From Sulfuricurvum sp. (lineage in GTDB: Bacteria; Campylobacterota; Campylobacteria; Campylobacterales; Sulfurimonadaceae): 64,000 bases of DNA. The notes beneath the pieces were generated by a model. That model ran no database searches, had not been told where the DNA came from, and saw only the letters and a program-made list of their open reading frames with translations. Of the stretch, positions 1 through 64,000 are shown in pieces; the stretch's first letter is position 1, and each line of letters starts with the position of its first letter. Made by a program: the position numbers and the translations under genes. The DNA lies in the NCBI RefSeq assembly GCF_028713855.1, contig NZ_JAQTNN010000003.1, positions 124,001 through 188,000 on the forward strand, written 5' to 3'.

Positions 1-111
1 CCAGAGCAGATTTTGGCGATTAGAAATGACTATGATCTATTTATAAGACATTACACTGAAGGTACAGATGAAACTGTTATGTTTTTTATTCCAAAACAAA
101 TGCATGGATAA
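1..111 (+). CDS. C-terminal end of an unrecognised protein (partial)
   Basis: An open frame runs from the first base to a TAA at 109-111 and encodes the last 36 residues of a protein whose start lies outside the window. The tail ends in FFIPKQMHG. It stops three bases before the ATG of the next gene, so it is probably the preceding member of the same polysaccharide operon. The fragment is too short to assign a family. Confidence 0.6.
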   Translation, partial: PEQILAIRNDYDLFIRHYTEGTDETVMFFIPKQMHG

Positions 112-114
112 ATC

Positions 115-1011
115 ATGAATCAAAAATATATTATTTATACTGGTTCTTTTAATATAAAAATCGGTGGGATCATTGCTCTACATAGACTATGTGATTTATT
201 AAATCAAAATAATGAAAAAGCTTTTTTATGGAATTGGGATAAACCTATTTTTAGTCGAAAGAGACCTATTGAGTTTATAATCAAATATCTAAAATACTTT
301 CGTCGTAATTTACGTCATCCATTTCAATTTATGCCTAATTTCAACACACCAATGGCAAGATTTAACGATATCAAAAACTCTATCGTCATATACCCTGAAA
401 CGATAGATGGGAATCCTTTGAATGCAGATTATGTCGTTCGATGGTTTCTGCATAAACCTGGATATCATACAGGAAAAATATTATACGGGCACAATGAATT
501 GTATTTTTTCTATCAAACAGTCTTTAATAATACTGAAATAAACCCACATAAAGATCATTTACTGCAAACAATTTTTATTTTAGATGATATATATAAGCAA
601 ACAAATTTTGGTTCCAGAAAAGGGACATGCTATATTTTACGTAAAGGCAAAGGACGTACAATAGTCCATGACTTAAATGATTCTATACTTGTGGATGAAT
701 TATCCCATGAAGAAATGGCAAAAATATTCAATCAAGTTGAAATGTGTATATCATATGATACCTATACTATGTACTCACAATTTGCGGCCTTATGCGGTGC
801 AATTTCAGTTATCATACCAGAAGAAAATGTTTCAAAAACAGAATGGTACCCTGATGAAAAAATATATTACGGCCTTGCTTATGGCTTCGACAATATCCCC
901 TACGCATTGGCAACAAGATCACTATTACTACCAACTCTAAAAGAACAAGAAAAAAAAGCTAATCAAACTGTTCACAATTTTATTCAAAAATGTAATGAAT
1001 ATTTTATATAA
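115..1011 (+). CDS. glycosyltransferase-like protein (GT-B type, WavQ-like)
   Basis: This 298-residue protein has no signal peptide or membrane segment and is probably cytoplasmic. The N-terminus (YTGSFNIKIGGIIALHRL) resembles the first Rossmann repeat of GT-B glycosyltransferases. A central PETIDGNPLNADYVVRWFLH block resembles proteins of the WavQ-like group in lipopolysaccharide loci. The C-terminal segment around residues 212-240 (SYDTYTMYSQFAALCGA) would be the donor-sugar half. It follows the partial gene after 3 bp and precedes another transferase after 2 bp, so the three are likely cotranscribed. The gene is markedly AT-rich compared with the rest of the window, which fits a horizontally exchanged surface-sugar gene. 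The sugar and acceptor cannot be told from the sequence. Confidence 0.6.
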   Translation: MNQKYIIYTGSFNIKIGGIIALHRLCDLLNQNNEKAFLWNWDKPIFSRKRPIEFIIKYLKYFRRNLRHPFQFMPNFNTPMARFNDIKNSIVIYPETIDGNPLNADYVVRWFLHKPGYHTGKILYGHNELYFFYQTVFNNTEINPHKDHLLQTIFILDDIYKQTNFGSRKGTCYILRKGKGRTIVHDLNDSILVDELSHEEMAKIFNQVEMCISYDTYTMYSQFAALCGAISVIIPEENVSKTEWYPDEKIYYGLAYGFDNIPYALATRSLLLPTLKEQEKKANQTVHNFIQKCNEYFI

Positions 1012-1013
1012 GA

Positions 1014-1811
1014 ATGAGAGAAAACTTGAAAAATATCAATAACTACAAGCCGGTAAAAAACTTTTCAGTCTGCACTCTCGTCACTAATTTTGACGAGTTT
1101 CAAGAAATGATTACATCGTTCCAAAGAGCCGGGTTTAATGATGAAAATACTGAATTTATCTACGTCGACAACTCAAACAGCAACACCGATGATGGGTTCA
1201 GCGGACTCAATAAATTTCTTAATCTTGCCAGCGGAAAATACATCATTATATGTCATCAGGATATCCTTCTCAAATACGACAATATCGATGTTCTTAACCA
1301 CTGTATCGCAGAACTTGATATACTCGATCCACATTGGGCAATTTTGGGAAATGCAGGTTTTAACGGATTAACTGAAAAATACTGCCGTATCAGTGATCCT
1401 TGGGGGGAGAATACAAAAATCGGGCAATTTCCCGCAAAAGTCAAAAGTCTGGATGAGAATTTTTTACTCATTAAAAATGAAGCCAATCTGGCTCTTTCGC
1501 ACGATCTAAACGGATTTCATATGTACGGCACAGACTTATGTACTATCGCCTCTTTCTTAGGGTGGAATGCCTATGTTATCGATTTCCATCTCCATCATAA
1601 AAGCGGTGGAAATTGCAATGAGAGTTTTACGCTGGCTAAAAAATCTTTTATTGATAAATATTCAAAATTGCTTTCTATATTATACATCCGTACCACATGT
1701 ACACCGATGATAATTACTTCAAGCCCTTTTTTAAATCGGCTTTTAAACCGAAAAATTATTTACAGTATCCGAAAACGTATTGAGACATTATTCTCAATTA
1801 ACCTGAGCTAA
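1014..1811 (+). CDS. glycosyltransferase family 2-like protein
   Basis: This 265-residue protein looks like a GT-A fold transferase. An N-terminal strand (FSVCTLVTNFDEF) is followed by a variable loop (FIYVDNSNSN) and the segment YIIICHQDILL, where the QD pair occupies the place of the DxD metal and nucleotide-sugar site. The second half contains HDLNGFHMYGTDLC and a His-rich DFHLHHKSGGN, common in GT2-like proteins of surface polysaccharide loci. No membrane helix is obvious. The start is 2 bp after the preceding stop and the stop is 2 bp before the MBOAT gene, which indicates one operon. Substrate unknown. Confidence 0.7.
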   Translation: MRENLKNINNYKPVKNFSVCTLVTNFDEFQEMITSFQRAGFNDENTEFIYVDNSNSNTDDGFSGLNKFLNLASGKYIIICHQDILLKYDNIDVLNHCIAELDILDPHWAILGNAGFNGLTEKYCRISDPWGENTKIGQFPAKVKSLDENFLLIKNEANLALSHDLNGFHMYGTDLCTIASFLGWNAYVIDFHLHHKSGGNCNESFTLAKKSFIDKYSKLLSILYIRTTCTPMIITSSPFLNRLLNRKIIYSIRKRIETLFSINLS

Positions 1812-1813
1812 AA

Positions 1814-3286
1814 ATGCTATTTAACAGTTATGAGTTTATCTTTCTCTTTTTGCCGGTAACCTTTTTTTTCTATTTTTGGCTCAATAAAAAACGTCTTACA
1901 CAAGCTTCCAAGGGATGGATGGTATTTGCCTCGCTCTTTTTCTACTCATGGTGGAATATCATCTATTTACCTCTTATTTTAGGATCTATCCTCTTTAATT
2001 TTACCGTAGGTTCTACTCTCTCAAAGATGGATGGATCTCAATCCACGATTAAAAAAAGCATCCCTCGAAAAACCCTTTTAGCTTTTGGGCTTACTTCCAA
2101 CATTCTTCTCCTTGGCTATTTCAAATATATGGACTTTTTTATTACCAATACTAATCTTCTTATAGGTACACAGTGGGATCTGGTGCACATTGTCCTTCCT
2201 CTTGGGATCAGTTTTTTCACTTTTACTCAAATAGCCTATCTGGTGGATACTTATCGTAATGAAGTCAAAGAGATGGATTATCTCAACTATACCCTGTTCG
2301 TCACTTTCTTCCCTCATTTGCTCGCCGGTCCGATCCTCCATCACAAAGAGATGATGCCTCAATTTGATTCACTCAAAAATAAAGTCATTAATTATCGTAA
2401 TGTTTCTGCGGGACTCTTTCTTTTTTCTATCGGTTTGTTTAAAAAGATTGTCATTGCCGATACGTTTGCCGGATGGGCCAATACCGGATTTGATACTGCT
2501 TCAACCCTTAATTTTCTTGAAGCATGGGCAACAAGTCTGAGCTATACTTTTCAGCTTTATTTTGATTTTAGCGGTTATACCGATATGGCATTAGGGGTTG
2601 CTTTGATGTTTAATATCAGACTCCCTATCAACTTTAACAGCCCTTATAAAGCACTCTCTATCCAAGATTTCTGGAGACGTTGGCATATTACGCTATCACG
2701 TTTTTTACGTGATTACATCTATATCCCTCTTGGCGGAAATCGTAAAGGGGAATTGCACACCTATGCAAACCTTTTCACGGTATTTTTAATCGGGGGGCTT
2801 TGGCATGGTGCGAGTTGGATGTTTGTTATTTGGGGTGCACTGCACGGCTTTGCCATTGTAATTCACCGTGCATGGCAGCAAATGGGGCTGTCTATGAATA
2901 AATGGCTCGCATGGTTTATCACCTTTAACTTTGTTAATATCGCTTGGATATTTTTTAGAGCCAAAGATTGGGAACAAGTAACTAAAATATTGAACGGAAT
3001 GGTATATGGAGATATTATTTTTTCTGACAAATTAGAGAATAAGTTTTTCTTCTTAAAAAACATCGGCATTGAGTTCGGCCAGTTTATGATGCATTTGGGG
3101 GGAAGTGCTTCCACTTGGGTTTGGATAATATGTGCCAGTATAATTCTTCTAATGACATCGAATTCAGTTAAGCTCACAAAAGAGTTCAAACCGACTTGGC
3201 TCAACCTAATTTATTCACTTGCAGTCTTGTTAACCGCTATGTCAATGATGTCTCGCGTTTCTGAGTTTTTGTATTTCAATTTCTAG
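1814..3286 (+). CDS. MBOAT family O-acyltransferase (AlgI-like)
   Basis: This 490-residue polytopic membrane protein belongs to the membrane-bound O-acyltransferase family of AlgI/DltB type. Visible hallmarks are FFPHLLAGPILHH near residue 170, the loop SPYKALSIQDFWRRWHITLS, FLRDYIYIPLGGN, and LWHGASW with the catalytic His at residue 331. About ten hydrophobic stretches are seen. AlgI-type proteins pass acetyl groups across the inner membrane to periplasmic SGNH acetyltransferases, which esterify an exopolysaccharide or O-antigen. The two genes immediately downstream encode anchored SGNH proteins, which fits this job. The fold and family are clear; the modified polymer is not known. Confidence 0.9.
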   Translation: MLFNSYEFIFLFLPVTFFFYFWLNKKRLTQASKGWMVFASLFFYSWWNIIYLPLILGSILFNFTVGSTLSKMDGSQSTIKKSIPRKTLLAFGLTSNILLLGYFKYMDFFITNTNLLIGTQWDLVHIVLPLGISFFTFTQIAYLVDTYRNEVKEMDYLNYTLFVTFFPHLLAGPILHHKEMMPQFDSLKNKVINYRNVSAGLFLFSIGLFKKIVIADTFAGWANTGFDTASTLNFLEAWATSLSYTFQLYFDFSGYTDMALGVALMFNIRLPINFNSPYKALSIQDFWRRWHITLSRFLRDYIYIPLGGNRKGELHTYANLFTVFLIGGLWHGASWMFVIWGALHGFAIVIHRAWQQMGLSMNKWLAWFITFNFVNIAWIFFRAKDWEQVTKILNGMVYGDIIFSDKLENKFFFLKNIGIEFGQFMMHLGGSASTWVWIICASIILLMTSNSVKLTKEFKPTWLNLIYSLAVLLTAMSMMSRVSEFLYFNF

Positions 3287-3294
3287 GGATTCGC

Positions 3295-4383
3295 TTGAGC
3301 AAAAGAATATCTTATCAAAAATTTTTCTTTCTTTTTTTACTAGTGGTCTCTCTATTCCTTGTATATCATCTCTCAATATGGTATTTTTTTACATCAAAAA
3401 TCTTTAATGTATTACCATACCATGTTGGTGATTTAGGAAGAATGAGCTACCAGATCCATTCATTAGTTCCGAGAATCGAGCAGCATACTCTGCCACGTAA
3501 ACATTTTGATAAAAATAATTGGAAAAATGAACCGATTGATCTCATTACGATAGGCGACTCTTTTTCGAATGGAGGCGGGGGAGGTAAAAACCCTTATTAC
3601 CAAGACTTTATAGCAACATCACAACAAATAAATGTTTTGAATATTCAAAATATTAATAATTTTAGCTATATAGATACGATTCGTTATCTGCATCAAAAAC
3701 AATGGTTCAATAAAATCAAACCCAAAGCCATTCTTATTGAAAGTGTAGCAAGAGAAGCAATCAATCATCTCCCATCACATCATCATACAATTTCAACTAA
3801 TGATGATCTATTATTTAGTCAAATTTTCAAAAAAAACAACTGTACATATTTTCCGAAACCTTTAATAATTAATACAGCTAACTACAAAGCGCCTTACTAT
3901 TACATCAAATATCATTTTTCACCAAGAGCCAACAAAGAAGTATATAAATTTGATCTTAGCAAAAATCTTTTTACTGCGACCGATCCAAATCACCTTCTTG
4001 TCTATAACGATGATTTAAAAAATATTAATATCATGAATAATAAAACTATTACTCAATTGAATCAAGAGTTGAATACTCTCGCCAATGAATTAAAGAAAGA
4101 TGGTATTGTATTGATTTTTATGCCCGTTGTTGACAAATATGATCTCTATTATGACTGGATAGAAGAAAAAAATATTTATCCTAAAAATCCATTCTTTCTT
4201 CTGCTAAGACAACAAAAACAAAATTACATAGTTGTGGATACAAAAGCTATTTTGCATCCATTGATCGAAAAGAATATACAAGATATTTATTACGCCGATG
4301 ATTCCCATTGGACCTACAAGGCATCTGAGTATATCGCAAACAGTAAACTATGGAATGTGTGCAAGCATTCTAATGACATCTAA
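3295..4383 (+). CDS. membrane-anchored SGNH hydrolase-like protein (AlgJ/AlgX-type)
   Basis: This 362-residue protein has a single N-terminal membrane segment (about residues 9-30) followed by a periplasmic domain. The motif TIGDSFSNGG puts a candidate nucleophile at Ser89, and DDSHW at residues 335-339 supplies the Asp/His pair, so all elements of an SGNH catalytic triad are present. Proteins of this kind take acetyl groups from an MBOAT partner and transfer them to a polysaccharide. The start is a TTG at 3295, 8 bp after the MBOAT stop; no ATG lies nearby upstream in frame. It overlaps the next gene by 11 bp. The gene is AT-rich like the first transferase. Confidence 0.75.
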   Translation: MSKRISYQKFFFLFLLVVSLFLVYHLSIWYFFTSKIFNVLPYHVGDLGRMSYQIHSLVPRIEQHTLPRKHFDKNNWKNEPIDLITIGDSFSNGGGGGKNPYYQDFIATSQQINVLNIQNINNFSYIDTIRYLHQKQWFNKIKPKAILIESVAREAINHLPSHHHTISTNDDLLFSQIFKKNNCTYFPKPLIINTANYKAPYYYIKYHFSPRANKEVYKFDLSKNLFTATDPNHLLVYNDDLKNINIMNNKTITQLNQELNTLANELKKDGIVLIFMPVVDKYDLYYDWIEEKNIYPKNPFFLLLRQQKQNYIVVDTKAILHPLIEKNIQDIYYADDSHWTYKASEYIANSKLWNVCKHSNDI

Positions 4384-5476
4384 ATTAAAAAGGCAAATAT
4401 TGAAACATAGTTTTTTTTCTTATTTATTTGTGACTCTTACTCTGTTTCTATTTGCAGGAATTGGCGCGGTTAATTATATTATTGACCCGTATGGATACAA
4501 CAATGCATTTCATTTAAAAATCAATGCCATAAAAAAAACACAAAACGAACGAAATGATAAGTTTAAACTGTTATCTAAATATCCTCATGCAGAGAGTTTT
4601 GTGTTTGGTTCCTCTCGGGCGCTGCGCCTCAATCCGGATATTGTTACCTCTTTAACGGGAAATGAAACTCTTAATACTGCATTTTGCGGTGCATCAGCCG
4701 ATGAATATTATCTGTACATCAAATATCTTATTCAGACAAAAAAAGTTAAAAATATTATTATCGCCGTTGATTTGTTTGCCTACGCGGATGGATATGAATC
4801 AGATTCTACTCTACCGGAATCGCTCCTCTCTTATTTTCATCTCAATAACAAGTATCATATTTCTTCTTATTTCACTTATGACTCTCTACGAGATTCCGTT
4901 AAAACTATTAAAGTGAATCGCAATACTAAAGTCTCTTTAAAGAGTGCGTATTCGTCTCATGGACAAGCAATACAGTATGAATACCTCGATGCATTGAAAG
5001 ATAAGGAGTTAATAAAACGCTATACACAACGAAACGTAGTAGATCAACCTCCCTATTGGAATACGCGAAGAGACACACTATCAAAGGAGAGACTGTCTCA
5101 ACTCATTGAAATAAAAAAGCTATGTGATCAAAATGGGATTCATCTTTATCTATTTACGAGTCCGTTATGGATCAAACAAATCACGATGAAGCAAAATAAA
5201 TTTTTTCTTCAAAAAAAACTATTGCAGTACATCGTACAAAACGTTCAACCCGTTTGGGATTATAATGGTATAACCGCCATCAATACTGATCCTTACGCCC
5301 ATCAAGATCAATTCCATTTTTCATGCGTTACAGGAGATTCCATTTTAACCGAAATAATAAGCGGAAAGCCCATAATTAAAAACTATGCCGGAACCTATGT
5401 GACACAGCAAAATATACGTGAATATCTAAATCAAACCGATCAGAAATTACAAAAATATTTAAACACAGTTCACTGA
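4373..5476 (+). CDS. second membrane-anchored SGNH-like protein of the acetylation cluster
   Basis: The ATG at 4373 overlaps the preceding stop by 11 bp and gives 367 residues. An in-frame ATG at 4298 exists but lies inside the upstream gene and would put an unlikely leader before the membrane segment. Residues 15-35 form one helix, then comes a periplasmic domain with FGSSRALRL (GSS at 79-81 in place of GDS) and DQFHF near the C-terminus, in place of the DxxH block. This suggests a divergent SGNH fold. It may be a second acetyltransferase or an accessory esterase for the same polymer. Its 3' end overlaps the convergent GT9 gene by 18 bp. Confidence 0.65.
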   Translation: MTSKLKRQILKHSFFSYLFVTLTLFLFAGIGAVNYIIDPYGYNNAFHLKINAIKKTQNERNDKFKLLSKYPHAESFVFGSSRALRLNPDIVTSLTGNETLNTAFCGASADEYYLYIKYLIQTKKVKNIIIAVDLFAYADGYESDSTLPESLLSYFHLNNKYHISSYFTYDSLRDSVKTIKVNRNTKVSLKSAYSSHGQAIQYEYLDALKDKELIKRYTQRNVVDQPPYWNTRRDTLSKERLSQLIEIKKLCDQNGIHLYLFTSPLWIKQITMKQNKFFLQKKLLQYIVQNVQPVWDYNGITAINTDPYAHQDQFHFSCVTGDSILTEIISGKPIIKNYAGTYVTQQNIREYLNQTDQKLQKYLNTVH

Positions 5477-6463
5477 TTTTTGTACAGTTTTTACAACATT
5501 TTCGACAGAAGGGATCGAACCGTCCACATTATAAACAGCATAATGCATTTGAGGATTTGGCAAATAGCGGTATGGGACGGTAGAAAAAAAGAGTCCAACG
5601 GTTTTTGTTCCGGCGGCAATCGCCATATTCCGTATTCCCGTGTCATTACAGACAACGACCTCCGAAGCTCCGAGATATGACATTGTCTCATCCAGCGGAA
5701 GCGGGCTACTTTTATAAACGTTCGTCAATGTGCTTAATTCGAAGAAATCGTCGTCGACTTTTTCATTTTCTCCTATCCCTTCCAAGATAACATGCTGATA
5801 GTTTGGAAGTGTGAGCGATAGCGTATGAATTAAATCTCTAAAATGCTCTATCGGCCATTGTTTTGTCGGCGTTGATGCTCCCATAAAATAGATGATTCGC
5901 TGTTCTTTTTTCTCTGCCGTATCGTATCCATAATCGTATTCACTGTATTTTGGAGCACCGAGAATGTAGAGCATGTGCAGCAACGTCTCAACTTCCGGTA
6001 CCAAGTCCGAACGTAAAAGCGAAATATCATAGAGTAAATAATTTTTCAACTGTCGATATGGAAAGCCGATTTTTAATTTTGCTTTTGTAAAGATACTAAC
6101 CATTCCCGATGATGACGTATCCGCCATATCAAAAAGTAAATCGTGTTCGCCCAACTCTCGTATTTGTTTTAAACGGGAGAAAAAAGAGGTTTTTTTACCG
6201 CCGATTTTTTTATCGACAACATGCACCTGATCGACTAAATCGGTCGGAGTCCCATAACTATAGTTACTCACAATACTCAATGTTATTTTTGCATTCGGAA
6301 AAAAAGTGCGTGCTTGCAGTAAAAAGGGACGTAATACCATCATATCCCCAATGGCCGCATGACGGATGATAGCGATAGAACGGACGGATTCGGGAGAGAT
6401 TCCGGCTGCTATTTGTTTTGCTTTTTTAGATGCCCATGCACCTTTTTCAAACCATAATTTCAT
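5459..6463 (-). CDS. glycosyltransferase family 9 (heptosyltransferase-like)
   Basis: This 334-residue protein resembles ADP-heptose transferases of GT9. It has the N-terminal IAIIRHAAIGDMMVLRPFL, where GD is the conserved acceptor-side motif, a middle FMGASTPTKQWP donor loop, and the C-terminal VVCNDTGIRNMAIAAGT (family pattern NDTGxxH/N). It probably adds a heptose or related sugar to the lipopolysaccharide core in the cytoplasm. It is the last gene of a four-gene minus-strand run, 3 bp after the GT4 gene. The usual His after NDTG is replaced by Asn, so its donor may not be ADP-heptose. Confidence 0.8.
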   Translation of the reverse strand: MKLWFEKGAWASKKAKQIAAGISPESVRSIAIIRHAAIGDMMVLRPFLLQARTFFPNAKITLSIVSNYSYGTPTDLVDQVHVVDKKIGGKKTSFFSRLKQIRELGEHDLLFDMADTSSSGMVSIFTKAKLKIGFPYRQLKNYLLYDISLLRSDLVPEVETLLHMLYILGAPKYSEYDYGYDTAEKKEQRIIYFMGASTPTKQWPIEHFRDLIHTLSLTLPNYQHVILEGIGENEKVDDDFFELSTLTNVYKSSPLPLDETMSYLGASEVVVCNDTGIRNMAIAAGTKTVGLFFSTVPYRYLPNPQMHYAVYNVDGSIPSVENVVKTVQKSVNCV

Positions 6464-6466
6464 CTT

Positions 6467-7549
6467 TTACACTTTCAGCAAAATTTGTTGTAACTGTGCA
6501 AACTGCTTTTGACTCTCAAACATTTCCATCGCTTTGTGTTGACCTGCTTTCGCAAACTCCATACGCTTTTGCTGATCGTACGCAAGTGTCTCTAATTTAG
6601 CACTCAAATCATCGCTGTCGAAGGTTTTAAACAGCAATCCGGTTGCCCCGTCATCGATAATCTCCAACGGTCCGCCGCTGTCACTGCCTACGACACACAC
6701 ACCACACATCATCGCTTCGATCAGCACCAGTCCGAATGTCTCTTTGTCCGTTGCCAATACAGCTACATCACACAACTGCATCAACGTCTGCGCTTCGTTC
6801 GTAAATCCAGTAAAGATACCGATGTCACGGTATTCTTCTTTTAATTGCAGCAAATATCCCTCATCCATCGCGTGACCAACGATCAGTGCTTTGGCATCAA
6901 TCCCTTTTTGGGAGAGATTTTTAACCGCTTCGAGCACCAGATGCTGTCCTTTTTGACGCTCTATACGTCCCACAATACCGACCGTGAACGATTGACCTAA
7001 CCCCAACTGCTCACGGCGGGATTTTCGCTCATTCTCAGAAATAATAGAAGGTTGTTCGGCACCGATATAGAGGACTTCCACTTTCGGTCGAATCCCCTCA
7101 GGAATAAATTTTTCAATTTGTGTTTTAACCTGCTGTGTTACCGCAAGCATCATCTCTAAATTTTTATAGAGGAAACGGTGATAAAAATCATCTTTGAAAC
7201 GAGTCATTGTCATATGGCGTGACTGCACGACACGGGGTTTACGATCTGAAATCAGTTTGGCCATAATGGCAAGAGGAAGGTCTTTCGTCCAGTGCAGATG
7301 TAAAACATCGATCTCTTCTTCATCAATAATTCGTGCAAGTGAACGTGCATTAAGCCATGATAAAAGGATATTGCGTTTTTTTAGAGTGTGGTAACGGTAC
7401 TGGGTGTTTTCATAATAACTTTTCAGTTTGCCATTCTCATTAATAATACTGATACAATCCTGATCCAAATAACGCGACGCGCGCATCATATAAAGCTCCA
7501 ACCCTCCCAAATCAGGTGAAAGGCACAGTTCACAGATTTTATTTGCCAC
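6467..7549 (-). CDS. glycosyltransferase family 4
   Basis: This 360-residue GT-B fold retaining glycosyltransferase has an N-terminal domain with GGLELYMMRASRYL, the hinge strand VGIVGRIERQKGQHLVLEAV, and the C-terminal donor-site signature ETFGLVLIEAMMCGVCVVG (EX7E) followed by SGGPLEIIDDGATGLLF. These are typical of cytoplasmic core or O-chain transferases. Its start overlaps the upstream GT2 gene by 11 bp, so translation is probably coupled. The donor sugar cannot be read from the sequence. Confidence 0.88.
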   Translation of the reverse strand: MANKICELCLSPDLGGLELYMMRASRYLDQDCISIINENGKLKSYYENTQYRYHTLKKRNILLSWLNARSLARIIDEEEIDVLHLHWTKDLPLAIMAKLISDRKPRVVQSRHMTMTRFKDDFYHRFLYKNLEMMLAVTQQVKTQIEKFIPEGIRPKVEVLYIGAEQPSIISENERKSRREQLGLGQSFTVGIVGRIERQKGQHLVLEAVKNLSQKGIDAKALIVGHAMDEGYLLQLKEEYRDIGIFTGFTNEAQTLMQLCDVAVLATDKETFGLVLIEAMMCGVCVVGSDSGGPLEIIDDGATGLLFKTFDSDDLSAKLETLAYDQQKRMEFAKAGQHKAMEMFESQKQFAQLQQILLKV

Positions 7550-8300
7550 GTTTGCTCTTTTGTTCTAAATTCATTTCATAGAGTTTGATATATTTGTAAA
7601 AATTGGTTGCCATGTGCGAAAACGCGATGATAAGTCCCGCATACCCGTCCAAAAAACCCCGTTTGAGAATATAGGTGCGGAAAAATGAATAAAGTCCGTT
7701 GAAAAACGCTTTTGCGGGAGAAGAGGATTTTTTGCCGACATTATCGGTCGCGAACAGTGTCGAATAGCGATCGAGCTTAACAATAAAATCAGAGATGCTC
7801 ATATAGCTGTAATGTTTCATATTGCCATTTAGCAACGCCGTTTTCATCCCCTCATCCATAATACGTTCATGGACAAAATTATCATTAAAAGCGGTAGTTT
7901 TTTTATGATAAAAGCGGCGAACTTTTTGATTATTCCATCCGCTGTGACGGATCGGTATCTCTTTGTAATAGGCCAAGGAGTTGATCAAATAAACCGTATT
8001 GGTATCAAACGTATCATTTTTTAACGTCTTCATCAGCTCGGTATCAACCTCTTCATCGCTGTCAATACTCAATATCCAATCATATTTGGCATAGCCTGCC
8101 GCACGGTTTTTCGTCGTCCCGAATCCGTCAAATTCCCCTTCGATCAGATGAACATTCGAATACTCCCGCGCTATTGCCTGCGTACCATCGGTTGAGCCGT
8201 TGTCATAGACAACCACATCATCAAACTCACGTAAACTTTCCAATGTTTTACGGATTGTCCGTGTTCCATTTTTTACAATCATTACGCACGATACATTCAT
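7539..8300 (-). CDS. glycosyltransferase family 2, WaaE/KdtX-like
   Basis: This 253-residue GT-A protein starts with VSCVMIVKNGTRTIRKTLES and carries VVVYDNGSTDGT and SIDSDEEV, the nucleotide-sugar and DxD-type metal sites. The remainder (SGWNNQKVRRFYHKK, HERIMDEG) is characteristic of the WaaE-type beta-1,4-glucosyltransferases that modify inner-core heptose. The C-terminal part contains an amphipathic region (AFFNGLYSFFRTYILKRGFLDG) that may bind the membrane. It sits 1 bp after the deacetylase gene and overlaps the GT4 gene. Family assignment is firm, exact linkage is not. Confidence 0.85.
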   Translation of the reverse strand: MNVSCVMIVKNGTRTIRKTLESLREFDDVVVYDNGSTDGTQAIAREYSNVHLIEGEFDGFGTTKNRAAGYAKYDWILSIDSDEEVDTELMKTLKNDTFDTNTVYLINSLAYYKEIPIRHSGWNNQKVRRFYHKKTTAFNDNFVHERIMDEGMKTALLNGNMKHYSYMSISDFIVKLDRYSTLFATDNVGKKSSSPAKAFFNGLYSFFRTYILKRGFLDGYAGLIIAFSHMATNFYKYIKLYEMNLEQKSKRGK

Positions 8301-8301
8301 C

Positions 8302-9039
8302 TTAACTCTTTACTAATTTAATCATTGTTTTCAACCAAAATCCAAACCATTTACGAAATGTGAATAATGTATCAGGCGTTTTAAGAGCATCCCCCTTGAT
8401 CCGATAAATCAGCCCGCCGATCCCGTTCCACGAAGGATTCAGAGCATTTCCGATTCGCAATACATAAGGGTAATGTTCACGAGCCAACACAATAGCAGCA
8501 TCATTGTATTTTCCAAAAGGGAGGACAAAAGAGGTGATTCTCATCCCCAGTTTTTCTTCGAGAAGTAGTTTGGAACCAACTATTTCCTCTCTCAGATTAG
8601 TCCCCTCATCTATTAGATTTACATGGTTCATCGAATGAGAGGCTACCATCACGTGTCCGCTTTGTACCATCTCCCGAAGTTCAACATAGGTACAAAACGG
8701 GATATACGTTTTGTAATTTTCACCTTCATAAATCTCATGATGTTTAAGTGAAAGGCGAATTTCCGGATCAAGATTTGTCTCATCGAGAATATAAGCGGCA
8801 GGTACAGCAAGCAAAGCTTTTAAATTGTATTTTTGAAGCAAGGGAAATACATAATGGTAAAAATCAAAATAGGCATCATCAAAAGTTAAACAAATCGAAG
8901 CGGAAGAAGATGTTTCCCCTGGGAAAAGGGTGGTATAGCGCTGGGCAATCAAACGTAAATGTGCGTCCATCATTGTATCCGTATTGGATAATGGCAAATC
9001 ATCACTGTTGATATGATGGTACATCACGACAGGGAGCAT
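8302..9039 (-). CDS. polysaccharide deacetylase family protein (NodB fold)
   Basis: This 245-residue protein has the motifs of carbohydrate esterase family 4. These are VMYHHI at the N-terminus, ICLTFDDAY (motif 1, catalytic and metal Asp), SHSMNH (motif 2, metal-binding His pair) and VLPFGKYND (motif 3). No signal peptide is visible, so it may act on a cytoplasmic, lipid-linked glycan rather than on exported polymer. It heads a minus-strand set of four core-sugar genes and is divergent from the kinase gene at 9113. Target sugar unknown. Confidence 0.85.
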   Translation of the reverse strand: MLPVVMYHHINSDDLPLSNTDTMMDAHLRLIAQRYTTLFPGETSSSASICLTFDDAYFDFYHYVFPLLQKYNLKALLAVPAAYILDETNLDPEIRLSLKHHEIYEGENYKTYIPFCTYVELREMVQSGHVMVASHSMNHVNLIDEGTNLREEIVGSKLLLEEKLGMRITSFVLPFGKYNDAAIVLAREHYPYVLRIGNALNPSWNGIGGLIYRIKGDALKTPDTLFTFRKWFGFWLKTMIKLVKS

Positions 9040-9076
9040 TCACATCCTAATTTTGAAGTGTTTCAGGAATAATAAA

Positions 9077-9085
9077 GTATCATAC
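9077..9085. promoter_or_regulatory. possible shared -10 region for the deacetylase and kinase genes
   Basis: The odd-centred palindrome GTATCATAC contains TATCAT on the plus strand and TATGAT on the minus strand. It sits between divergent genes starting at 9039 and 9113, so one element could serve both directions. There is no supporting -35 box. This is a weaker case than the other divergent pairs in the window. Confidence 0.3.
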
Positions 9086-9112
9086 CATACCCTCACTTAC
9101 TCAAAGGTCAGT

Positions 9113-9880
9113 ATGAAGTTTCAATGTGATTTTCCACCGCAATATGGCTATTTACAAGAGTCGTTTAAAAATATTCAATCTCTTTTTGCAGGGGATAACC
9201 ACAGCATTCATAAAGCTCGTAATGAACTAAAAATTATTGATATTCAAGGGGTTAAAACGGTCGTTAAGTCGTTTAAAGTCCCCCATTTACTTAACCGCAT
9301 CGTCTATTCTTATTTTCGTCGCAGCAAAGCGTATAAATCGTATCATAATGCACTCCGTTTGCAAGAACTCACTATTTCAACCCCTCAACCAATCGCCCTC
9401 ATCGAATGTTTCGAATCGGGTTTATTAGCGGACAGCTATTTTATCAGCGAATATTTCGAATACGACTTTACGATCCGCACTCCGCTGCTTGAAATGCTGA
9501 GTGATCGTGAAGCTATTTTCACCGCTTTTGCCGCCTATACCTACGAATTGCATCAAAAAGGGGTTTGGCATCTCGATTATTCTCCCGGAAATATTTTGAT
9601 CAAAAGAACCGAAGATGGCTATCAGTTCAGTATCGTCGATATCAATCGAATGGAGTTCAGAGAAATCTCCCCGATTCAAGGGTGTGAAAATTTTAACAAA
9701 CTATGGGCGAGCAATAAAGAACTGGAGATTATGGGGTGTGAGTATGCACGACTCAGCGGATTGGATGAAACACTCACAATTAATGAAATGAAACGACACA
9801 ACGATGCTAACAAACGAGTCAAAAATTTTAAAAAGAGACTCAAACGAGTGTTAAAAGGCGATTTTTCAACGCCTGTTTAA
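9113..9880 (+). CDS. lipopolysaccharide core kinase-like protein (Kdo/WaaP/InaA family)
   Basis: This 255-residue protein-kinase-like protein has the catalytic loop VWHLDYSPGNILI (HLD at 153-155, Asn160) and IVDINRM (Asp176 in place of the DFG Asp). These are typical of WaaP/KdkA-type kinases that phosphorylate Kdo or heptose of the inner core. The ATG at 9113 is preferred because AAAGG lies just upstream. An in-frame start at 9053 would add 20 residues but has no ribosome site. It is convergent with the GT9 gene, overlapping it by 41 bp. Placement inside the core cluster supports the role; the phosphorylated position is inferred. Confidence 0.8.
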   Translation: MKFQCDFPPQYGYLQESFKNIQSLFAGDNHSIHKARNELKIIDIQGVKTVVKSFKVPHLLNRIVYSYFRRSKAYKSYHNALRLQELTISTPQPIALIECFESGLLADSYFISEYFEYDFTIRTPLLEMLSDREAIFTAFAAYTYELHQKGVWHLDYSPGNILIKRTEDGYQFSIVDINRMEFREISPIQGCENFNKLWASNKELEIMGCEYARLSGLDETLTINEMKRHNDANKRVKNFKKRLKRVLKGDFSTPV

Positions 9881-10805
9881 CCTTCTCGAACATCTCTCCA
9901 CGCCCTTGTGGATTGAGCGGAATCATAAAGTGATGCTGTACTGCTCCGATACTTTTCCAACGTAATGCCGACGCAAAACGGGTATCGGCAAAAAAAGTAA
10001 ATGTCTCACATCCTACGGCACTTGCCAGATGATACGTCCCCGTCGAGGTACTTATAAACAGTTTAAAACTGCTTATAAGTGCGGCAAAATCGACAACACT
10101 TCCTACCGATCGATATAAAACAACCCTGCTCTCACCCAATAATTCTTTCGCTTCGTTATAAAGCCTTTCTTCATCCGGGCCGAATGTCATAACCACATCG
10201 AGTTGCTCATATGTTTGTGCAATTCGTACCAGATCAATGTATTCGCTGAGGGTCCAGTTAGCGTCCGATGAACCGCCAAAACCGGGATGAAATGCTACAA
10301 CCGGTTTGCTGACTTCATATTCGGTACAAAATGCTTTGAAAATATCATCGCTAAAAGGCAAAAGTGGTTGCGGGAAATCGAGCGAAATATCAGGAAAAAG
10401 GGCTTTGCTCAGTTGAAGATTGTATTCAAATTCAGCCATTTCCACGCGGCTGCGGCGCTGGGTGATACGGCGGTTGTAAAAAATTTGGGCTATTTTGGTA
10501 GCCGGAGCGATACGTATCGGAATACGGGCAATCCACTGTGCCAGTGCTACGCGTGTGTTGGAAAAGAGGGTGATAGAGGCATCGATACGGGCTTGTTTGA
10601 TTTTAAAAGCAAGTTCAAGGATCTCTTCACCGCCATCAACGATCACCTCATCGATAAATTCACACGATTCCGCTAATGTACGGTTCAGAGGGGCTACAAG
10701 AGCGATAATACGGTTCGAGGGATTATGATGCTTAAGAACATACAGAGTCGGCAACGCGGTTATAAAATCACCCAGTTTATCGTTACGTACCACCATAATA
10801 TTCAT
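9840..10805 (-). CDS. glycosyltransferase family 9 (heptosyltransferase-like)
   Basis: This 321-residue GT9 protein begins with IMVVRNDKLGDFITALPTLY, the GD acceptor motif of heptosyltransferases. It continues with VAFHPGFGGSSDANWTLSEY, the donor phosphate loop, and ends with ISTSTGTYHLASAVG (pattern S/N-T-G-x-x-H). It likely transfers heptose to Kdo or to another core residue; sequence alone does not separate WaaC from WaaQ types. It lies between the kinase and the TIM-barrel gene and shares a divergent intergenic region with the latter. A ribosome site GAGG precedes the ATG. Confidence 0.85.
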   Translation of the reverse strand: MNIMVVRNDKLGDFITALPTLYVLKHHNPSNRIIALVAPLNRTLAESCEFIDEVIVDGGEEILELAFKIKQARIDASITLFSNTRVALAQWIARIPIRIAPATKIAQIFYNRRITQRRSRVEMAEFEYNLQLSKALFPDISLDFPQPLLPFSDDIFKAFCTEYEVSKPVVAFHPGFGGSSDANWTLSEYIDLVRIAQTYEQLDVVMTFGPDEERLYNEAKELLGESRVVLYRSVGSVVDFAALISSFKLFISTSTGTYHLASAVGCETFTFFADTRFASALRWKSIGAVQHHFMIPLNPQGRGEMFEKVKQALKNRLLTLV

Positions 10806-10861
10806 ACTGCCGCCTCATCTTTAGTCCCCGCATTCTACCTAATTGATGGTAAAGAAAACGC

Positions 10862-10867
10862 TATAAT
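10862..10867 (+). promoter_or_regulatory. -10 box TATAAT six bases before the start at 10874
   Basis: A perfect TATAAT is followed by six bases and then the ATG at 10874. Since transcription usually starts six to eight bases after the -10 box, the mRNA would begin at or next to the A of the ATG. No Shine-Dalgarno sequence lies in the six bases. The minus-strand reading of the same site (TATTAT) could also serve the divergent GT9 gene. Confidence 0.55.
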
Positions 10868-10873
10868 ACGCGT

Positions 10874-12046
10874 ATGAAAGCACCTTTTGCCTGGGATCAT
10901 TATTCCGATCAGCCCGCCATCATCAAAAATAAAGCATTAAAACGTGCCATGCGGCGCAGTGCACTCCCATCGCTCATTAAAACTTTTTTGATTGCCCTCA
11001 TTACACTGCCTATTGCCCTTTTATTGATCCCTTTTGTGCGACGTCGCCACATTAGCGGTGAGCACTTTTTCGGCATGGGGGTAAACCTCGATAAAGAACC
11101 CAATACAACCCCCTATCTACTGGATGAATTAGGGGTCAAAAAGGTCCTGATCCGCATCCCCCTGTGGGAGATGGATCGGTTGCACGAATACGTCGCCTTT
11201 ATCCGCAGTTTTTCGGGGAAACACATCACTGTTGCGCTGCTCCAAGACCGTGAACACATCACCAGTCCTGATATGTGCAGGGATCATTTCATCCAGATTT
11301 TCAAAGCACTGGACGGTGTTTGCGATACCTATGTCATCGGTTCAACCATCAATAGAGCCAAATGGGGATTCTTTAGCGTCAACGAGTACCTCAGCTTTTA
11401 TTCCGTCGCATACGATCTGAAACTGCAACGCTTTCCCCATCTCAAACTGATCGGCTCCAACGTCATTGACTTCGAACACCATTTTAGCGCCCACACCCTT
11501 TGTAATCTTGCAAAAATCAAATTTGATGCGGTAGGAAGCTTGCTCTACGTTGACCGTCGCGGAGCTCCTGAAAACACCCAAATGGGATTTGATTTGATCG
11601 GAAAAATAAAATTTCTCGCCGCTTTGCTACGCCTTAGCCCAAAGACCTCCAACGAACTGATCATTACCGAAACCAACTGGCCGATCAAAAACACCGCCCC
11701 CTATGCCCCCACCAGTGAGACAGAGTGTGTGAATGAAGAGGATTACAGTGATTTCATGGTGCGCTATCATCTCCTCGCTTTTGCATCGCAGCAGGTGAGC
11801 TGCGTTTTTTGGCATCAGTTGATCGCCCCCGGATACGGACTTATTGACAACCGTAAAGGGATACGAAAACGCCCCTCTTTTGATGCCTATAAAACTATGT
11901 TATCGCATTTAAATGACGCCGAGTTTATACGCTATCGTCATAATAAAGAGACTCATTCGCTCGTTTGTTCCACCCCTAGAGGAGAATTGAACATTACATG
12001 GAATCTCACCTCGACACCTCTCTACACTTATAAGGCTCTCTCGTGA
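10874..12046 (+). CDS. membrane-anchored TIM-barrel glycosidase-like protein
   Basis: This 390-residue protein has a short basic N-terminus, one hydrophobic segment at residues 34-53, and then a domain resembling clan-A glycoside hydrolases (GH39-like). Evidence for the barrel includes FGMGVNL, the repeated strand pattern VLIRIPLWEM, and ELIITETNWP with Glu266 in the nucleophile position. The position where active enzymes have NE is VIGSTINRAKWG (residues 154-165), so the usual acid/base Glu appears to be missing. It overlaps waaF by 4 bp, so it is translated together with a core heptosyltransferase. It may bind or trim core sugar; activity is doubtful. Confidence 0.55.
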   Translation: MKAPFAWDHYSDQPAIIKNKALKRAMRRSALPSLIKTFLIALITLPIALLLIPFVRRRHISGEHFFGMGVNLDKEPNTTPYLLDELGVKKVLIRIPLWEMDRLHEYVAFIRSFSGKHITVALLQDREHITSPDMCRDHFIQIFKALDGVCDTYVIGSTINRAKWGFFSVNEYLSFYSVAYDLKLQRFPHLKLIGSNVIDFEHHFSAHTLCNLAKIKFDAVGSLLYVDRRGAPENTQMGFDLIGKIKFLAALLRLSPKTSNELIITETNWPIKNTAPYAPTSETECVNEEDYSDFMVRYHLLAFASQQVSCVFWHQLIAPGYGLIDNRKGIRKRPSFDAYKTMLSHLNDAEFIRYRHNKETHSLVCSTPRGELNITWNLTSTPLYTYKALS

Positions 12047-13047
12047 AAATACTCGTCATTCTCCCCAACTGGCTCGGCGACGCTGTAATGGCAACTCCCG
12101 CTATAGAAGCACTATGTGCTGTCTATCCCGAGGCGGAGCTTACCTTGGTCGGTTCGTTTGTCAGTATTGAAGCGTTGAAATATCATCCCCAATGCATACG
12201 CCATTATGTTGATGAGACAAAAAAAAGGGGCAATCGTCTTGTCAATACACTGCGATTTGCCAAAGAGCTTGGAAAACATGATTTAGCTATCACGTTTCGC
12301 AATCAGCTTCACTCCTCACTTCTGCTTTCATGGACGAAAACACCGATTACAGCAGGACGAAAAAGCTGGCATTCGAAACTCTTTCTGACGCATGCCATCA
12401 AACCGTTCCATCCTTCTCATTTGGTGGAGCAATATCGCGATATCGCTCAGAGTCTGAGCCCGTCACCTCTTATCACCCAAAACCTTCAGCTCCATATTCC
12501 GCCTCATGCCTATTCCCGCCCCACGCTAGGAATTAATCCCGGTGCAACGTACGGAAGCGCCAAACGGTGGTATCCCGAAAATTTTGCCGAAGTGGCTCGT
12601 GCTTTGAGTGAACGTTTCGACATTATCCTCTTCGGCGGCCCGAATGAAGTAGGAATGGCCAACGATATTGAGTCACGGTTAAAGGGGATCAATATCACCA
12701 ATCTTGCCGGTAAAACATCGATACAGGAATTATGCAGTTTTATCGGAGGACTGGATCTGTTTATTACCAACGACAGTGGTCCGATGCATGTCGCGGCGGC
12801 CTATCAGGTACCGACGGTGGCGATCTTCGGCCCGACACGCCACACAGAAACTTCACAGTGGATGAATGAAAAAAGTGTTATTGTGAGACATGATATGATA
12901 TGCGCACCGTGTATGAAGCGTGAATGCCCCTTAGGACATCATGAGTGTATGAAGAGTATCACCTCATCTGAGGTGATAGAAGCTGCTAAAAGTCTAATCT
13001 CATCCCAAAGTACCATGAGTCATTATACGTCACATCACGGCTTTTAA
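12043..13047 (+). CDS. waaF: ADP-heptose:LPS heptosyltransferase II
   Basis: This 334-residue protein adds the second L,D-heptose to the inner core at the cytoplasmic face of the inner membrane. Clear signatures are ILVILPNWLGDAVMATPAIE, the donor loop NPGATYGSAKRW, ITNDSGPMHVAAAY (NDSGxxH) and the C-terminal Cys-rich CAPCMKRECPLGHHECM seen in WaaF-type enzymes. The GTG start at 12043 overlaps the preceding TGA by 4 bp. The 3' end overlaps the convergent outer-membrane protein gene by 62 bp. The enzymes making its donor, ADP-heptose, are encoded nearby at 13567-16007 and 19571-20665. Confidence 0.93.
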   Translation: MKILVILPNWLGDAVMATPAIEALCAVYPEAELTLVGSFVSIEALKYHPQCIRHYVDETKKRGNRLVNTLRFAKELGKHDLAITFRNQLHSSLLLSWTKTPITAGRKSWHSKLFLTHAIKPFHPSHLVEQYRDIAQSLSPSPLITQNLQLHIPPHAYSRPTLGINPGATYGSAKRWYPENFAEVARALSERFDIILFGGPNEVGMANDIESRLKGINITNLAGKTSIQELCSFIGGLDLFITNDSGPMHVAAAYQVPTVAIFGPTRHTETSQWMNEKSVIVRHDMICAPCMKRECPLGHHECMKSITSSEVIEAAKSLISSQSTMSHYTSHHGF

Positions 13048-13573
13048 GATTGGTATCGATTTGTCGGTATCCGACTTCAAGGCGTCCGTTATCAATCGGT
13101 TCAGCATCCAAATGCAGACGTGTTTCCAGATACGAGTCCCCGTCTTTGAAACTCAGTACCGACGGGGCATAATAGAGTGATCCGCCAAGATAAAACGGGA
13201 ATGGAGTATTCAACGGCAAGCGAAGTTCCGCTTCCGCCCCCAGAGGAATCGCAGCGTACGTATTGCCGTCAAATTTGGTGAATTCACCCTTGATCCCTAA
13301 TCCCAGTTTCAATCCCGGAACACCCTGAACCGGACGCATAACCATGAAAGAGACCTCCATCAGCGGATCCGGATTGGCAATCGTATTACTGTTATTATTG
13401 TCTCCGTTTAAAAAACGGGCACCTATGTAGGTATTTTGCATCGCATTTCCCATTCGTCCCATATCCAAACGAATCTGTCCTTCGACATCCCGACTGTTCA
13501 CATTCGCTTCGATCTGGTGTGCGGCGAACGCTCCCGAACTGATTAAAGCGCATAAGATTATTTTTTTTAGCAT
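12986..13573 (-). CDS. YfaZ-like outer membrane beta-barrel protein
   Basis: This 195-residue protein has a Sec signal peptide (MLKKIILCALISSGAFAA) and a predicted small beta-barrel ending in WYFGMRLDF, with the terminal Phe expected of BAM substrates. Alternating strands such as LRLPLNTPFPFYLGGSLYYAPS fit the YfaZ family, whose function is not settled. GAGGGGA precedes the ATG. The start overlaps hldE by 7 bp, so it is the last gene of the hldD-hldE operon. Its 3' end runs 62 bp into waaF on the opposite strand, an unusually long convergent overlap. Confidence 0.75.
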   Translation of the reverse strand: MLKKIILCALISSGAFAAHQIEANVNSRDVEGQIRLDMGRMGNAMQNTYIGARFLNGDNNNSNTIANPDPLMEVSFMVMRPVQGVPGLKLGLGIKGEFTKFDGNTYAAIPLGAEAELRLPLNTPFPFYLGGSLYYAPSVLSFKDGDSYLETRLHLDAEPIDNGRLEVGYRQIDTNLKSRDVTYNDSWYFGMRLDF

Positions 13574-15000
13574 AGTGTCCCCTCATTAATTCGTGCTATA
13601 GTAGCCGTCGTACTTTTACCGTCCACAAACTGCACCAGTTTCAATTCCTTAGCAAATTCTGCTCCAACGACCAATTTGCCCTCATAATCTCCCCCTTTGA
13701 CGAGGATATCGGGGGCAATATTTTTAATCAGTTCATACGGAGTTTCATCACTAAACATCACGACAAAATCGACCGATTCGAGCGCAGCTAAAATGTAAGC
13801 GCGATCCGCTTCGGTATTGACAGGCCGTGTAGGTCCTTTCAGAGTACGAACCGAATCATCAGAGTTAAGACCGACAATCAATACATCCCCATAACTCTTG
13901 GCCTCTTGGAGATATTTCACATGCCCGACATGGAGAATATCGAAACACCCGTTGGTAAAGACCACTTTCTTCCCTTCACGTTTTAAACGTTCAGAGAGGG
14001 CAAAAATTTCTTCTTGCGTTTTGATATGCATATCTGACGTACTTTGATGCAGACTCGATTCATACTCTTCGATCTCGCTGAGTGTTACGGTAGCTGAACC
14101 GATCTTGCCCACAACCACTGCCGCAGCATGGTTGGCAAAAGGAGCTGCTTCATCGATACCAAGCCCAGCGCTCAAAGCAAATGAGAGAGATGCAATAACC
14201 GTATCTCCCGCACCCGTAACATCATAAACCTCTTTAGCTACCGTAGGAAAACGGCGCATACTCTGATCATAAATAGCGATTCCATCCTCTGAAAGGGTGA
14301 TCATCGAACATTCTAACGCACAGGTCTCTTTTAAACTTACAAGAGCTTTTTTGAGACTAACCTCATCATTGATGATTATCCCTGTCGCTTCGGATGCCTC
14401 TTTTTTATTTGGCGTCAGCAAATAAGCTCCGCGGTATTTTCGGTAATCTTTCCCTTTCGGGTCAACCAACACTTTTTTACCTGCTGCTTTTGCCGTCGCG
14501 ATTATCCCTCCCGCGACCGCATCGGTAATAACCCCTTTACCGTAATCAGAGAGAATAATAATGTCACACGTATCAATCACATCTATGATATGGGAAACGA
14601 TTGCGCGCTCGCTTGCTTTATCAATCGATTCTTTGGACTCTTTGTCATAGCGCAAAATTTGCTGATTTGAAGCAATAATACGGCTTTTTTTGGATGTTTT
14701 GCGTCCCTTTTGCTGGATCAGGCCATCACTGTTAGCACCGATATCTGAAAGCATCTTTCGTAACTCTTCACCGTTTTCATCATCTCCGATTACCCCGCTC
14801 ACACTCACCCGTGCACCCAAAGCGATAAGATTGTTGATTACATTTCCCGCACCCCCGAGTACGGTCGTTTCACGAGAGATATCGACTACCTGAACAGGAG
14901 CCTCAGGGGAGATACGCTCACACCCTCCCCACAGATAATGGTCGATCATCAAATCCCCGATCACGAGAATATGAGGATGGATATCGCTTAAGTGTTTCAT
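13567..15000 (-). CDS. hldE: bifunctional heptose-7-phosphate kinase / heptose-1-phosphate adenylyltransferase
   Basis: This 477-residue fusion enzyme of ADP-heptose synthesis has two domains. Residues 1 to about 320 are a PfkB-type sugar kinase with VIGDLMIDHYLWGGCERISP near the N-terminus and the catalytic VTGAGDTVIASLSFAL. Residues from about 335 are a cytidylyltransferase-like domain with VFTNGCFDILHVGHVKYL (HxGH) and NSDDSVRTLKGPTRP. It phosphorylates D-glycero-D-manno-heptose-7-P at C1 and later adenylylates C1 after GmhB has acted. The ATG overlaps the hldD stop as TGATG, indicating coupled translation. Confidence 0.96.
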   Translation of the reverse strand: MKHLSDIHPHILVIGDLMIDHYLWGGCERISPEAPVQVVDISRETTVLGGAGNVINNLIALGARVSVSGVIGDDENGEELRKMLSDIGANSDGLIQQKGRKTSKKSRIIASNQQILRYDKESKESIDKASERAIVSHIIDVIDTCDIIILSDYGKGVITDAVAGGIIATAKAAGKKVLVDPKGKDYRKYRGAYLLTPNKKEASEATGIIINDEVSLKKALVSLKETCALECSMITLSEDGIAIYDQSMRRFPTVAKEVYDVTGAGDTVIASLSFALSAGLGIDEAAPFANHAAAVVVGKIGSATVTLSEIEEYESSLHQSTSDMHIKTQEEIFALSERLKREGKKVVFTNGCFDILHVGHVKYLQEAKSYGDVLIVGLNSDDSVRTLKGPTRPVNTEADRAYILAALESVDFVVMFSDETPYELIKNIAPDILVKGGDYEGKLVVGAEFAKELKLVQFVDGKSTTATIARINEGTLC

Positions 15001-16007
15001 CAGAGTTCCTGCTCAAATAGACGCTTGATTTCCGGCACGTATGCCGCGATTCCCTCTTCGAAGGTAAAACGCGGCGCATATCCCAAAACCGTTTTGGTGG
15101 ATTCGATATCGGCTTCGGTATGGAACTGATACCGTCCAACATACGGGTTAGGTATATATTCACACGGCAACGACGTCCCTAGTTCATTTTGGAGAATATC
15201 AACCATCGATTGAAACGATCGTGCTTTACCGGTTCCGACATTAAAGACACCGTTTTCTTTCGGATTCATTGCGAGGACATTGGCCTGAATAATATCTTCA
15301 ATATAGATGAAATCACGCAGGATTTGATCCGAGTTTTCAAACAGTTTCGGGTTTTTCCCCGCCAAAAGCTGGTGTCCAAACTGCACGACCATGGACGCCG
15401 TTTTATTTTTGAAAAATTCTCTCGGGCCATAAACGTTAAAATAGCGCAAGCCGACAATACTGATATGATCGTATTTTTTAGTATATTTATGCGCTAAATG
15501 ATCCATCATCAATTTTGAAAAACCGTATACATTTTGAGGAGCTTCCCGCCCGACACGCTGTGGTGATAGAGCGTCACCATAGGTAGCACCGGAAGAGGCA
15601 TAAATCATATTGGCACCGTGAGCTACGGCAATATCGAGGAGATCTTTAAACGCATTAACGTTCGTCTGAATCATCAAATCCTGTTCTAACGCTGTAGTAT
15701 CGGAGATCGCCGCTTCATGAAAAATGTAATCGAACTGAAAGTCACGCTTGAGTTTGGCCAGCAATGCATGATCATTGATGTCACCGCTGATCACCTCTCC
15801 CCGAAATCCGAGAAGATTTTTAAAATGACCGAAACTTCTCAAATTTCCGTTGGAAAGGGTAATATTTGAACGGAACAAGTCCAGTACCACAACATGGGTA
15901 TCCGGATAATTCTCTTGAAAATAAAAAGCAAGATTCGAGCCGATAAACCCTGCTCCCCCTGTAATCAAAATAGTTTTACGATTCAACTCGATATCTTGAA
16001 AGCGCAT
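15000..16007 (-). CDS. hldD: ADP-L-glycero-D-manno-heptose 6-epimerase
   Basis: This 335-residue extended short-chain dehydrogenase carries out the last step of ADP-heptose synthesis. It has the NAD(P)-binding ILITGGAGFIGSNLAFYFQ at the N-terminus, the catalytic YGFSKLMMDH (YxxxK) and SSGATYGD with the Ser/Thr of the triad. The substrate region RYFNVYGPREFFKNKTASM is typical of HldD. GAGGA sits six bases before the ATG. It is the first gene of a minus-strand operon with hldE and the YfaZ-like gene. Its upstream region faces the c553 promoter. Confidence 0.95.
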   Translation of the reverse strand: MRFQDIELNRKTILITGGAGFIGSNLAFYFQENYPDTHVVVLDLFRSNITLSNGNLRSFGHFKNLLGFRGEVISGDINDHALLAKLKRDFQFDYIFHEAAISDTTALEQDLMIQTNVNAFKDLLDIAVAHGANMIYASSGATYGDALSPQRVGREAPQNVYGFSKLMMDHLAHKYTKKYDHISIVGLRYFNVYGPREFFKNKTASMVVQFGHQLLAGKNPKLFENSDQILRDFIYIEDIIQANVLAMNPKENGVFNVGTGKARSFQSMVDILQNELGTSLPCEYIPNPYVGRYQFHTEADIESTKTVLGYAPRFTFEEGIAAYVPEIKRLFEQEL

Positions 16008-16096
16008 AGTTAGTCCTCAGTTAAGGTAGGTGACATATTGTAACAAAGCTTCCATTAAAGGAGAGAAATGTTAGAGTCATTTAAGATTGCTAAGAC

Positions 16097-16102
16097 TATA
16101 AT
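16097..16102 (+). promoter_or_regulatory. -10 box of the cytochrome c553 gene
   Basis: TATAAT lies 29 bp before the ATG at 16132, and a GGAG ribosome site follows at about 16121-16125. There is no clear -35 hexamer, as usual for sigma70 promoters of this phylum. Confidence 0.6.
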
Positions 16103-16131
16103 GACGACGAAATTTTTAATGGAGAAAACAA

Positions 16132-16428
16132 ATGAAAAAAATTGCTCTTGCAATGTTATTCGCTGGTGTATCTTTGATGGCTGCCGATGGTAAAGCCCTA
16201 ACTGCTAAATGTGCTGCATGCCATGGTGCTTCTTTCGAAAAAGCGGCTCTTGGTAAATCAGTGATCGTAAAAGGTCAAGCTGCTGGTGCTATCGAAGCTT
16301 CTTTGAAAGCATACAAAGCTGGCACACAAAACAAAGCTGGTATGGGTGCATTGATGAAAGGGCAAGTTGCTTCTATGTCTGACGCTGATATCAAAGCAGT
16401 TGCTTCTTACGTAGCAGGTCTTAAATAA
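16132..16428 (+). CDS. periplasmic cytochrome c553 family protein
   Basis: This 98-residue protein has a signal peptide (MKKIALAMLFAGVSLMAADG) and one CAACH heme-binding motif just after cleavage. GMGALMKGQ supplies the likely axial Met, and a short C-terminal helix ends AVASYVAGLK. It is a small class I electron carrier, probably feeding the cbb3 oxidase or a peroxidase. It is monocistronic, with its own promoter and a strong terminator. The cbb3 assembly genes on the opposite strand just beyond the terminator fit a respiratory role. The gene is rich in codons ending in T and favours Ala and Lys, as expected for a highly expressed protein. Confidence 0.9.
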   Translation: MKKIALAMLFAGVSLMAADGKALTAKCAACHGASFEKAALGKSVIVKGQAAGAIEASLKAYKAGTQNKAGMGALMKGQVASMSDADIKAVASYVAGLK

Positions 16429-16435
16429 TACCTCG

Positions 16436-16461
16436 CTCACCGCCTTAAGCGGTGAGTTTTT
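16436..16461 (+). terminator. Rho-independent terminator of the c553 gene
   Basis: A perfect 8-bp stem CTCACCGC / GCGGTGAG with a five-base loop CTTAA is followed directly by TTTTT. It begins 7 bp after the c553 stop codon. The other strand lacks a U-tract after the stem, so it acts in the plus direction. Confidence 0.85.
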
Positions 16462-16476
16462 CTCTTATCTTTAGAA

Positions 16477-16695
16477 TTATTCCGGTTTATACTCTTTTTT
16501 ACTCACTGCTTCTTGTTTTCGTTGTTGATTCGCAGCATCGTTCAGTTCATGCTCATCATCATACTGTACCTGATTCATCATTTTGGTTTCATCATCAAAC
16601 TGACCGTTTTTAATGCCCCATAAAAATGCCGCTAATGCAATACCGCCTAAAAAAAGCGATGCACCCAACATCATTGCTATTACCCAACTGTCCAT
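16477..16695 (-). CDS. ccoS: cbb3-type cytochrome oxidase assembly protein CcoS
   Basis: This 72-residue single-pass membrane protein has the helix MDSWVIAMMLGASLFLGGIA followed by LWGIKNGQFDD, the conserved CcoS hallmark. The rest is a hydrophilic tail. CcoS is needed for heme and copper insertion into cbb3 oxidase. The start at 16695 is chosen because AAAGGA precedes it; a longer frame to 16782 would run into the ccoI gene. It begins 10 bp after ccoI, the usual partner. Confidence 0.9.
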   Translation of the reverse strand: MDSWVIAMMLGASLFLGGIALAAFLWGIKNGQFDDETKMMNQVQYDDEHELNDAANQQRKQEAVSKKEYKPE

Positions 16696-16705
16696 AGGAT
16701 TCCTT

Positions 16706-19099
16706 TTATTTATAAAGCCATCGAACCCGCATCGAGTTAGCGACAACGAGAAGCGAACTAAACGACATCGAAATTGCCGCAATCAGTGGAATAACATACC
16801 CCATCATCGCAAGCGGTATCGTAATAGAGTTATACACCAATGATATGCCGAGATTTTGTTTGATAAGACCATACGTTTTACGGCTGATCCCAAACGCTTC
16901 GGCCAAAGATGTCAGCGAGTCGTTCATCAATACTACATCGCTCACCTCGATAGCAATATCACTGCCATTTCCCATTGCGATAGCGATATCAGCTGCCGCT
17001 AATGCCAATAGATCATTAACCCCATCCCCTGCCATCACGACAATATGCCCCTCACTATGAGCTTGCTCAATAAATGCCGCTTTCCCCTCAGGGCTAAGAT
17101 GGGCATGTACCTCATCGATCCCGACCTCTTTTGCCACTCTCTGTGCCGCTGCTTCATGATCACCCGTGAGCATCACGACACGGAGATTGGATTGTTTCAA
17201 TGCGGCTATCGACTCATATGCCTTCTCTTTCGGGAGATCACGCAGCTCATAGGTTGCAACCAAATGAGTATTCACCGCATAATAAAAAAGGCTTATGTCA
17301 CTCGAAGTATCGACATCAATACCCAGTTCCTGCATTAAAAGTGCATTCCCTCCTGCAATCATCGCCCCTTCATGCCGTCCGACCATACCGCGAGCAGGGA
17401 TTTCACGTGCTTCTTCAATACTGCTGGCTTCAATAACCTCTTCGGTACGTTCCAAATATTCCATCACACCCCGACTGATCGGATGTTTGGAGGAGGAGAC
17501 AAGCGTATGCAAAGCTCCGATATCAAAAGGATTATGGATATTGGCATAAATAACTTCAGGACGTCCTTGAGTGATCGTTCCCGTTTTATCGAGTACTACC
17601 ATCGTCGCTTTTGCCATTGTTTCAATCTGAGCCGCCGATTTAAAGAGAATCCCCCTCTTCGCCCCCAGTGCCAATCCGACCAGTGTTGCTACCGGGGTAG
17701 CAAGTGCCAACGCGCACGGACAAGCGATGATGATAACCGAGATCCCCACCATAAGCGAGCGATCAAAACTGTGCGGCCAAAAGAACCATGTCCAAAACGT
17801 CGCAATCGCCAAAAACAAAATCGTGGAAGAAAAATGCTGAGACAATCGATTCGCCAACTGCTCTATTGAAGGCTTTTGTGCCATTGCATTCTCTAAAAGA
17901 TTAACGAGATTCGAGAGCGTTGAATGGGCAAAATCTTTCGTTGCTCGATAATGAATCAGCGCATCGATACTCGTCGTTCCACTGATAATCCGATCCCCGA
18001 TACGTTTAAAAATCGGCTCTGATTCTCCGGTAAGATTGCTTTCATCAAAGCTCCCCTCCCCTAAGATCACTTCACCGTCGATTGCTGAACGCTCACCGCT
18101 TCGGATCACGATCACGTCTCCCTCTTTGACCTCATTAACGTCCACAGAGCGGATAGACTCCCCCTCTAGGATACTCACTTCACGCGGAATATGTTTGCCG
18201 ATGATATCAAGGGTATCGGCGGCATTTTTACGGCTGAGTACTTCGAGAAATTTCCCGAAAAGTACAAAGGTGATGATCATCGCGACCGAATCGAAATAAG
18301 CTTCTCCTTTTTCAAATACCGTTATATAGATAGAATAAAGATAGGCGAGACTTGACCCGGTGACGACAAGTAAATCCATCGTAATTGCTTTGTTTCTGAG
18401 TCCATAATAAGCACCGCGATAAAAAATCCATCCGCTGTAAAAAAGGACCGGAGTCGCTAATACCCACTCGGCAACATTTAAAATGGTTTTAATATCCTGA
18501 GTGATTCCAGTAAAATACCCTGCATATTGGGCCACGGCAATCCACATCATATTCATCGTCGCAAATGTCGCTACCGCCATTCGCAGATAATAATCTTTAC
18601 GCTCTTTGTTAGCTCGAACCTCTTGAAGTGATGCATCATACGGAAATGCGTTATAGCCTATGGCGCGAATCATATCGATGATCGCGGAGAGTTTCACCGT
18701 TTCGGGGTTCCAGGTAATACGGGCTTTATTATTGGTATAGTTGATATGTGCTTCGATCACACCGTCCATTTTGTGAAGCGCTTTTTCATTCAGCCAGACA
18801 CACGCCGCACAATGGATTCCTTCAATAACAAGGGAAATCTGAGAAAGCCCCTCTTTGGTAGTCGTCACAAACCGCTCGCTAAACGCAGGGGTATCGAAAT
18901 TGGAACTTGCTTCAAACTGCTCGGTAGGAGGAGATAGTGTCGTGTCTCCCATTTTCGAGTAAAAACTCTCAAGCCCTTCATCTTTGAGAAGATGAAAAAT
19001 CCCGCGGCACCCGTTACAGCAAAAGCGATACTCCCCGTCATGGATCATCACATCATCGCTGAATTCCAGATGACAGTGATCGCATTTTACTTTAGACAT
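16706..19099 (-). CDS. ccoI: copper-transporting P1B-type ATPase for cbb3 oxidase (CcoI/FixI)
   Basis: This 797-residue heavy-metal ATPase pumps copper for assembly of cbb3 oxidase. An N-terminal Cys-rich module (CDHCHLEF and CCNGCRGIF) is followed by a heavy-metal domain with GIHCAACVWLNEKA. Eight membrane segments, the ion-path CPCALALATP, the phosphorylation site DKTGTITQG and GDGVNDLLALAAADIAIAMG complete the pump. The ATG at 19099 has GGGAAG upstream; a TTG two codons earlier is less likely. It overlaps the asparaginase-like gene by 8 bp and is followed by ccoS, which identifies it as CcoI rather than a detoxification CopA. Confidence 0.93.
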   Translation of the reverse strand: MSKVKCDHCHLEFSDDVMIHDGEYRFCCNGCRGIFHLLKDEGLESFYSKMGDTTLSPPTEQFEASSNFDTPAFSERFVTTTKEGLSQISLVIEGIHCAACVWLNEKALHKMDGVIEAHINYTNNKARITWNPETVKLSAIIDMIRAIGYNAFPYDASLQEVRANKERKDYYLRMAVATFATMNMMWIAVAQYAGYFTGITQDIKTILNVAEWVLATPVLFYSGWIFYRGAYYGLRNKAITMDLLVVTGSSLAYLYSIYITVFEKGEAYFDSVAMIITFVLFGKFLEVLSRKNAADTLDIIGKHIPREVSILEGESIRSVDVNEVKEGDVIVIRSGERSAIDGEVILGEGSFDESNLTGESEPIFKRIGDRIISGTTSIDALIHYRATKDFAHSTLSNLVNLLENAMAQKPSIEQLANRLSQHFSSTILFLAIATFWTWFFWPHSFDRSLMVGISVIIIACPCALALATPVATLVGLALGAKRGILFKSAAQIETMAKATMVVLDKTGTITQGRPEVIYANIHNPFDIGALHTLVSSSKHPISRGVMEYLERTEEVIEASSIEEAREIPARGMVGRHEGAMIAGGNALLMQELGIDVDTSSDISLFYYAVNTHLVATYELRDLPKEKAYESIAALKQSNLRVVMLTGDHEAAAQRVAKEVGIDEVHAHLSPEGKAAFIEQAHSEGHIVVMAGDGVNDLLALAAADIAIAMGNGSDIAIEVSDVVLMNDSLTSLAEAFGISRKTYGLIKQNLGISLVYNSITIPLAMMGYVIPLIAAISMSFSSLLVVANSMRVRWLYK

Positions 19100-19571
19100 A
19101 TTCAAACTTCCCTACAGACTTATTTTTTTTCACCCGCTCAAAACTTCCCATAATCCCCTGTATCACGATATGGACACCGCACTCAGCATTCTGTGCATAA
19201 CCGAGTGCCATTGAGAAATTTGCAGTCGCCTCAACGTTATCAATCGAAAAAGGGATCATAGCACCGGTAAAAACAACTACTTTATCTAATGATAGACTAG
19301 CGACGTATTCCGCGCTTAGATCCATCGTATCGGTACCGTGAACGACAATAATGATTTTTTCGCTGCTCTGTGCAATCGTTTGTGCCAACAATGATCGATC
19401 ATGATTATCCATCTCCAAAGAGTCTTTATAAAGCACCCCTTGGACAGGGATAGGGATCACCAGCGACTCCAGTATTTGTTCAACGGCTTGATTATCATTC
19501 GGAACAAACAGTTCCCCTTTGATCGGATCATACCGTTTGTTAAATGTCCCGCCCGTATTGATTATAAGCAT
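19092..19571 (-). CDS. short asparaginase-domain protein
   Basis: This 159-residue protein matches only the N-terminal half of type I/II L-asparaginases, which are usually about 330 residues. It retains LIINTGGTFNKRYD with the nucleophilic Thr, VHGTDTMDLSAEYVA with the second catalytic Thr-Asp pair, and VVVFTGAMIPF. The C-terminal domain that completes the active site across the dimer is absent, and the frame ends cleanly with no downstream remnant, so it looks like a deliberate short form. It overlaps gmhB by 1 bp (TAATG) and ccoI by 8 bp. Amidase activity, or a different small amide substrate, is possible; the function is unknown. Confidence 0.75.
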   Translation of the reverse strand: MLIINTGGTFNKRYDPIKGELFVPNDNQAVEQILESLVIPIPVQGVLYKDSLEMDNHDRSLLAQTIAQSSEKIIIVVHGTDTMDLSAEYVASLSLDKVVVFTGAMIPFSIDNVEATANFSMALGYAQNAECGVHIVIQGIMGSFERVKKNKSVGKFEYV

Positions 19572-20077
19572 TAAAGCAACTCTCCTAATGTATGAATAAT
19601 ACGATCCGCTTTGGAAATCTCAGCTTCAGCGCTAAGGAGAATATTCATCCCCACACCAGCTTTAAGAGAGGCTTCGATATCACGCTCGTTATCCCCGATC
19701 ATTACTGAATGCTTCATATCCAAATCATACTTTTTTTGTGCCGACAAAAACATCCCCGGTTCCGGCTTACGGCACTCACATGCGCCGTCGATACTCTCAT
19801 GGTGAGGACAGTGATAGATGTGTGTGATGTAGACTCCCAATTCTCTGAAATGCTCTACCATCCATTGACTTAGTCGGGCAAAATCCTCTTCACTGTAATA
19901 TCCGCGAGAGATCCCCGATTGGTTCGTGACGATGATAATTAGATACCCTTTTTCCTGATAGGTGCGGCATACCTCGACAATCCCATCCATAAGTTCAAAA
20001 TCTTCGATTTTATGGAGGTAATTTTTCTCGACATTTACCACACCGTCACGATCAAGAAAAAGGGCTTTATGTGACAC
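19571..20077 (-). CDS. gmhB: D-glycero-D-manno-heptose-1,7-bisphosphate 7-phosphatase
   Basis: This 168-residue HAD phosphatase removes the C7 phosphate in ADP-heptose synthesis. Motifs are ALFLDRDGVVN (nucleophile DxD), VTNQSGISRG, the zinc loop CPHHESIDGACECRKPEPGM, which defines the GmhB group, and MIGDNERDIEASLKAG. The GTG start at 20077 directly abuts the gmhA stop, and its own stop overlaps the next ATG, so all three are translationally coupled. Confidence 0.95.
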   Translation of the reverse strand: MSHKALFLDRDGVVNVEKNYLHKIEDFELMDGIVEVCRTYQEKGYLIIIVTNQSGISRGYYSEEDFARLSQWMVEHFRELGVYITHIYHCPHHESIDGACECRKPEPGMFLSAQKKYDLDMKHSVMIGDNERDIEASLKAGVGMNILLSAEAEISKADRIIHTLGELL

Positions 20078-20665
20078 TTACGCTACTCCGCCGCCGAAAA
20101 GCTCTTTTTCGATAATGTCACAAAGGATATGACCGATCAGAATATGAGATTCTTGAATACGCGGAGTTGCGTTGGAGGGGATAATGATCGCATAATCCGC
20201 CATTGCCGCCATTTTTCCACCGTCACGTCCCACAAGTGCTACCGTAGTGACCCCCCGATCTTTTGCCGACTCAAATGCGTTAATGATGTTTTGAGAATTT
20301 CCTGACGTTGAGATACCGATAAAAATATCACCCTCCTGAGCCATCCCCTCTAACTGACGAGAAAAGACTTTGTCATACCCATAATCGTTTCCGATAGCGG
20401 TGAGGTTTGAAGTATCAGTGGTCAATGCGAGGGAAGGAATTGAAGGACGATCAAACCCGTAACGTCCCACTAACTCTGCCGCAATATGCTGAGCATCCGC
20501 AGCCGAACCGCCATTACCGGCTAACATCGTTTTTTTACCTTGTCGATACACTTCGACACATGCTTGCGCTACGGTTACGATCATCTCCAAAAGTGGCTCA
20601 TTTTCTAAAATCGCCTGTTTTGTCGCTGCCGAGTCAGCAATTTGTTTAATGATGTAATTTTTCAT
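20078..20665 (-). CDS. gmhA: sedoheptulose-7-phosphate isomerase
   Basis: This 195-residue SIS-domain enzyme makes D-glycero-D-manno-heptose-7-phosphate, the first step toward ADP-heptose. It has LAGNGGSAADAQHIAAELVGRYG, ISTSGNSQNIINAF for sugar-phosphate binding, and IQESHILIGHILCDIIE with catalytic Glu and His residues. AAAGGA lies eight bases before the ATG. It is the first gene of the gmhA-gmhB-asparaginase-like-ccoI-ccoS run and lies 12 bp downstream of trpS, which may be in the same transcript. Confidence 0.95.
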   Translation of the reverse strand: MKNYIIKQIADSAATKQAILENEPLLEMIVTVAQACVEVYRQGKKTMLAGNGGSAADAQHIAAELVGRYGFDRPSIPSLALTTDTSNLTAIGNDYGYDKVFSRQLEGMAQEGDIFIGISTSGNSQNIINAFESAKDRGVTTVALVGRDGGKMAAMADYAIIIPSNATPRIQESHILIGHILCDIIEKELFGGGVA

Positions 20666-20677
20666 AATAATTTTCCT

Positions 20678-21643
20678 TTAGTACTTAATTCCGGTTACGG
20701 AACGGACTTTTTCCATAATCGGTTGCGCCGCAGCACTCGCTTTTGCTGCGCCCAATTTCAAAAGTTCGCGAACTTCGTCTTGATTGTTTTCGAAATATTC
20801 ACGACGTTCACGGTAGGGGCGAAAGTACTCCCAAATCACATCATGAGTATAAAGTTTGAAATGACCGTGCCCCTCGCCACCACGTTTATAACGCTCTTGC
20901 AATGCCATACATTCCTCATAATCCAAAAAGAGTTTGGCAATGTTGTAAACGTTACAATCTTCATACTCTTTAGGATCTTCCATCGGCACCGCTTCGGTGA
21001 CGATCTTTTTGATAATTTTAGACTGAATCTTCTCTTCACTGAAAATCGGAATCGTATTGCCGTAGCTCTTTGACATCTTCTGCCCGTCAATTCCCGGTAC
21101 GGTTGCCACATTCTCATCAACGCGAAATTCCGGAAGAACAAAAATATCGCCGTATTGGTTGTTAAACTTGATCGCGATATCACGAGCGATCTCAACATGC
21201 TGAATCTGATCTTTTCCGACCGGAATCACCTCAGAACCGAACAGCAAAATATCAGCCGCCATGAGGACAGGATACGAAAAGAGGCTGTGATTACTTGCAA
21301 TCCCTTTGGCCACTTTGTCTTTGTAACTGTGCGCCCGCTCCAGCAATCCCATCGGAGTAAAACCGGAAAGTACCCAATAGAGCTCTAGTACCTCTTTTAC
21401 ATCCGACTGTACCCAAAAGGTACTTTTTTGCGGATCCATCCCGAGGGCTAAAAAGTCGGTAGCCGCTTGCATCGTGAGCTTTGACAATCGCTCACCGTCA
21501 CTGAGTGAACTCATAGCATGATAATTAGCGATAAACGCAAATACCTCATGCTCATTTTGCGATTCGATCATTGCTTTGATCGAACCGAAATAGTTTCCAA
21601 TATGTAAATCGCCTGATGGTTGAATACCCGTTAAAACTCGCAC
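20678..21643 (-). CDS. trpS: tryptophanyl-tRNA synthetase
   Basis: This 321-residue class I aminoacyl-tRNA synthetase charges tRNA-Trp. It starts VRVLTGIQPSGDLHIGNYFG, with the HIGN signature, and has GQKMSKSYGNTI for the KMSKS loop. A GTG start at 21643 is preferred: AAGGAG lies six bases upstream and the resulting N-terminus matches the family. The long frame to 21793 would overlap the divergent hpf gene. Confidence 0.95.
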   Translation of the reverse strand: MRVLTGIQPSGDLHIGNYFGSIKAMIESQNEHEVFAFIANYHAMSSLSDGERLSKLTMQAATDFLALGMDPQKSTFWVQSDVKEVLELYWVLSGFTPMGLLERAHSYKDKVAKGIASNHSLFSYPVLMAADILLFGSEVIPVGKDQIQHVEIARDIAIKFNNQYGDIFVLPEFRVDENVATVPGIDGQKMSKSYGNTIPIFSEEKIQSKIIKKIVTEAVPMEDPKEYEDCNVYNIAKLFLDYEECMALQERYKRGGEGHGHFKLYTHDVIWEYFRPYRERREYFENNQDEVRELLKLGAAKASAAAQPIMEKVRSVTGIKY

Positions 21644-21681
21644 AATAACTCCTTGAACATAAAGTAATTTTACCGCAGAGT

Positions 21682-21701
21682 CTCTTAAGCTTCCTCTTAA
21701 G
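21682..21701. repeat. short inverted repeat between trpS and hpf
   Basis: TCTTAAG and CTTAAGA flank a six-base spacer CTTCCT. It lies just upstream of the hpf -10 box, so it could be an operator. It could also be chance in an AT-rich spacer. Confidence 0.25.
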
Positions 21702-21712
21702 AAAAGATATGC

Positions 21713-21718
21713 TATATT
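21713..21718 (+). promoter_or_regulatory. -10 box of hpf
   Basis: TATATT, preceded by TGC, lies 30 bp before the hpf ATG. An AAAGGA ribosome site follows at about 21736-21741. Confidence 0.45.
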
Positions 21719-21748
21719 TTTCCATAGTTCAACACAAAAGGATTCATT

Positions 21749-22087
21749 ATGAACGTCCAAATTCGCTCGAAAGAGATCAAACTTACCCAACATCTAAACG
21801 ACCATATTGCACTTGCTATTGAGAATTTCAAACGTTACCATTTGGACATTACAACGGTCAATGTTATGATTACCAAAGAAAAAAATGGGGTCGGGGTCGA
21901 ATTTGACATGCACATTGCCCACGCTCAGCCGGTTGTCATCTCCGATGTCGATGAAGATATCGACACCGCCATCGATATGGCGATCGAACGCGCCAATAAA
22001 GCGCTGCGCCGCCTTCATGACAAAGTCAAAGATCATCATGCTACTTCACTTCGTGAGATTGAAGTTGCAGAAGAGGCAGCAGAGTAA
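21749..22087 (+). CDS. hpf: ribosome hibernation-promoting factor, short form
   Basis: This 112-residue protein of the HPF/YfiA (RaiA) family starts MNVQIRSKEIKLTQHLNDHI and has the beta-alpha fold pattern with ANKALRRLHDKVKDHH near the C-terminus. Family members bind the 30S decoding centre in stationary phase. At this length it lacks the dimerising C-terminal domain of long HPF, so it may silence ribosomes as 70S particles. It has its own promoter, and trxC follows after 4 bp in the same transcript. Confidence 0.88.
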   Translation: MNVQIRSKEIKLTQHLNDHIALAIENFKRYHLDITTVNVMITKEKNGVGVEFDMHIAHAQPVVISDVDEDIDTAIDMAIERANKALRRLHDKVKDHHATSLREIEVAEEAAE

Positions 22088-22091
22088 CGCA

Positions 22092-22523
22092 ATGGCTAAA
22101 ATCAATGTCGTTTGCCCCCATTGCGGGGGCGTGAATGCCATCCCTGTAAAAGAGTCTTATGTAAAAGCCGCATGCGGCCATTGCAAAGCCTCGCTTCTTG
22201 ATAGCAAACCTATCTCCGTCGATGCCTCTTCCTTTGATCGCTTGATGCTCAATGATGAACGACTTATTATCGCTGATTTTTGGGCACCATGGTGCGGACC
22301 ATGCCGAAGTATGGCACCTTCATTCGAAGAAGCGGCACGCCATTTCCCTCTCAAAGCCCAATTTGTCAAAATCAATACAGAAGAACAGCAACAACTCGGA
22401 GCACGTTTCGGTATCCGATCCATTCCTACCGTAATCGCTTTTAAAAACAACCGCATAATCGATCAGTTCAGCGGTGCTTTACCTACTCCCCAGATTATTG
22501 CATGGGTCAAAAAACACCTGTAG
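22092..22523 (+). CDS. trxC: thioredoxin 2 (zinc-finger thioredoxin)
   Basis: This 143-residue protein has an N-terminal zinc module with CPHC at residues 8-11 and CGHC at 28-31, followed by a thioredoxin domain with the active site WCGPC at 67-71 and the cis-proline region RSIPTVIAF. This arrangement is that of thioredoxin 2, a cytoplasmic disulfide reductase with oxidative-stress roles. The ATG at 22092 is chosen because the zinc module starts there; the open frame extends further upstream inside hpf. Confidence 0.92.
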   Translation: MAKINVVCPHCGGVNAIPVKESYVKAACGHCKASLLDSKPISVDASSFDRLMLNDERLIIADFWAPWCGPCRSMAPSFEEAARHFPLKAQFVKINTEEQQQLGARFGIRSIPTVIAFKNNRIIDQFSGALPTPQIIAWVKKHL

Positions 22524-22579
22524 TTATTAATCTTTTTTTGATACTCTACCGTTTCATTTAACACAATAGGACAAAACAC

Positions 22580-23026
22580 ATGTACAGCTGGATGCTTTGG
22601 TTTCATATTATTTCAATGGTATCGTGGTTTGCGGTACTTTTTTATCTTCCGCGCCTTTTTGTCTACCATGTCGAAAATGGAACGAATCAGGGATTTATCG
22701 AAGTCGTCGAAGTAATGGAAATGAAGATTTATAAATACATAGGCATTCCCGCGTTTTGGGCAACATTGCTCTCAGGAATAGCATTAATTGTTATGTCTAC
22801 ACAGCACTACAACGGAGTAAATGTATTTCAGATGGGGGGATGGATGCACGCGAAACTGACTCTCGTAGCCATTTTAGCCGCTTATTTTTTCACACTTGGA
22901 CATTACCGTCTCAAATTAAAAGAGAACACAGCGTATAAAAGCGGGAAGTTTTTTCGTATGTATAATGAAGTACCCACCCTTTTATTGATGGGTATTGTTG
23001 CGTTGGTTATCGTAAAACCGTTTTAA
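22580..23026 (+). CDS. hemJ: HemJ-type protoporphyrinogen IX oxidase
   Basis: This 148-residue membrane protein has four hydrophobic segments. MLWFHIISMVSWFAVLFYLP and RLFVYHVEN at the N-terminus and MHAKLTLVAILAAYFFTLGHY in the middle match HemJ of the CopD-like superfamily, with conserved His at residue 9 and an essential Lys in HAKL. HemJ oxidises protoporphyrinogen IX in heme synthesis and is the usual form in this phylum. AGGAC precedes the ATG. It is convergent with der. Confidence 0.88.
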   Translation: MYSWMLWFHIISMVSWFAVLFYLPRLFVYHVENGTNQGFIEVVEVMEMKIYKYIGIPAFWATLLSGIALIVMSTQHYNGVNVFQMGGWMHAKLTLVAILAAYFFTLGHYRLKLKENTAYKSGKFFRMYNEVPTLLLMGIVALVIVKPF

Positions 23027-23054
23027 TACTCTGATCGTGCTGTATATCCGTTTA

Positions 23055-23080
23055 CCCTTCGACAAGCTCAGGGCGAACGG
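23055..23080. repeat. single-arm copy of the dispersed palindromic repeat
   Basis: In the hemJ-der spacer, bases 23058-23080 are identical to the right arm of the large inverted repeat at 50226-50282. An inner hairpin CCCT...AGGG is also present. The left arm is degenerate here (only CCGTT remains at 23048-23052), so this is a half element. Confidence 0.7.
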
Positions 23081-23105
23081 GAGGATTATCGAAACATGTG
23101 GTAAA

Positions 23106-24635
23106 TTACCACATCGACCGTGTTTTATGCGGTTTCGGTTTACGATTCGTATTTTTCGCTTTAGCTTTAAAGAGTACCGGAGTCCCCTCGAAATCAAACT
23201 GCTCTCGTAACTGATTCGTCAAATATCGACGATAACTGAAGTGAAGCCCCTGCGGCTTGTTCATGATCAGTGCGATACGCGGTGGACGGATATCGTACTG
23301 GGTTGCAAAGTAAAGACGGATATTCATACCGTTGATACTCGGAAGGATGTGTTTACGCATCGCTGCTTGGATCACTTCGTTCAGTTTACCTGTAGAGATA
23401 CGCTGTGAATAGTTCTCATTGATTTTGAGGAGCATATCAAAGATTTTGTGTACACGCTGTTTGCTCTGTGCGGAGATGGTAACGATTGGAGCGTAACTCA
23501 AAAATTTAAAACGGTCGCGTACTTCGGCGATAATTTTGTCGTAGTCCTCTCGCGGTGCCAGATCCCATTTATTGAGAACGATCAGACATGCTAGACGATT
23601 TTTATCGACAAACCCTGCGATTTTTTCATCCAAATCCATAAACGGTTGTGACGCATCGAGTACAAGCAAGGCGATATCCGCCGTTTCGAGCATCTCTTCG
23701 GTGCGCATAAGGGCATACTTTTCGATTCCGAGAATTTTTCCCCGTTTACGAATCCCTGCGGTATCGATAAAGGTGATTTGCTTATCTTGATACTCCACCA
23801 TTTCATCGATCGGATCGATTGTCGTTCCGGCAACCGAACTGACCACTGAGCGATCTTCTCCGAGCAATGCGTTAAGCAATGAGCTTTTCCCGACGTTGAC
23901 ACGACCGATGATCGCCACTTTCATCTGATTAACGTCACCCGCTTCGTACTCTTTGACGATTCCGCGATACGCCTCTTCGAGTGCTTCGATCGACGTCTCC
24001 TCTTCTTCATCATCCTCTTCAGGAATAAAGAACCCATCGTCCTCATCTTCATCAAACTCTTCATCATCCGATGAAGCTTTCAATGCCGCATCAAATCCGT
24101 CCATCTCGTCTTCTTCTGCCATTTCGGCTTCAGGCTTAACGATAGAGGATTCAGGGAGTTCAGAAGCGATCCAATTTAAAAGTGGCAAAACCGAACGGTT
24201 ATGAGATACCGAAATACCGAAAATACGCTCTGTCCCGAACTCATAGTATTCCCACAGTTTCTCTTGCATTTTGTCATTGTCGATTTTATTAACCACCAAA
24301 GCAATCGCTTTTCCCATCGACTCAAGCTCATAAAAAAGCTTTTTGTCATCCTCTTCAGGGAGACTTTTACCATCTACCATAAAAAGGATGATATCGGCTT
24401 CATGTGCCGCTTTCAGTGACTTTTCTTTGATCCGGTCGAAGAGTTCACATCCCTCATCCAAACCGCCCGTATCGAGAATCTCTACCTCTTTGTCCACCAC
24501 TACGGCAACCCGTTTTTTGACATCACGTGTCGTACCCGCTTGTTCAGAGGTGATCGCATCACGTTGTTTTAACAAACGGTTAAAGAGGGAACTTTTGCCG
24601 ACATTCGGACGACCGATAATCGCTAATTTTTTCAT
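23106..24635 (-). CDS. der: ribosome-assembly GTPase Der (EngA)
   Basis: This 509-residue protein has two tandem G domains, the defining feature of Der. They are seen as GRPNVGKSSLFNRL near residue 8 and GRVNVGKSSLLNALL near residue 246, with DTGG and DTAG switch motifs and NKID/NKWD. A KH-like domain follows (PRIALIMNKPQGLHFSYRRY). It acts in 50S subunit maturation. The linker between the G domains is expanded and extremely acidic (about residues 178-225, mostly Asp and Glu), longer than in most bacteria. Confidence 0.95.
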   Translation of the reverse strand: MKKLAIIGRPNVGKSSLFNRLLKQRDAITSEQAGTTRDVKKRVAVVVDKEVEILDTGGLDEGCELFDRIKEKSLKAAHEADIILFMVDGKSLPEEDDKKLFYELESMGKAIALVVNKIDNDKMQEKLWEYYEFGTERIFGISVSHNRSVLPLLNWIASELPESSIVKPEAEMAEEDEMDGFDAALKASSDDEEFDEDEDDGFFIPEEDDEEEETSIEALEEAYRGIVKEYEAGDVNQMKVAIIGRVNVGKSSLLNALLGEDRSVVSSVAGTTIDPIDEMVEYQDKQITFIDTAGIRKRGKILGIEKYALMRTEEMLETADIALLVLDASQPFMDLDEKIAGFVDKNRLACLIVLNKWDLAPREDYDKIIAEVRDRFKFLSYAPIVTISAQSKQRVHKIFDMLLKINENYSQRISTGKLNEVIQAAMRKHILPSINGMNIRLYFATQYDIRPPRIALIMNKPQGLHFSYRRYLTNQLREQFDFEGTPVLFKAKAKNTNRKPKPHKTRSMW

Positions 24636-24724
24636 AGACTTCCTATTGTTTATGCCTTTTCAAGAGGTTAATCCCGAATGGCTGTGCGCATGGTGCGTAA
24701 TAGCTGCGCTGTAATTGATATTTA

Positions 24725-24730
24725 ATTATA
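24725..24730 (-). promoter_or_regulatory. -10 box candidate for der
   Basis: Read on the minus strand this is TATAAT, about 90 bp before the der ATG. It implies a leader of about 80 nt, in which TGCGCA-type short inverted repeats occur. Confidence 0.4.
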
Positions 24731-24748
24731 GCGTAGATGCCCTTATGA

Positions 24749-24754
24749 TATGAT
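24749..24754 (+). promoter_or_regulatory. -10 box TATGAT six bases before the start at 24761
   Basis: TATGAT is followed by TTCAAA and the ATG. There is no Shine-Dalgarno sequence. The spacing equals that at 10862 and 35780 and predicts a leaderless mRNA. Confidence 0.45.
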
Positions 24755-24760
24755 TTCAAA

Positions 24761-25216
24761 ATGATAGCTTATAAATATGAACACTTTAAAAATGATCTTC
24801 AGCATCTCATTGTCTTATGTGAGCCATTCCGAGCGGATACGATTATTGCCGTTGCCAGAGGAGGGATGACACTAGCCCATGCCCTTTCAATGGCTTTGGA
24901 TATCCGCAATCTGCAAAGCATTAGAATAGAGAGTTACGACGGTGAATGCCAACGCGAGAGCGTAAGTATTTCAGGGCAGTGTGACCTTTGCGAATCGAAG
25001 CGTGTTCTTGTCGTTGACGATATCGTTGACAGCGGACAAACACTGTTTTCCCTTATGCCACTGCTGCGTGAACAAAATCCCTCATGTGACTTTAGAACCG
25101 TTGCCCTCTTTACCAAAACTACCGCCCTGCTCCAACCCGACTTTTCCTTACACGAAGCTCGTGATTGGATTGATTTTTTTTGGGAAAGAGATTTTTTAAA
25201 AAGTGATTCGATATAA
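24761..25216 (+). CDS. phosphoribosyltransferase family protein (purine salvage type)
   Basis: This 151-residue type I phosphoribosyltransferase has the PRPP loop VLVVDDIVDSGQTLFSL and the upstream AVARGGMTLAHALSMAL, typical of xanthine-guanine or hypoxanthine salvage enzymes. The C-terminal WIDFFWERDFL resembles the base-binding hood of the Gpt group. It probably converts a purine base and PRPP to a nucleotide in the cytoplasm. It ends 42 bp before metK, and the metK -10 box overlaps its stop codon. Base preference cannot be settled. Confidence 0.82.
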   Translation: MIAYKYEHFKNDLQHLIVLCEPFRADTIIAVARGGMTLAHALSMALDIRNLQSIRIESYDGECQRESVSISGQCDLCESKRVLVVDDIVDSGQTLFSLMPLLREQNPSCDFRTVALFTKTTALLQPDFSLHEARDWIDFFWERDFLKSDSI

Positions 25217-25217
25217 T
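25212..25217 (+). promoter_or_regulatory. -10 box of metK
   Basis: TATAAT overlaps the stop codon of the phosphoribosyltransferase gene and lies 41 bp before the metK ATG. AAGGA is at about 25251-25255. Confidence 0.6.
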
Positions 25218-25258
25218 CCGACAACCACAAAGATTTAACATTTCCTCCAAGGATTTTT

Positions 25259-26416
25259 ATGCCTAAAGAATATATTTTTACCTCTGAATCGGTCACCGAG
25301 GGGCATCCCGATAAAATGGCCGATCAAATCAGCGATGCGATTCTAGATTACATCATTGAACATGACCCAAAAGCACGTGTAGCGTGTGAAACCCTCGTAT
25401 CCAATGGCTTTTGCGTTATAGCAGGTGAGCTCAAAACCACTTCATATGCGCCGATGCAAGAAATCGCCCGTCAAGTTGTCCGTGAAATCGGTTATACGGA
25501 TGCAACGTATGGTTTTGATTATCGTTCATGTGCGGTTCTAAACGGTATCGGGGAACAATCTCCCGACATCAACCAAGGGGTTGACCAAGAAGACGGTGAA
25601 ATCGGAGCGGGAGATCAGGGGTTAATGTTCGGTTACGCATGCCGTGAAACCGATGTCTTGATGCCGTTGCCTATCTATCTATCCCACCGCCTTGCAGAGC
25701 GTTTAGCCCAAGTACGTAAAGAAGGAATTATCCCTTACCTCCGTCCTGATGGTAAAACCCAAGTAAGTATTCGTTATGTGGATGACAAACCGGTCTCGGT
25801 AGAGACGGTTGTTGTATCGACTCAACATGCCCCTGAAATTTCTCAGGAAAAACTGCATGCCGATGTCATCGAAGAGGTCATTAAATATGTTATCCCAGCA
25901 GAGTTGATGAGTCCGAACATTGTTTACCATATCAATCCGACCGGTAAATTTGTCATCGGTGGCCCTCAAGGGGATGCCGGTCTTACAGGGCGCAAAATCA
26001 TCGTCGATACCTACGGCGGAGCTTGTCCTCATGGCGGCGGTGCGTTCAGCGGAAAAGATCCGACCAAAGTAGACCGTTCAGCCGCCTATGCCGCACGCTA
26101 TGTTGCTAAAAATCTTGTTGCATCCGGTGCGTGCGAAAAAGCAACGATTCAAGTCTCTTATGCCATCGGTGTCGTTAAGCCTATTTCTATCATGGTAAAT
26201 TCCCATGGAACGTCTATTGTTCCAGAAGAAAAACTCGAAGCGTGTGTAAAAGAACTCTTTAATCTAACACCAAAAGGGATTATTGAATCACTTGATTTAC
26301 TACGCCCTATTTACCGTAAAACAGCCGCATATGGACATTTCGGACGTGAACTTCCTGAATTTACATGGGAAAAAACAGATAAAGTTGAGGCAATCAAAGC
26401 CTATTTAGGACTATAA
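25259..26416 (+). CDS. metK: S-adenosylmethionine synthetase
   Basis: This 385-residue protein makes S-adenosylmethionine from methionine and ATP. Signatures include [20 protein letters not shown] at the N-terminus, [12 protein letters not shown], the phosphate loop [20 protein letters not shown] and the catalytic [14 protein letters not shown] region. Length is normal for bacteria. It has its own promoter. No SAM riboswitch is visible in the short 42-bp upstream spacer. Confidence 0.97.
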
Positions 26417-26493
26417 TCTACACTTCCGTAACACTCCCCTATTAATCTTCATTAACCCCCCCTATTTTTTAGGTGGGTTTAAAATTCTTCTGT

Positions 26494-26499
26494 TATAGT
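26494..26499 (+). promoter_or_regulatory. -10 box of the ferredoxin gene
   Basis: TATAGT lies 31 bp before the ATG at 26531; AAGGAG is at about 26519-26524. The preceding spacer holds an imperfect hairpin (CCCCCCCTA...TAGGTGGG) that may weakly terminate metK transcripts. Confidence 0.45.
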
Positions 26500-26530
26500 T
26501 ACCCCATATTTATAAACCAAGGAGAATCCT

Positions 26531-26815
26531 ATGGCAGTAGTCATTAATGATACCTGTATTAACTGCGGTGCTTGCATCGATGAGTGTCCGGTAGAAGCGA
26601 TCGTTGACGAGGACGATAACCCAACAGGTGAAGAAGTCTATTACGTTTACGCTGATAAATGTGTCGAGTGTGTAGGTCACCACGATGAGCCTGCATGTGC
26701 AACAGCTTGTCCGACAGAGGGCTGTATCACTTGGGATGAAATCGGCGCTAGCCCATCTCACCGTGATGATGTTACCGCTGAAATGCGTTCATCACGCGCA
26801 AACGTCGTTAACTAA
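26531..26815 (+). CDS. 2[4Fe-4S] ferredoxin, Alvin type
   Basis: This 94-residue electron carrier has two cluster motifs. The first is CINCGACIDECP (CxxCxxCxxxC). The second is CVECVGHHDEPACATACP, where eight residues separate the second and third Cys, as in the Allochromatium-type ferredoxins. The C-terminal extension is typical of that group. It probably serves pyruvate or 2-oxoglutarate oxidoreductases of the reductive TCA cycle, which is an inference from the phylum. It is monocistronic, with promoter and terminator. Confidence 0.93.
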   Translation: MAVVINDTCINCGACIDECPVEAIVDEDDNPTGEEVYYVYADKCVECVGHHDEPACATACPTEGCITWDEIGASPSHRDDVTAEMRSSRANVVN

Positions 26816-26831
26816 TACACTAATTACGAAT

Positions 26832-26857
26832 ACCGAAGGGAAACAAATCCCTTTGGT
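26832..26857 (+). terminator. probable terminator of the ferredoxin gene
   Basis: A 10-bp stem ACCGAAGGGA / TCCCTTTGGT (one G-U pair) with loop AACAAA starts 17 bp after the stop. The following sequence has a TTTT stretch but not immediately after the stem, so efficiency is uncertain. Confidence 0.5.
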
Positions 26858-26922
26858 TACGCTGTTTTCTCCCTCTTTTCTTTCTTTCATCATCTTTAAT
26901 CTTACTTAAATTATTGTTTGGC

Positions 26923-26928
26923 TATAAT
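26923..26928 (+). promoter_or_regulatory. -10 box of ndk
   Basis: An extended TTTGGCTATAAT lies 37 bp before the ndk ATG at 26965. The ribosome site AGGAG is at 26955-26959. Confidence 0.6.
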
Positions 26929-26964
26929 CCCGTTCTATTTTTTACACACAAAACAGGAGCATTG

Positions 26965-27378
26965 ATGGAACAAACGTTGTCAATCATCAAGCCTGACGCC
27001 GTAGCAAAAGGTGTCATTGGAAAAATTTTAGATCGTTTTGAGACAGATGGTCTTAAAATTGCAGCTATGAAAAAAGTTCAGCTCAGCCGTCAAGACGCTG
27101 AAGCATTTTACGCAGTACACGCTGCTCGCCCTTTCTTCAACGACCTCGTTGATTTCATGGTAAGCGGTCCTGTTGTTATTACAGTTCTTGAAGGCGAAAA
27201 CGCTGTTCTACGTAACCGTGACTTGATGGGTGCAACAAACCCTAAAGAAGCAGAAGCTGGAACAATCCGTGCTGATTTTGCTGAAAACATCGATGCTAAT
27301 GCTGTTCATGGAAGTGATTCAGTTGAAAATGCTAAAAATGAAATCGCATTTTTCTTTTCAGGCCGCGAAATTTCGTAA
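26965..27378 (+). CDS. ndk: nucleoside diphosphate kinase
   Basis: This 137-residue enzyme transfers the terminal phosphate between nucleoside triphosphates. It has [20 protein letters not shown] and the active-site His in [20 protein letters not shown], plus [20 protein letters not shown]. The ATG at 26965 is right after AGGAGC; a longer in-frame start at 26914 precedes the promoter and is rejected. The yceD gene follows after 5 bp. Confidence 0.96.
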
Positions 27379-27383
27379 CTGCC

Positions 27384-27755
27384 ATGAAAATAGCATTTAA
27401 AAAATTGGGATCACAACCGCTTCATTTTGAGGCAAATAGTGACAATGCCTTTTTTTCAGGTGATTTGATCCTGAAAAAAAGTAATCTTGCCCAATTAAAC
27501 GGTACAATTACAGGGAGTATTTCGATTCCTTGCGATCTCTGTGCCGAAGAGGTAGAACGCTCTTTGAATGAAGAGATTACTTTCTACCTTAGCGACGGGA
27601 TTTATGAGGGCAACGACGAAGAGTTGGATGTCGTCGAAATCGACAAATCGATGATTGATTTGGAAGAACTTCTCAAATCAGAAATCGAGCTAATCAAAAG
27701 CGACTATTTTTGTTGCAAAAACTGCGAAGGAACCTCGTTAGATCGAGAGTTCTGA
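27384..27755 (+). CDS. yceD: YceD family protein (DUF177)
   Basis: This 123-residue protein of the YceD family is linked to ribosome and rRNA metabolism and is nearly always beside rpmF. CDLCAEEVERSLNEEITFYL and the C-terminal CCKNCEGTSLD give two CxxC pairs that could bind zinc. The middle is acidic (EGNDEELDVVEIDKSMIDLEE). The order yceD-rpmF-plsX-fabH is the widely conserved arrangement. It lies 5 bp after ndk. Confidence 0.88.
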   Translation: MKIAFKKLGSQPLHFEANSDNAFFSGDLILKKSNLAQLNGTITGSISIPCDLCAEEVERSLNEEITFYLSDGIYEGNDEELDVVEIDKSMIDLEELLKSEIELIKSDYFCCKNCEGTSLDREF

Positions 27756-27760
27756 TAAAC

Positions 27761-27833
27761 GCACGAAGTGCATCGGGCTTCCTGCCGAAGGAAACCCAGT
27801 GTTAACGTAACCGGGGGGATGTATTCGCCCGGT
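27761..27833 (+). promoter_or_regulatory. structured RNA leader ahead of rpmF
   Basis: Three consecutive hairpins fill the yceD-rpmF spacer: GCAC-GAA-GTGC at 27761-27771; a stem GGG/TTCCT pairing with AGGAA/CCC at 27775-27797 with one mismatch; and ACCGGG/CCCGGT at 27810-27833. No U-tract follows, so this is not a plain terminator. It may be an RNA-processing site or an L32-related control region. Confidence 0.4.
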
Positions 27834-27865
27834 GTTTAAACTTAAACAAGAAAGGACTATAAAAG

Positions 27866-28015
27866 ATGGCAGTACCTAAAAGAAGAGTGAGTCATTCTCG
27901 CGCCGCAAAACGCAGAACTCACTATAAAATTTCTCTTGCTCGTCCAGTCAAAGACAAAGACGGCACGTACAAATTGTCTCACTATGTCAACCCGACAACC
28001 GGTGAGTACAAGTAA
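27866..28015 (+). CDS. rpmF: 50S ribosomal protein L32
   Basis: This 49-residue protein reads [20 protein letters not shown] at the start and ends [12 protein letters not shown]. It is a small basic L32 without the CxxC pairs of zinc-binding forms. AAAGGA is at 27851-27856, about ten bases before the ATG. Its stop is 3 bp before plsX. Confidence 0.95.
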
Positions 28016-28018
28016 TCG

Positions 28019-29008
28019 ATGATTAGAATTGCAATTGATGCAATGGGCGGGGACTTCGGTCCCGAACCGATTGTTAAAGGGACACTTGAAGCACTCAAAG
28101 AAAAGAGTTTTCAACCAATTCTAGTTGGTAAAAAAGATGAGATTTTATCTTTATTACCCAAGGGCTATAAAGATAAAATTTTAATTGTTGAAGCGGATGA
28201 CGTTATTGACATGAGTGATGCGGCGACAGATGCACTCAAACGACAAGACAGCTCGATTTATAAAGCTGTAGAACTCGTGCGTAACGGCCAAGCTGACGGC
28301 GTTGTCAGTGCCGGACACAGCGGTGCGACCATGACATTAGCTACACTTCGCCTCGGACGGCTCAAAAACGTGTTACGTCCTGCACTCGTCACATCCATGC
28401 CTACCAAAAGCGGGAAACGCAGTATTCTTATGGATGCCGGCGCCAATGTCGACTGCAAAGCGGAACACCTTTTCCAATTCGGAATTATGGGATACTACTA
28501 CGCTCAAGACATGTATAAACTGAGTGATCCGCGCGTAGGACTCCTTGCCAACGGTGAAGAAGATTCCAAAGGGAATGAAGTCACCAAAGAGGCATTCAAA
28601 CTGCTCGAAGGGCAAAAAGGATTTGTCGGTAACGTTGAAGGGAACAATATCTTCGATGGAAGCTGTGATGTCATTGTATGTGACGGCTTTATCGGCAACC
28701 TTGTTCTCAAAGCCTCCGAAGGAGTTGCTTCAACCATCAGCTTCTTTATCAAACAATATATTCGAAAATCTCCCATTGCAATTACCGGTGCATTGCTAAT
28801 GCGAAAAGTATTTAAACTTTTGAAAAAAGAGATCGATTATGCTGAAATCGGCGGAGCACCGCTGGTCGGTATCAAAGGGTGCGCAATCGTAAGTCACGGT
28901 AAAAGCAATCCAAAAGCAATCAAAAACGCAATTTTTCAAGCAATTCGCTACGTTAATACCGGCGTAAACGAACATATTGAAAAGCGTCTCGAAGAACTAA
29001 AAAAATAA
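28019..29008 (+). CDS. plsX: phosphate acyltransferase PlsX
   Basis: This 329-residue enzyme converts acyl-ACP to acyl-phosphate at the membrane surface, the entry to phospholipid synthesis. It has [20 protein letters not shown] at the N-terminus, [40 protein letters not shown] and [18 protein letters not shown], all characteristic. It starts 3 bp after rpmF and is followed after 26 bp by fabH. Confidence 0.96.
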
Positions 29009-29034
29009 ACGTCGATCCCTTATAAAGGCTAATT

Positions 29035-30036
29035 ATGTACGCTGCGTTTCGTTCCATCGGAGCTTATGTTCCCGCTAAAATCCTCACCAATGCCGAACTT
29101 GAAGTAATGGTCGATACGAGTGATGAATGGATCACTAAACGTACCGGCATTAAAGAGCGTCATATCGCGGCGGCTGATGAGCGAACCAGCGATATGGGTG
29201 TCAAAGCTGCTGAACTGGCGATTAAACGATCCGGTCTTGCCAAAGAAGATATCGACATGATCATCTGTGCGACCATCTCTCCTGATTATTTTTGTATGCC
29301 CTCGACTGCAACGATTATCGCTACCAAACTCGGCCTTGGTAAAGTTATGGCATTTGACATTTCAGCTGCCTGCACCGGGTTTGTTTATGCTCTTAGTATT
29401 GCCAAAGCTTTCATCGAATCAGGGATGAAAAAAAATATCCTGATCGTAGGGGCTGAAAAACTTAGTGCCATTACTGACTATACGGATCGTGGAACGTGTA
29501 TTCTCTTCGGTGACGGGGCAGGATCAGCCGTTATCAGTGCTACCGAAGATAAAAATGAAGCAATCATCGATATTCATACTGGGTCAGACGGCTCATTCGC
29601 CGATTTACTTATGACCCCTAACGGCGGAAGCGGATCGGCGCATGACGAACTTGACCGCGAAGCAGCAGGATGTTACATGCGTATGAAAGGGAACGAAACC
29701 TTTAAAGTAGCTGTCCGTACTCTCACTGCTGATGTCGTGGAAATTTTAGAGCAAAATAATATTGAATCTTCAAAAATTACCCATTTCGTCCCTCATCAAG
29801 CAAACTATCGTATTATCAAAGCAGTCGGTGACGCACTCGAATTATCGGATGAACAAGTCGTATTGACCGTAGAAAAATACGGTAATACTTCCGGTGCATC
29901 GATTCCGATGGCTATCAACGATATTTACGAATCAGGTAAATTACAGCAAGGTGATTTAATGCTCCTTGATGCCTTTGGCGGCGGATTAACATGGGGCAGT
30001 GCCCTTGTTCCTTTCACTGGTAAAGCTATCCACTAA
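29035..30036 (+). CDS. fabH: 3-oxoacyl-ACP synthase III
   Basis: This 333-residue condensing enzyme starts fatty-acid synthesis from acetyl-CoA and malonyl-ACP. The catalytic Cys113 is in [13 protein letters not shown], the His in [10 protein letters not shown] and the Asn in [12 protein letters not shown]-terminal [13 protein letters not shown] is standard. It closes the yceD-rpmF-plsX-fabH set. Confidence 0.96.
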
Positions 30037-30076
30037 GAACTCTCGCTACAATATTGGATCTTTTTAAAGGTCTGAT

Positions 30077-30454
30077 ATGATTTATACTAATCCCCTCATC
30101 TATATTGAAATTCACGACAGTGAAATCCCATGGGTTAAAATTTTTACCCATACACAGCACAAAGAATTTTCGCAATGTTCCCGTGAAGAAAAAGAGATTA
30201 TTTGGGAGTGTTTAGACATTATCGAAAAAAAAATGCTCACCTATTTTAAAGCCGATAAAATCAATATCGCCTCATTCGGTAATATGATGCCGAGAGTCCA
30301 TTGGCACATCATGGCACGCTTCGAAAATGACAGTTATTTTCCTGAACCAATGTGGGGAGTTAAACAAAGAGAGGGATTAGTGTTAACGGCTCCGTTGGAG
30401 CCGTTTATAGAGGAGTTAAAAGTTGAATTAACTTCTAGGTTTGCTGCTAGCTGA
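30077..30454 (+). CDS. HIT family protein
   Basis: This 125-residue protein has NIASFGNMMPRVHWHIMARFEND, close to the histidine-triad signature (QLHxHxxARF in this subgroup), followed by YFPEPMWG. The family hydrolyses dinucleotide or nucleotide-phosphoramidate substrates, with the second His as nucleophile. The first His of the classic triad is replaced by Arg, as in related short HIT proteins. AAAGG precedes the ATG. The end overlaps the convergent helicase gene by 27 bp. Confidence 0.8.
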   Translation: MIYTNPLIYIEIHDSEIPWVKIFTHTQHKEFSQCSREEKEIIWECLDIIEKKMLTYFKADKINIASFGNMMPRVHWHIMARFENDSYFPEPMWGVKQREGLVLTAPLEPFIEELKVELTSRFAAS

Positions 30455-32044
30455 ACGATTACCGCCGCTAAAGCTGCGTGAACGATCTCCTCGATCGCTT
30501 CCGCCACGCTCACCGCCACCGCTGCGCTCTCCACCGGCTGCATTACGGTCATTGTTACCACGGTATCCACCGCCGCTTCCAGCGTTACGGTCATTATTCC
30601 CACGGTATCCGCCGCCGCCACTTCGGTTACGGTTAAATCCGCCGCTGCGTTGTCCGCCACGATCACCACGACTTGACAAATTGCTTAGGATTTTCTCTAA
30701 ACGTTCCGCTGCGATACCGATATTGTTTGGTCCTTGAACTGTGTTGCGTTCCATCAATACGGAAATCAATTTATACGCAATTTGCTCTTGGTCATAATCT
30801 TGTTTCAACAAATCAAGCACCTTATGCGCTTCATCATACACGTGTTGTTTTTCGATTTCACGAACCAAACGAGTTACTTGTGCCTCTTTAACATCCACTT
30901 TGCTCGGAATATAAGCGTGCTCCATTGTCGTACCGACTTTAGCACGGATACGTTGAAGTTCTTTGAATTCCATTGGAGTTACAAGAGTAATTGCTACCCC
31001 TTTTTTACCCGCACGTCCTGTACGTCCGATACGGTGCACATAGCTCTCTGGGTCAAATGGGATATGGTAGTTGAAAACGTGTGTTACATCATCAATGTGC
31101 AATCCACGTGCCGCAACGTCAGTTGCGATCAATACATCAACCGCATCGGTTTTAAGCCCTTTGATAACGCTTTCACGTTGACGCTGCTCCATATCACCAT
31201 GTAACCCTTTTGCCATATAGCCTGCGGCAGAAAGGACGTTGGAGAGGCGATCTACCTCTTTTTTAGTTCGGCAGAATACAACTGTTTTCTTCGCATCTTC
31301 CGCATCCATCAAACGGATAATTGCATCATCACGCTCTGATTCTTCGATAACGTAATACTGTTGAGTAATATCGGTATTCGTCGTTTCAGATTTGGTGATC
31401 GATGCAAAAAATGGGTTTACAAGGATACGTTCTGCCAATTGTTTGATCGGAGCAGGCATCGTTGCTGAGAAAAGCAATGTTTGACGCTCAGTCGGCAAAT
31501 AGCTGAAAATTTCATTGATATCATCCAAAAAGCCCATATCGAGCATTTCGTCCGCTTCGTCCAAAATAACGGTTGATGGAGTAAAGCCTTTGAGCATGTT
31601 ACGGCTCAACATATCAAGCAAACGTCCCGGAGTAGCGATGATCACTTGCGCGCCGCGCTCGATCAAATCCATCTGACGGTTGTACGATGAACCGCCGTAA
31701 ATAGTTACGGTACGTGCACCCAAATGTTTACCGTATTTGAAAATTTCATCACTTACTTGGTTCGCGAGTTCGCGAGTCGGAGTAATGATAAGGGTTTCAA
31801 TCCCCCCTTTTAAATGCATTTTATTCAATGCAGGAAGACCGAATGCAGCTGTTTTACCGGTACCGGTATGGGCTTGTCCTACAACGTCACGCCCTTCCAT
31901 AATAACGGGAATAACCATTTGCTGAATCGGACTTGGTGTTTTGAATCCGGCATGACGGATACTTTGCATAATCTCTTCACGAAGACCAAAGTCTTCAAAT
32001 GTCGCGAGATTTTCTTCTGTGATTGGTGTTTCTATTACGTTCAT
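30428..32044 (-). CDS. DEAD-box RNA helicase with Gly-Arg-rich tail
   Basis: This 538-residue ATP-dependent RNA helicase of the DeaD/RhlE group probably acts in ribosome assembly and mRNA turnover. Motifs are TFEDFGLREEI and TPSPIQ (Q motif), AHTGTGKTAAFGLP (I), TPTRELANQ (Ia), DEADEMLDMGF (II), SATMP (III), ATDVAARGLHI (V) and HRIGRTGRAG (VI). The last 80 residues are a Gly/Arg/Asn-rich tail with two near-identical copies of GGGYRGNNDRNA. A leader of more than 280 nt is possible if the upstream TATAGT at 32323-32328 is used. Confidence 0.93.
   Translation of the reverse strand: MNVIETPITEENLATFEDFGLREEIMQSIRHAGFKTPSPIQQMVIPVIMEGRDVVGQAHTGTGKTAAFGLPALNKMHLKGGIETLIITPTRELANQVSDEIFKYGKHLGARTVTIYGGSSYNRQMDLIERGAQVIIATPGRLLDMLSRNMLKGFTPSTVILDEADEMLDMGFLDDINEIFSYLPTERQTLLFSATMPAPIKQLAERILVNPFFASITKSETTNTDITQQYYVIEESERDDAIIRLMDAEDAKKTVVFCRTKKEVDRLSNVLSAAGYMAKGLHGDMEQRQRESVIKGLKTDAVDVLIATDVAARGLHIDDVTHVFNYHIPFDPESYVHRIGRTGRAGKKGVAITLVTPMEFKELQRIRAKVGTTMEHAYIPSKVDVKEAQVTRLVREIEKQHVYDEAHKVLDLLKQDYDQEQIAYKLISVLMERNTVQGPNNIGIAAERLEKILSNLSSRGDRGGQRSGGFNRNRSGGGGYRGNNDRNAGSGGGYRGNNDRNAAGGERSGGGERGGSDRGDRSRSFSGGNRSASSKPRS
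30530..30625 (-). repeat. tandem repeat coding for GGGYRGNNDRNA in the helicase tail
   Basis: Two 12-residue units follow each other, separated by Gly-Ser. The nucleotide units are nearly the same, visible on the plus strand as two copies of GTTACGGTCATT-like and CACGGTATCC blocks. Such repeats can change copy number by slippage. Confidence 0.6.
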
Positions 32045-32322
32045 GATTTACCTTTTTATATACGCCATCGGAAACCATTCCGACCAGTTACGCTTGCCCA
32101 CTCATGGGGGAGAGAAATTTTAATGAGGATAAGTTGGATTCTCATCCGCGAGGGCACCTTTGAAAAAGATTCATAAATCTCTTTAGAAGGTACCCAAAAT
32201 TCAAATGGAATTATAGCTGAAATTTTTATAAAATAGGCTGTAAAGCATATGTTTTCAAAAGATAAAGATAACCTTTAGTTTCAAATCGTCTAAAATTTGT
32301 CTGATTTTTTTAAACTTTTAGA
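32045..32322. other. 278-bp non-coding leader between helicase and small protein genes
   Basis: No convincing open frame is seen. On the minus strand it would be the helicase 5' leader, containing an AAAAGG site just before the ATG, a hairpin CCC...GGG around 32098-32109 and a run of short inverted repeats around 32120-32145. A long leader is common for cold-regulated RNA helicases. Its boundaries are not defined by the sequence. Confidence 0.35.
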
Positions 32323-32324
32323 AC

Positions 32325-32330
32325 TATACT
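32325..32330 (+). promoter_or_regulatory. -10 box of the small Cys protein gene
   Basis: TATACT lies 37 bp before the ATG at 32367; AAGGAG is at 32354-32359. The other strand reads TATAGT at 32323-32328 and could start the helicase leader. Confidence 0.45.
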
Positions 32331-32366
32331 TCCAAAAATTAGACCTAACTTTCAAGGAGTCAACAT

Positions 32367-32570
32367 ATGTTCAATGTAAAAATGGAAAAAGAGTGCGGCT
32401 GTTTCAAACGAAGCGGTATGGAAAGTATTAAAACGTTTGACAATAAAGACGATGCCCTAATCGAAGCTAAAGAATGGGCGGAAGAGATGAATGAAACCTT
32501 TTGTCAAAAACATAATTTTTCGATAGTTGAAGAGGGAAATGACCTCATCATCAAAGTAGAAATGAATTAA
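32367..32570 (+). CDS. small conserved protein with CxC and CxxH
   Basis: This 67-residue soluble protein is of unknown function. The only notable pattern is ECGCFKRSG (Cys10, Cys12) and FCQKHNF (Cys46, His49), which together could bind a metal ion or act in redox. A predicted helix (DDALIEAKEWAEEMNE) links them. It has its own promoter and a good ribosome site, and ends at a hairpin, so it looks like a real monocistronic gene. I do not recognise a named family. Confidence 0.7.
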   Translation: MFNVKMEKECGCFKRSGMESIKTFDNKDDALIEAKEWAEEMNETFCQKHNFSIVEEGNDLIIKVEMN

Positions 32571-32585
32571 GGGGCACAGCCCCTT
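32569..32585. terminator. hairpin between convergent genes
   Basis: A perfect 7-bp stem AAGGGGC / GCCCCTT with loop ACA overlaps both stop codons of the convergent genes. It is followed by ACAGTTTT on the plus side and AATTCATTT on the minus side. It may work as a bidirectional terminator of moderate strength. Confidence 0.5.
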
Positions 32586-33774
32586 ACAGTTTTAAAGCAA
32601 GCTTTTTAATCACCATTTTTTTTGCCCATATCGGGTCTTTCAAATCCAGTAACTCTCGTACTTCATCATTGACCAATCGATACGAAACACTCACAACTAC
32701 CTGATCGGCACCCGGCTGCAATGGGAGGGTAAAGGTTTTTGACCCCTGTGCCGCAATAGAGACACTATCCGTCGTTTTTACTGCCAAATGGGCAATTGTA
32801 GGCTTACCGCGCTTACTTAGATAGTGTGAACTCAAAGAAAGCACCTCATTCTTCATCACTTTCGAACCGCTCATATATTGTGCTTCAATCAAAATCTCAC
32901 GTGAACCGAATCCGCTTGGCAAGGCATGTGGTTGAGGATTCACTAATGTCACTTCCAAAGCGCGCGCATTTTTCCGTACATCTACTTTTAATGCTCCCTG
33001 CCACATACTCTCAACATGCCCGCCTTTAAATCCGTGTTCACGAATGAGGCGTTTATGAGTTTGTCCGTTCACATCTCGCAACGTAGCGGCTACCCCTACT
33101 TCACGCGGACTCATGTGACAATCAACACACTGTTTTCCGCCGCTTTTAAATTCAGATTGCATATTGGTAAAACGATGTCCCTCTTCAGATGAATCGTTTG
33201 CATGGCATACAAAACAGAGTTGATTCGGATTGGTGTCCATGAAATCACGCTGTTCTACTTTGTGGTATGGGGATTTGGCATCAGCATAAGGACCTGTCAT
33301 TGTTCCCGACTTCATCCAACTGACCCGATTAATACCCCGTTTGGAATCCGGGAGATCATCATGAATCTGATCTATGTTATGACACACAACACAATTGATC
33401 CCTTCTGAGATTCCATTGTTATTGATCGCTTTTGTTGCAGCAGAATCTTTATCCAGCTTCAGCGAGGCAATCGCTTCATACTCAGCATTGGTGGAGGTCA
33501 CGGAGATACGCGGATTATGACAAGTCGCACATTCAATTTTGATCGTGTTGAGCGATTTACGGTTATCTTTTCGGGCAACATAATCGATCGTTTTTTGGAA
33601 ATATTCATCGTTTCCGTAATGAGATTTCGCATGCCATGAATTATCCCACTGTTGTACAATATGACTGTGACACGCTTTACACTTACCGGAATCTTTAAAT
33701 TTGTCACCGACTTGAACCACTTCGGCAGCATAAAGACTCAAACTCAAGACTGCCAACACCCATAATGAACGCAT
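32584..33774 (-). CDS. pentaheme cytochrome c (c554-like)
   Basis: This 396-residue exported protein has a signal peptide (MRSLWVLAVLSLSLYAA) and five CxxCH heme sites: CKACH (32-36), CATCH, CVVCH, CFVCH and CVDCH. Extra His residues (for example SWHAKSHYG) can act as distal ligands. It resembles the cytochrome c554 family of periplasmic multiheme proteins. The C-terminal third has no heme motif and looks like a beta-sandwich (LEVTLVNPQPHALPSGFGSR). It likely moves electrons in an anaerobic or nitrogen/sulfur pathway; no reductase partner gene is adjacent, so the partner is unknown. It lies 10 bp after argF. Confidence 0.85.
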   Translation of the reverse strand: MRSLWVLAVLSLSLYAAEVVQVGDKFKDSGKCKACHSHIVQQWDNSWHAKSHYGNDEYFQKTIDYVARKDNRKSLNTIKIECATCHNPRISVTSTNAEYEAIASLKLDKDSAATKAINNNGISEGINCVVCHNIDQIHDDLPDSKRGINRVSWMKSGTMTGPYADAKSPYHKVEQRDFMDTNPNQLCFVCHANDSSEEGHRFTNMQSEFKSGGKQCVDCHMSPREVGVAATLRDVNGQTHKRLIREHGFKGGHVESMWQGALKVDVRKNARALEVTLVNPQPHALPSGFGSREILIEAQYMSGSKVMKNEVLSLSSHYLSKRGKPTIAHLAVKTTDSVSIAAQGSKTFTLPLQPGADQVVVSVSYRLVNDEVRELLDLKDPIWAKKMVIKKLALKL

Positions 33775-33784
33775 TGATACCCCT

Positions 33785-34705
33785 TTAACGATGTTTATCT
33801 AACCAAACCATTAACCCTTTTTGTGCATGAAGACGATTTTCCGCTTCTTCGAAAATTACACTCTGATCCCCTTCAAGAACCGCTTCACTCACTTCAACAC
33901 CGCGATACGCGGGGAGGCAATGCAGGAAAACAGCTTCTTTTGCCGCTAAGCTCATGAGGGTTTCATCTACGATGTAACCCTCAAATGCACGGATACGCTG
34001 AGCTTTTTCCTCTTCTTGTCCCATCGAGATCCATGTGTCGGTCGTTACAACCGTAGCACCTTCAACCGCAACTTTCGGATCATTGGTAACCGTAATTTTG
34101 GCACCGCTGTGTTGGGCAAACGCAAGAGCATCCGCAATAACAACCGGATCACATTCATACCCCTTCGGTGTAGCGATACGGAGTTCAAATCCAAGTTTGC
34201 TTGCCAACATCAACCACGAATGGGTCATATTATTCCCGTCTCCAACATACGCCACGATCGGATTTATATCTTTACCACACTCCATCATCGTCATATAATC
34301 AGCCAGTAACTGAACAGGATGGTAACTGTCACTAAGACCGTTAATGACCGGAACTTTTGAATAATGGGCAAACTCTTCGAGCATCGATTGTTCATACGTA
34401 CGAATCATGACCATATCACACATCGAAGAAATAACGCGTGCTGTGTCTTTTACCGGTTCACCACGTCCTAAGTGAATATCACGATTAGAGAGAAACAGTG
34501 CGTGTCCTCCAAGCTGATACATCCCTACTTCAAAACTAACGCGGGTTCGGGTGGAGCTTTTTTCAAAAATCATTGCCAACGTCTGCCCCGAAAGACGGGG
34601 TTTGAGTTCTCTGGCTTTGACCTCTTTTTTGATCTCCAAACCAATATTTAAAATCTCCAGGATTTCTTCTTTGGTATAATCTTTTAACGTTAAAAAATGT
34701 CTCAC
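33785..34705 (-). CDS. argF: ornithine carbamoyltransferase
   Basis: This 306-residue enzyme makes citrulline from ornithine and carbamoyl phosphate. [21 protein letters not shown] gives the STRTR site, and [22 protein letters not shown] (HPxQ), [13 protein letters not shown] and [13 protein letters not shown] (HCLP) complete the pocket. The GTG at 34705 is preferred because AAGGA lies five bases upstream; the frame continues to 34723 without a better site. hemB lies upstream on the same strand. Confidence 0.95.
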
Positions 34706-34751
34706 GTACGTCCTTCGATACAAAAAACAATCATATCATAAAATTATTTCA

Positions 34752-35717
34752 TTAATTTAAAAGTTGTGCTACTTCTTTAGCATGGTAGCTGATGATAATA
34801 TCCGCACCCGCACGTTTAAACCCGACCATGGTCTCCATCATCACACGATTGTAATCGATCAATCCTGCATTACCGGCAAATTTGAGCATCGCATATTCAC
34901 CGCTAACATTGTAAACAGCAAGAGGAAGGGATGAAGCTTCACGGATGTCACGAATAATATCAAGGTAGGCAAGAGCAGGTTTTACCATTAAAATATCGGC
35001 ACCTTGAGCTTCATCTGCCAAACTCTCTCGAATCGCCTCACGACGATTAGCCGGATCCATCTGATAGGTAGAGCGGTCGCCGAAACTCGGTACCGATTCG
35101 GCAACATCACGAAACGGTCCGTAATAACCGCTCGCGAATTTAGTCGAGTAACTCATAATCGGCAAATTGACATATCCGCCGCCATCAAGAGCATCACGCA
35201 ACGTCGTAATAATCCCATCCATCATCCCCGATGGAGCGATCATATCAACACCTGCACGTGCATGTACCAGGGCCTGCTGCGCTGAAATCCCCAATGTCAG
35301 GTCGTTATCCACCGTCTCGTGAACATGATCAAGTATTCCGCAATGACCATGATCGGTATACTCACAAAAGCACAAATCAGTTACTACGAACATTTTAGGA
35401 TAGGCGCGTTTGATGGCACGAACCGCCGTCGCAATAATTCCATGATCGCATAGGGCATCCGAGCCTACTGAATCTTTGACTTCAGGGATACCAAAAAGGA
35501 TAATCGAATAAATCCCCAAAGACTGGAGCAATTCACACTCTTTGAGTATCTCATCCAAACTCATTTGATACACACCGGGCATTGAGGAAACTTCCGTTTT
35601 GATCCCCTCTCCCGGTCGAACAAATAGCGGATAGATAAAATCATTGACACCTATATGCGTTTCACGAACCAGTGAACGAAGGTGGGAATTAAGACGAGTG
35701 CGGCGAAAACGCTCCAT
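34752..35717 (-). CDS. hemB: delta-aminolevulinic acid dehydratase
   Basis: This 321-residue porphobilinogen synthase is the second common step of heme synthesis. It has the metal-binding [16 protein letters not shown], with three Cys that fit the zinc form, the Schiff-base Lys in [12 protein letters not shown], and [14 protein letters not shown]-terminal RLRRTRxNxxLRSLVRE-like sequence is standard. Its promoter region is shared with ribA on the opposite strand. Confidence 0.96.
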
Positions 35718-35776
35718 GAAATTGCTCCATATAAATAGTTAAAGCAAGTGTAGCAAGTGTTAGATTAAGAAAAGAA

Positions 35777-35786
35777 AATTATAATT
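35777..35786. promoter_or_regulatory. palindromic -10 element between hemB and ribA
   Basis: AATTATAATT is a perfect 10-bp palindrome. It reads TATAAT on the plus strand (35780-35785), six bases before the ribA ATG, and TATAAT on the minus strand (35778-35783), about 60 bp before hemB. It could drive both genes, with ribA leaderless. Confidence 0.5.
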
Positions 35787-35791
35787 GCCAC

Positions 35792-36379
35792 ATGAATACA
35801 CAAATCAACTTTGAAAAATCATCCATTGCTAACCTTCCCAGTAAATACGGTCATTTTAAAATTCGGGTTTATAAAGAAGGAATTCAAGAGCATTTAGCCA
35901 TTTTTACCGAAAATTTCGAGAAGCAAGAATCTCCACTGGTGCGTATTCACTCCGAGTGCCTTACCGGTGATACATTAGGCAGCATCAAATGCGATTGTAA
36001 CAATCAGTTACATAAAGCACTTACTATGGTGGCTCAAGAGGGAGGGTTGGTGATCTATCATCGTCAAGAAGGACGGAATATCGGTCTTCTCAATAAGATC
36101 AATGCCTACTGCCTCCAAGATCAGGGGCGCAATACGATCGAAGCCAATGTCGAACTCGGCTTTGCCCCCGATCAACGAACCTATGATGTCGTGGGTGAGA
36201 TATTTTCCGATTTTAACCTCACCAAAATTCGTCTTCTCACAAACAACCCTGCCAAAGTATCCGTCGTTGAGCAGCTGAATGTTGAAATTACTGAACGTGT
36301 TCCCGTCATTATCGATTCCAATCCTCATAATGAAGGATATTTAAAAGTCAAAAAAGAGCAGATGGGACACATAATTTAA
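35792..36379 (+). CDS. ribA: GTP cyclohydrolase II
   Basis: This 195-residue monofunctional enzyme starts riboflavin synthesis from GTP. HSECLTGDTLGSIKCDCNNQL holds the three zinc Cys, YHRQEGRNIGLLNKINAY the catalytic Arg region and LTNNPAKV the guanine site. No DHBP synthase domain is fused. The ATG follows a TATAAT by six bases with no ribosome site. Confidence 0.95.
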   Translation: MNTQINFEKSSIANLPSKYGHFKIRVYKEGIQEHLAIFTENFEKQESPLVRIHSECLTGDTLGSIKCDCNNQLHKALTMVAQEGGLVIYHRQEGRNIGLLNKINAYCLQDQGRNTIEANVELGFAPDQRTYDVVGEIFSDFNLTKIRLLTNNPAKVSVVEQLNVEITERVPVIIDSNPHNEGYLKVKKEQMGHII

Positions 36380-36419
36380 TGACACCTGCTTTAACATCAC
36401 ATCGTGAGTAAAAGGTAAA

Positions 36420-38576
36420 ATGAGAGCAATGATGCGTTTAATCTTTTTACTTTTTTTCCTCTCATTTCCCCTTTTCGCCCTCAGTAATAATTTTAAAGTG
36501 GTTATCGACAGTTTTTCAACCAAAGAAGATGCTCGCAAGGCGTATCTACGCTATCAAAACGACCCTCAATCTATCATCTCACAATACAAAAATGAAAAAG
36601 AGTTTATACTCCATTTCCGAAAATCAGGCGGACGCTATATCATTGCTGCGGAGCCTTTTAGCTCCCGTCAAGATGCCGAAGCGGTAGTTCAAAAAATTAT
36701 CTCTACCTATCCGAATGCATCCGTCAGTCAAGGCGTTGCTAATGATATAGAATTCCTATTAATGCAGCATCGAAATGCGCTAAAACAACAATCGTCTTTT
36801 TCTGAGGTTCCTAAGAGCACACTTCCCCCAAGTGTTACACCGGTCACACCTGTTTTACCTTCTCCCACTGTAGACTCATCCAAAGTCTCTTTTAGCTTCT
36901 GGATTATCGGCATTCTTATTTTATTAACAACACTTTACATTTTTTGGCGCGAACAAAGCTATAAAAAACTTACCCACCGATACAATGAACTTTTTGATGA
37001 AAAAGAGTCTATTCAAAAAGCCATTCAGGCAAAAAATGATTTTATTGCGATGATGAGTCATGAAATCCGTGCCCCAATCAATGCGGTTATGGGAATAAGC
37101 CACCTTGTTCTAGAATCCCACCTGAGTGTCACGCAGCGTTCTCAAATTACGAAAATAAAAGCTTCTGCCTCTCTTTTACTCAATCTTATCAACGATATTT
37201 TGGATCATTCAAAAATGGAAGCTGGAAAAGTAACGATCGAACAGATCCCATTTGATCTCAATGCCCTGTTGGATGATATTTCCAATATTATTTCGCATAA
37301 AGCCAATGAAAAAAAGCTGGAACTTATTTTCGATCTTGACAGCACGGTACCGAATAAATTAATCGGTGATCCGTTACGGCTTCTTCAAGTATTGGTCAAT
37401 CTACTCAATAATGCTGTTAAATTTACCGAGAGTGGAAATATCGTCCTTAGAGCACGGGGACAGCATATCAGCCGTCTAAATCTCAAAATTCATTTCGAAG
37501 TAATCGATACCGGAATCGGAATGAACCATGAGCAAATCGACCGATTGTTCCATTCATATGCGCAAGCAGATGAAACGATCTCACGCAGATACGGCGGTAC
37601 TGGACTGGGACTGAGTATCTGTAAAAATCTGGTAGCGCTTATGGGTGGGACGATTCAAGTGCAAAGTAAGCTGAATGAAGGAAGTACCTTCTCATTTGAT
37701 ATTAAACTTCATTCGGATTTGGATTTTGAAAAACGGCGTTATCGACTTCCAACGACCGAGTTAATGTCAAAGAATGCTTTAATATTAGATGAGAATACTC
37801 ACAGTGCCTCCGTATTACAGAGGGGACTTGAGTACTTTCATTATGAGGTTAAACCCGTTGTCGATTCACTAGACGCTATAGCGCTCTTACAAAAATATAC
37901 TTTCGATATTGTTTTTATCGATACCAAAATGTCCCTATGCGGTGAGTTTAAAAAAGAACTCCAAAACCGCATCAAAAACGATGAGCTTAAATTAGTGTGG
38001 ATGGGAGAAGATCTTAAAAAACGGGGAGGATTTATTCTAACCAAACCGTACAACCAACTCGATATTTTCAATGCTATTCTCTCTATTTACGGCTATATGG
38101 ACCAAAACGGGAAACATCATAATAATACTAAAAAGCTCAAAGAGAGTCTCAAAAAATTCGCAGGTGAAACGCTTTTATTGGCTGAAGACAATGAGATCAA
38201 CCGATCTATTATCTCCGGTCTCCTTGCCGGAACCGATATTGCTATCATTACTGCGAAAACGGGGAAAGAAGCCGTTGAAGCCGTTCAACTAAATCCAGCA
38301 ATCAGTGTTATTTTAATGGATATTCAAATGCCAATTATGGATGGTTTTGAAGCGACCCTTATCATCCGCCAAGACCCTGCAAAAGAGATTATTCCAATCA
38401 TAGCTGTTACCGGAAATAGCTTGGAGAGCGATATTCAAAATATCCACAATGCCGGAATGAATGGGCATATTACTAAACCGATTGATGTCAATACTTTTTA
38501 CACTACCCTTTATTATGCATTTGAAAAATCACTCACTCATGCCAAAAGACCAAACAGCTCACTGAATATTGCTTGA
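36420..38576 (+). CDS. hybrid sensor histidine kinase with SPOR-like periplasmic domain
   Basis: This 718-residue membrane sensor has a signal-like N-terminus (1-22) and a periplasmic part (about 24-105) with FKVVIDSFSTKEDARKAYLR and RYIIAAEPFSSRQDAEAVVQ, which resembles a SPOR peptidoglycan-binding fold. A Pro/Ser-rich linker leads to a membrane helix at 157-176. Then come a HisKA domain (FIAMMSHEIRAPINAV, His214), a HATPase domain (NLLNNAVKFT, DTGIGM, GGTGLGLSICKNL), a degenerate receiver and a full C-terminal receiver with VILMDIQMP (Asp634). No cognate regulator is adjacent, so phosphotransfer may go to a distant protein. AAAGG precedes the ATG. Confidence 0.88.
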   Translation: MRAMMRLIFLLFFLSFPLFALSNNFKVVIDSFSTKEDARKAYLRYQNDPQSIISQYKNEKEFILHFRKSGGRYIIAAEPFSSRQDAEAVVQKIISTYPNASVSQGVANDIEFLLMQHRNALKQQSSFSEVPKSTLPPSVTPVTPVLPSPTVDSSKVSFSFWIIGILILLTTLYIFWREQSYKKLTHRYNELFDEKESIQKAIQAKNDFIAMMSHEIRAPINAVMGISHLVLESHLSVTQRSQITKIKASASLLLNLINDILDHSKMEAGKVTIEQIPFDLNALLDDISNIISHKANEKKLELIFDLDSTVPNKLIGDPLRLLQVLVNLLNNAVKFTESGNIVLRARGQHISRLNLKIHFEVIDTGIGMNHEQIDRLFHSYAQADETISRRYGGTGLGLSICKNLVALMGGTIQVQSKLNEGSTFSFDIKLHSDLDFEKRRYRLPTTELMSKNALILDENTHSASVLQRGLEYFHYEVKPVVDSLDAIALLQKYTFDIVFIDTKMSLCGEFKKELQNRIKNDELKLVWMGEDLKKRGGFILTKPYNQLDIFNAILSIYGYMDQNGKHHNNTKKLKESLKKFAGETLLLAEDNEINRSIISGLLAGTDIAIITAKTGKEAVEAVQLNPAISVILMDIQMPIMDGFEATLIIRQDPAKEIIPIIAVTGNSLESDIQNIHNAGMNGHITKPIDVNTFYTTLYYAFEKSLTHAKRPNSSLNIA

Positions 38577-38627
38577 GTTACGCTAAAATTGGGTTTTTAC
38601 ATTACCTAAAAAAAATTTACCGTACGG

Positions 38628-39215
38628 ATGATTTATTTGATACCCTTGAAAACTTTAGTGACCAATCGAAACATAACAGTGCCGGAGCAATTTTTTGAAC
38701 AGGTAGAACACTACAAAATATTGCTCGAAAAATGGAATAAAATTCATAATCTTACGGGAGCTAAAACACTACATCAAATCAATGAGTTCATCGTGGATGC
38801 CATCACACCCATCACCTTCCTGCCACCCGTTACAAAAGCGATGGATATTGGTACCGGTGCCGGATTTCCGGGGATGATTTTAGCTATGGCGATGCCCAAA
38901 ACCCATTTTACCCTTGTAGAACCACTCACTAAACGTGCAAGCTTTTTGCAGTTTGTTAAAGCTGATTTGGGATTGAATAACGTTGATGTAAAAGCCCTAC
39001 GGGTAGAACAGCTACCAAGTGAACCGTATGATCTCATCACCTCTCGCGCCGTTACCGATACCGATATGCTTCTCAAACTCTCAGAACCCTTTTGTACAAA
39101 AGGAACTCTTTTGCTCTTTTACAAAGGGGAAAAAGTGTATGATGAAATCAATGAATCGTTAGATTACACCATTATAGAAGCAGAAAATCGCCATTATCTG
39201 CTGATAAAGAGATAA
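38628..39215 (+). CDS. rsmG: 16S rRNA (guanine-527-N7)-methyltransferase
   Basis: This 195-residue methyltransferase modifies 16S rRNA. It has [16 protein letters not shown] near the N-terminus, the SAM-binding [40 protein letters not shown] and [16 protein letters not shown], matching RsmG/GidB. No clear ribosome site is seen before 38628. A later start is possible but would remove little. The next two small genes follow closely. Confidence 0.9.
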
Positions 39216-39217
39216 GT

Positions 39218-39421
39218 ATGAAATTTTTACTGTTTGTCGGATTTTTAGGTGCCGTTTACTTTATGTTTTTTAAGAAAAAGTCGCTCACCCCACCCTCTTC
39301 GGATACATCCGCAGAAGAAGCGATGATTCCATGTGTCAAATGCGGTACCTATGTACAAGTCAAAGAGAGCGTAATGCGTGATGGAAAATACTACTGCTCT
39401 CGCGAATGTCTGGAGGCCTAA
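39218..39421 (+). CDS. small membrane-anchored zinc-ribbon protein (PP0621-like)
   Basis: This 67-residue protein has one N-terminal helix (FLLFVGFLGAVYFMFF) followed by a cytoplasmic Cys4 module, MIPCVKCGTYVQVKESVMRD and YYCSRECLEA. The pattern CxxC...CxxxC fits the PP0621-like family of unknown role. It starts 2 bp after rsmG and ends adjacent to the next gene, so the three are cotranscribed. Confidence 0.75.
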   Translation: MKFLLFVGFLGAVYFMFFKKKSLTPPSSDTSAEEAMIPCVKCGTYVQVKESVMRDGKYYCSRECLEA

Positions 39422-39814
39422 ATGTTATTATTCGGACACCCCTATATTCCCTCAGAAACGTTTTACCATATTGATGCAATCGAAGCTGTACGCCATACAC
39501 CTGCCAATTCGGTCGTTACCCTCTTTTTTACCCCGGAAAATCTCGATGTTATTGAGTATTTACACAAAAACAACGTCCGATTCGCTCTTCATATCGAAAC
39601 ACCAACCGATGCGGTGCTCGGTGAAAATCTAGGAGCGTCTTACCTGATTGCCAGCCCTAAAAATGCTCCTGAAATCCAAAGCGTTGCAGAACACTATCTT
39701 TTTGATGCAAAAGTATTAGGATACGTAGAAGATATGGAGCATTTGGACAAATTGATTGAATTACGACTTGATGGAGCGATATTTGCCGACGCCATCATTA
39801 AGATAAATACTTAG
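39422..39814 (+). CDS. conserved protein of unknown function
   Basis: This 130-residue cytoplasmic protein has no transmembrane segment. It reads as alternating strands and helices (VVTLFFTPENLDVIEYLHKN, ASYLIASPKNAPEIQSVAEH, GAIFADAII), suggesting a small alpha/beta domain. I do not recognise a family. It begins directly after the zinc-ribbon gene stop and overlaps the alr stop by 4 bp on the opposite strand. Confidence 0.65.
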   Translation: MLLFGHPYIPSETFYHIDAIEAVRHTPANSVVTLFFTPENLDVIEYLHKNNVRFALHIETPTDAVLGENLGASYLIASPKNAPEIQSVAEHYLFDAKVLGYVEDMEHLDKLIELRLDGAIFADAIIKINT

Positions 39815-40827
39815 AGAATCCATTCCCGTTTTAAATTCTTATCCAAACACGCCAATATCTCATATCCGATCGTCCCTACGGCACGGGCATAATCATTGGC
39901 GTTATCAAAAATCACCAGTTCATTGGTATCCGTCGCAAAACTTGCACTGTCCATCGAAATACGCCCGCGAAGGGCTATCCCATCAGGAGTTATATAACGA
40001 TTGGAGGCGAGACGATCCAAACCGTTAGCATAGCCTAAATCATATGTACTCACTACCTCATCGGTTAAGGCTTCATAAATACCGTTGTATCCGACGCGTT
40101 CCCCTGCTTTTAATACCCGTGTAGCAATTTTCTCTCCGCACAGAGAAAGGACACTTTTAAGAGAGGGCTGCGGTAAACTCACATCCATCTCCAGACATCC
40201 GTACAAAGCAATCCCGACACGTACCATATCATCACTGCAGCCTGATGAGCGAAAGGTTCCTGCGGAGTTCGAGATATGAAATCTGAGATTCCATCCATAT
40301 TGCTTAGATAGTTGTAACGCTTTGAGTTTTACGTTATCAAAAATTTTACGCTGCCAAAACCACTCGGAACTCAGCGTATCGGCAGCTCTTAAATGGCTCA
40401 TAACCCCGATACACACCAATCCGCCTTGAGTCATCTTTTCAAAGGCTTCATCCAACTGTTCCGGCGCAATTCCATGACGATGCATTCCGGTATCAATCTT
40501 TAACTCAACCCGTGTACCTTTCGGATACATAGCTATCTCTTCGAGGGAATTGATCGCATAACTGAATTTCGGATGCACTGCCGTTGCAATTTGACCTAAT
40601 ATCAGTACATTATCAAAAAACTCTGCAATCTCTTCGGCTTCCCGTTCCAAACGTACCACGGCCTGCTTCACACCGTAATCACGCGCTTCTTCGGCAATCA
40701 ATACTGCACCGTGACCATACGCATTATCTTTTAACACCACCGCAATTTTATCTTTTCCACCGACTTGGTGTGCGATAATGTCAAGATTATGTTTCAGTGC
40801 CTCGCGGCTAAGTTTGATCGATGCCAT
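39811..40827 (-). CDS. alr: alanine racemase
   Basis: This 338-residue PLP enzyme interconverts L- and D-alanine for peptidoglycan. AVVLKDNAYGHGAVLIAEEA carries the PLP Lys, RVGYNGIYEA the catalytic Tyr and LRGRISMDSASF the second active-site loop. Length is slightly short for the family. It is divergent from aguA and shares a short 49-bp spacer. Confidence 0.93.
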   Translation of the reverse strand: MASIKLSREALKHNLDIIAHQVGGKDKIAVVLKDNAYGHGAVLIAEEARDYGVKQAVVRLEREAEEIAEFFDNVLILGQIATAVHPKFSYAINSLEEIAMYPKGTRVELKIDTGMHRHGIAPEQLDEAFEKMTQGGLVCIGVMSHLRAADTLSSEWFWQRKIFDNVKLKALQLSKQYGWNLRFHISNSAGTFRSSGCSDDMVRVGIALYGCLEMDVSLPQPSLKSVLSLCGEKIATRVLKAGERVGYNGIYEALTDEVVSTYDLGYANGLDRLASNRYITPDGIALRGRISMDSASFATDTNELVIFDNANDYARAVGTIGYEILACLDKNLKREWIL

Positions 40828-40855
40828 GGTTTCCCTACGGGGTAAAAATTACAAA

Positions 40856-40863
40856 ATTATAGT
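40856..40863. promoter_or_regulatory. overlapping -10 boxes for alr and aguA
   Basis: The plus strand reads TATAGT at 40858-40863, 13 bp before the aguA ATG. The minus strand reads TATAAT at 40856-40861, 28 bp before the alr ATG. The two boxes overlap in a 49-bp spacer, so they should be mutually exclusive. Confidence 0.5.
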
Positions 40864-40876
40864 ACAAGGTAAGTTA

Positions 40877-41890
40877 ATGCGTTATTTCCCAGCCGAATTT
40901 GAACCCCAAAGTTTCGTCCAGCTCATTTTTCCCCATCCTCAAAGCGATTGGTCACCTTATCTCGAAGAAGCGCGTGCATGTTTTGTAAACATCGCAACCG
41001 CAATCGCCCGATATCAACCCTGCCTAATCATCTGTGACGATGTTGACCTTGTCAAAAATTACTTCACGAATCACGAAAATCTGATTTTTATCCCTTATCA
41101 AAGTGACGATACCTGGGCACGTGATTGCAGTGTTCTAAGCGTCATCGATGAGGATGAAGATGAACCGTTATTACTCGACTTTACCTTCACCGGATGGGGT
41201 GGGAAATTTGATGCTTCACGTGATAATGCAATGAGTGGCGCAATTGCTGATGTGTACGGCGCACCGATGAAAAAAATTGATCTCATTTTAGAGGGCGGCG
41301 GAGTTGAGACAAACGCTAACGGTTCACTTTTGACGACTGCCGAATGTCTATTGAACCCTAACCGAAATCCTCATTTAACGAAAGCACAAACCGAAAGCAT
41401 CCTCAAAAAAGAATTTGGAGTGGAGCAAATCCTATGGCTGAATCACGGTTACCTCGCAGGTGATGATACCGATAGCCATATCGATACCCTCGCCCGTTTC
41501 ATCGATACCGATACCATCATGTACGTCAAATGCGACGATAAAGATGATGAGCATTACGATGCCCTTAAAAAGATGGAAGAAGAACTGGAAGCGCTTCGCG
41601 ATATCGAGGGAGAACCATTTAACCTTATTGCATTGCCACTGTGTACCCCTGCTTTTTACGACGATGAACGGCTTCCGGCTACGTACGCGAACTTTTTGAT
41701 TATCAATGATGCTGTTCTTTTACCGGTCTACAATGATCCGCACGACAGTGAAGCGATCGCTATTTGTGAAAAAGCATTTCGAGGTCGTGATATTATCCCG
41801 ATCGATTGCTCCGTACTTATCCGTCAGCACGGTTCACTCCACTGTGTCACGATGCAGTTTCCCGAAGACATTTCCTTACGGGTGAAATAA
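40877..41890 (+). CDS. aguA: agmatine deiminase
   Basis: This 337-residue guanidino-group enzyme converts agmatine to N-carbamoylputrescine. Motifs are DTWARDCSVL, FTFTGWGGKFD, LEGGGVETN, LNHGYLAGDDTDSHIDTLAR (HxD) and GSLHCVTMQFP with the nucleophilic Cys near the C-terminus. An acidic insert (CDDKDDEHYDALKKMEEELE) follows the HxD motif. The ATG at 40877 has AAGGTAAG upstream; a frame to 40778 would overlap alr. Confidence 0.93.
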   Translation: MRYFPAEFEPQSFVQLIFPHPQSDWSPYLEEARACFVNIATAIARYQPCLIICDDVDLVKNYFTNHENLIFIPYQSDDTWARDCSVLSVIDEDEDEPLLLDFTFTGWGGKFDASRDNAMSGAIADVYGAPMKKIDLILEGGGVETNANGSLLTTAECLLNPNRNPHLTKAQTESILKKEFGVEQILWLNHGYLAGDDTDSHIDTLARFIDTDTIMYVKCDDKDDEHYDALKKMEEELEALRDIEGEPFNLIALPLCTPAFYDDERLPATYANFLIINDAVLLPVYNDPHDSEAIAICEKAFRGRDIIPIDCSVLIRQHGSLHCVTMQFPEDISLRVK

Positions 41891-41968
41891 AAGGGTAAAT
41901 CCGCTGTAGAGAAAATAGCCCGATGCGGCTAAAAGAATGAGTGTTAAAAATATTTGTTTTTTATTCAT
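41876..41968 (-). CDS. possible small one-helix membrane protein
   Basis: A 30-residue frame reads MNKKQIFLTLILLAASGYFL and so on, one clear membrane helix with a basic start. It overlaps the aguA 3' end by 15 bp. No good ribosome site precedes it, so this is tentative, but the hydrophobic pattern is unlikely to be random. Confidence 0.35.
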   Translation of the reverse strand: MNKKQIFLTLILLAASGYFLYSGFTLLFHP

Positions 41969-42086
41969 GGGTAGAAGTGTAACATAAAATTTAAAAGCCC
42001 TCATCAGCGAGATTTCTCCTATCGACTTAACACTAATGTAACACTTCTTTTCTATTATTTCTTCATATTGTTTAAGGATTACCTGA

Positions 42087-44096
42087 ATGAAGAAATTTGC
42101 CCTTCTCTCGCTGGCAGCGATTGCTGCACTTGCTAGCGAACCTGTCACCATCCAAAAAATCACTGTCGAAGCCGATGCACCCAAAGCCGATAGCAAAAGT
42201 GTCAATGCTGATGAAATCGTTAAGTTCTCACGCCAAAGCGATTTGGGTGAAATGCTCTCAAGTGCACTTCCTGAAATTACTCATGTTCGTACCACAGCGA
42301 TTGGAAACGATATCGTTTTACGCGGATTTAAAAAAGATAATCTGAACATCACGATTGATGATGCAAAAGTATGCGGTGCCTGTCCGAATCGTATGGATCC
42401 CCCTGCAATGCATGTCTCATCCAGTCAAATTCAAAATGTTGAAGTGCAAGAAGGTCCCTTTGACGTTACTCAATTCGGCAGTCTCGGCGGTAAAATTAAC
42501 GTCGTGACCAAAGATCCCGCAAAAGGTCTGCACGGAGAAGCTTCTGCAACCCTTGGAAGCTTTGACTATCGTAAACTCTCTGCAACAGTAGAGGGGGGCA
42601 ATGATACCGTTCAGGCACTCGTTGGATACAGCCGTGAAACCAGCGGTCAATACAAAGACGGTGAGGGCAAAACCATGGCCGAACAAGCTGATGGCGCGCC
42701 GACCGGTCAACGCTATCAAACAGCGCATAAAAATGATGATGCGTATGCGCGACAAAACTTCTGGGCTAAAATTGTCGGAAATGTCGGAAATAATCAAAAA
42801 CTGACGTTAAGCTATTTCGGTGACCGTGCCGATAACGTCCTTTATCCACGTTATCCGATGGATGCACTCAAAGACGATACCGATATGCTGAAAGCCAAAT
42901 ATCAGATGTTTGATCTAGGCGCTTTTTCCAAAGAACTAATGGTCGAAGCGTACCACTCCAAAGTGGAACATGAGATGGGAACCGATTTTAGAGCAGGTGC
43001 AACCAGTGCTACTATGACAATGGTTTCTCCTGTCGATGCAACGATTGAGGGAATCCGTGTTGAAAACAGCGCTTCACTCAGTGAGACGGAAATCACTCTC
43101 GGAATCGATCTATCTAAGCGCAACTGGAATGGGACGAAAGGCAATCGAACCAATCCTTATATAACCGTTCAAATTCCTGATGCTGATACCAACAACATCG
43201 GCCTCTACACCAAGGCAGCTAAAACATTCGGCGCTCTGGATATCAGCGGAGGGCTTCGTTATGACGATACAAGTGTCGATGCCGATCAAAACTTAAGTAC
43301 GACTGCCAAAGATCGAGATTATTCCAATCTAAGCGCCAATGTACTGGGACGTTATCACTACAGCAACAATGGCAACTTCTTTGTTGGATTAGGGCAGTCA
43401 TCACGTGTTCCTGATGCAAGGGAGCTCTACTTTGCTGGAGGAATCGGCAATACCAATCTCAATGAAACCATCAACCGGGAAATTGATATGGGAGTCGAAC
43501 AGACATTGGGTAATTTACACTTTAGAGGAACCCTATTTTACAGTGATTTAAAAGACTACATTTATGCCTATAAAACCGGTACGGGGACCAACACATCGTA
43601 TGCCAATATCGATGCACGTATTGTGGGAGGAGATATCACAGCCGATTATCTTATCAATAATGAATGGTCTCTCCAATGCGGTATCGCTACCCAAAAAGGG
43701 ACCAAAAAAGATACCGCGCAGCTTGATGCGCTGAGCACTGCTGTACAGACCGATAAAGACTTAGCCGATATCCCGCCGCTTAAAGGGCGTGTCGCCTTAG
43801 TATTTGATGATGCTAAAAACTATGCGGCAGCTGAGTGGATCGCTGCTTCATCCCAAACCTACGATCAAAATAACGGAGAACAAGGTATCGGGGGATATGG
43901 TATCCTCAATCTCAAATACGGAACCGATTTCGGTAACGGGTTCTCTCTCAGCACCGGCATCAACAATTTCTTTAACCGTACGTATGCCGTGAGCAACAGC
44001 TACATCGGACTCACCACCATCATGGAAGGGGCGCAACCTCTCGTCCTTAACGAACCGGGTCGTAACTTCTACGCAACCGTAAGTTACAAATTCTAA
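42087..44096 (+). CDS. TonB-dependent copper receptor, OprC/NosA-like
   Basis: This 669-residue outer-membrane receptor has a signal peptide (1-17), a plug domain (QSDLGEMLSSALPEI, IVLRGFKKDNLNITIDDAKV), and a barrel ending NFYATVSYKF. A CxxxM motif is in GACPNRMDPPAM (Cys99, Met103) and an HxM motif in VEHEMG (His295, Met297). These correspond to the copper ligands known in OprC. It is monocistronic with an AAGGATT ribosome site. Copper import would fit the cbb3 copper-ATPase in this window. The likely partner TonB system is not visible here. Confidence 0.85.
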   Translation: MKKFALLSLAAIAALASEPVTIQKITVEADAPKADSKSVNADEIVKFSRQSDLGEMLSSALPEITHVRTTAIGNDIVLRGFKKDNLNITIDDAKVCGACPNRMDPPAMHVSSSQIQNVEVQEGPFDVTQFGSLGGKINVVTKDPAKGLHGEASATLGSFDYRKLSATVEGGNDTVQALVGYSRETSGQYKDGEGKTMAEQADGAPTGQRYQTAHKNDDAYARQNFWAKIVGNVGNNQKLTLSYFGDRADNVLYPRYPMDALKDDTDMLKAKYQMFDLGAFSKELMVEAYHSKVEHEMGTDFRAGATSATMTMVSPVDATIEGIRVENSASLSETEITLGIDLSKRNWNGTKGNRTNPYITVQIPDADTNNIGLYTKAAKTFGALDISGGLRYDDTSVDADQNLSTTAKDRDYSNLSANVLGRYHYSNNGNFFVGLGQSSRVPDARELYFAGGIGNTNLNETINREIDMGVEQTLGNLHFRGTLFYSDLKDYIYAYKTGTGTNTSYANIDARIVGGDITADYLINNEWSLQCGIATQKGTKKDTAQLDALSTAVQTDKDLADIPPLKGRVALVFDDAKNYAAAEWIAASSQTYDQNNGEQGIGGYGILNLKYGTDFGNGFSLSTGINNFFNRTYAVSNSYIGLTTIMEGAQPLVLNEPGRNFYATVSYKF

Positions 44097-44101
44097 TTTC
44101 C

Positions 44102-44117
44102 ATGCCCTTCGGGGCAT
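44102..44117. terminator. weak hairpin after the TonB receptor
   Basis: ATGCCC-TTCG-GGGCAT forms a 6-bp stem with a stable tetraloop between convergent genes. No U-tract follows on either strand, so termination is doubtful. Confidence 0.3.
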
Positions 44118-44118
44118 A

Positions 44119-44691
44119 TCAACGTTTCGTCACAACTTCCCGATTTTCCAAAAACCATCCGAAGCCGAACATCAATCCCGGTGTTTTGGCTTTTGTCTCA
44201 TCCATCGTAAACACTTTTGCATCTTCAACCGAAATCTCTATCACTTCGATCGACTCAACACCGATACCCCCGCCCTCACTCACACGCATCGATTCATTCA
44301 CTCGTGCACAATACAGGGTCTGTACCGATCCTGCAAAGCCTACCGCCGTATAAAAGGACGTAACGCGTTCAATCTGTTCAAGAGGGACCAAAAATCCGCA
44401 CTCTTCGAGAATTTCTTCGTGAGCGATTTCGACAAGCGTTTTATCTTTATCCACAATACCGGCACACAGCTCATAGGTATAGCCATCCTGATTTTTTAGA
44501 AAAACCGGAGGACGGAACTGCCGCACGACAATCAATGTTTGCCGCTCTTCATGGTACAATAAAATAGCAACACTGTCATGTACCTCAACCAAATCCCATG
44601 TTTTCAAGAGATTGTTTTGGTGATACTCCATCCGTTTTGGCTTAATGTAATCAGAGTGCTCACACGCAATCATTTTCACATTTTTGATCAT
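44119..44691 (-). CDS. NUDIX hydrolase (ADP-ribose/UDP-sugar pyrophosphatase type)
   Basis: This 190-residue protein has a Nudix box seen as AGIVDKDKTLVEIAHEEILEE followed by CGF, with His in the place of the usual Arg of REUxEExGU. Upstream VVRQFRPPVFLKNQDGYTYE and the following FYTAVGFAGSVQTLYCARVNE match the ADP-ribose or UDP-sugar pyrophosphatase group. It likely cleans nucleotide sugars in the cytoplasm. It lies 9 bp after the M23 peptidase gene. Confidence 0.82.
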   Translation of the reverse strand: MIKNVKMIACEHSDYIKPKRMEYHQNNLLKTWDLVEVHDSVAILLYHEERQTLIVVRQFRPPVFLKNQDGYTYELCAGIVDKDKTLVEIAHEEILEECGFLVPLEQIERVTSFYTAVGFAGSVQTLYCARVNESMRVSEGGGIGVESIEVIEISVEDAKVFTMDETKAKTPGLMFGFGWFLENREVVTKR

Positions 44692-44700
44692 GAGTTCTCT

Positions 44701-45894
44701 CTAAAAAGGTTTAGGTTTAAAGGTGCTAATATCAACATAATAGGTTCCATCGAAATCAAAATAAGGTTTCTTAATCGGTTTGGTTCGAAGTACCTTTTTG
44801 AAAATACTGTCCATTTTATCCCGTAACGCGAGGAAAGTTTTACGTTCTTTTCCGCTAAAGCCTTCGGTTTTTTTCTTCATAACACCAAGAGGATCAATCG
44901 CCCTACTTCCAGCATACATCCCAAAATGCAAATGGGGACCGGATGAAAGCCCTGAAGAGCCAACATAACCGATCACTTCGCCTTGTTTAACCGATGTACC
45001 GTTATGGATACCGCTTCGAAATGATTTTTGATGCGCGTATAAACTAGTCAAACCGTTGGAATGACGAATTTTGATCGTATTGCCATATCCGCGAGACGAC
45101 CCGGCAAAACATACCCGTCCGTCCCCTGTTGCTAAAATCGGTGTTCCCGGACGGGCACCGAAATCAACTCCCAAATGTGCCCGATAACGGTGAAGAACAG
45201 GATGATAACGGCTCTTTGTAAAACCTGAAGTAATACGAGGATTATTGATTGGGATCTTGAATAAAAATTTCTCATACTGACCCCCTTTTTCATCGTAAAA
45301 CCGACCGTCGCTATGACGGTATACCGTGACACGCTTACCATTAATCTCAATCATGGCTCCATGCACTTCCGGCATTGAAAACGGTTTACCTAAACGGTAT
45401 TTTTGGGTATAAATCAGCACAATTGGATCGCCTATTTTAAACCCTTTACGGAAATCGACTTTTCCTTTGAACATTTTGACAAATTCGGAAGCCAGATTTT
45501 TGGAACCGGTTGCTTTTAAAATATCATCATAAGGAAGACTCTGAATCGGAACGTATAAATTTTCGGTATATTCTTGGCTGACGATCGGAGTCACTTGCAT
45601 TTCATATCGATTTTTCGGTGTTAAATAGATTTGCAATTGAAGTTCATCATTGACCGGAATCAAAATTTGGCGAATAATATGTTTTTCATCCACGAGCATT
45701 TGACAATTCGCACTGTAGGGAATGTCTTCGGTAAGCTTTTGATCTTCTTTATCGAGGTTATAATAGATTGACTGCGGGAGTTTTTTTCGCTCTAAAAATG
45801 TGAGGAAACTCTCTCCGTCTTGCCATTTGAACGGTTTTACAGACGTGCCAAAGAGGAGCATGGGCAATAAAAACAATAGAAAAAATCGACCCAT
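44701..45894 (-). CDS. M23 peptidoglycan endopeptidase, Csd3-like
   Basis: This 397-residue periplasmic protein has a signal peptide (MGRFFLLFLLPMLLFGTS). A mid part is followed by the LytM domain with HLGVDFGARPGTPILATGDG, GNTIKIRHSNGLTSLYAHQ and SSGPHLHFGMY, the complete zinc ligand set HxxxD...HxH. The overall layout and length match Csd3 (HdpA) of Helicobacter, a DD-endopeptidase that sets cell curvature. AAGGA five bases before the ATG at 45894 favours this start over the ATG at 45900. Confidence 0.88.
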   Translation of the reverse strand: MGRFFLLFLLPMLLFGTSVKPFKWQDGESFLTFLERKKLPQSIYYNLDKEDQKLTEDIPYSANCQMLVDEKHIIRQILIPVNDELQLQIYLTPKNRYEMQVTPIVSQEYTENLYVPIQSLPYDDILKATGSKNLASEFVKMFKGKVDFRKGFKIGDPIVLIYTQKYRLGKPFSMPEVHGAMIEINGKRVTVYRHSDGRFYDEKGGQYEKFLFKIPINNPRITSGFTKSRYHPVLHRYRAHLGVDFGARPGTPILATGDGRVCFAGSSRGYGNTIKIRHSNGLTSLYAHQKSFRSGIHNGTSVKQGEVIGYVGSSGLSSGPHLHFGMYAGSRAIDPLGVMKKKTEGFSGKERKTFLALRDKMDSIFKKVLRTKPIKKPYFDFDGTYYVDISTFKPKPF

Positions 45895-45977
45895 TCTCAT
45901 CCTTGATCAAAATACGCTTTGACAGCGAAAAAGAGTTAAATCATAGCAAAAATTCCATTTACAAAGATGTGTTAAGC

Positions 45978-45983
45978 TATAAT
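45978..45983 (+). promoter_or_regulatory. -10 box of the PgbA-like gene
   Basis: TATAAT lies 30 bp before the ATG at 46014. The AAAAGG ribosome site is at 46003-46008. Confidence 0.5.
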
Positions 45984-46013
45984 CGTTATTAATTACTTTA
46001 CCAAAAGGTTACC

Positions 46014-46811
46014 ATGATGCGCATTTGGCTTATCACTCTTATCTCTTGCAGCGTTTTGAGCGCTTCATCCATAAGCACTCCGTTACTTGATGTAGACAAT
46101 GACCGTGCCACAATTACGGCAGAGAATCTTCAGGAAGGGATGAGTGGCTTTATCCTCCGTAAATTCGATGCGACTCATTCAACCATCATTGCAAACGCAC
46201 ATGTAGAACAAACGAATCCCGCCAACGGCCGTGCGATCTTACGTCTAAGTCCGTACGACGGTCTTCGTCAAAACTCACTTCCAAGCGGTAACTGGTCGCC
46301 CAAACCTGCCGATACCGCTGTTTTGGCATATGATTATGGGCGTGCCTTGTTAATCGCACCTAACGACGACTCGTACGATGCTATTGCCAAAAGTATCGCC
46401 GGTATTGAATGGATTCATCCGGATAACTATGCAGCTTATCTTTCAAATGAAGGGCATCCTACCCCTTTGGTAGAAGATTTTAAAGATTATTGCACCGCCA
46501 ATTCAGTCGGTCTGCTCTATATCCAAAGCGCCCAAACGCTCTTTACCCTTGATTGCAAAACCTTTGCCCTCTTACAAACTGCCCCTTCTTTGCTTACATC
46601 GGAAAAAGCAATGACACCGTTTTTTACCCGTGTTCCGACTATTCGTGCTGCATGGTGGGGCAAAGGTAGTTCACGACTTGATAGCTATGAACCTTATTAT
46701 TTGGAGCAAATCGCTTTAAAAAATTCTCATAATAAAGAGCTATATGAGTTGTACAAAGCAAAATTTAGCGATAAAAGCGCACTATTGCGCAATTTTGAGA
46801 TTAAGGAATAA
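46014..46811 (+). CDS. exported protein resembling PgbA N-terminal domain
   Basis: This 265-residue protein has a signal peptide (MMRIWLITLISCSVLSASS) and a first half with repeated strands, EGMSGFILRKFDATHSTIIA, GRAILRLSPYDGLRQNSLPS and GRALLIAPN. This resembles the plasminogen-binding PgbA N-terminal domain of Helicobacter. The rest (WWGKGSSRLDSYEPYYLEQI) fits the same family. Its role outside pathogens is unknown; the domain may be a general envelope module. It is 3 bp before glcD. Confidence 0.65.
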   Translation: MMRIWLITLISCSVLSASSISTPLLDVDNDRATITAENLQEGMSGFILRKFDATHSTIIANAHVEQTNPANGRAILRLSPYDGLRQNSLPSGNWSPKPADTAVLAYDYGRALLIAPNDDSYDAIAKSIAGIEWIHPDNYAAYLSNEGHPTPLVEDFKDYCTANSVGLLYIQSAQTLFTLDCKTFALLQTAPSLLTSEKAMTPFFTRVPTIRAAWWGKGSSRLDSYEPYYLEQIALKNSHNKELYELYKAKFSDKSALLRNFEIKE

Positions 46812-46814
46812 GCG

Positions 46815-48200
46815 ATGCTATCCGCTTCTGCTACAGAATTTTTCACCTCTTTGCTGGGTACAGAGAACGTTTACAGCGATAAAGCCCATTTGATTGCCTA
46901 CAGCTATGATGCCACGCGAGAACGGTTCGAACCCGACGCTGTCTTGTTTCCTAGACATGAACAAGATGTAAGCGATATTTTGCGTTACTGTAACGAACAC
47001 CGTATCGTTATCGTCCCTCGCGGAGCGGGTAGCGGATTCACAGGCGGAGCTCTCCCCTCATCAGGCGGTATTGTACTGGCGTTTGAAAAGCATATGAATA
47101 AAATTTTAGAAATTGATATGCAAAACATGGTGGCTATCGTTCAACCGGGTGTTGTCAATATGGAGTTGCAACGCGCGGTTGAAGAAGTAGGTCTTTTCTA
47201 TCCGCCCGATCCGGCTAGCCAAGAGTACTCCACCATCGGCGGAAACGTCAATGAAAATGCAGGCGGTATGCGTGCGGCTAAATACGGCATTACTAAAGAC
47301 TATGTGATGGCTATGCGTGCAGTACTCCCTAACGGTGATATTATCAAGGCAGGCAAACGAACGATCAAAGACGTAGCAGGTTATAACATTACAGGAATCT
47401 TGATCGCGTCAGAAGGGACACTTGCCGTTACCACCGAAGTGACGCTCAAACTTCTCTCTAAGCCTAAAATGACCAAAACGGCTATGGGAATTTTCCCGAC
47501 GGTTCACGTAGCGATGGAAGCCGTCTACAAAACGATGGCAAGCGGTGTTACCCCTGTCGCAATGGAGTTTTTGGATAATCTCACCATCCGCTCGGTCGAG
47601 CAAGTTTATAAAAAAGGACTTCCAATCGAAGCGGGAGCAATTCTTGTCACAGACGTTGATGGGAACCTCGAAGAGGACCTCGATTTTCAACTCTCGATCA
47701 TCCAAAAAGTCTTTCAGGAAAATGGATGCAGCGAGTTCAAAATCGCCCAGAATAAACAAGAAGCTTCCGATCTATGGTTTGCCCGCCGTAATGCGAGCCA
47801 ATCGCTCTCCATATACGGCTCTAAAAAAATCAACGAAGACGTAACCGTTCCCCGTTCCGCTCTTCCTGAATTATTAGAAAAATTTGATGCTATTGCCAAA
47901 AAATACAATATCAATATCCCATGCTTCGGTCATACGGGCGACGGAAACGTCCACACCAATGTAATGGTGGACGGCAAAGATCCTGAGCAAGTCAAAATCG
48001 GATATGAAGCAATCCGTGAAGTATTCCAGGCGACAATTGATCTCGGTGGAACTCTAAGCGGTGAACACGGTATCGGTTTAGCAAAAGCGCCGTATATGTC
48101 AATGGCCTTTACCCCTGAAGAAATGGCATTATTTCAATCAATTAAACGGGCATTTGATCCCAACAATATCCTCAACCCTTCCAAAATGGGGCTTGAGTAA
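46815..48200 (+). CDS. glcD: FAD-linked glycolate/lactate oxidase subunit
   Basis: This 461-residue flavoprotein of the GlcD family oxidises 2-hydroxy acids such as glycolate or D-lactate. PRGAGSGFTGGALPSSGGIV is the FAD-pyrophosphate site, STIGGNVNENAGGMRAAKYG follows, and GHTGDGNVHTNVMVDG with SGEHGIGLAK are the C-terminal substrate and FAD contacts. Partner GlcE/GlcF genes are not seen here. Upstream is the PgbA-like gene and downstream the YihY gene, each within 4 bp. Confidence 0.93.
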   Translation: MLSASATEFFTSLLGTENVYSDKAHLIAYSYDATRERFEPDAVLFPRHEQDVSDILRYCNEHRIVIVPRGAGSGFTGGALPSSGGIVLAFEKHMNKILEIDMQNMVAIVQPGVVNMELQRAVEEVGLFYPPDPASQEYSTIGGNVNENAGGMRAAKYGITKDYVMAMRAVLPNGDIIKAGKRTIKDVAGYNITGILIASEGTLAVTTEVTLKLLSKPKMTKTAMGIFPTVHVAMEAVYKTMASGVTPVAMEFLDNLTIRSVEQVYKKGLPIEAGAILVTDVDGNLEEDLDFQLSIIQKVFQENGCSEFKIAQNKQEASDLWFARRNASQSLSIYGSKKINEDVTVPRSALPELLEKFDAIAKKYNINIPCFGHTGDGNVHTNVMVDGKDPEQVKIGYEAIREVFQATIDLGGTLSGEHGIGLAKAPYMSMAFTPEEMALFQSIKRAFDPNNILNPSKMGLE

Positions 48201-48203
48201 GCG

Positions 48204-49010
48204 ATGAATTTGAAAGCAACGCTAAAACATATTCGGCTTTTTTTCTTGATGCTATTTGATCGGGAAATCACCGTATATGCTTCAAGCCTGAGCTTTTACA
48301 CTATTTTTACCGTTGTTCCACTCTTGATTATCTCCCTCAGTCTAATTGCCAATGTCCCTGTTTTCCAAGACCAATACGCAAAAATCCAAATCTTTATTTT
48401 TGAGAACATGATGCCGGTTCAAACCGCCGCAGTTGCAGGATATTTAGAATCCTTTTTCCAAAACTCGGTACAGCTTGGGATAATCGGTTTTACGACGATG
48501 ATCGTCTCCTCGTTGCTTTTTTTCCAAAATTTCGAGCATATTGTCAGTAAAATTTTTAAGACTCCCAAAAGACGACTTTGGAATGCTATCAGCACCTATT
48601 GGACCCTTATCACCCTCACCCCGATTGTCCTTATCGTATCTATGAGTTTAAAAGCTTATTTGATCGCTCATGTCAGCGGTATCGCCCTTCATGCCCTCTC
48701 CATCTTCCCTTTCATACTACTATGGGGAATTTTTTTCATAATCTATCATATCGCTGTCAATGCCGATGTTTCACCAAAAGCAGCCGCTATCAGCTCGTTT
48801 GTTGTCGCCGTTGTATGGGGATTGGCAAAAAACAGTTTCGTCCAATACGTCTTTTACAATAAAACCTATGCCACCATGTATGGATCGTTTTCCGCCCTCA
48901 TCTTTTTCTTTTTATGGATTTATGTCTCATGGATCATTGTCATTTACGGAATGAAACTATGCTATTTGATAAATCGCGCTGCCCAACGTACCGAGACCCA
49001 AAAGGCCTAA
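48204..49010 (+). CDS. YihY/virulence factor BrkB family membrane protein
   Basis: This 268-residue inner membrane protein has about six hydrophobic helices. FDREITVYASSLSFYTIFTV at the start, TPKRRLWNAISTYWTL, the helix AAAISSFVVAVVWGLAKNSF and GSFSALIFFFLWIYVSWIIV are family features. Its function is unsettled; earlier names as RNase BN are not supported. It overlaps the 3' end of comEC by 54 bp on the opposite strand. Confidence 0.88.
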   Translation: MNLKATLKHIRLFFLMLFDREITVYASSLSFYTIFTVVPLLIISLSLIANVPVFQDQYAKIQIFIFENMMPVQTAAVAGYLESFFQNSVQLGIIGFTTMIVSSLLFFQNFEHIVSKIFKTPKRRLWNAISTYWTLITLTPIVLIVSMSLKAYLIAHVSGIALHALSIFPFILLWGIFFIIYHIAVNADVSPKAAAISSFVVAVVWGLAKNSFVQYVFYNKTYATMYGSFSALIFFFLWIYVSWIIVIYGMKLCYLINRAAQRTETQKA

Positions 49011-50219
49011 CGCCCAAAACGATCCCCGCCACCGCATCGCACTTACCGCCAGTACGATACTTCCAATACCTATCCACATCGGAATCACCACATTTTGCAA
49101 TGCCCCAGTATCAAACATTTTAATTAAAACAGAATCAAATACATCTGCCCACGGTGTCCAATGAAGTACTAGTACTGTCGGATAATAAAGATTAAAAATC
49201 AGGTTAATCGGAATCGAACCCAAATGATTCCAACTAAACGTTCCGAAAATAGCCAGTGAGATCGGTAAGAGTACGAGATAACACCAAAGATGCAGTGCCA
49301 AAAATATTTGCCAAGGCTTCCAATGCTCATAGTAGCGGATGAAAATAAAAATCGAGAGTACTCCGAACGTCGAAAACCAAAACGATAGGGAGAAAAAAAG
49401 TCTTGGGAAAAAGGCGAGTAGTAACCCCACTGCGATCAACAGCGTTTGAAGCGAAACGATTTTTATCCCCCGATCATAGAGCCAATATCCTACCACGATC
49501 ATCCCGAAAGAGCGCACCATCGCGGGATTAAATTCTAAAATCGAAAGATACATAAACAGTAATCCTGTCACTATCCAAAACAGATCCCTATTTCTGTGTC
49601 GATAGGGAAAATAGTTATTTTGTATCCAACGATACGGAGTTCTGAGAAAGAAATAGGCTATTAGACTAAGAATCCCAAAATGATATCCGCTAATCGATAG
49701 AACAGGGCTTAGCCCCATCGCCCCCACTAACGCTTGAAACTCCATAGACATTGGTGTAGCAACAAACAAGGCTCCATAAAGTTCTTTCATCCGCTGATCA
49801 TTATGCGCCGATGAGATATGCCGATACCATCGCTCTTTGAGACTCAGAGGTGGATAGACTTCTGTGATCAAACCACGGGTACGAAACCCTTTGAGGTAAT
49901 CCAAAAAGCTCACTTTCGCGACCTGCAGCTCCACCAATACTTCCCGTCCGCGCAGATCACGAAGATACGGGCTCATAGCGCATCGAACACTTGCACCATT
50001 TTCGAGTCGAAGCTTCATGGAGGTCTTAGGTTTATCGCCGATTAGACGTACCTCTTGATCGATTACCTCAGCACGTGCTAGCGGATCATCGAATTTGACA
50101 AAGTCTTTGTAGTGGTAATATTCCCAACCAAGAGATAAGGAAGCAATAAATAAGAGTATGAGAAAAAAGAACGAACCACTTTTACGGTCAAAGAGATCGA
50201 CACGCTCAAGCTTAGACAT
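48957..50219 (-). CDS. comEC: ComEC/Rec2-type DNA uptake channel, short form
   Basis: This 420-residue polytopic membrane protein has the competence domain MGLSPVLSISGYHFGILSLI, LEFNPAMVRSFGMIVVGYWL and LAIFGTFSWNHLGSIPINL. It has no C-terminal metallo-beta-lactamase domain, as in short ComEC forms of this phylum. It should move single DNA strands into the cytoplasm. The ATG at 50219 is chosen because the upstream frame to 50267 is encoded by the palindromic repeat. Confidence 0.85.
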   Translation of the reverse strand: MSKLERVDLFDRKSGSFFFLILLFIASLSLGWEYYHYKDFVKFDDPLARAEVIDQEVRLIGDKPKTSMKLRLENGASVRCAMSPYLRDLRGREVLVELQVAKVSFLDYLKGFRTRGLITEVYPPLSLKERWYRHISSAHNDQRMKELYGALFVATPMSMEFQALVGAMGLSPVLSISGYHFGILSLIAYFFLRTPYRWIQNNYFPYRHRNRDLFWIVTGLLFMYLSILEFNPAMVRSFGMIVVGYWLYDRGIKIVSLQTLLIAVGLLLAFFPRLFFSLSFWFSTFGVLSIFIFIRYYEHWKPWQIFLALHLWCYLVLLPISLAIFGTFSWNHLGSIPINLIFNLYYPTVLVLHWTPWADVFDSVLIKMFDTGALQNVVIPMWIGIGSIVLAVSAMRWRGSFWALGLLGLGTLGSAIYQIA

Positions 50220-50225
50220 ATAACC

Positions 50226-50282
50226 CCGTTCGTGGTGAGCTTGTCGAACCACAACACCCTTCGACAAGCTCAGGGCGAACGG
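50226..50282. repeat. 57-bp inverted repeat upstream of comEC
   Basis: Two 23-bp arms (50226-50248 and 50260-50282) are complementary except for three bases and are split by an 11-base loop. Each arm contains the AGCTTGTCGAA / TTCGACAAGCT block. The right arm is identical over 23 bp to 23058-23080. It lies between dnaB and comEC and would form a strong hairpin in the transcript. Confidence 0.85.
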
Positions 50283-50284
50283 AT

Positions 50285-51742
50285 TTAAATAATCGGCATT
50301 GAAACATTCCCGACACTCTCATCGTCTAAATTCATCGTAGCACTTTTCATATCGATACTCTCATAAACGATCTGCGCCGCACCGAATGTCGGTTTATCGA
50401 CGAAACGGGTGAATTTTTTCTGGAACATCAGCTTCACATGCCCAGTAGGACCGTTGCGCTGTTTTCCAATAATAATTTCGGCCTCTTCTTCCTCTTTTTC
50501 GACGTATTTGGAAATAAACTCTTTTCCCGCCGAAATCGCCTCTTTTTCCCGCTCTTTTTCCTCTTTGTAGAGATAAACGTCGTTACGGTAGACAAAAAGG
50601 ATGATATCGGCATCCTGCTCGATCGACCCCGATTCACGGATATCGCTGAGCATCGGACGTTTATCAGATCGTGATTCAAGCCCACGGTTGAGCTGTGAGA
50701 GGGCAACGATCGGAATCCCAAGCTCACGGGCAAGCATCTTGAGTCCGCGTGAAATCTCACTGACTTCGAGGTGACGATCTTTTCCCCCCGTACCGTTCAT
50801 GATTTGGAGGTAGTCGATGACGGCCACTTCGATCTCGGGATGACGGCTTTTGAGTTTACGGAGTTTGGAACGTAGTTGATGAATATTGATGGAGCCGTGA
50901 TCGTCCACGAACAGTTTAGAGCGGCGCATCTTGTCAACCGCGTCATTAAGCTGTTTATACTCCTGCGGGTTCATATCTCCGACACGAAGACGCTGAAGCT
51001 GGATAGAGGTCTGCACACTCAGTAAACGAAGCATCAATTGCTCCGCCGGCATCTCCAGAGAGAAGAAGGCTACCCCTTTTCCTTTGTCGAGGAGATTTTG
51101 AACCATATTGAGAGCAAATGAGGTTTTCCCCATGGCCGGACGGGCGGCGATAATGACCAAATCCCCTTTCCCGAATCCCGTCGTCATTTTATTAAGTTCG
51201 GCATACCCCGTATCAACACCGACGAGGACAGAATCCCCACGCGCCTTCATCTCTTCGATATACGCCAACGTCTCATCGGCGATCGAAGGTGCATCTTTAA
51301 AATCGGTCGCTTGGGAACTTTGAGTAATCTCATAAAGCTTTTTTTCGACCAAATCAACCACATCGGTTCCGCTAAGTTCCTCTTCGAGGGTTACCCGTTT
51401 GATCTCAGTCGTGAGGGTAAGAAGATGGCGTTTAATCGCTTTATCTTTGATCTCTTGGACATAGGCTTTGGTATTGGCGATCGGATTCGCGGTGAGGATT
51501 TCGACCATCACCCGCTCATCGAATTTTTGTTTCCCCGTCAGCTCTTTGCGGATAAATTCCTCATCTATCGGAAGATCACGATGCGATAAACTCATCATCG
51601 CACGGTAAATTTCCTGATGAGCGGCGAGATAAAAATCCTCCGGAGTTAATACCGCATCAAAATCGTCGAACTGAGCAGGGTCAAAAACAATAGAGCTGAG
51701 GACCGAGCGTTCAAATGCTAAGTTGTATAACGATTCTTCCAT
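50285..51742 (-). CDS. dnaB: replicative DNA helicase
   Basis: This 485-residue hexameric helicase drives replication forks. An N-terminal domain (LYNLAFERSVLSSIVFDP) precedes the RecA fold with IIAARPAMGKTSFALNM (Walker A near residue 200), VAVIDYLQIMNG (Walker B), LSQLNRGLESRSDKRPMLSD and QDADIILFVYRND. The C-terminus continues past the core with a short tail. It overlaps ispG by one base as TAATG, so the two are coupled. Confidence 0.96.
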   Translation of the reverse strand: MEESLYNLAFERSVLSSIVFDPAQFDDFDAVLTPEDFYLAAHQEIYRAMMSLSHRDLPIDEEFIRKELTGKQKFDERVMVEILTANPIANTKAYVQEIKDKAIKRHLLTLTTEIKRVTLEEELSGTDVVDLVEKKLYEITQSSQATDFKDAPSIADETLAYIEEMKARGDSVLVGVDTGYAELNKMTTGFGKGDLVIIAARPAMGKTSFALNMVQNLLDKGKGVAFFSLEMPAEQLMLRLLSVQTSIQLQRLRVGDMNPQEYKQLNDAVDKMRRSKLFVDDHGSINIHQLRSKLRKLKSRHPEIEVAVIDYLQIMNGTGGKDRHLEVSEISRGLKMLARELGIPIVALSQLNRGLESRSDKRPMLSDIRESGSIEQDADIILFVYRNDVYLYKEEKEREKEAISAGKEFISKYVEKEEEEAEIIIGKQRNGPTGHVKLMFQKKFTRFVDKPTFGAAQIVYESIDMKSATMNLDDESVGNVSMPII

Positions 51743-52803
51743 TAGTCCTCTTCCTTAGCCATTTTTTCAACTTCTTCGACGAAACGGTCAACGAGCTTGT
51801 CTTCGTCCAGCCGCGCAACCACTTCCCCTTTGACCATTACAAGCCCCGAACCTTTGCCATAAGCGATAGCAACATCGGCATGTTTTGCCTCACCGATCGC
51901 GTTAACGACGCATCCCATTACGGATAAGTCAAGAGGCTTTTTGATGTGTTTAACCCTCGCTTCGATCACTGCAACCGCACTTACCAAATCGGCTTCGATC
52001 CGTCCACACGTCGGACAGGAAATAATATTGGGTCCCTCTTTCGCTACTCCGCTGTCTTTGAGAATGGCACGCCCTACTTTGATCTCTTCTTCGAGTTCAC
52101 CGGTAATTGAAACGCGCATCGTATCGCCGATCCCATCTAAGAGCAGTGTCCCCAATCCGATTGCACTTTTGATCGTGGCATGGAAAATTGTCCCTGCCTC
52201 GGTCACACCCAGATGAAATGGATAGTTATTCTTTGGGCGCAGCATACGATACGCTTCAACAGTGCGCTGAACATCACTTGCTTTCAGCGACACCTTAATG
52301 TCGGTAAAGCCCAAATCTTCGAGAAATTTGATGTTATACTCCGCAGAGGCGACCATCCCCTCAGGTGTGGCTCCGTAGCGCTGTTCGAATTCTTTTTCCA
52401 AACTCCCCGCATTCACCCCGATACGAATCGGGATGTTACGTTCCTGACACGCTTTGACAATCTCGCGAATACGCGATTTTTCTCCGATATTTCCAGGATT
52501 AAAGCGAATACAATCCACTACTTCTGCCGCAATAAGTGCAAGCTTGTAATTAAAATGAATATCAGCGACTAGGGGAAGTGAAATCTGTTCTTTAATCACT
52601 TTGAGCGCGCGGGCATCCTCCTCATCGGGAACGGCAACACGAACGATATCACATCCGGCGAAATGGAGACGATTGATCTGTTCCACAGTCGCCGCAATAT
52701 CCGCAGTACGAGAATAGGTCATCGATTGCACCGAGATAGGGGCATCACCGCCGATGGCGACATTTCCGACAAAAATTTGTTTGGTAGAGTAGCGTTTTAT
52801 CAT
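51742..52803 (-). CDS. ispG: 4-hydroxy-3-methylbut-2-enyl diphosphate synthase (IspG)
   Basis: This 353-residue [4Fe-4S] enzyme of the MEP isoprenoid pathway has [27 protein letters not shown], the barrel with [10 protein letters not shown] and FNPGNIG, and the cluster Cys in ISCPTCGR and [16 protein letters not shown]. It sits between priA and dnaB in a minus-strand operon. Confidence 0.96.
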
Positions 52804-52833
52804 GAGTAGATTGTAGCTTTTTGGATGTTAAAG

Positions 52834-54705
52834 TTACGTAAACTCTATGGGGTCCATATCGATCTCGCATAGCGGTGATTTGATATGTTTGATAGCCCGA
52901 ATCAAATCAGTACTTTTATCACTTCGAAGCAGTATCTGAAACCGATATTTATCGGCAATCTTCTCGATCGGAGAGGCTCCGAATCCGACAATCTGAACCA
53001 TCTGCATCTGCTCAATTTCTCTCACAGCCATCTGCATCGCCTCTTTTGCTTTTATCCCATTTTTATGGGCATAAAGCAGACGTGCCAACTTTTTTGTCGG
53101 AGGATAACGCCCTGAGCGGATTCTCATCTCATCAATCAAAAAGTTTTCATAATCATCCAAATAACCTCTGAAAAATGATTCATTAAAACTCTGAACAATG
53201 ACGGTAGCATCTTGTTTACGACCACTCCGTCCGGCGATCTGCACCAAAAGCGAAAGTGCCTTTTCCCGTGCGCGATAATCCGACTGTGAGAGGAGGTTAT
53301 CGATCCCCATCACCACGGCGAGGGTAATATCATGGTAATCATGCCCTTTAGAGAGCATCTGTGTCCCAACGAGCAAATCTATCTCACGTTTATTGAACGC
53401 TTCAAGTACTTTTATGAGTTTATTTTGAGTCGTGATAATATCACGGTCAAACTGCTGAACTCTCAAATTTTCCGAGAGCTTACTGAAATGCTCTACTGCC
53501 TCCGCTGTCCCGAGCCTCGTTGTGCGCAATGCACCGCTTTGACATTTCGGACATACTTTCGGGAGCACTTCAGTGTAATTGCAATAGTGGCATTTCAACG
53601 CACGGGAATTTTTATGCTGAGACATTCCGACACTGCAGAACGGACACTCTACATGATAACCGCACGCATCACACACCGTGTATTTGAAATTCGCCCGAGT
53701 CGGGATAAAAACAATCCCCTGATGACCTACGGCAAAATTCTCCATCACTTTCGCGTCAATACTAGGAGTCAACGCTTCGAGCGAGGGTTCAAATACAAAC
53801 GTCCGCTTGGACTCATAATACCCTCCGCGAAGACGAAAAAAGGGATATTTGGCATAACTGCCCAAACTCGGAGTAGCACTCCCCAATACAACGGGGATTT
53901 TAAAAAGATTCCCGATATATACTGCCATATCCCGCGCATTGTAGCGAGGACGTGAGGAAGATTTATAACTCTCATCATGTTCTTCATCGACGACAATAAG
54001 CCCCAAATCCGCTATCGGCAAAAATAGTGCCGACCGAGGCCCAACAATGATATGTGCCGAGCCGTCATAGATTTTCTCCAGCGTCACCTTTTTTTGTTTC
54101 GGCGTCATTTTAGAGTGCCAAAGCACCACTGCTTCACCGAAATGCGCACAAAAACGTGACTCCATCTGCGGTGTGAGGGAAATTTCAGGAAGTAGCAATA
54201 AACAGCGTTTTCCCCCGCTTAATACTTCATCCATACGAGACATATAGATTTCACTTTTCCCGGCGCCCGTATCACCGAAAAGAAGGGAGACGGAGTGGGA
54301 TCGGATAAAATCGAGTGCTTGGGACTGAGGATCTGAGAGAGTGATGTTTAGAGCTGGATTCCCGCCTACGCGGGAATGACGGGTTTTGTTATCCTCGGGC
54401 TTGACCCGGGGATCCATCCCCCTAAACGGCACAAACAAATTTAGCGCCTCCCCAAGTGAACATCCGTAATACTCCGCCATAAACTGAGCACTCTGTATTT
54501 GGGTATCTGAATAAAAAAATCCTCTGGTTTCACCGACTGGTTGTGTGATAAATTCTGGTTTTTCACATTCGTTGATAACAACACCCTGCAGCGTACGACT
54601 GGAAAGGGTTACATCAATTTCACTGCCGACAGTCAATACATTTTTTGAATGATAAGTAAGAAGTTCGAGAGGAGAGCCCAAAAGGGCTATGCGGTAAAAA
54701 TACAT
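52834..54705 (-). CDS. priA: primosomal helicase PriA, with an in-frame repeat insertion
   Basis: This 623-residue 3'-5' helicase restarts stalled forks. Motifs are FGDTGAGKSEIYMSRM (Walker A), VVDEEHDESYKS (DEEH), SATPSLGSYAKY, GTQMLSKGHDYHDI and QIAGRSGRKQ, and a zinc region CDACGYHVECPFC plus CHYCNYTEVLPKVCPKC. The ATG at 54705 matches the family N-terminus. Residues 96-118 (GMDPRVKPEDNKTRHSRVGG and the following NPA) are encoded by the repeat at 54352-54420 and are not normal PriA sequence. They lie before Walker A. Confidence 0.95.
   Translation of the reverse strand: MYFYRIALLGSPLELLTYHSKNVLTVGSEIDVTLSSRTLQGVVINECEKPEFITQPVGETRGFFYSDTQIQSAQFMAEYYGCSLGEALNLFVPFRGMDPRVKPEDNKTRHSRVGGNPALNITLSDPQSQALDFIRSHSVSLLFGDTGAGKSEIYMSRMDEVLSGGKRCLLLLPEISLTPQMESRFCAHFGEAVVLWHSKMTPKQKKVTLEKIYDGSAHIIVGPRSALFLPIADLGLIVVDEEHDESYKSSSRPRYNARDMAVYIGNLFKIPVVLGSATPSLGSYAKYPFFRLRGGYYESKRTFVFEPSLEALTPSIDAKVMENFAVGHQGIVFIPTRANFKYTVCDACGYHVECPFCSVGMSQHKNSRALKCHYCNYTEVLPKVCPKCQSGALRTTRLGTAEAVEHFSKLSENLRVQQFDRDIITTQNKLIKVLEAFNKREIDLLVGTQMLSKGHDYHDITLAVVMGIDNLLSQSDYRAREKALSLLVQIAGRSGRKQDATVIVQSFNESFFRGYLDDYENFLIDEMRIRSGRYPPTKKLARLLYAHKNGIKAKEAMQMAVREIEQMQMVQIVGFGASPIEKIADKYRFQILLRSDKSTDLIRAIKHIKSPLCEIDMDPIEFT
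54352..54420. repeat. palindromic element inserted in frame in priA
   Basis: Two hairpins, ATTCCCGC-CTAC-GCGGGAAT and ATCCTCGGG-CTTGA-CCCGGGGAT (one G-T pair), sit back to back. Translated on the minus strand they give the RHSRVGGNP and DPRVKPEDN peptides known from palindromic repeats in many proteobacteria. Frame is kept through all 69 bases. Confidence 0.8.
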
Positions 54706-54724
54706 ATTTGGGGATACAATCAAC

Positions 54725-55168
54725 TCACTTTGTCAACTGATCGCATTTACCCGTTCCTGAAGTACAATCGAATCTTCCTGTCGCTGGTGTATACGTAAAA
54801 ACTGTATTAGCATTATCAATCTGATATGTAAAAGTTACACCATCACCACCAGCCAACCATGTTCCCGACGTACCTGAGGTAGTGTCCATTTTTAAAGGAT
54901 AAGTTAACAACCTTCTTGTTGTATTTGTCTCTGACGCGGTAAAATTATCATTAATATCCGGAACAAACGATGAGACCCCTTGCAACAGCAATCTCTGACG
55001 CTCAGCCAAAATCGCTGAACGAATGGCCGCAACATCCGCCGTACCGCGTGCGACCTGTGCATCAGTGATACTACTCCCGATTCGTGGAATTGCAACGGAG
55101 GCAAGTATTCCAAGAACAACTATGACAAAGATTAACTCCGTCATTGTAAAGGCATTACGAAATTTCAT
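54725..55168 (-). CDS. type IV pilin-like protein
   Basis: This 147-residue prepilin-like protein has a short leader ending NA, then FTMTELIFVIVVLGILASVA and IPRIG, with Glu at position 5 of the mature protein. Ala instead of Gly precedes the cleavage site. The C-terminal domain has GTADVAAIRSAILAERQRL and a CTSGTGKC loop (two Cys). It starts a minus-strand run leading into priA 19 bp later. It may be a minor pilin or pseudopilin of a DNA-uptake or adhesion pilus. Confidence 0.75.
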   Translation of the reverse strand: MKFRNAFTMTELIFVIVVLGILASVAIPRIGSSITDAQVARGTADVAAIRSAILAERQRLLLQGVSSFVPDINDNFTASETNTTRRLLTYPLKMDTTSGTSGTWLAGGDGVTFTYQIDNANTVFTYTPATGRFDCTSGTGKCDQLTK

Positions 55169-55233
55169 TTTTTATCCTACTTGCTCTGAGTTCTACGATG
55201 GTTCACCATCCCAAAAATCAAATCAAACTACAT

Positions 55234-55257
55234 CCTTCCAAGCCAAAGCTTGGAAGG
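55234..55257 (-). terminator. strong hairpin between two pilin genes
   Basis: A perfect 10-bp stem CCTTCCAAGC / GCTTGGAAGG with loop CAAA lies in the 109-bp spacer between the pilin at 55278-55802 and that at 54725-55168. On the minus strand it is followed by a T-rich stretch. It may attenuate expression of the downstream pilin and priA. Confidence 0.5.
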
Positions 55258-55277
55258 AGAAAAAGAACCAGCACTAC

Positions 55278-55802
55278 TTACTTTACTGGATATGTTGTCG
55301 CGCCACCATTAGCAGTTGATGCAACTTTTTCTAGGATAAATTTAGGAGCACCATTCATATTACCATTCATACATTTAATATTATATGTATTTCCACCCGT
55401 TACACCCGTTGAAACAACACCAAAGGCGTTCATTTGTGCATCAGTAAAAGAACCGTCAGCATTTCCTGGGGTGACAACTGCTGAACATGCAGTAAGAGTT
55501 GGATTAGTCAAATCTTGTGCTGTCGTATCTCCAGTTCCATCAGGCGTTACAAGTTGTGACAACAATTTTGTACTATAGTTAATAGTATTACCAGCAATAT
55601 CACCATTTAAATTATTAGTGATTGAATCTGACCACAATGCCGGAGCAACTGTACGATTCAATGTACCTACGTATGCTTTAATTTTACCTTCTTGTGCTTG
55701 TTCAGACACACCGATAAATTTAGGCAATGCAACTGCTGCCAAGATTCCTAAGATAACGATAACGAAGATTAACTCGATCATAGTAAAACCTGAACGTTTC
55801 AT
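55278..55802 (-). CDS. type IV pilin-like protein, major-pilin-like length
   Basis: This 174-residue prepilin has leader MKRSG, then FTMIELIFVIVILGILAAVA and LPKF, with Gly before the cleavage site and Glu5. The globular part has two Cys (TACSAVVT and IKCMNGN) that could form the C-terminal loop disulfide. Low-complexity Thr/Asn content suggests a secreted surface. It is the best candidate for the main subunit among the four pilin genes here. An AGGAG site precedes the ATG. Confidence 0.78.
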   Translation of the reverse strand: MKRSGFTMIELIFVIVILGILAAVALPKFIGVSEQAQEGKIKAYVGTLNRTVAPALWSDSITNNLNGDIAGNTINYSTKLLSQLVTPDGTGDTTAQDLTNPTLTACSAVVTPGNADGSFTDAQMNAFGVVSTGVTGGNTYNIKCMNGNMNGAPKFILEKVASTANGGATTYPVK

Positions 55803-55975
55803 GGTTTACTCCTTTGAAGTTTAAATAGTGATTACACTTGTAACCCTGATTACGATTATGGTCTTCTAATTCTTATAAAACGTTTAAATTAAACATTATT
55901 TGTCATTATTACCGTTGTTGCAGGTATTTAAGGTCAATATGGCATAATTTTCATACTTATATAGAAGGAAATGCT

Positions 55976-56368
55976 ATGAAAATCGCTGTACCTGTTATGG
56001 ATGAAAATCTAAAAATGGCCGGAAATGCCGGACACACCCCTTATTTTGCCGTATTTAATCTCAGCGGCGGAATGTTTAAAAGTTTTACATTGGAAGGTCT
56101 TCGTGCTAACCCGAAAGCCGCAGGAGAAGAAGATCACGATCATGATGAGCACCATACCTGTGACCACGATGAAGGGGATATGGAACACATCAAAGCCCAC
56201 GACACCATGGCCGATACAATCGAAGATTGTGATTACCTCGTAGTTAAAATGGCGTGCAAGAATACAGCAAAAAGTATGAATAACGTCGGGGTTAAGCTCC
56301 AAAAGTACAACGGAACCGAGGCATTGGCTCCTAAGATTTTAACTGAATTGGCGTCACAATTTAAATAA
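55976..56368 (+). CDS. NifX/NifB-like dinitrogenase cofactor-domain protein with His-rich loop
   Basis: This 130-residue protein has the fold of the NifX/NafY-like domain: MKIAVPVMDENLKMAGNAGH at the start, YFAVFNLSGGMFKS, then DCDYLVVKMACKNTAKSMNN. A loop at about residues 51-72 (EEDHDHDEHHTCDHDEGDME) is rich in His and Asp and should bind metal. The family holds iron-molybdenum or iron-sulfur precursors, but nif genes are not seen here. The AAGGAA site is at 55966-55971. Confidence 0.72.
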   Translation: MKIAVPVMDENLKMAGNAGHTPYFAVFNLSGGMFKSFTLEGLRANPKAAGEEDHDHDEHHTCDHDEGDMEHIKAHDTMADTIEDCDYLVVKMACKNTAKSMNNVGVKLQKYNGTEALAPKILTELASQFK

Positions 56369-56491
56369 ATCGTCGCTTTAATTCTCGTTTATAAATTGAA
56401 GTCGTATAATTCGCACCATAAATGAAGCATCCGCTTTAAATTTTCATCGTTGTACAGTACAGCGATGAACCCGAAAAGGTAAAAAAAGACC

Positions 56492-58081
56492 ATGATTTCC
56501 GCAGAGATTGAGACGTTAGGCATAAAAAATAGTGGTAAGCTTTTCCACAACCTCAGTTACGACGAGTTGATCCAACATGAACTGGATAACGGTGAATGCA
56601 AACTTGCCAGCAATGGTGCGACCATGGTCGATACCGGTATTTTTACGGGTCGAAGCCCAAAAGACAAATATTTTGTCGATTCTGATCCTTCTAACCGATA
56701 TATCGCATGGGGCGATGTCAATAAAAAAATCGATAAAACGGTTTTTGATGAACTCCTTGTTGTTGCTCGCGAACAACTCTCAGGAAAAGATCTTTACATT
56801 ACTGACGTATATTGTGGATCAAGTGCATCCAGCAAACGTTCCGTACGCTTTGTCTCCGAAATCGCATGGCAGGCTCACTTTGTAAAAAATATGTTTATCC
56901 GTCCAAGCGAATCAGAATTAAAGAGTTTCAAACCTCAATTCACGGTTCTCAATGCTTGTAAAGCGGTGAACGAAAAGTGGGCTCATCACGGGCTCAACTC
57001 CGAAGTATTTGTCCTTTTTGATGTGGAAGCGAATCTTTGTATCATCGGCGGCACCTGGTATGGCGGCGAGATGAAAAAAGGGATTTTCTCTATGATGAAC
57101 TACTGGCTTCCACTTGAAGGTAAGCTCGCTATGCATTGTTCAGCCAACGTAGGTGCCGCAGGTGACACTTGCCTCTTCTTCGGTCTCAGTGGTACCGGAA
57201 AAACAACTCTTTCAACCGATCCGAAACGTGCCCTTATCGGAGATGATGAGCACGGATGGGATGATGAAGGGGTCTTTAACTTCGAGGGGGGATGTTACGC
57301 TAAAGTCATTAATCTCGATCCTTCGAGTGAACCTGAGATTCATAATGCAATACGACGTAATGCATTGCTGGAAAATGTCGTTTACGATGAAGACGGTATC
57401 GTTGACTACACCGACGGCTCTAAAACTGAAAATACGCGTGTCTCTTACCCCATCGAACACATCGACAATCACCAGCCCTCTTTGATGGCATCGCATCCCA
57501 AAAACATCATTTTCCTCTCCGCAGACGCCTTCGGTGTCCTGCCTCCGGTCAGTAAACTCACCAAAGAGCAGGCGATGTACTACTTCCTGAGCGGTTATAC
57601 AGCAAAAGTTGCCGGTACTGAGCGTGGAATTACTGAGCCGGTAGCAACATTCAGCTCATGCTTCGGCGAAGCGTTTCTCCCTCTTCATCCAACGGTCTAC
57701 GCTAAGCTTTTAGGTGAAAAAATCGACGAGCATGGAGTTAATGTCTATTTGGTCAATACGGGATGGACAGGCGGCGGATACGGTGTCGGTAAACGTATGA
57801 GCATTAAAGATACGCGTGCATGTATCAATGCGATCCTTGATGGTTCGATCAATGAAAGCGAATTTGATGCCACTAATACGTTTGGATTCCATATCCCAAA
57901 AACACTCGGTTCTATCGATCCGGTAATCCTCAATCCTCGAAATGCATGGGCCGATCGTGATGCGTATCTCGTCCAGCGCGATAACCTAGCTGCACTGTTC
58001 ATCAAAAACTTTAAGAAATATACGGATGGAGAGAGTGGTTTCGACTTCTCTGCCGCAGGTCCGCAATTACCTACTGAATAA
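56492..58081 (+). CDS. pckA: phosphoenolpyruvate carboxykinase (ATP)
   Basis: This 529-residue enzyme interconverts oxaloacetate and phosphoenolpyruvate using ATP. It has [36 protein letters not shown] with [11 protein letters not shown] (Walker A near residue 231), [20 protein letters not shown] and [16 protein letters not shown]. It probably serves gluconeogenesis or anaplerosis in an autotroph. It lies between pilin groups without coupling. Confidence 0.96.
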
Positions 58082-58096
58082 TTTTCTCTCTTCTCT

Positions 58097-58161
58097 GTCA
58101 TCCCGTACTCGATACGGGATCTAAGACAGCCCTTTAGATGCTGAATCAAGTTCAGTATGAC
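58097..58161. repeat. 65-bp palindromic repeat element after pckA
   Basis: The element starts GTCAT and ends ATGAC. It holds two hairpins: ATCCCGTA-CTCGA-TACGGGAT (8-bp stem) and CTGAA-TCAAG-TTCAG. It lies between convergent pckA and a pilin gene. Structure and ends resemble REP/BIME-type elements. It may terminate either gene. Confidence 0.7.
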
Positions 58162-58176
58162 AACTACTACAAAGAA

Positions 58177-58665
58177 TTACGGCTCTATAAGCTTAAATGT
58201 CCCCGCCGTCTCATTATATTCCCAATAATCATTACCTTCGGGTTTATGGGCAATATTACGGTCTTTTGCACCTTTACCATCAGTTCGCGTTGCCGATCCA
58301 TAGTATCTTGGAGGCGTAGTGCTATCATCCCTACTCCAATCACCATTTTCGGAATTTTTCAAAAGATTAGTAAAAGGGTTTGCAGCATTCCCCAATTGAG
58401 CTGCAGTAGGATAACCGCTAGCATTGAGTGCTTGTCCCGCATTTCCTGTATTTTGACCGTTTCCCCAATCAAAAGTACACGTATTGGTGATCCATTCTCC
58501 ATGAACGGCGTCAAGTGCACTCTGGACTGATGAAGCGGTAGCAAGTTCGGAAGCGCTTTTGGAGTTATCGGTGAGGTTAGCAAATTTGGGGATTGCCACC
58601 GCCGAGAGAATCCCGATGATGACAATAACAAAGATTAATTCAACTAGAGTAAAGGCAAAACGCAT
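58177..58665 (-). CDS. type IV pilin-like protein
   Basis: This 162-residue prepilin has leader MRFA, then FTLVELIFVIVIIGILSAVA and IPKF, with Glu5 and Ala before the cleavage site. A TASSVQSALDAVHGEWITN helix follows, with a Trp-rich later part. One Cys is present (TCTFDWG). It follows the pilin at 58678-59160 after 12 bp and is cotranscribed with it. This pair is distinct from the pair at 54.7-55.8 kb. Confidence 0.75.
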   Translation of the reverse strand: MRFAFTLVELIFVIVIIGILSAVAIPKFANLTDNSKSASELATASSVQSALDAVHGEWITNTCTFDWGNGQNTGNAGQALNASGYPTAAQLGNAANPFTNLLKNSENGDWSRDDSTTPPRYYGSATRTDGKGAKDRNIAHKPEGNDYWEYNETAGTFKLIEP

Positions 58666-58677
58666 TTTGCGGTAAAG

Positions 58678-59160
58678 TTATTCTGTCAATGGCAAAACAG
58701 TTGCATTTACATCCGGATTAGCACCAGTAAAAATCATACCTGTTTTAACTGTTAACTTTTCTGCAAGTCGTGCTCTCGTAGCAGCCACAGCACCAGAGAT
58801 TGTTGTCGTCATGGTGATTGAACCAGCATTATTATATCCAACTACGAATGTTTGATTAGCACCACCAATCGACACCGTATATGTTGCCGTATCATTAGCA
58901 TTAGATATTACCCATCCATTACCTCTAAAATCGTAGAGTTGTGTCAAATTTACATCTGCCATAGCAACATTGTTTAATTCAACTTCATTTAAATAAGCTG
59001 ACTTTGATGATGTAAGAATATCAGTATAATATTTTACGATATTCGTAAGTTGCGCATTTTCCTGCAGTTGACGAAATTGTGGCACTGCAAGCGCGGCTAA
59101 TACTCCAATAATAACGATGACGAAGATCAACTCGACAAGTGTGAATGCATTACGTTTCAT
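58678..59160 (-). CDS. type IV pilin-like protein
   Basis: This 160-residue prepilin has leader MKRNA, then FTLVELIFVIVIIGVLAALA and VPQF, with Glu5. The body has no Cys and a run of small polar residues (SITMTTTISGAVAATRARLA). It is first of a two-gene pilin operon whose promoter region contains a large dyad at 59204-59245. An AGGAG site precedes the ATG. Confidence 0.76.
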   Translation of the reverse strand: MKRNAFTLVELIFVIVIIGVLAALAVPQFRQLQENAQLTNIVKYYTDILTSSKSAYLNEVELNNVAMADVNLTQLYDFRGNGWVISNANDTATYTVSIGGANQTFVVGYNNAGSITMTTTISGAVAATRARLAEKLTVKTGMIFTGANPDVNATVLPLTE

Positions 59161-59177
59161 AGAAACTCCTGTGTATA

Positions 59178-59190
59178 GCGCATTATGCGC
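59178..59190. repeat. GC palindrome at the pilin promoter
   Basis: GCGCATTATGCGC is a 13-bp palindrome 18-30 bp before the pilin ATG. On the minus strand it contains CATAAT, a possible -10 box. It could be both promoter and operator. Confidence 0.4.
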
Positions 59191-59203
59191 ATGATAAGAT
59201 TAG

Positions 59204-59245
59204 ACTATTATCGTCAAATAAAGCTTAAGCTTTAATGATAATACT
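59204..59245. promoter_or_regulatory. large dyad upstream of the pilin operon
   Basis: A perfect 16-bp palindrome TAAAGCTTAAGCTTTA (59219-59234) is flanked by outer arms ACTATTATC (59204-59212) and GATAATACT (59237-59245), which are nearly complementary. The compound symmetry looks like an operator for a dimeric or tetrameric regulator of the pilin genes. No known binding consensus was matched. Confidence 0.4.
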
Positions 59246-59275
59246 ACAGTTTAAAAGAAATTGAGAGAAAGAAGT

Positions 59276-59301
59276 AACACAAGCCCATAGGCTCGTGTTT
59301 T
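59276..59301. terminator. hairpin after glnA
   Basis: AACACAAGCC-CATA-GGCTCGTGTT forms a stem with one G-T or mismatch pair, starting 4 bp after the glnA stop on the minus strand. On the plus strand a TTTT tract follows. It probably separates glnA from the pilin operon. Confidence 0.5.
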
Positions 59302-59304
59302 AGA

Positions 59305-60735
59305 TTAACAAGAATAAGTAGATTTGAATTCGAATGCAGTCGGACGAGCTTCGTCAGGCCATACTTGTGTTTCGAATTTGTAGTTTTGGTAGGTATCCAA
59401 AAACTCCGGAGTCATAACCGGTTGAAGGAAATCATTATCACGGATCAATGATTCCAATGCACCGCGTAATGTGTGTGGCATTTGTGGAATCCCTTTTTCA
59501 CGGATTTCATTGAGGCTGAGTTCGAATAGATCTTCATCCATCGGACCAACCGGAACCATTTTGTTTTTGATACCGTCAAGTCCCGCCAACATCATTGCAG
59601 TAAATGCAAGGTATGGGCATGAAGTGGAGTCAGGGAAACGCATTTCGATACGAGTTGCTTTTTCACCCGCACCGTATGGAACACGACAAGATGCAGAACG
59701 GTTTTGGCTTGAGTACGTCAAGATAGACGGTGCTTCAAATCCAGGAATAAGGCGTTTGTATGAGTTTGTTGATGGATTTGTAAATGCTGCAACCGCACGT
59801 GCGTGAGCAAAAATACCGCCGACATAGTGAAGCGCCGCTTCAGAAAGGTTGCCGTAGCCGCCCTCTTTGTAGAATGTATTTTTACCGTCTTTCCAGATTG
59901 ATTGGTGAACGTGCATACCGTTACCATTGTCTCCATAGAGTGGTTTAGGCATAAAGGTAACTGTTTTACCGTTAAGGTGCGCTACCATTTTGATAACATA
60001 TTTGAGTTTTTGAACGTTGTCCGCCGCATTTACAAGCGTGTCAAATACGATACCGATCTCACCTTGTGCTTGCGCAACTTCGTGGTGACCAAGGATAACT
60101 TCAAGACCGACTTGCTCAAGAACCATCATCATTTCTGCACGAAGGTCTACCATGGTGTCGATCGGAGCAACCGGGAAGTAACCTCCTTTTGTACGTGGGC
60201 GGTGACCGGTGTTGTAACCGTCTTGGAATGATTTGCTGTCATTCCACTCACCCTCTTCAGAATCTACTTCGTAGTATGAGCAGTTGATCTCATCACGGAT
60301 TTTTACATCGTCAAATACGAAAAATTCATTTTCAGGTCCGAAATACGCAACATCACCGTAACCAGCGCCTTTGAGGTGTTCAAGTGCTTTTTTAGCGATT
60401 GAACGTGGGCATTTTTCGTACATTTGACCTTTATAGATATCAAATACATCACAGAAAACGATAATGGTCGGATCAGCAGTGAAAGGATCCATAAATGCAG
60501 ATTCTGCATCCGGTTTTAAGAGCATATCTGAACGGTTAATCGGCTGCCAAGCATCGATAGATGAACCGTCAAATGGAAGACCATTTTCAAAATGACCTGC
60601 ATTTACTGCACTGTAGCGATAGCTAACATGGTGCCAAGTCCCTTTCATGTCTGTGAAACGGAAATCTACGAACTGTACGTCGTTCTCTTTTGAAAAACTA
60701 AAAAACTCGTCGACACTGTTTACGAATTTACCCAT
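59305..60735 (-). CDS. glnA: glutamine synthetase type I
   Basis: This 476-residue ammonia-assimilating enzyme has [37 protein letters not shown]-like metal residues, [28 protein letters not shown] and [11 protein letters not shown]. The residue corresponding to the adenylylation Tyr is Phe404 (DLFELS), so control by adenylylation is not expected. TATACT at 60767-60772 is a likely promoter and AGGAGA the ribosome site. It is probably hexamer-paired dodecamers as in the family. Confidence 0.96.
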
Positions 60736-60766
60736 GCTTATCTCCTGAAAAAAATAAAAGTGGAGT

Positions 60767-60772
60767 AGTATA
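60767..60772 (-). promoter_or_regulatory. -10 box of glnA
   Basis: TATACT on the minus strand lies 31 bp before the glnA ATG. No sigma54 GG-N10-GC pattern was noticed, so nitrogen control by sigma54 is not supported. Confidence 0.5.
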
Positions 60773-60807
60773 TCAAAAAAGACTAAAAAGGAAAGGGATT
60801 AAGATGA

Positions 60808-61599
60808 TTAAAATTTAATCATTTCCCTATCACGCCCTCGGTAAATGGCACATTTGTCATATCCAACGGATCGTGCCAAGGTTTCAATCTCGTTTGAAAA
60901 CAGTCCGACTTGTTCAGGATTATGTGCGTCTGATCCAAAGGTAATCGGGATCTCTTTCTCTATGATTTCCTGAAGCAACAGCGGTGAGGGATACGCTTCG
61001 ACAATCGGTTTTCGATATCCGGAAACATTAATCTCGACACTCATATTCGCTTTTTTAATAGCATTTAATGCCCCTTTAGCCAAGATACGAATATCTTTTG
61101 TCGGAAGAAATTTGAATACTTTGAGTAAATCCAAATGACCGACGATATCGAATCGTCCGCTTTGCGCCATCGCTTCGACAAGACCAAAGTAACGTCGGTA
61201 AACATCATCAAGATCAACTCCCTCATAGCGTCCGATAAACTCAGGATTATCAAATCCCCAATCGTCGATAAAATGGACGCTTCCGATCATATAATCGCAC
61301 GATCGTTTCAAAACCGACTCATCCATATAGCCGGGGAGAAAGTCAATCTCATAACCTAATAAAACCGTGATTTTATCCGTATAACATTGCTGAGCTTCTT
61401 TGATCCATGCTTCATACAGTTTCATTTGATCAAAGGTCATCCGATACGCAGGATCGTAATGCATCGGAGCGTGATCCGAGAAGCCGAAAAACTCTGTACC
61501 GCACGCTATTGCGGCCTCTACGTACTCATTTACGGTACCGGTAGCATGATTGCATAAAACAGTGTGATTATGAAGATCAACTTTCATCATTTTATCCAT
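60808..61599 (-). CDS. PHP-domain phosphatase, histidinol-phosphatase-like
   Basis: This 263-residue PHP metal phosphatase has VDLHNHTVLCNHATGTVNEY (motif I), FGFSDHAPMHYDP (motif II), GYEIDFLPG, DIVGHLDLLKVF and ITFGSDAHNPEQVG, giving the three-metal site. It matches the HisK-type histidinol-phosphate phosphatase group of histidine synthesis. The start may be at 61599 or three codons later; no ribosome site decides. It is divergent from cheZ and shares a promoter region. Confidence 0.82.
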   Translation of the reverse strand: MDKMMKVDLHNHTVLCNHATGTVNEYVEAAIACGTEFFGFSDHAPMHYDPAYRMTFDQMKLYEAWIKEAQQCYTDKITVLLGYEIDFLPGYMDESVLKRSCDYMIGSVHFIDDWGFDNPEFIGRYEGVDLDDVYRRYFGLVEAMAQSGRFDIVGHLDLLKVFKFLPTKDIRILAKGALNAIKKANMSVEINVSGYRKPIVEAYPSPLLLQEIIEKEIPITFGSDAHNPEQVGLFSNEIETLARSVGYDKCAIYRGRDREMIKF

Positions 61600-61620
61600 T
61601 GAAACTAAAGATTTAAATGC

Positions 61621-61629
61621 TATTATAGT
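61621..61629. promoter_or_regulatory. overlapping -10 boxes for the PHP phosphatase and cheZ
   Basis: TATTATAGT reads as TATTAT or TATAGT on the plus strand, about 27 bp before cheZ, and the same bases read TATAAT on the minus strand, 22 bp before the phosphatase ATG. The divergent spacer is only 56 bp, so both promoters must share these bases. Confidence 0.5.
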
Positions 61630-61655
61630 GCAATTTAATCGTTAAGGTACGGGTC

Positions 61656-62372
61656 ATGACGCAAGAAGAGTTAGATGCACTGATGAGCGGTGATATAGAT
61701 TTGGATGAAGCTTATGAAGAAACAGAACTTTCGAGTGTGGGCGAACAAAAAAACGAAGAAGAAAAAGACCTACCTAAAACAGAGTCTGAGCATCAACCAG
61801 AACCGGACACTTATCGTTTATCCGCAATGAACAATTGGCCGCCGCCTCCGACAGATGATAATAAAGTGGTGCATCAACTTGATGATGTTACTAAAGAGAG
61901 CGAAGAAAAAGCTTCTGAGATTTTTGATCTGATCGAAGGAATCAGTAATGATTTGGGTAAAGGAGAAAAAGAGGTTAAGAGCGTTCAATCCGTTATAAAA
62001 AATAATGTTGAGCTCTTTAGTACACTCAGTGCAAAATTCCCTCATGTTGAGGCGTTTAAAACTCAACTGATTCAAAATAATGAAGCACTGGAAAATCTTT
62101 CGTCTATTCTTGAAAAGCTCCAAGATGGCGGGGATACCATTATGAATATAATGGACATCATGCAATACCAAGATATTCATCGTCAAAAAATCGAGAGGGT
62201 TATCAACGTTATGCGCGCCCTCTCTACCTATATGAATCACCTCTTCTCAGGGAAGATAGATGATTCCAAACGGGTTGGTTCTGCTGTCCATATCCATGGA
62301 GACACCAGTACTGAGGATGTTGTAAGCAGCGATGATATCGAAGCATTACTTGCATCTTTTGGGCAAAAGTAG
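61656..62372 (+). CDS. cheZ: CheZ-like chemotaxis phosphatase
   Basis: This 238-residue protein has a helical core with IMDIMQYQDIHRQKIERVI, where Asp173 and Gln177 match the DxxxQ catalytic pair that dephosphorylates CheY. Like remote CheZ proteins of this phylum it lacks close similarity to the enterobacterial form. The N-terminus MTQEELDALMSGD and the C-terminus DDIEALLASFGQK both resemble the FliM-type CheY-binding peptide (SQEEIDALL). An acidic, low-complexity linker joins the N-terminal peptide to the core. AAGGTACGGG precedes the ATG. Confidence 0.82.
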   Translation: MTQEELDALMSGDIDLDEAYEETELSSVGEQKNEEEKDLPKTESEHQPEPDTYRLSAMNNWPPPPTDDNKVVHQLDDVTKESEEKASEIFDLIEGISNDLGKGEKEVKSVQSVIKNNVELFSTLSAKFPHVEAFKTQLIQNNEALENLSSILEKLQDGGDTIMNIMDIMQYQDIHRQKIERVINVMRALSTYMNHLFSGKIDDSKRVGSAVHIHGDTSTEDVVSSDDIEALLASFGQK

Positions 62373-62423
62373 AGGTTTAATAAGGTAAAATTCTCTCAAA
62401 TTATTAAAAAAGAGAATCTATTT

Positions 62424-63716
62424 TTGAAAAAAGTCGAGCTCCTCTCCCCCGCTGGGAATTTAGAAAAACTCAAAATCGCCATCGATTACGGCGCTGATGC
62501 CGTGTATGGCGGAGTCAGCCACTTTTCGCTGCGTATCCGATCGGGTAAAGAGTTTGATTTAGAGAGTTTCAAAGAGGGGATCGATTACGCTCATGCGCGC
62601 GGTCGCAAAGTCTATGTCACTATCAACGGATTTCCCTTTAACTCTCAGTTAAAACTTCTCAAAGAACATATCGCCACGATGGCATCACTCGAACCCGATG
62701 CGTTTATCGTGGCTACTCCCGGCGTTTTGAAACTCGCTCATCAAATCGCACCCCATATACCGTTACACCTCTCAACCCAAGCCAATGTTATGAATGTACT
62801 GGATGCGCAAGTGTATTATGATATGGGTGCGCGCCGTATCATCGCCGCACGGGAAATTTCACTCAAAGACTTAAAACAGATCAAGCAAGAACTCCCCGAT
62901 TTGGAAATCGAAGTTTTTGTCCACGGCTCGATGTGTTTCGCCTACAGCGGACGCTGTCTGATTTCTACACTGCAAAGCGGTCGTGTTCCTAATCGTGGAA
63001 GCTGTGCCAATGACTGCCGCTTCCCGTATGAAATGTATGCCGCCAATCCTGAAACGGGAACCCTGTTCAAACTCGTAGAGGATGAAGGGATCGGAACGTA
63101 CATCATGAATTCCAAAGACCTCAATCTAGCAAGCCATATCCAAGAGATCATTGATGCAGGATGCATCGATTCGCTCAAAATCGAAGGGCGAACCAAAGCA
63201 CCATACTATGCCGCGATCACTGCTAAAGTTTACCGCCGAGCCATCGATGATTATTATGCGGGGAAAAGTGATCCCGAAGCGTATCAAAAAGAGCTGAATA
63301 CGATGCAAAATCGGGGCTTTACCGATGCCTATCTTGTGAATCGCCCGTTTGAAAAACACGACACACAGAATCTTGATTTTTCAATGATGATGGGAACCCA
63401 TCAGGTAAGCGGTATTGTTGATGAAAGCGGTGAGTACTTCGAGTGCAAATACAAAACATTTCCTAATGATGTTATGGAAATTGTCGCCCCTTCAGATGCA
63501 GTTATTGAAGCAATTGATAATGAAATCGGTACGGTTGAAAACAGAGACGATCAATGGATTATAATTTTCAAACAACTGCTTGCTGAAAACGGCAAAGTGT
63601 GGGATCAAGTCCATAGCGGAAACTTAAACCGCTTTAAACTCCCTATCAAAATGCCTGCCTTTACCTTTTTCCGTATTCCTGCCACTGAAGATATGGGTAC
63701 TGTCACAAAATGTTAA
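62424..63716 (+). CDS. peptidase U32 family protein (TrhP/YegQ-like)
   Basis: This 430-residue protein has the U32 signature EVFVHGSMCFAYSGRCLIS, STQANVMNVL and DSLKIEGRTKAPYYAA. Members of this type (TrhP) take part in hydroxylation of tRNA uridine 34 in several bacteria, although older names say collagenase. Cys residues in GSCANDCRF may bind an iron-sulfur cluster. It starts with TTG at 62424 preceded by AGAGA; no in-frame ATG gives a better N-terminus. purE follows after 19 bp. Confidence 0.85.
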   Translation: MKKVELLSPAGNLEKLKIAIDYGADAVYGGVSHFSLRIRSGKEFDLESFKEGIDYAHARGRKVYVTINGFPFNSQLKLLKEHIATMASLEPDAFIVATPGVLKLAHQIAPHIPLHLSTQANVMNVLDAQVYYDMGARRIIAAREISLKDLKQIKQELPDLEIEVFVHGSMCFAYSGRCLISTLQSGRVPNRGSCANDCRFPYEMYAANPETGTLFKLVEDEGIGTYIMNSKDLNLASHIQEIIDAGCIDSLKIEGRTKAPYYAAITAKVYRRAIDDYYAGKSDPEAYQKELNTMQNRGFTDAYLVNRPFEKHDTQNLDFSMMMGTHQVSGIVDESGEYFECKYKTFPNDVMEIVAPSDAVIEAIDNEIGTVENRDDQWIIIFKQLLAENGKVWDQVHSGNLNRFKLPIKMPAFTFFRIPATEDMGTVTKC

Positions 63717-63735
63717 ATTTATATAAAGGAAAAAA

Positions 63736-64000
63736 ATGAAATTTGTATCAATTATTATGGGAAGCAAAAGTGATTTCGACGTCATGAAGTCATGTTCGGA
63801 GACACTCGAAGCATTCGGGGTTCAATATGAGCTTATTATCTCTTCAGCACACCGAAGTCCTGAACGAACCAAAGATTATGTGATCGCAGCGGAAGCCAAA
63901 GGGGCTCAAGTATTTATCGCAGCAGCCGGTATGGCAGCCCATTTGGCAGGTGTTTTAGCTTCCAAAACTATCAAACCGATCATTGGTGTTCCAATGAGTG
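63736..64000 (+). CDS. purE: N5-carboxyaminoimidazole ribonucleotide mutase, N-terminal part
   Basis: The frame is open to the window edge and encodes 88 residues of PurE. It starts MKFVSIIMGSKSDFDVMKSC and has the phosphate-binding ISSAHRSPERT and IAAAGMAAHLAGVLASKT, both invariant in the family. PurE rearranges N5-CAIR in purine synthesis. AAAGGA precedes the ATG. The C-terminus lies outside the window. Confidence 0.95.
   Translation, partial: MKFVSIIMGSKSDFDVMKSCSETLEAFGVQYELIISSAHRSPERTKDYVIAAEAKGAQVFIAAAGMAAHLAGVLASKTIKPIIGVPMS

Follow-up and report, generated by a model that had tools for sequence, protein, structure and literature searches.

A divergent SPOR domain as the only predicted periplasmic domain of a Sulfuricurvum hybrid histidine kinase

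The direct detection of cell wall damage by bacteria has been described as largely unknown (PMC6863773), and a kinase whose sole outside part is a wall-binding-type domain would make wall-damage sensing testable. Such a kinase appears to be encoded at 36420-38576 of the window, by which we mean the whole stretch of 64,000 nucleotides analysed, in the sulfur-oxidising bacterium Sulfuricurvum sp. (Campylobacterota). An initial annotation had recognised a SPOR-like periplasmic sensor in this hybrid histidine kinase and had proposed that it senses bare peptidoglycan and reports on wall remodelling or division. The locus thus raises the question of whether the domain is indeed a SPOR domain and, if so, what it may bind and how it could feed a phosphorelay.

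The features of the gene are collected in Table 1. A possible alternative start, the ATG at 36432, is the start position in most orthologs. The signal peptide was read by eye, and the transmembrane (TM) helix was placed by eye together with hydropathy; the FALS motif is kept in orthologs of the window kinase, and A-x-A-like sites occur in distant members. In the predicted topology, SPOR residues 23-105 form the only periplasmic domain. The motifs of a hybrid kinase are in place (His214, NLLNNA 327, DTGIGM 363, GGTGLGL 392, D634 and K686). The initial annotation had also described a degenerate receiver ahead of an active one. This holds for the second receiver, REC2, which has the complete set E589/D590, D634, T664 and K686, but only in part for the first, REC1, which is without the usual Thr/Ser and scores below the Pfam cut-off (26.0 versus 30.2 bits), yet has Asp501, at the acceptor position, and Lys542. 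Family members further removed have lost even the acceptor Asp of REC1. No Pfam match to an HPt domain was found within the protein.

Table 1 Features of the kinase gene and its conserved neighbours (window coordinates unless given as residues).
Feature	Position	Strand	Basis
SPOR-sensor hybrid histidine kinase, 718 aa	36420..38576	+	ORF; Pfam HisKA, HATPase_c, Response_reg, SPOR; full-length orthologs
Signal peptide, probably cleaved, residues 1-22 (..FALS/NN)	36420..36485	+	Hydrophobic stretch then A-x-S motif
Divergent SPOR domain, residues 23-105	36486..36734	+	Pfam, profile-profile, AlphaFold2 model, Foldseek
SPOR elements	residues b1 25-32, a1 35-47, b2 63-69, b3 72-80, a2 83-93, b4 101-104
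RKSG, invariant, residues 67-70, at b2-b3 hairpin of SPOR	36618..36629	+	R67 aligned to glycan-contacting RlpA R302
Extra C-terminal helix, residues 110-127, outside minimal SPOR fold	36747..36800	+	Model; alignment
Disordered linker, residues 128-155, P/S/T-rich	36801..36884	+	pLDDT <50 in second model
Single TM helix, about residues 158-178, runs on into helix toward HisKA	36891..36953	+	Hydropathy; model helix 158-203
HisKA, residues 204-269, phospho-acceptor His214 in HEIRAP	37029..37226	+	Pfam
HATPase_c, residues 316-430, N, G1, G2 motifs	37365..37709	+	Pfam; motif check
YRLP linker signature and first receiver (partly degenerate; D457, D501, K542 kept)	37740..38120	+	
Second receiver, every catalytic position present, acceptor D634	38175..38501	+	Pfam; motif check
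ribA-type GTP cyclohydrolase II, conserved upstream neighbour	35792..36379	+	Pfam; synteny
rsmG/gidB, conserved downstream neighbour	38628..39215	+	Pfam; synteny

By itself, the match to the Pfam SPOR profile PF05036 is marginal: residues 23-102 scored 24.5 bits in a whole-genome search, above the cut-off of 21, and the kinase scored 20.6 bits, just under it, in hmmscan. Profile-profile comparison of 29 kinase SPOR domains with 29 canonical ones gave a probability of 94% (E 1.1e-7, score 43.8), whereas the best of 60 column-shuffled controls scored 15.7 and none reached the real score; an earlier comparison against seven canonical SPOR sequences had been weak (71%). The AlphaFold2 model of residues 21-128 (pLDDT 91.8) adopts the order b1-a1-(short helix)-b2-b3-a2-b4, followed by the extra C-terminal helix. 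When this model was compared with the PDB by Foldseek, the SPOR domain of CwlC (1x60) ranked first (E 7.9e-4, probability 1.00) as the sole match at E<=1e-3, and the complex of the RlpA SPOR domain with glycan (6i09) was also recovered (probability 0.98, E 0.037). Plain sequence search fails because the domain is too divergent: phmmer of the SPOR region against PDB sequences gave no match, and a search with a profile of the domain gave only chance matches. The two strand-helix units that the initial annotation had read in residues 24-105 are present in 11/11 Sulfuricurvum orthologs, so its own caveat, that the pattern might be absent from homologs, does not apply. Taken together, the profile comparisons and the predicted structure confirm that residues 23-105 are homologous to SPOR and are modelled with a SPOR fold, and the SPOR-like sensor of the initial annotation is borne out.

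We searched the SPOR profile in 397 genomes of the class and found the same SPOR subfamily at the N terminus of other hybrid kinases and of bitopic SPOR-TM, TolC-type and REC-HPt proteins. The kinases have in common an RxYRLP...LEYFHY signature between the ATPase and the first receiver, and a class-wide search with this YRLP region recovers the superfamily, with SPOR kinases in several Campylobacterota families. All relatives above 140 bits carry SPOR, save one truncated by the end of its contig, but the majority are seeds that had been chosen for having SPOR; the unbiased test is given by the full-length Sulfuricurvum orthologs found with the whole kinase, which keep the domain in 11 of 11 cases. 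In the kinase-core tree, the window gene groups with HPt-bearing SPOR kinases of two other genomes (G436 and G450, support 86/76), apart from generic hybrid kinases. We rejected the view that all YRLP kinases carry SPOR: L196, L198, L200, L201, L204 and L206 have an intact H-box and no SPOR, so that the kinase core does not require the domain. Among lower-scoring relatives are SPOR-less kinases and a well-supported pseudokinase clade without the His. Hybrid pseudokinases with the YRLP linker and no catalytic His make up a large clade (L107, L110, L192-L195, L197, L205, L215, L218 and others), and L192-L195 also have a second SPOR-less pseudokinase gene directly upstream.

Within Sulfuricurvum, the kinase gene lies between ribA and rsmG in 12 of 41 genomes, and ribA directly adjoins rsmG in kinase-less genomes with a readable locus. 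In G021, a decayed remnant sits between the two genes (L239, about 1000-1500), with a SPOR fragment and the C-terminal tail left and the kinase core gone. This remnant and the patchy presence indicate that cells can do without the gene and that at least one loss has occurred. With ribA and rsmG as its neighbours, the gene context offers no link to division, and we rejected such a link through neighbouring genes for the kinase. A promoter and terminator scan yielded nothing informative. Elsewhere in the window, an M23/LytM-type peptidase gene, read by eye, lies about 6 kb downstream of the kinase (44701-45900, minus strand). A priA-like ORF (52834-54723, minus strand) carries an in-frame insert, MDPRVKPEDNKTRHSRVGGNP, that looks like a mobile palindromic repeat, and a related piece (VVRQAHHERG) opens the ORF at 48957-50267.

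How could a SPOR domain in this position control a kinase? In the second model, residues 128-155 fall below pLDDT 50 and one helix (158-203) runs from the membrane into HisKA. Across the family, 24-117 residues, polar and rich in Pro, Ser and Thr, separate the last SPOR strand from the TM helix. As modelled, the kinase would cross the membrane once and have a floppy tether in the periplasm. A flexible, disordered linker makes it unlikely that a signal is relayed by a rigid rod, and clustering, pairing or localisation would be a more natural mode of signalling. The SPOR domain seems to have been retargeted as a tether or clustering sensor.

We consider it slightly more likely than not that the window gene encodes a kinase of a Campylobacterota family in which the sole periplasmic domain, a divergent SPOR, acts as an envelope-binding tether feeding a phosphorelay. 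The secreted domain, held on its flexible linker by one TM helix, would most likely be such a tether and would engage a ligand other than, or modified from, the classical denuded peptidoglycan, or else a SPOR-TM protein. Binding to the envelope would concentrate or pair kinase dimers and thereby change autophosphorylation at His214. The phosphate would pass from His214 to D634 in the second receiver and from there to an HPt domain in trans, since the window kinase is without the HPt found in many relatives; a stand-alone HPt encoded elsewhere in the genome, at C3:19403-19651, is a candidate. The first receiver is probably a weakened, regulatory relic.

The SPOR-TM protein in question is encoded on another contig of the same genome. 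Its gene (L092 9661-10638; C2:217661-218638) lies downstream of a TM-REC-HPt-like gene and overlaps the end of an EAL-HDOD gene by 4 bases; the locus as a whole, TM-REC-pseudoHPt, EAL-HDOD and SPOR-TM, occupies L092 7207-10638 (C2:215206-218637), upstream of proA. EAL-HDOD stands upstream of most SPOR-TM copies, with G012 and G461 as exceptions. The HPt-like part of the TM-REC-pseudoHPt protein has no His. The best matches of the REC-HPt part of this protein are SPOR-TM-REC-pseudoHPt proteins of other genera (G374, 55%; G445, 47%), followed by the REC2-HPt part of the SPOR kinase family, and none of 19 generic hybrid kinases appeared in its top 40 matches. A SPOR-TM protein is present in 13 of the 41 Sulfuricurvum genomes, comprising 12/12 with an intact kinase and 1/29 without (G461, 82% complete). 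This co-occurrence gives a Fisher p of 1.6e-9 with genomes counted regardless of phylogeny, and on a weak rsmG tree the pattern takes about 3 changes, of which as few as 1 is forced.

The kinase and the SPOR-TM locus are possibly one split system. Alternatively to envelope tethering, the SPOR surface of the kinase might serve for protein-protein contact, pairing it with SPOR-TM or other SPOR envelope proteins that bear the real ligand specificity. Consistent with such a partnership are the genome-level co-occurrence, the shared divergent SPOR subfamily and the TM-REC-pseudoHPt gene within the locus, and G231 and G402 each have a SPOR-less YRLP kinase together with a separate SPOR-TM protein. 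However, few independent evolutionary events underlie the pattern and the locus is distant from the kinase, and we regard this explanation as somewhat unlikely.

The binding face bears on the bare-peptidoglycan reading. In the crystal structure of RlpA with glycan, the side chains of Q270, R302, R309 and R311 touch the sugar, contacts being mostly main-chain; RlpA without all three Arg binds glycan far more weakly; the Gln is the one highly conserved contact; and the residues forming the basic patch vary among SPOR families (PMC6895207). In our alignment, these four positions correspond to V28, R67, I74 and A76 of the kinase, so that three of the four are lost, and G272 and G313 of RlpA, on the same strands, are replaced by the acidic D30 and E78. 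Gln occupies the Q270 position in none of the 29 kinase SPOR domains, compared with 29/29 canonical ones from related genomes, which were the top PF05036 matches in the family and are hence biased toward the consensus. Canonical Sulfurimonadaceae domains mostly keep just a Lys at the R309 position. The R302 position is occupied by R67, part of the RKSG hairpin that every Sulfuricurvum ortholog carries unchanged; among the other kinases, Arg is found there in 11 of 18. At the level of sequence, the kinase SPOR argues for a changed ligand. Binding of denuded glycan would be weakened rather than excluded, given the mainly main-chain contacts of RlpA and the invariant R67.

We regard it as unlikely that the domain binds denuded, amidase-processed septal glycan in the canonical manner, making the kinase a monitor of division or wall remodelling. 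The SPOR fold and homology, the retained Arg and the main-chain contacts would suit this explanation, and the genome has one Amidase_3, which could make the ligand, along with canonical SPOR proteins. Yet the conserved Gln is gone from every kinase SPOR, the R309 and R311 positions are non-basic, D30 and E78 would oppose the lactyl carboxylates in the Sulfuricurvum group, and the gene is dispensable. The interpretation of the kinase as a bare-peptidoglycan sensor is partly supported: the SPOR domain stands, and the loss of the canonical side chains tells against the ligand.

A further explanation, that the ligand of the family is a modified glycan or a different polymer, for instance exopolysaccharide, instead of peptidoglycan, draws on related SPOR domains encoded in pga, EPS/Wza-Wzc-like (L102), LapG/LapD and polysaccharide loci; as no such locus lies near the window gene or its orthologs, we hold it to be improbable. 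In L098 (4751-11014), a SPOR-TM gene stands directly upstream of genes for PgaA, a PgaB-like deacetylase and a PgaC-type glycosyltransferase (poly-GlcNAc). In L099 (9480-11405) and L100 (8319-10163), TolC-type outer membrane proteins carry a SPOR-like domain at the N terminus, and their genes adjoin those for a LapG-like protease, LapD, an ABC exporter and HlyD-like proteins; in L099, a giant repeat protein is encoded upstream. Several tandem SPOR domains occur next to apparent polysaccharide synthesis genes in L149, L150 and L155. We rejected a single adhesin or secretion system for the window kinase, as it is other SPOR proteins that are found in type I secretion (T1SS), pga and EPS contexts. 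In two lineages (L275, L276 and L108), mraW and a small ftsL-like gene are found next to SPOR-TM or SPOR-REC genes, a possible division link; the ftsL-like gene has no Pfam support.

Finally, it is very improbable that the N-terminal domain is a vestige with no part in sensing on an otherwise ordinary hybrid kinase, for although several relatives are without SPOR and/or the catalytic His, 20 positions of the SPOR region are invariant in the 11 orthologs (RKSG, EPF, P, G, D, H and others, with D109 just ahead of the extra helix and H117 inside it) while the adjacent linker drifts freely.

With envelope tethering as our preferred reading, a wider scheme can be put forward tentatively, at less than even chance: a phylum-specific split phosphorelay in which SPOR-hybrid kinases, pseudokinases among them, would work with SPOR-TM co-sensors and SPOR-TM-REC-pseudoHPt proteins, EAL-HDOD would serve as the output, and wall or matrix state would be coupled to intracellular signalling. 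In this phylum-wide reading, the non-canonical SPOR domain could, with the same reserve, be a modular sensory or tethering part of a previously undescribed system. A SPOR subfamily without the glycan Gln but with an invariant RKSG would demonstrate retargeting of SPOR folds to signalling, and the question lends itself to testing, as the domain is small and soluble, the ligands to try can be defined and the readout is in cis. Searches of the open literature returned no description of a SPOR-domain histidine kinase. SPOR domains and hybrid kinases are each of known kinds; new are the way they are combined, the changed binding face and the co-occurring locus.

Among known systems, BarA/GacS has the HisKA-HATPase-REC core in common with the window kinase, whose best NCBIfam match is BarA (NF008318, residues 195-698) at 407.6 bits, well below the equivalog cut-off of 890. 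The sensor, the second receiver and the YRLP linker are different, and BarA carries a C-terminal HPt, as do many relatives, whereas the window kinase has none in cis. Two-component signalling by WigK/WigR of V. cholerae and by Rcs/Cpx has been proposed to report on the wall, in a review that mentions no SPOR sensor (PMC6863773). The undescribed SPOR-TM-REC-pseudoHPt proteins (G374 L088, G445 L148) are related through the same SPOR subfamily and REC/HPt homology but have no kinase core, and their HPt is without His. With the SPOR domains of CwlC, FtsN, DamX, DedD and RlpA, the kinase domain shares the b-a-b-b-a-b (RNP-like) fold of two repeats, and it differs in its N-terminal place ahead of the TM helix, its fusion to a kinase, an a1-b2 region 8-10 residues longer and the extra C-terminal helix, besides the binding face that sets it apart from RlpA-type domains. 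Its overall plan is reminiscent of division SPOR proteins, in which the order TM-linker-SPOR is the reverse, and the flexible membrane tether of FtsN and DamX recurs in the window kinase.

Follow-up and report, generated by a model that had tools for sequence, protein, structure and literature searches.

We analysed a 64,000-nucleotide stretch of a Sulfuricurvum sp. genome (hereafter the window) and focused on a 238-residue open reading frame with an ATG start at 61656..62372 on the forward strand. The frame encodes a CheZ-type phosphatase that carries FliM-like peptides at both ends. The features of this locus are as follows.

61656..62372, + strand: cheZ, a Campylobacterota-type CheZ phosphatase of 238 aa, identified by reading of the frame, profile matches and alignment
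61656..61691, + strand: FliM-like N-terminal peptide MTQEELDALMSG, residues 1-12, with a predicted helix at 3-10
61692..61847, + strand: acidic and variable linker, residues 13-64, predicted to be disordered, with a conserved W-P-P-P stretch at its end
61854..62249, + strand: long helical hairpin, predicted, residues 67-198
62172..62186, + strand: phosphatase active-site motif D-I-H-R-Q (D173, Q177), from alignment and by comparison with the H. pylori D189/Q193 pair
62328..62363, + strand: C-terminal peptide SDDIEALLASFG of the CheY-binding type, residues 225-236, predicted helix
62424..63716, + strand: U32 peptidase / trhP gene downstream of cheZ, named by reading of the frame

The NCBIfam profile NF041271 (Phos_CheZ) matched the protein over residues 1-238 with an E value of 8e-74, at 248 bits against a curated cut-off of 350, and the match to PF04344 was weak (21.4 bits against a cut-off of 30.7). 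Relatives at 31 loci, 19 of them from Sulfuricurvum, showed 49-78% identity to the window CheZ. D173 and Q177 were assigned on the basis of H. pylori CheZ, whose active pair is D189/Q193 (PMC11237671). The two residues sit in MQYQDIHRQKIERV and are invariant across the 31-sequence alignment, and D[IL][HN]RQ is kept in 120 of 127 distinct CheZ relatives. The translated protein ends in SSDDIEALLASFGQK and has a C-terminal peptide of the CheY-binding type, SSDDIEALLASFG, with a helix predicted at 225-236. Campylobacterota cheZ genes of the F3 class have a conserved trhP (U32) gene immediately downstream (PMC9321776); the same cheZ-trhP order is present in the window, with the frame at 62424 read as U32/trhP, which agrees with the F3 class.

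An AF2 model built from the 31-sequence alignment (monomer of moderate confidence, pTM 0.43) contained a helix at residues 3-10, a hairpin formed by 67-127 and 132-198, and a helix at 225-236, with residues 13-64 disordered (pLDDT <50). In CheZ phosphatases, two such hairpins pair in a dimer as a four-helix bundle. A Foldseek search with this model returned no PDB match at E <= 0.001, and 1KMI was not among the best 50 matches listed; the search was uninformative as a test of the CheZ fold. Elsewhere in the window, two tandem ORFs on the reverse strand (58177-59160) have type IV pilin-like N-termini (FTLVELIFVIVIIG), and a small forward-strand ORF (55976-56368) has a His/Asp-rich insert (HDHDEHHTCDHDEGD) and is possibly metal-binding.

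Conservation and occurrence of the N-terminal peptide

A survey of 397 genomes of the phylum detected CheZ in 325 (E <= 0.001). All 82 first-round CheZ loci, that is, every locus with a CheZ match at that stage, start with MTQEELD. In the 31 aligned sequences, which were chosen to span families from the list built with the pattern MTQEELD, residues 1-7 are invariant and residues 8-10 nearly so, and the linker behind them varies. A wider extraction yielded 133 CheZ-like ORFs, 127 of them distinct and with the window's family over-represented; the N-terminal peptide was present in 122 of the 127 (score of at least 20 within the first 18 residues). It was also found in 22 of 22 further CheZ proteins of the family that we call f7, and in L200.

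The five distinct proteins without the peptide comprise four second copies (L060_3, L132, L133, L134), in which the C-terminal peptide is kept, and L138, in which the N-terminal peptide, the C-terminal peptide and the active site are all lost. Three other second copies (L130, L131, L135) keep both ends. L201, from the same genus as L138, begins like it and has also lost the C-terminal peptide, and the FliM peptide is still there in the genomes of both (G062, G070). FliM was found in 38 of the 42 genomes searched for it. CheZ-less genomes occurred both without FliM (G191, G003, G058, G026) and with it (G252, G013, G057). A wrongly chosen start codon is disfavoured as the source of the motif: of 121 ORFs with the motif behind an ATG, 113 have no earlier ATG in the frame, and the upstream residues are mutually unlike by reading.

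Genome-wide counts reject a chance resemblance of the CheZ N-terminus to the FliM peptide. A DNA pattern for QEE[hydrophobic]DAL had two matches in the whole 2.8-Mb genome, namely the window CheZ and FliM, and the reversed pattern had none. Across 120 genomes of the order, the pattern gave 161 matches, with the gene assigned for part of them, against one for the reversed pattern. Two matches occurred in 56 genomes, one in 31, none in 27 and three in 6. Among the three-match genomes, G404 has two FliM copies and one CheZ; the third match lies inside another open frame in G061 and G422, inside a 93-aa stretch in G074, and outside any motif-reading open frame of at least 50 aa in G012 and G224. 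In G018, which has two matches, these are FliM and another ORF. We also scored both ends of 408 distinct ORFs (150 aa or longer) from the fetched DNA, from which CheZ with intact QDIHRQK had been removed beforehand. A FliM-like 9-mer at either end was found in 9 CheZ and 30 FliM and in none of the 369 other ORFs (score of at least 18). These three sets of counts rule out chance; within the window, none of the 54 other ORFs reached a score of 20.

The C-terminal end is less FliM-like than the N-terminal end, with a median score of 24.7 against 32.9 over the 127 CheZ proteins. The C-terminal score fell below 18 in 18 of the 127, ten of which belong to f7, and the N-terminal score fell below 20 in five. 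As an outgroup, we read the CheZ of E. coli and seven beta- and gammaproteobacterial CheZ from plasmid records (Proteus, Cupriavidus, Halomonas, Burkholderia, Pantoea, Aeromonas and Photobacterium). These proteins (structure 1KMI) resemble the window CheZ in the DxxxQ site, the C-terminal CheY-binding peptide, which in these eight is of the DDLL type, and the helical hairpin, which is predicted for the window CheZ. They differ in the N-terminus: a FliM-like peptide was seen there in none of the eight Pseudomonadota proteins, a small sample with no alphaproteobacteria. The CheZ of H. pylori (CheZHP, HP0170) is of the same phylum and gene type as the window CheZ and shows no difference in kind; L080, which we take to be a Helicobacter CheZ, starts with MTQEELDALMSGG. 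An earlier note on this locus had called both ends FliM-like and had given enterobacterial CheZ a C-terminal peptide alone. Both statements are borne out, the first with the N-terminus as the closer copy and the C-terminus as the weaker match, the second by reading of E. coli and the seven further proteins. The alignment across Campylobacterota that the note had proposed as a check shows an N-terminal peptide that does not vary freely.

Agreement with the FliM residues that contact CheY

The N-terminal peptide of FliM, MADILSQEEIDALLD in this genome, and the N-terminal arm of CheZ share a 9-mer core, a position at the extreme N-terminus, the same helix residues and an acidic stretch behind them. 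The CheZ arm differs in being placed on a phosphatase, in lacking FliM residues 1-5, and in having T, L and M in place of S7, I11 and L15, respectively. All 39 fetched FliM loci carry SQ[ED]EID[ASM]LL. The CheZ peptide aligns with FliM residues 6-16, so that CheZ 3-10 corresponds to FliM 8-15. In Table 3 of PMC3774744, the E. coli FliM residues in contact with CheY are D3, S4, L6, Q8, I11, D12, L14 and residue 16, and a contact of L15 comes from a Vibrio model. When bound to CheY, FliM is helical over residues 8-15, and D12-K119 forms a stabilising salt bridge (PMC7012829).

The CheZ N-terminal peptide keeps the contacts Q8, D12 and L14 and has L at the position of I11 and M at that of L15; the core Q-x-E-[IL]-D-A-L-[LM], with its known contact residues, is thus present. 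FliM residues 1-5, including the contacts D3 and S4, are absent from CheZ, and Met1 stands at the position of L6, so that the L6 anchor is absent as well. An initiator methionine before threonine may be removed after translation, which would apply to Met1 of CheZ.

The other side of the interface was examined in the CheY encoded beside prmA in this genome. K119, Y106, V108 and K92 are kept, and G replaces K91. In E. coli, CheY K91 contacts FliM D3 (PMC3774744), and D3 is a residue missing from the CheZ peptide. The closest solved relative of this CheY is H. pylori CheY1 (3GWG, E 3.7e-62), and the two are identical from TTEGGK to LKEKL.

We also compared the FliM and CheZ peptides genome by genome. 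The two genomes with a FliM reading 'DSLL' (G041 and G159, loci L147 and L151, the only two of 39 FliM) also have 'DSL' in CheZ. The CheZ with S in G167, G099 and G095 pair with a FliM reading 'DALL', and these three break the pairing, which leaves co-variation too weak as proof of a shared partner.

Additional linker peptides and loss of the active site

Family f7 is probably Arcobacteraceae, because the long, divergent CheZ of L200 adjoins an ORF that, by reading, encodes a flagellar rod protein (for comparison see PMC9321776). The f7 CheZ proteins (L109-L113, L120-L129, L204-L225) are about 270-385 aa long and begin with M(SM)[ST]QE[ED]IE, and in most the peptide is shifted inward by two residues (MSMSQE). 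Each protein was read from the motif if it had one, and failing that from the beginning of the frame or its first ATG. Linkers were scored with a matrix built from FliM peptides alone (threshold 20), which replaced an earlier regular expression made after viewing f7 sequences. The 15 proteins of the first set held 21 FliM-like 9-mers, where shuffling gave 1.0 on average (max 4, 60 shuffles). In unseen genomes, 13 of 22 proteins held 19 matches in all, compared with 1.5 in shuffled linkers (max 7, 200 shuffles), the remaining 9 of the 22 linkers having no match at the threshold; the catalytic part of this second set, used as a control, gave one match. The 118 non-f7 CheZ gave 3 matches at threshold 20 against 1.35 shuffled (max 5, 20 shuffles), and 9 against 3.8 at threshold 18. 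An AF2 model of L112 (monomer of moderate confidence, pTM 0.35) placed short helices at 5-13, 38-48, 61-72 and 84-97, the sites of its four peptides, and two further linker helices without a scored motif at 112-119 and 149-157.

Several CheZ proteins keep the N-terminal peptide after changes at the active site. L136 and L137 (G281 and G065), from genus g26 in family f2, which is Helicobacter-like by reading, have lost the catalytic Asp, and L136 is also without the Gln. K replaces the catalytic Gln in L108. L139 (G303, from the window's genus) is a CheZ-like open frame of 105 aa in which the active site and C-terminus are absent; its shortness may reflect an assembly error. The peptide-less pair L138 and L201 belongs to g26 as well, with the active-site loss seen by alignment in L138. 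Retention of the peptide in CheZ proteins lacking the active site fits a role other than catalysis, and decay in progress is a possible explanation of the same pattern.

Proposed role of the N-terminal arm

Deletion strains of H. pylori bear on the function of the two ends. CheZ without its N-terminal region (residues 1-39 deleted) is reported to retain its phosphatase function and its role in biofilm formation, both of which were abolished without the C-terminal region (last 12 residues deleted); the same paper calls the N-terminal region 'of unknown function' (PMC11237671). Our literature search found no description of the CheZ N-terminal peptide, and an earlier mention in the H. pylori CheZ papers of 2010 and 2015 is possible. 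Since H. pylori CheZ keeps its phosphatase function without the N-terminal region, the N-terminal arm appears dispensable for catalysis. For the same reason, a need for two grips on two CheY molecules in turnover is unlikely. The earlier two-arm reading is partly supported: the FliM-like ends are there, and competition with FliM may apply.

We propose that the N-terminal arm is probably a second arm for CheY~P or another REC domain that acts apart from catalysis; binding by this arm, its partner and its physiological effect we infer. Each CheZ chain would have two CheY-binding arms, a C-terminal one for catalysis and a FliM-like N-terminal one at the tip of a disordered linker of about 50 residues. 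The N-terminal arm would most likely dock on CheY~P at its alpha4-beta5-alpha5 face, or on that face in the REC domains of CheV or CheA. Once docked, it would capture CheY~P or hold CheZ on REC proteins and so raise the local substrate concentration. It would compete with FliM and would take no part in the catalytic step. The f7 linker, with its several FliM-like peptides, would take the same design further.

A further reading, less likely and put forward tentatively, is that Campylobacterota CheZ is both a phosphatase and a multivalent trap for CheY~P. The N-terminal arm, joined in f7 by up to three or four linker peptides, would then buffer CheY~P or take it from the motor, and this function would persist without the active site, as in L136 and L137.

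Less likely than the preferred reading, too, is that the N-terminal arm mainly docks CheZ on CheV or CheA-REC domains and not on CheY. CheV proteins bear REC domains, and the N-terminal peptide of FliM is a CheY binder, which speaks for CheY as the partner. Candidate docking sites of the other kind exist in the phylum, with three CheV proteins in H. pylori (PMC11237671) and a REC domain carried by CheA in C. jejuni (PMC9665402).

We consider it unlikely that the peptide binds a non-REC partner, such as ChePep, FliY/FliG or another protein of the pole or motor, in which case its likeness to FliM would stem from the FliM peptide touching the same partner. A study by Lertsethtakarn from 2015 reportedly mapped the polar localisation of CheZ to its central domain, which argues against such a role for the N-terminus. 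Most of the kept residues are, moreover, CheY contacts (PMC3774744, Table 3). In favour of a non-REC partner, the polar position of H. pylori CheZ depends on ChePep (PMC11237671, PMC5447363), C. jejuni CheO binds CheZ, FliM and FliY (PMC9665402), and the N-terminal region is reported to be dispensable for phosphatase function in H. pylori (PMC11237671).

An intramolecular role, in which the N-terminal peptide competes with the C-terminal one or packs on the hairpin and so sets CheZ activity by autoinhibition, seems improbable. The two FliM-like ends could compete for one CheY, and the linker in the AF2 model is long; the same model shows a short helix followed by a linker with pLDDT <50, which does not favour packing. 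Conservation through translation initiation or another nucleotide-level signal is very improbable: the initiator Met is indeed precisely where the conserved stretch begins, and Q3 and E4 each have an almost invariant codon (CAA 99/107, GAA 105/108, non-f7 proteins), but in 112 distinct non-f7 proteins T2 is encoded by four synonymous codons, L6 by six, A8 by four and L9 by five, synonymous variation is also seen in matched DNA, and most f7 CheZ place the peptide two residues further in.

Under the preferred reading of a second arm for CheY~P or another REC domain, a parallel is offered by FliY of Bacillus subtilis. FliY, too, combines CheY-P phosphatase activity with a FliM-like peptide at the N-terminus; it differs in its CheC/FliY fold and in being part of the switch, and it is unrelated to CheZ. 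Campylobacterota CheZ would be a second, independent pairing of a FliM peptide with a phosphatase.

These findings give the H. pylori CheZ region 'of unknown function' a concrete hypothesis that is testable with a short peptide. The gain of several such peptides in the CheZ linker is indicated in one family, f7. The results suggest that motor and phosphatase use nearly identical peptides to read CheY~P in most of the Campylobacterota examined that have a CheZ. If so, switching of the motor in these bacteria would hinge on FliM and the CheZ N-terminal arm competing directly through their peptides, which goes further than the one C-terminal peptide found in E. coli CheZ.
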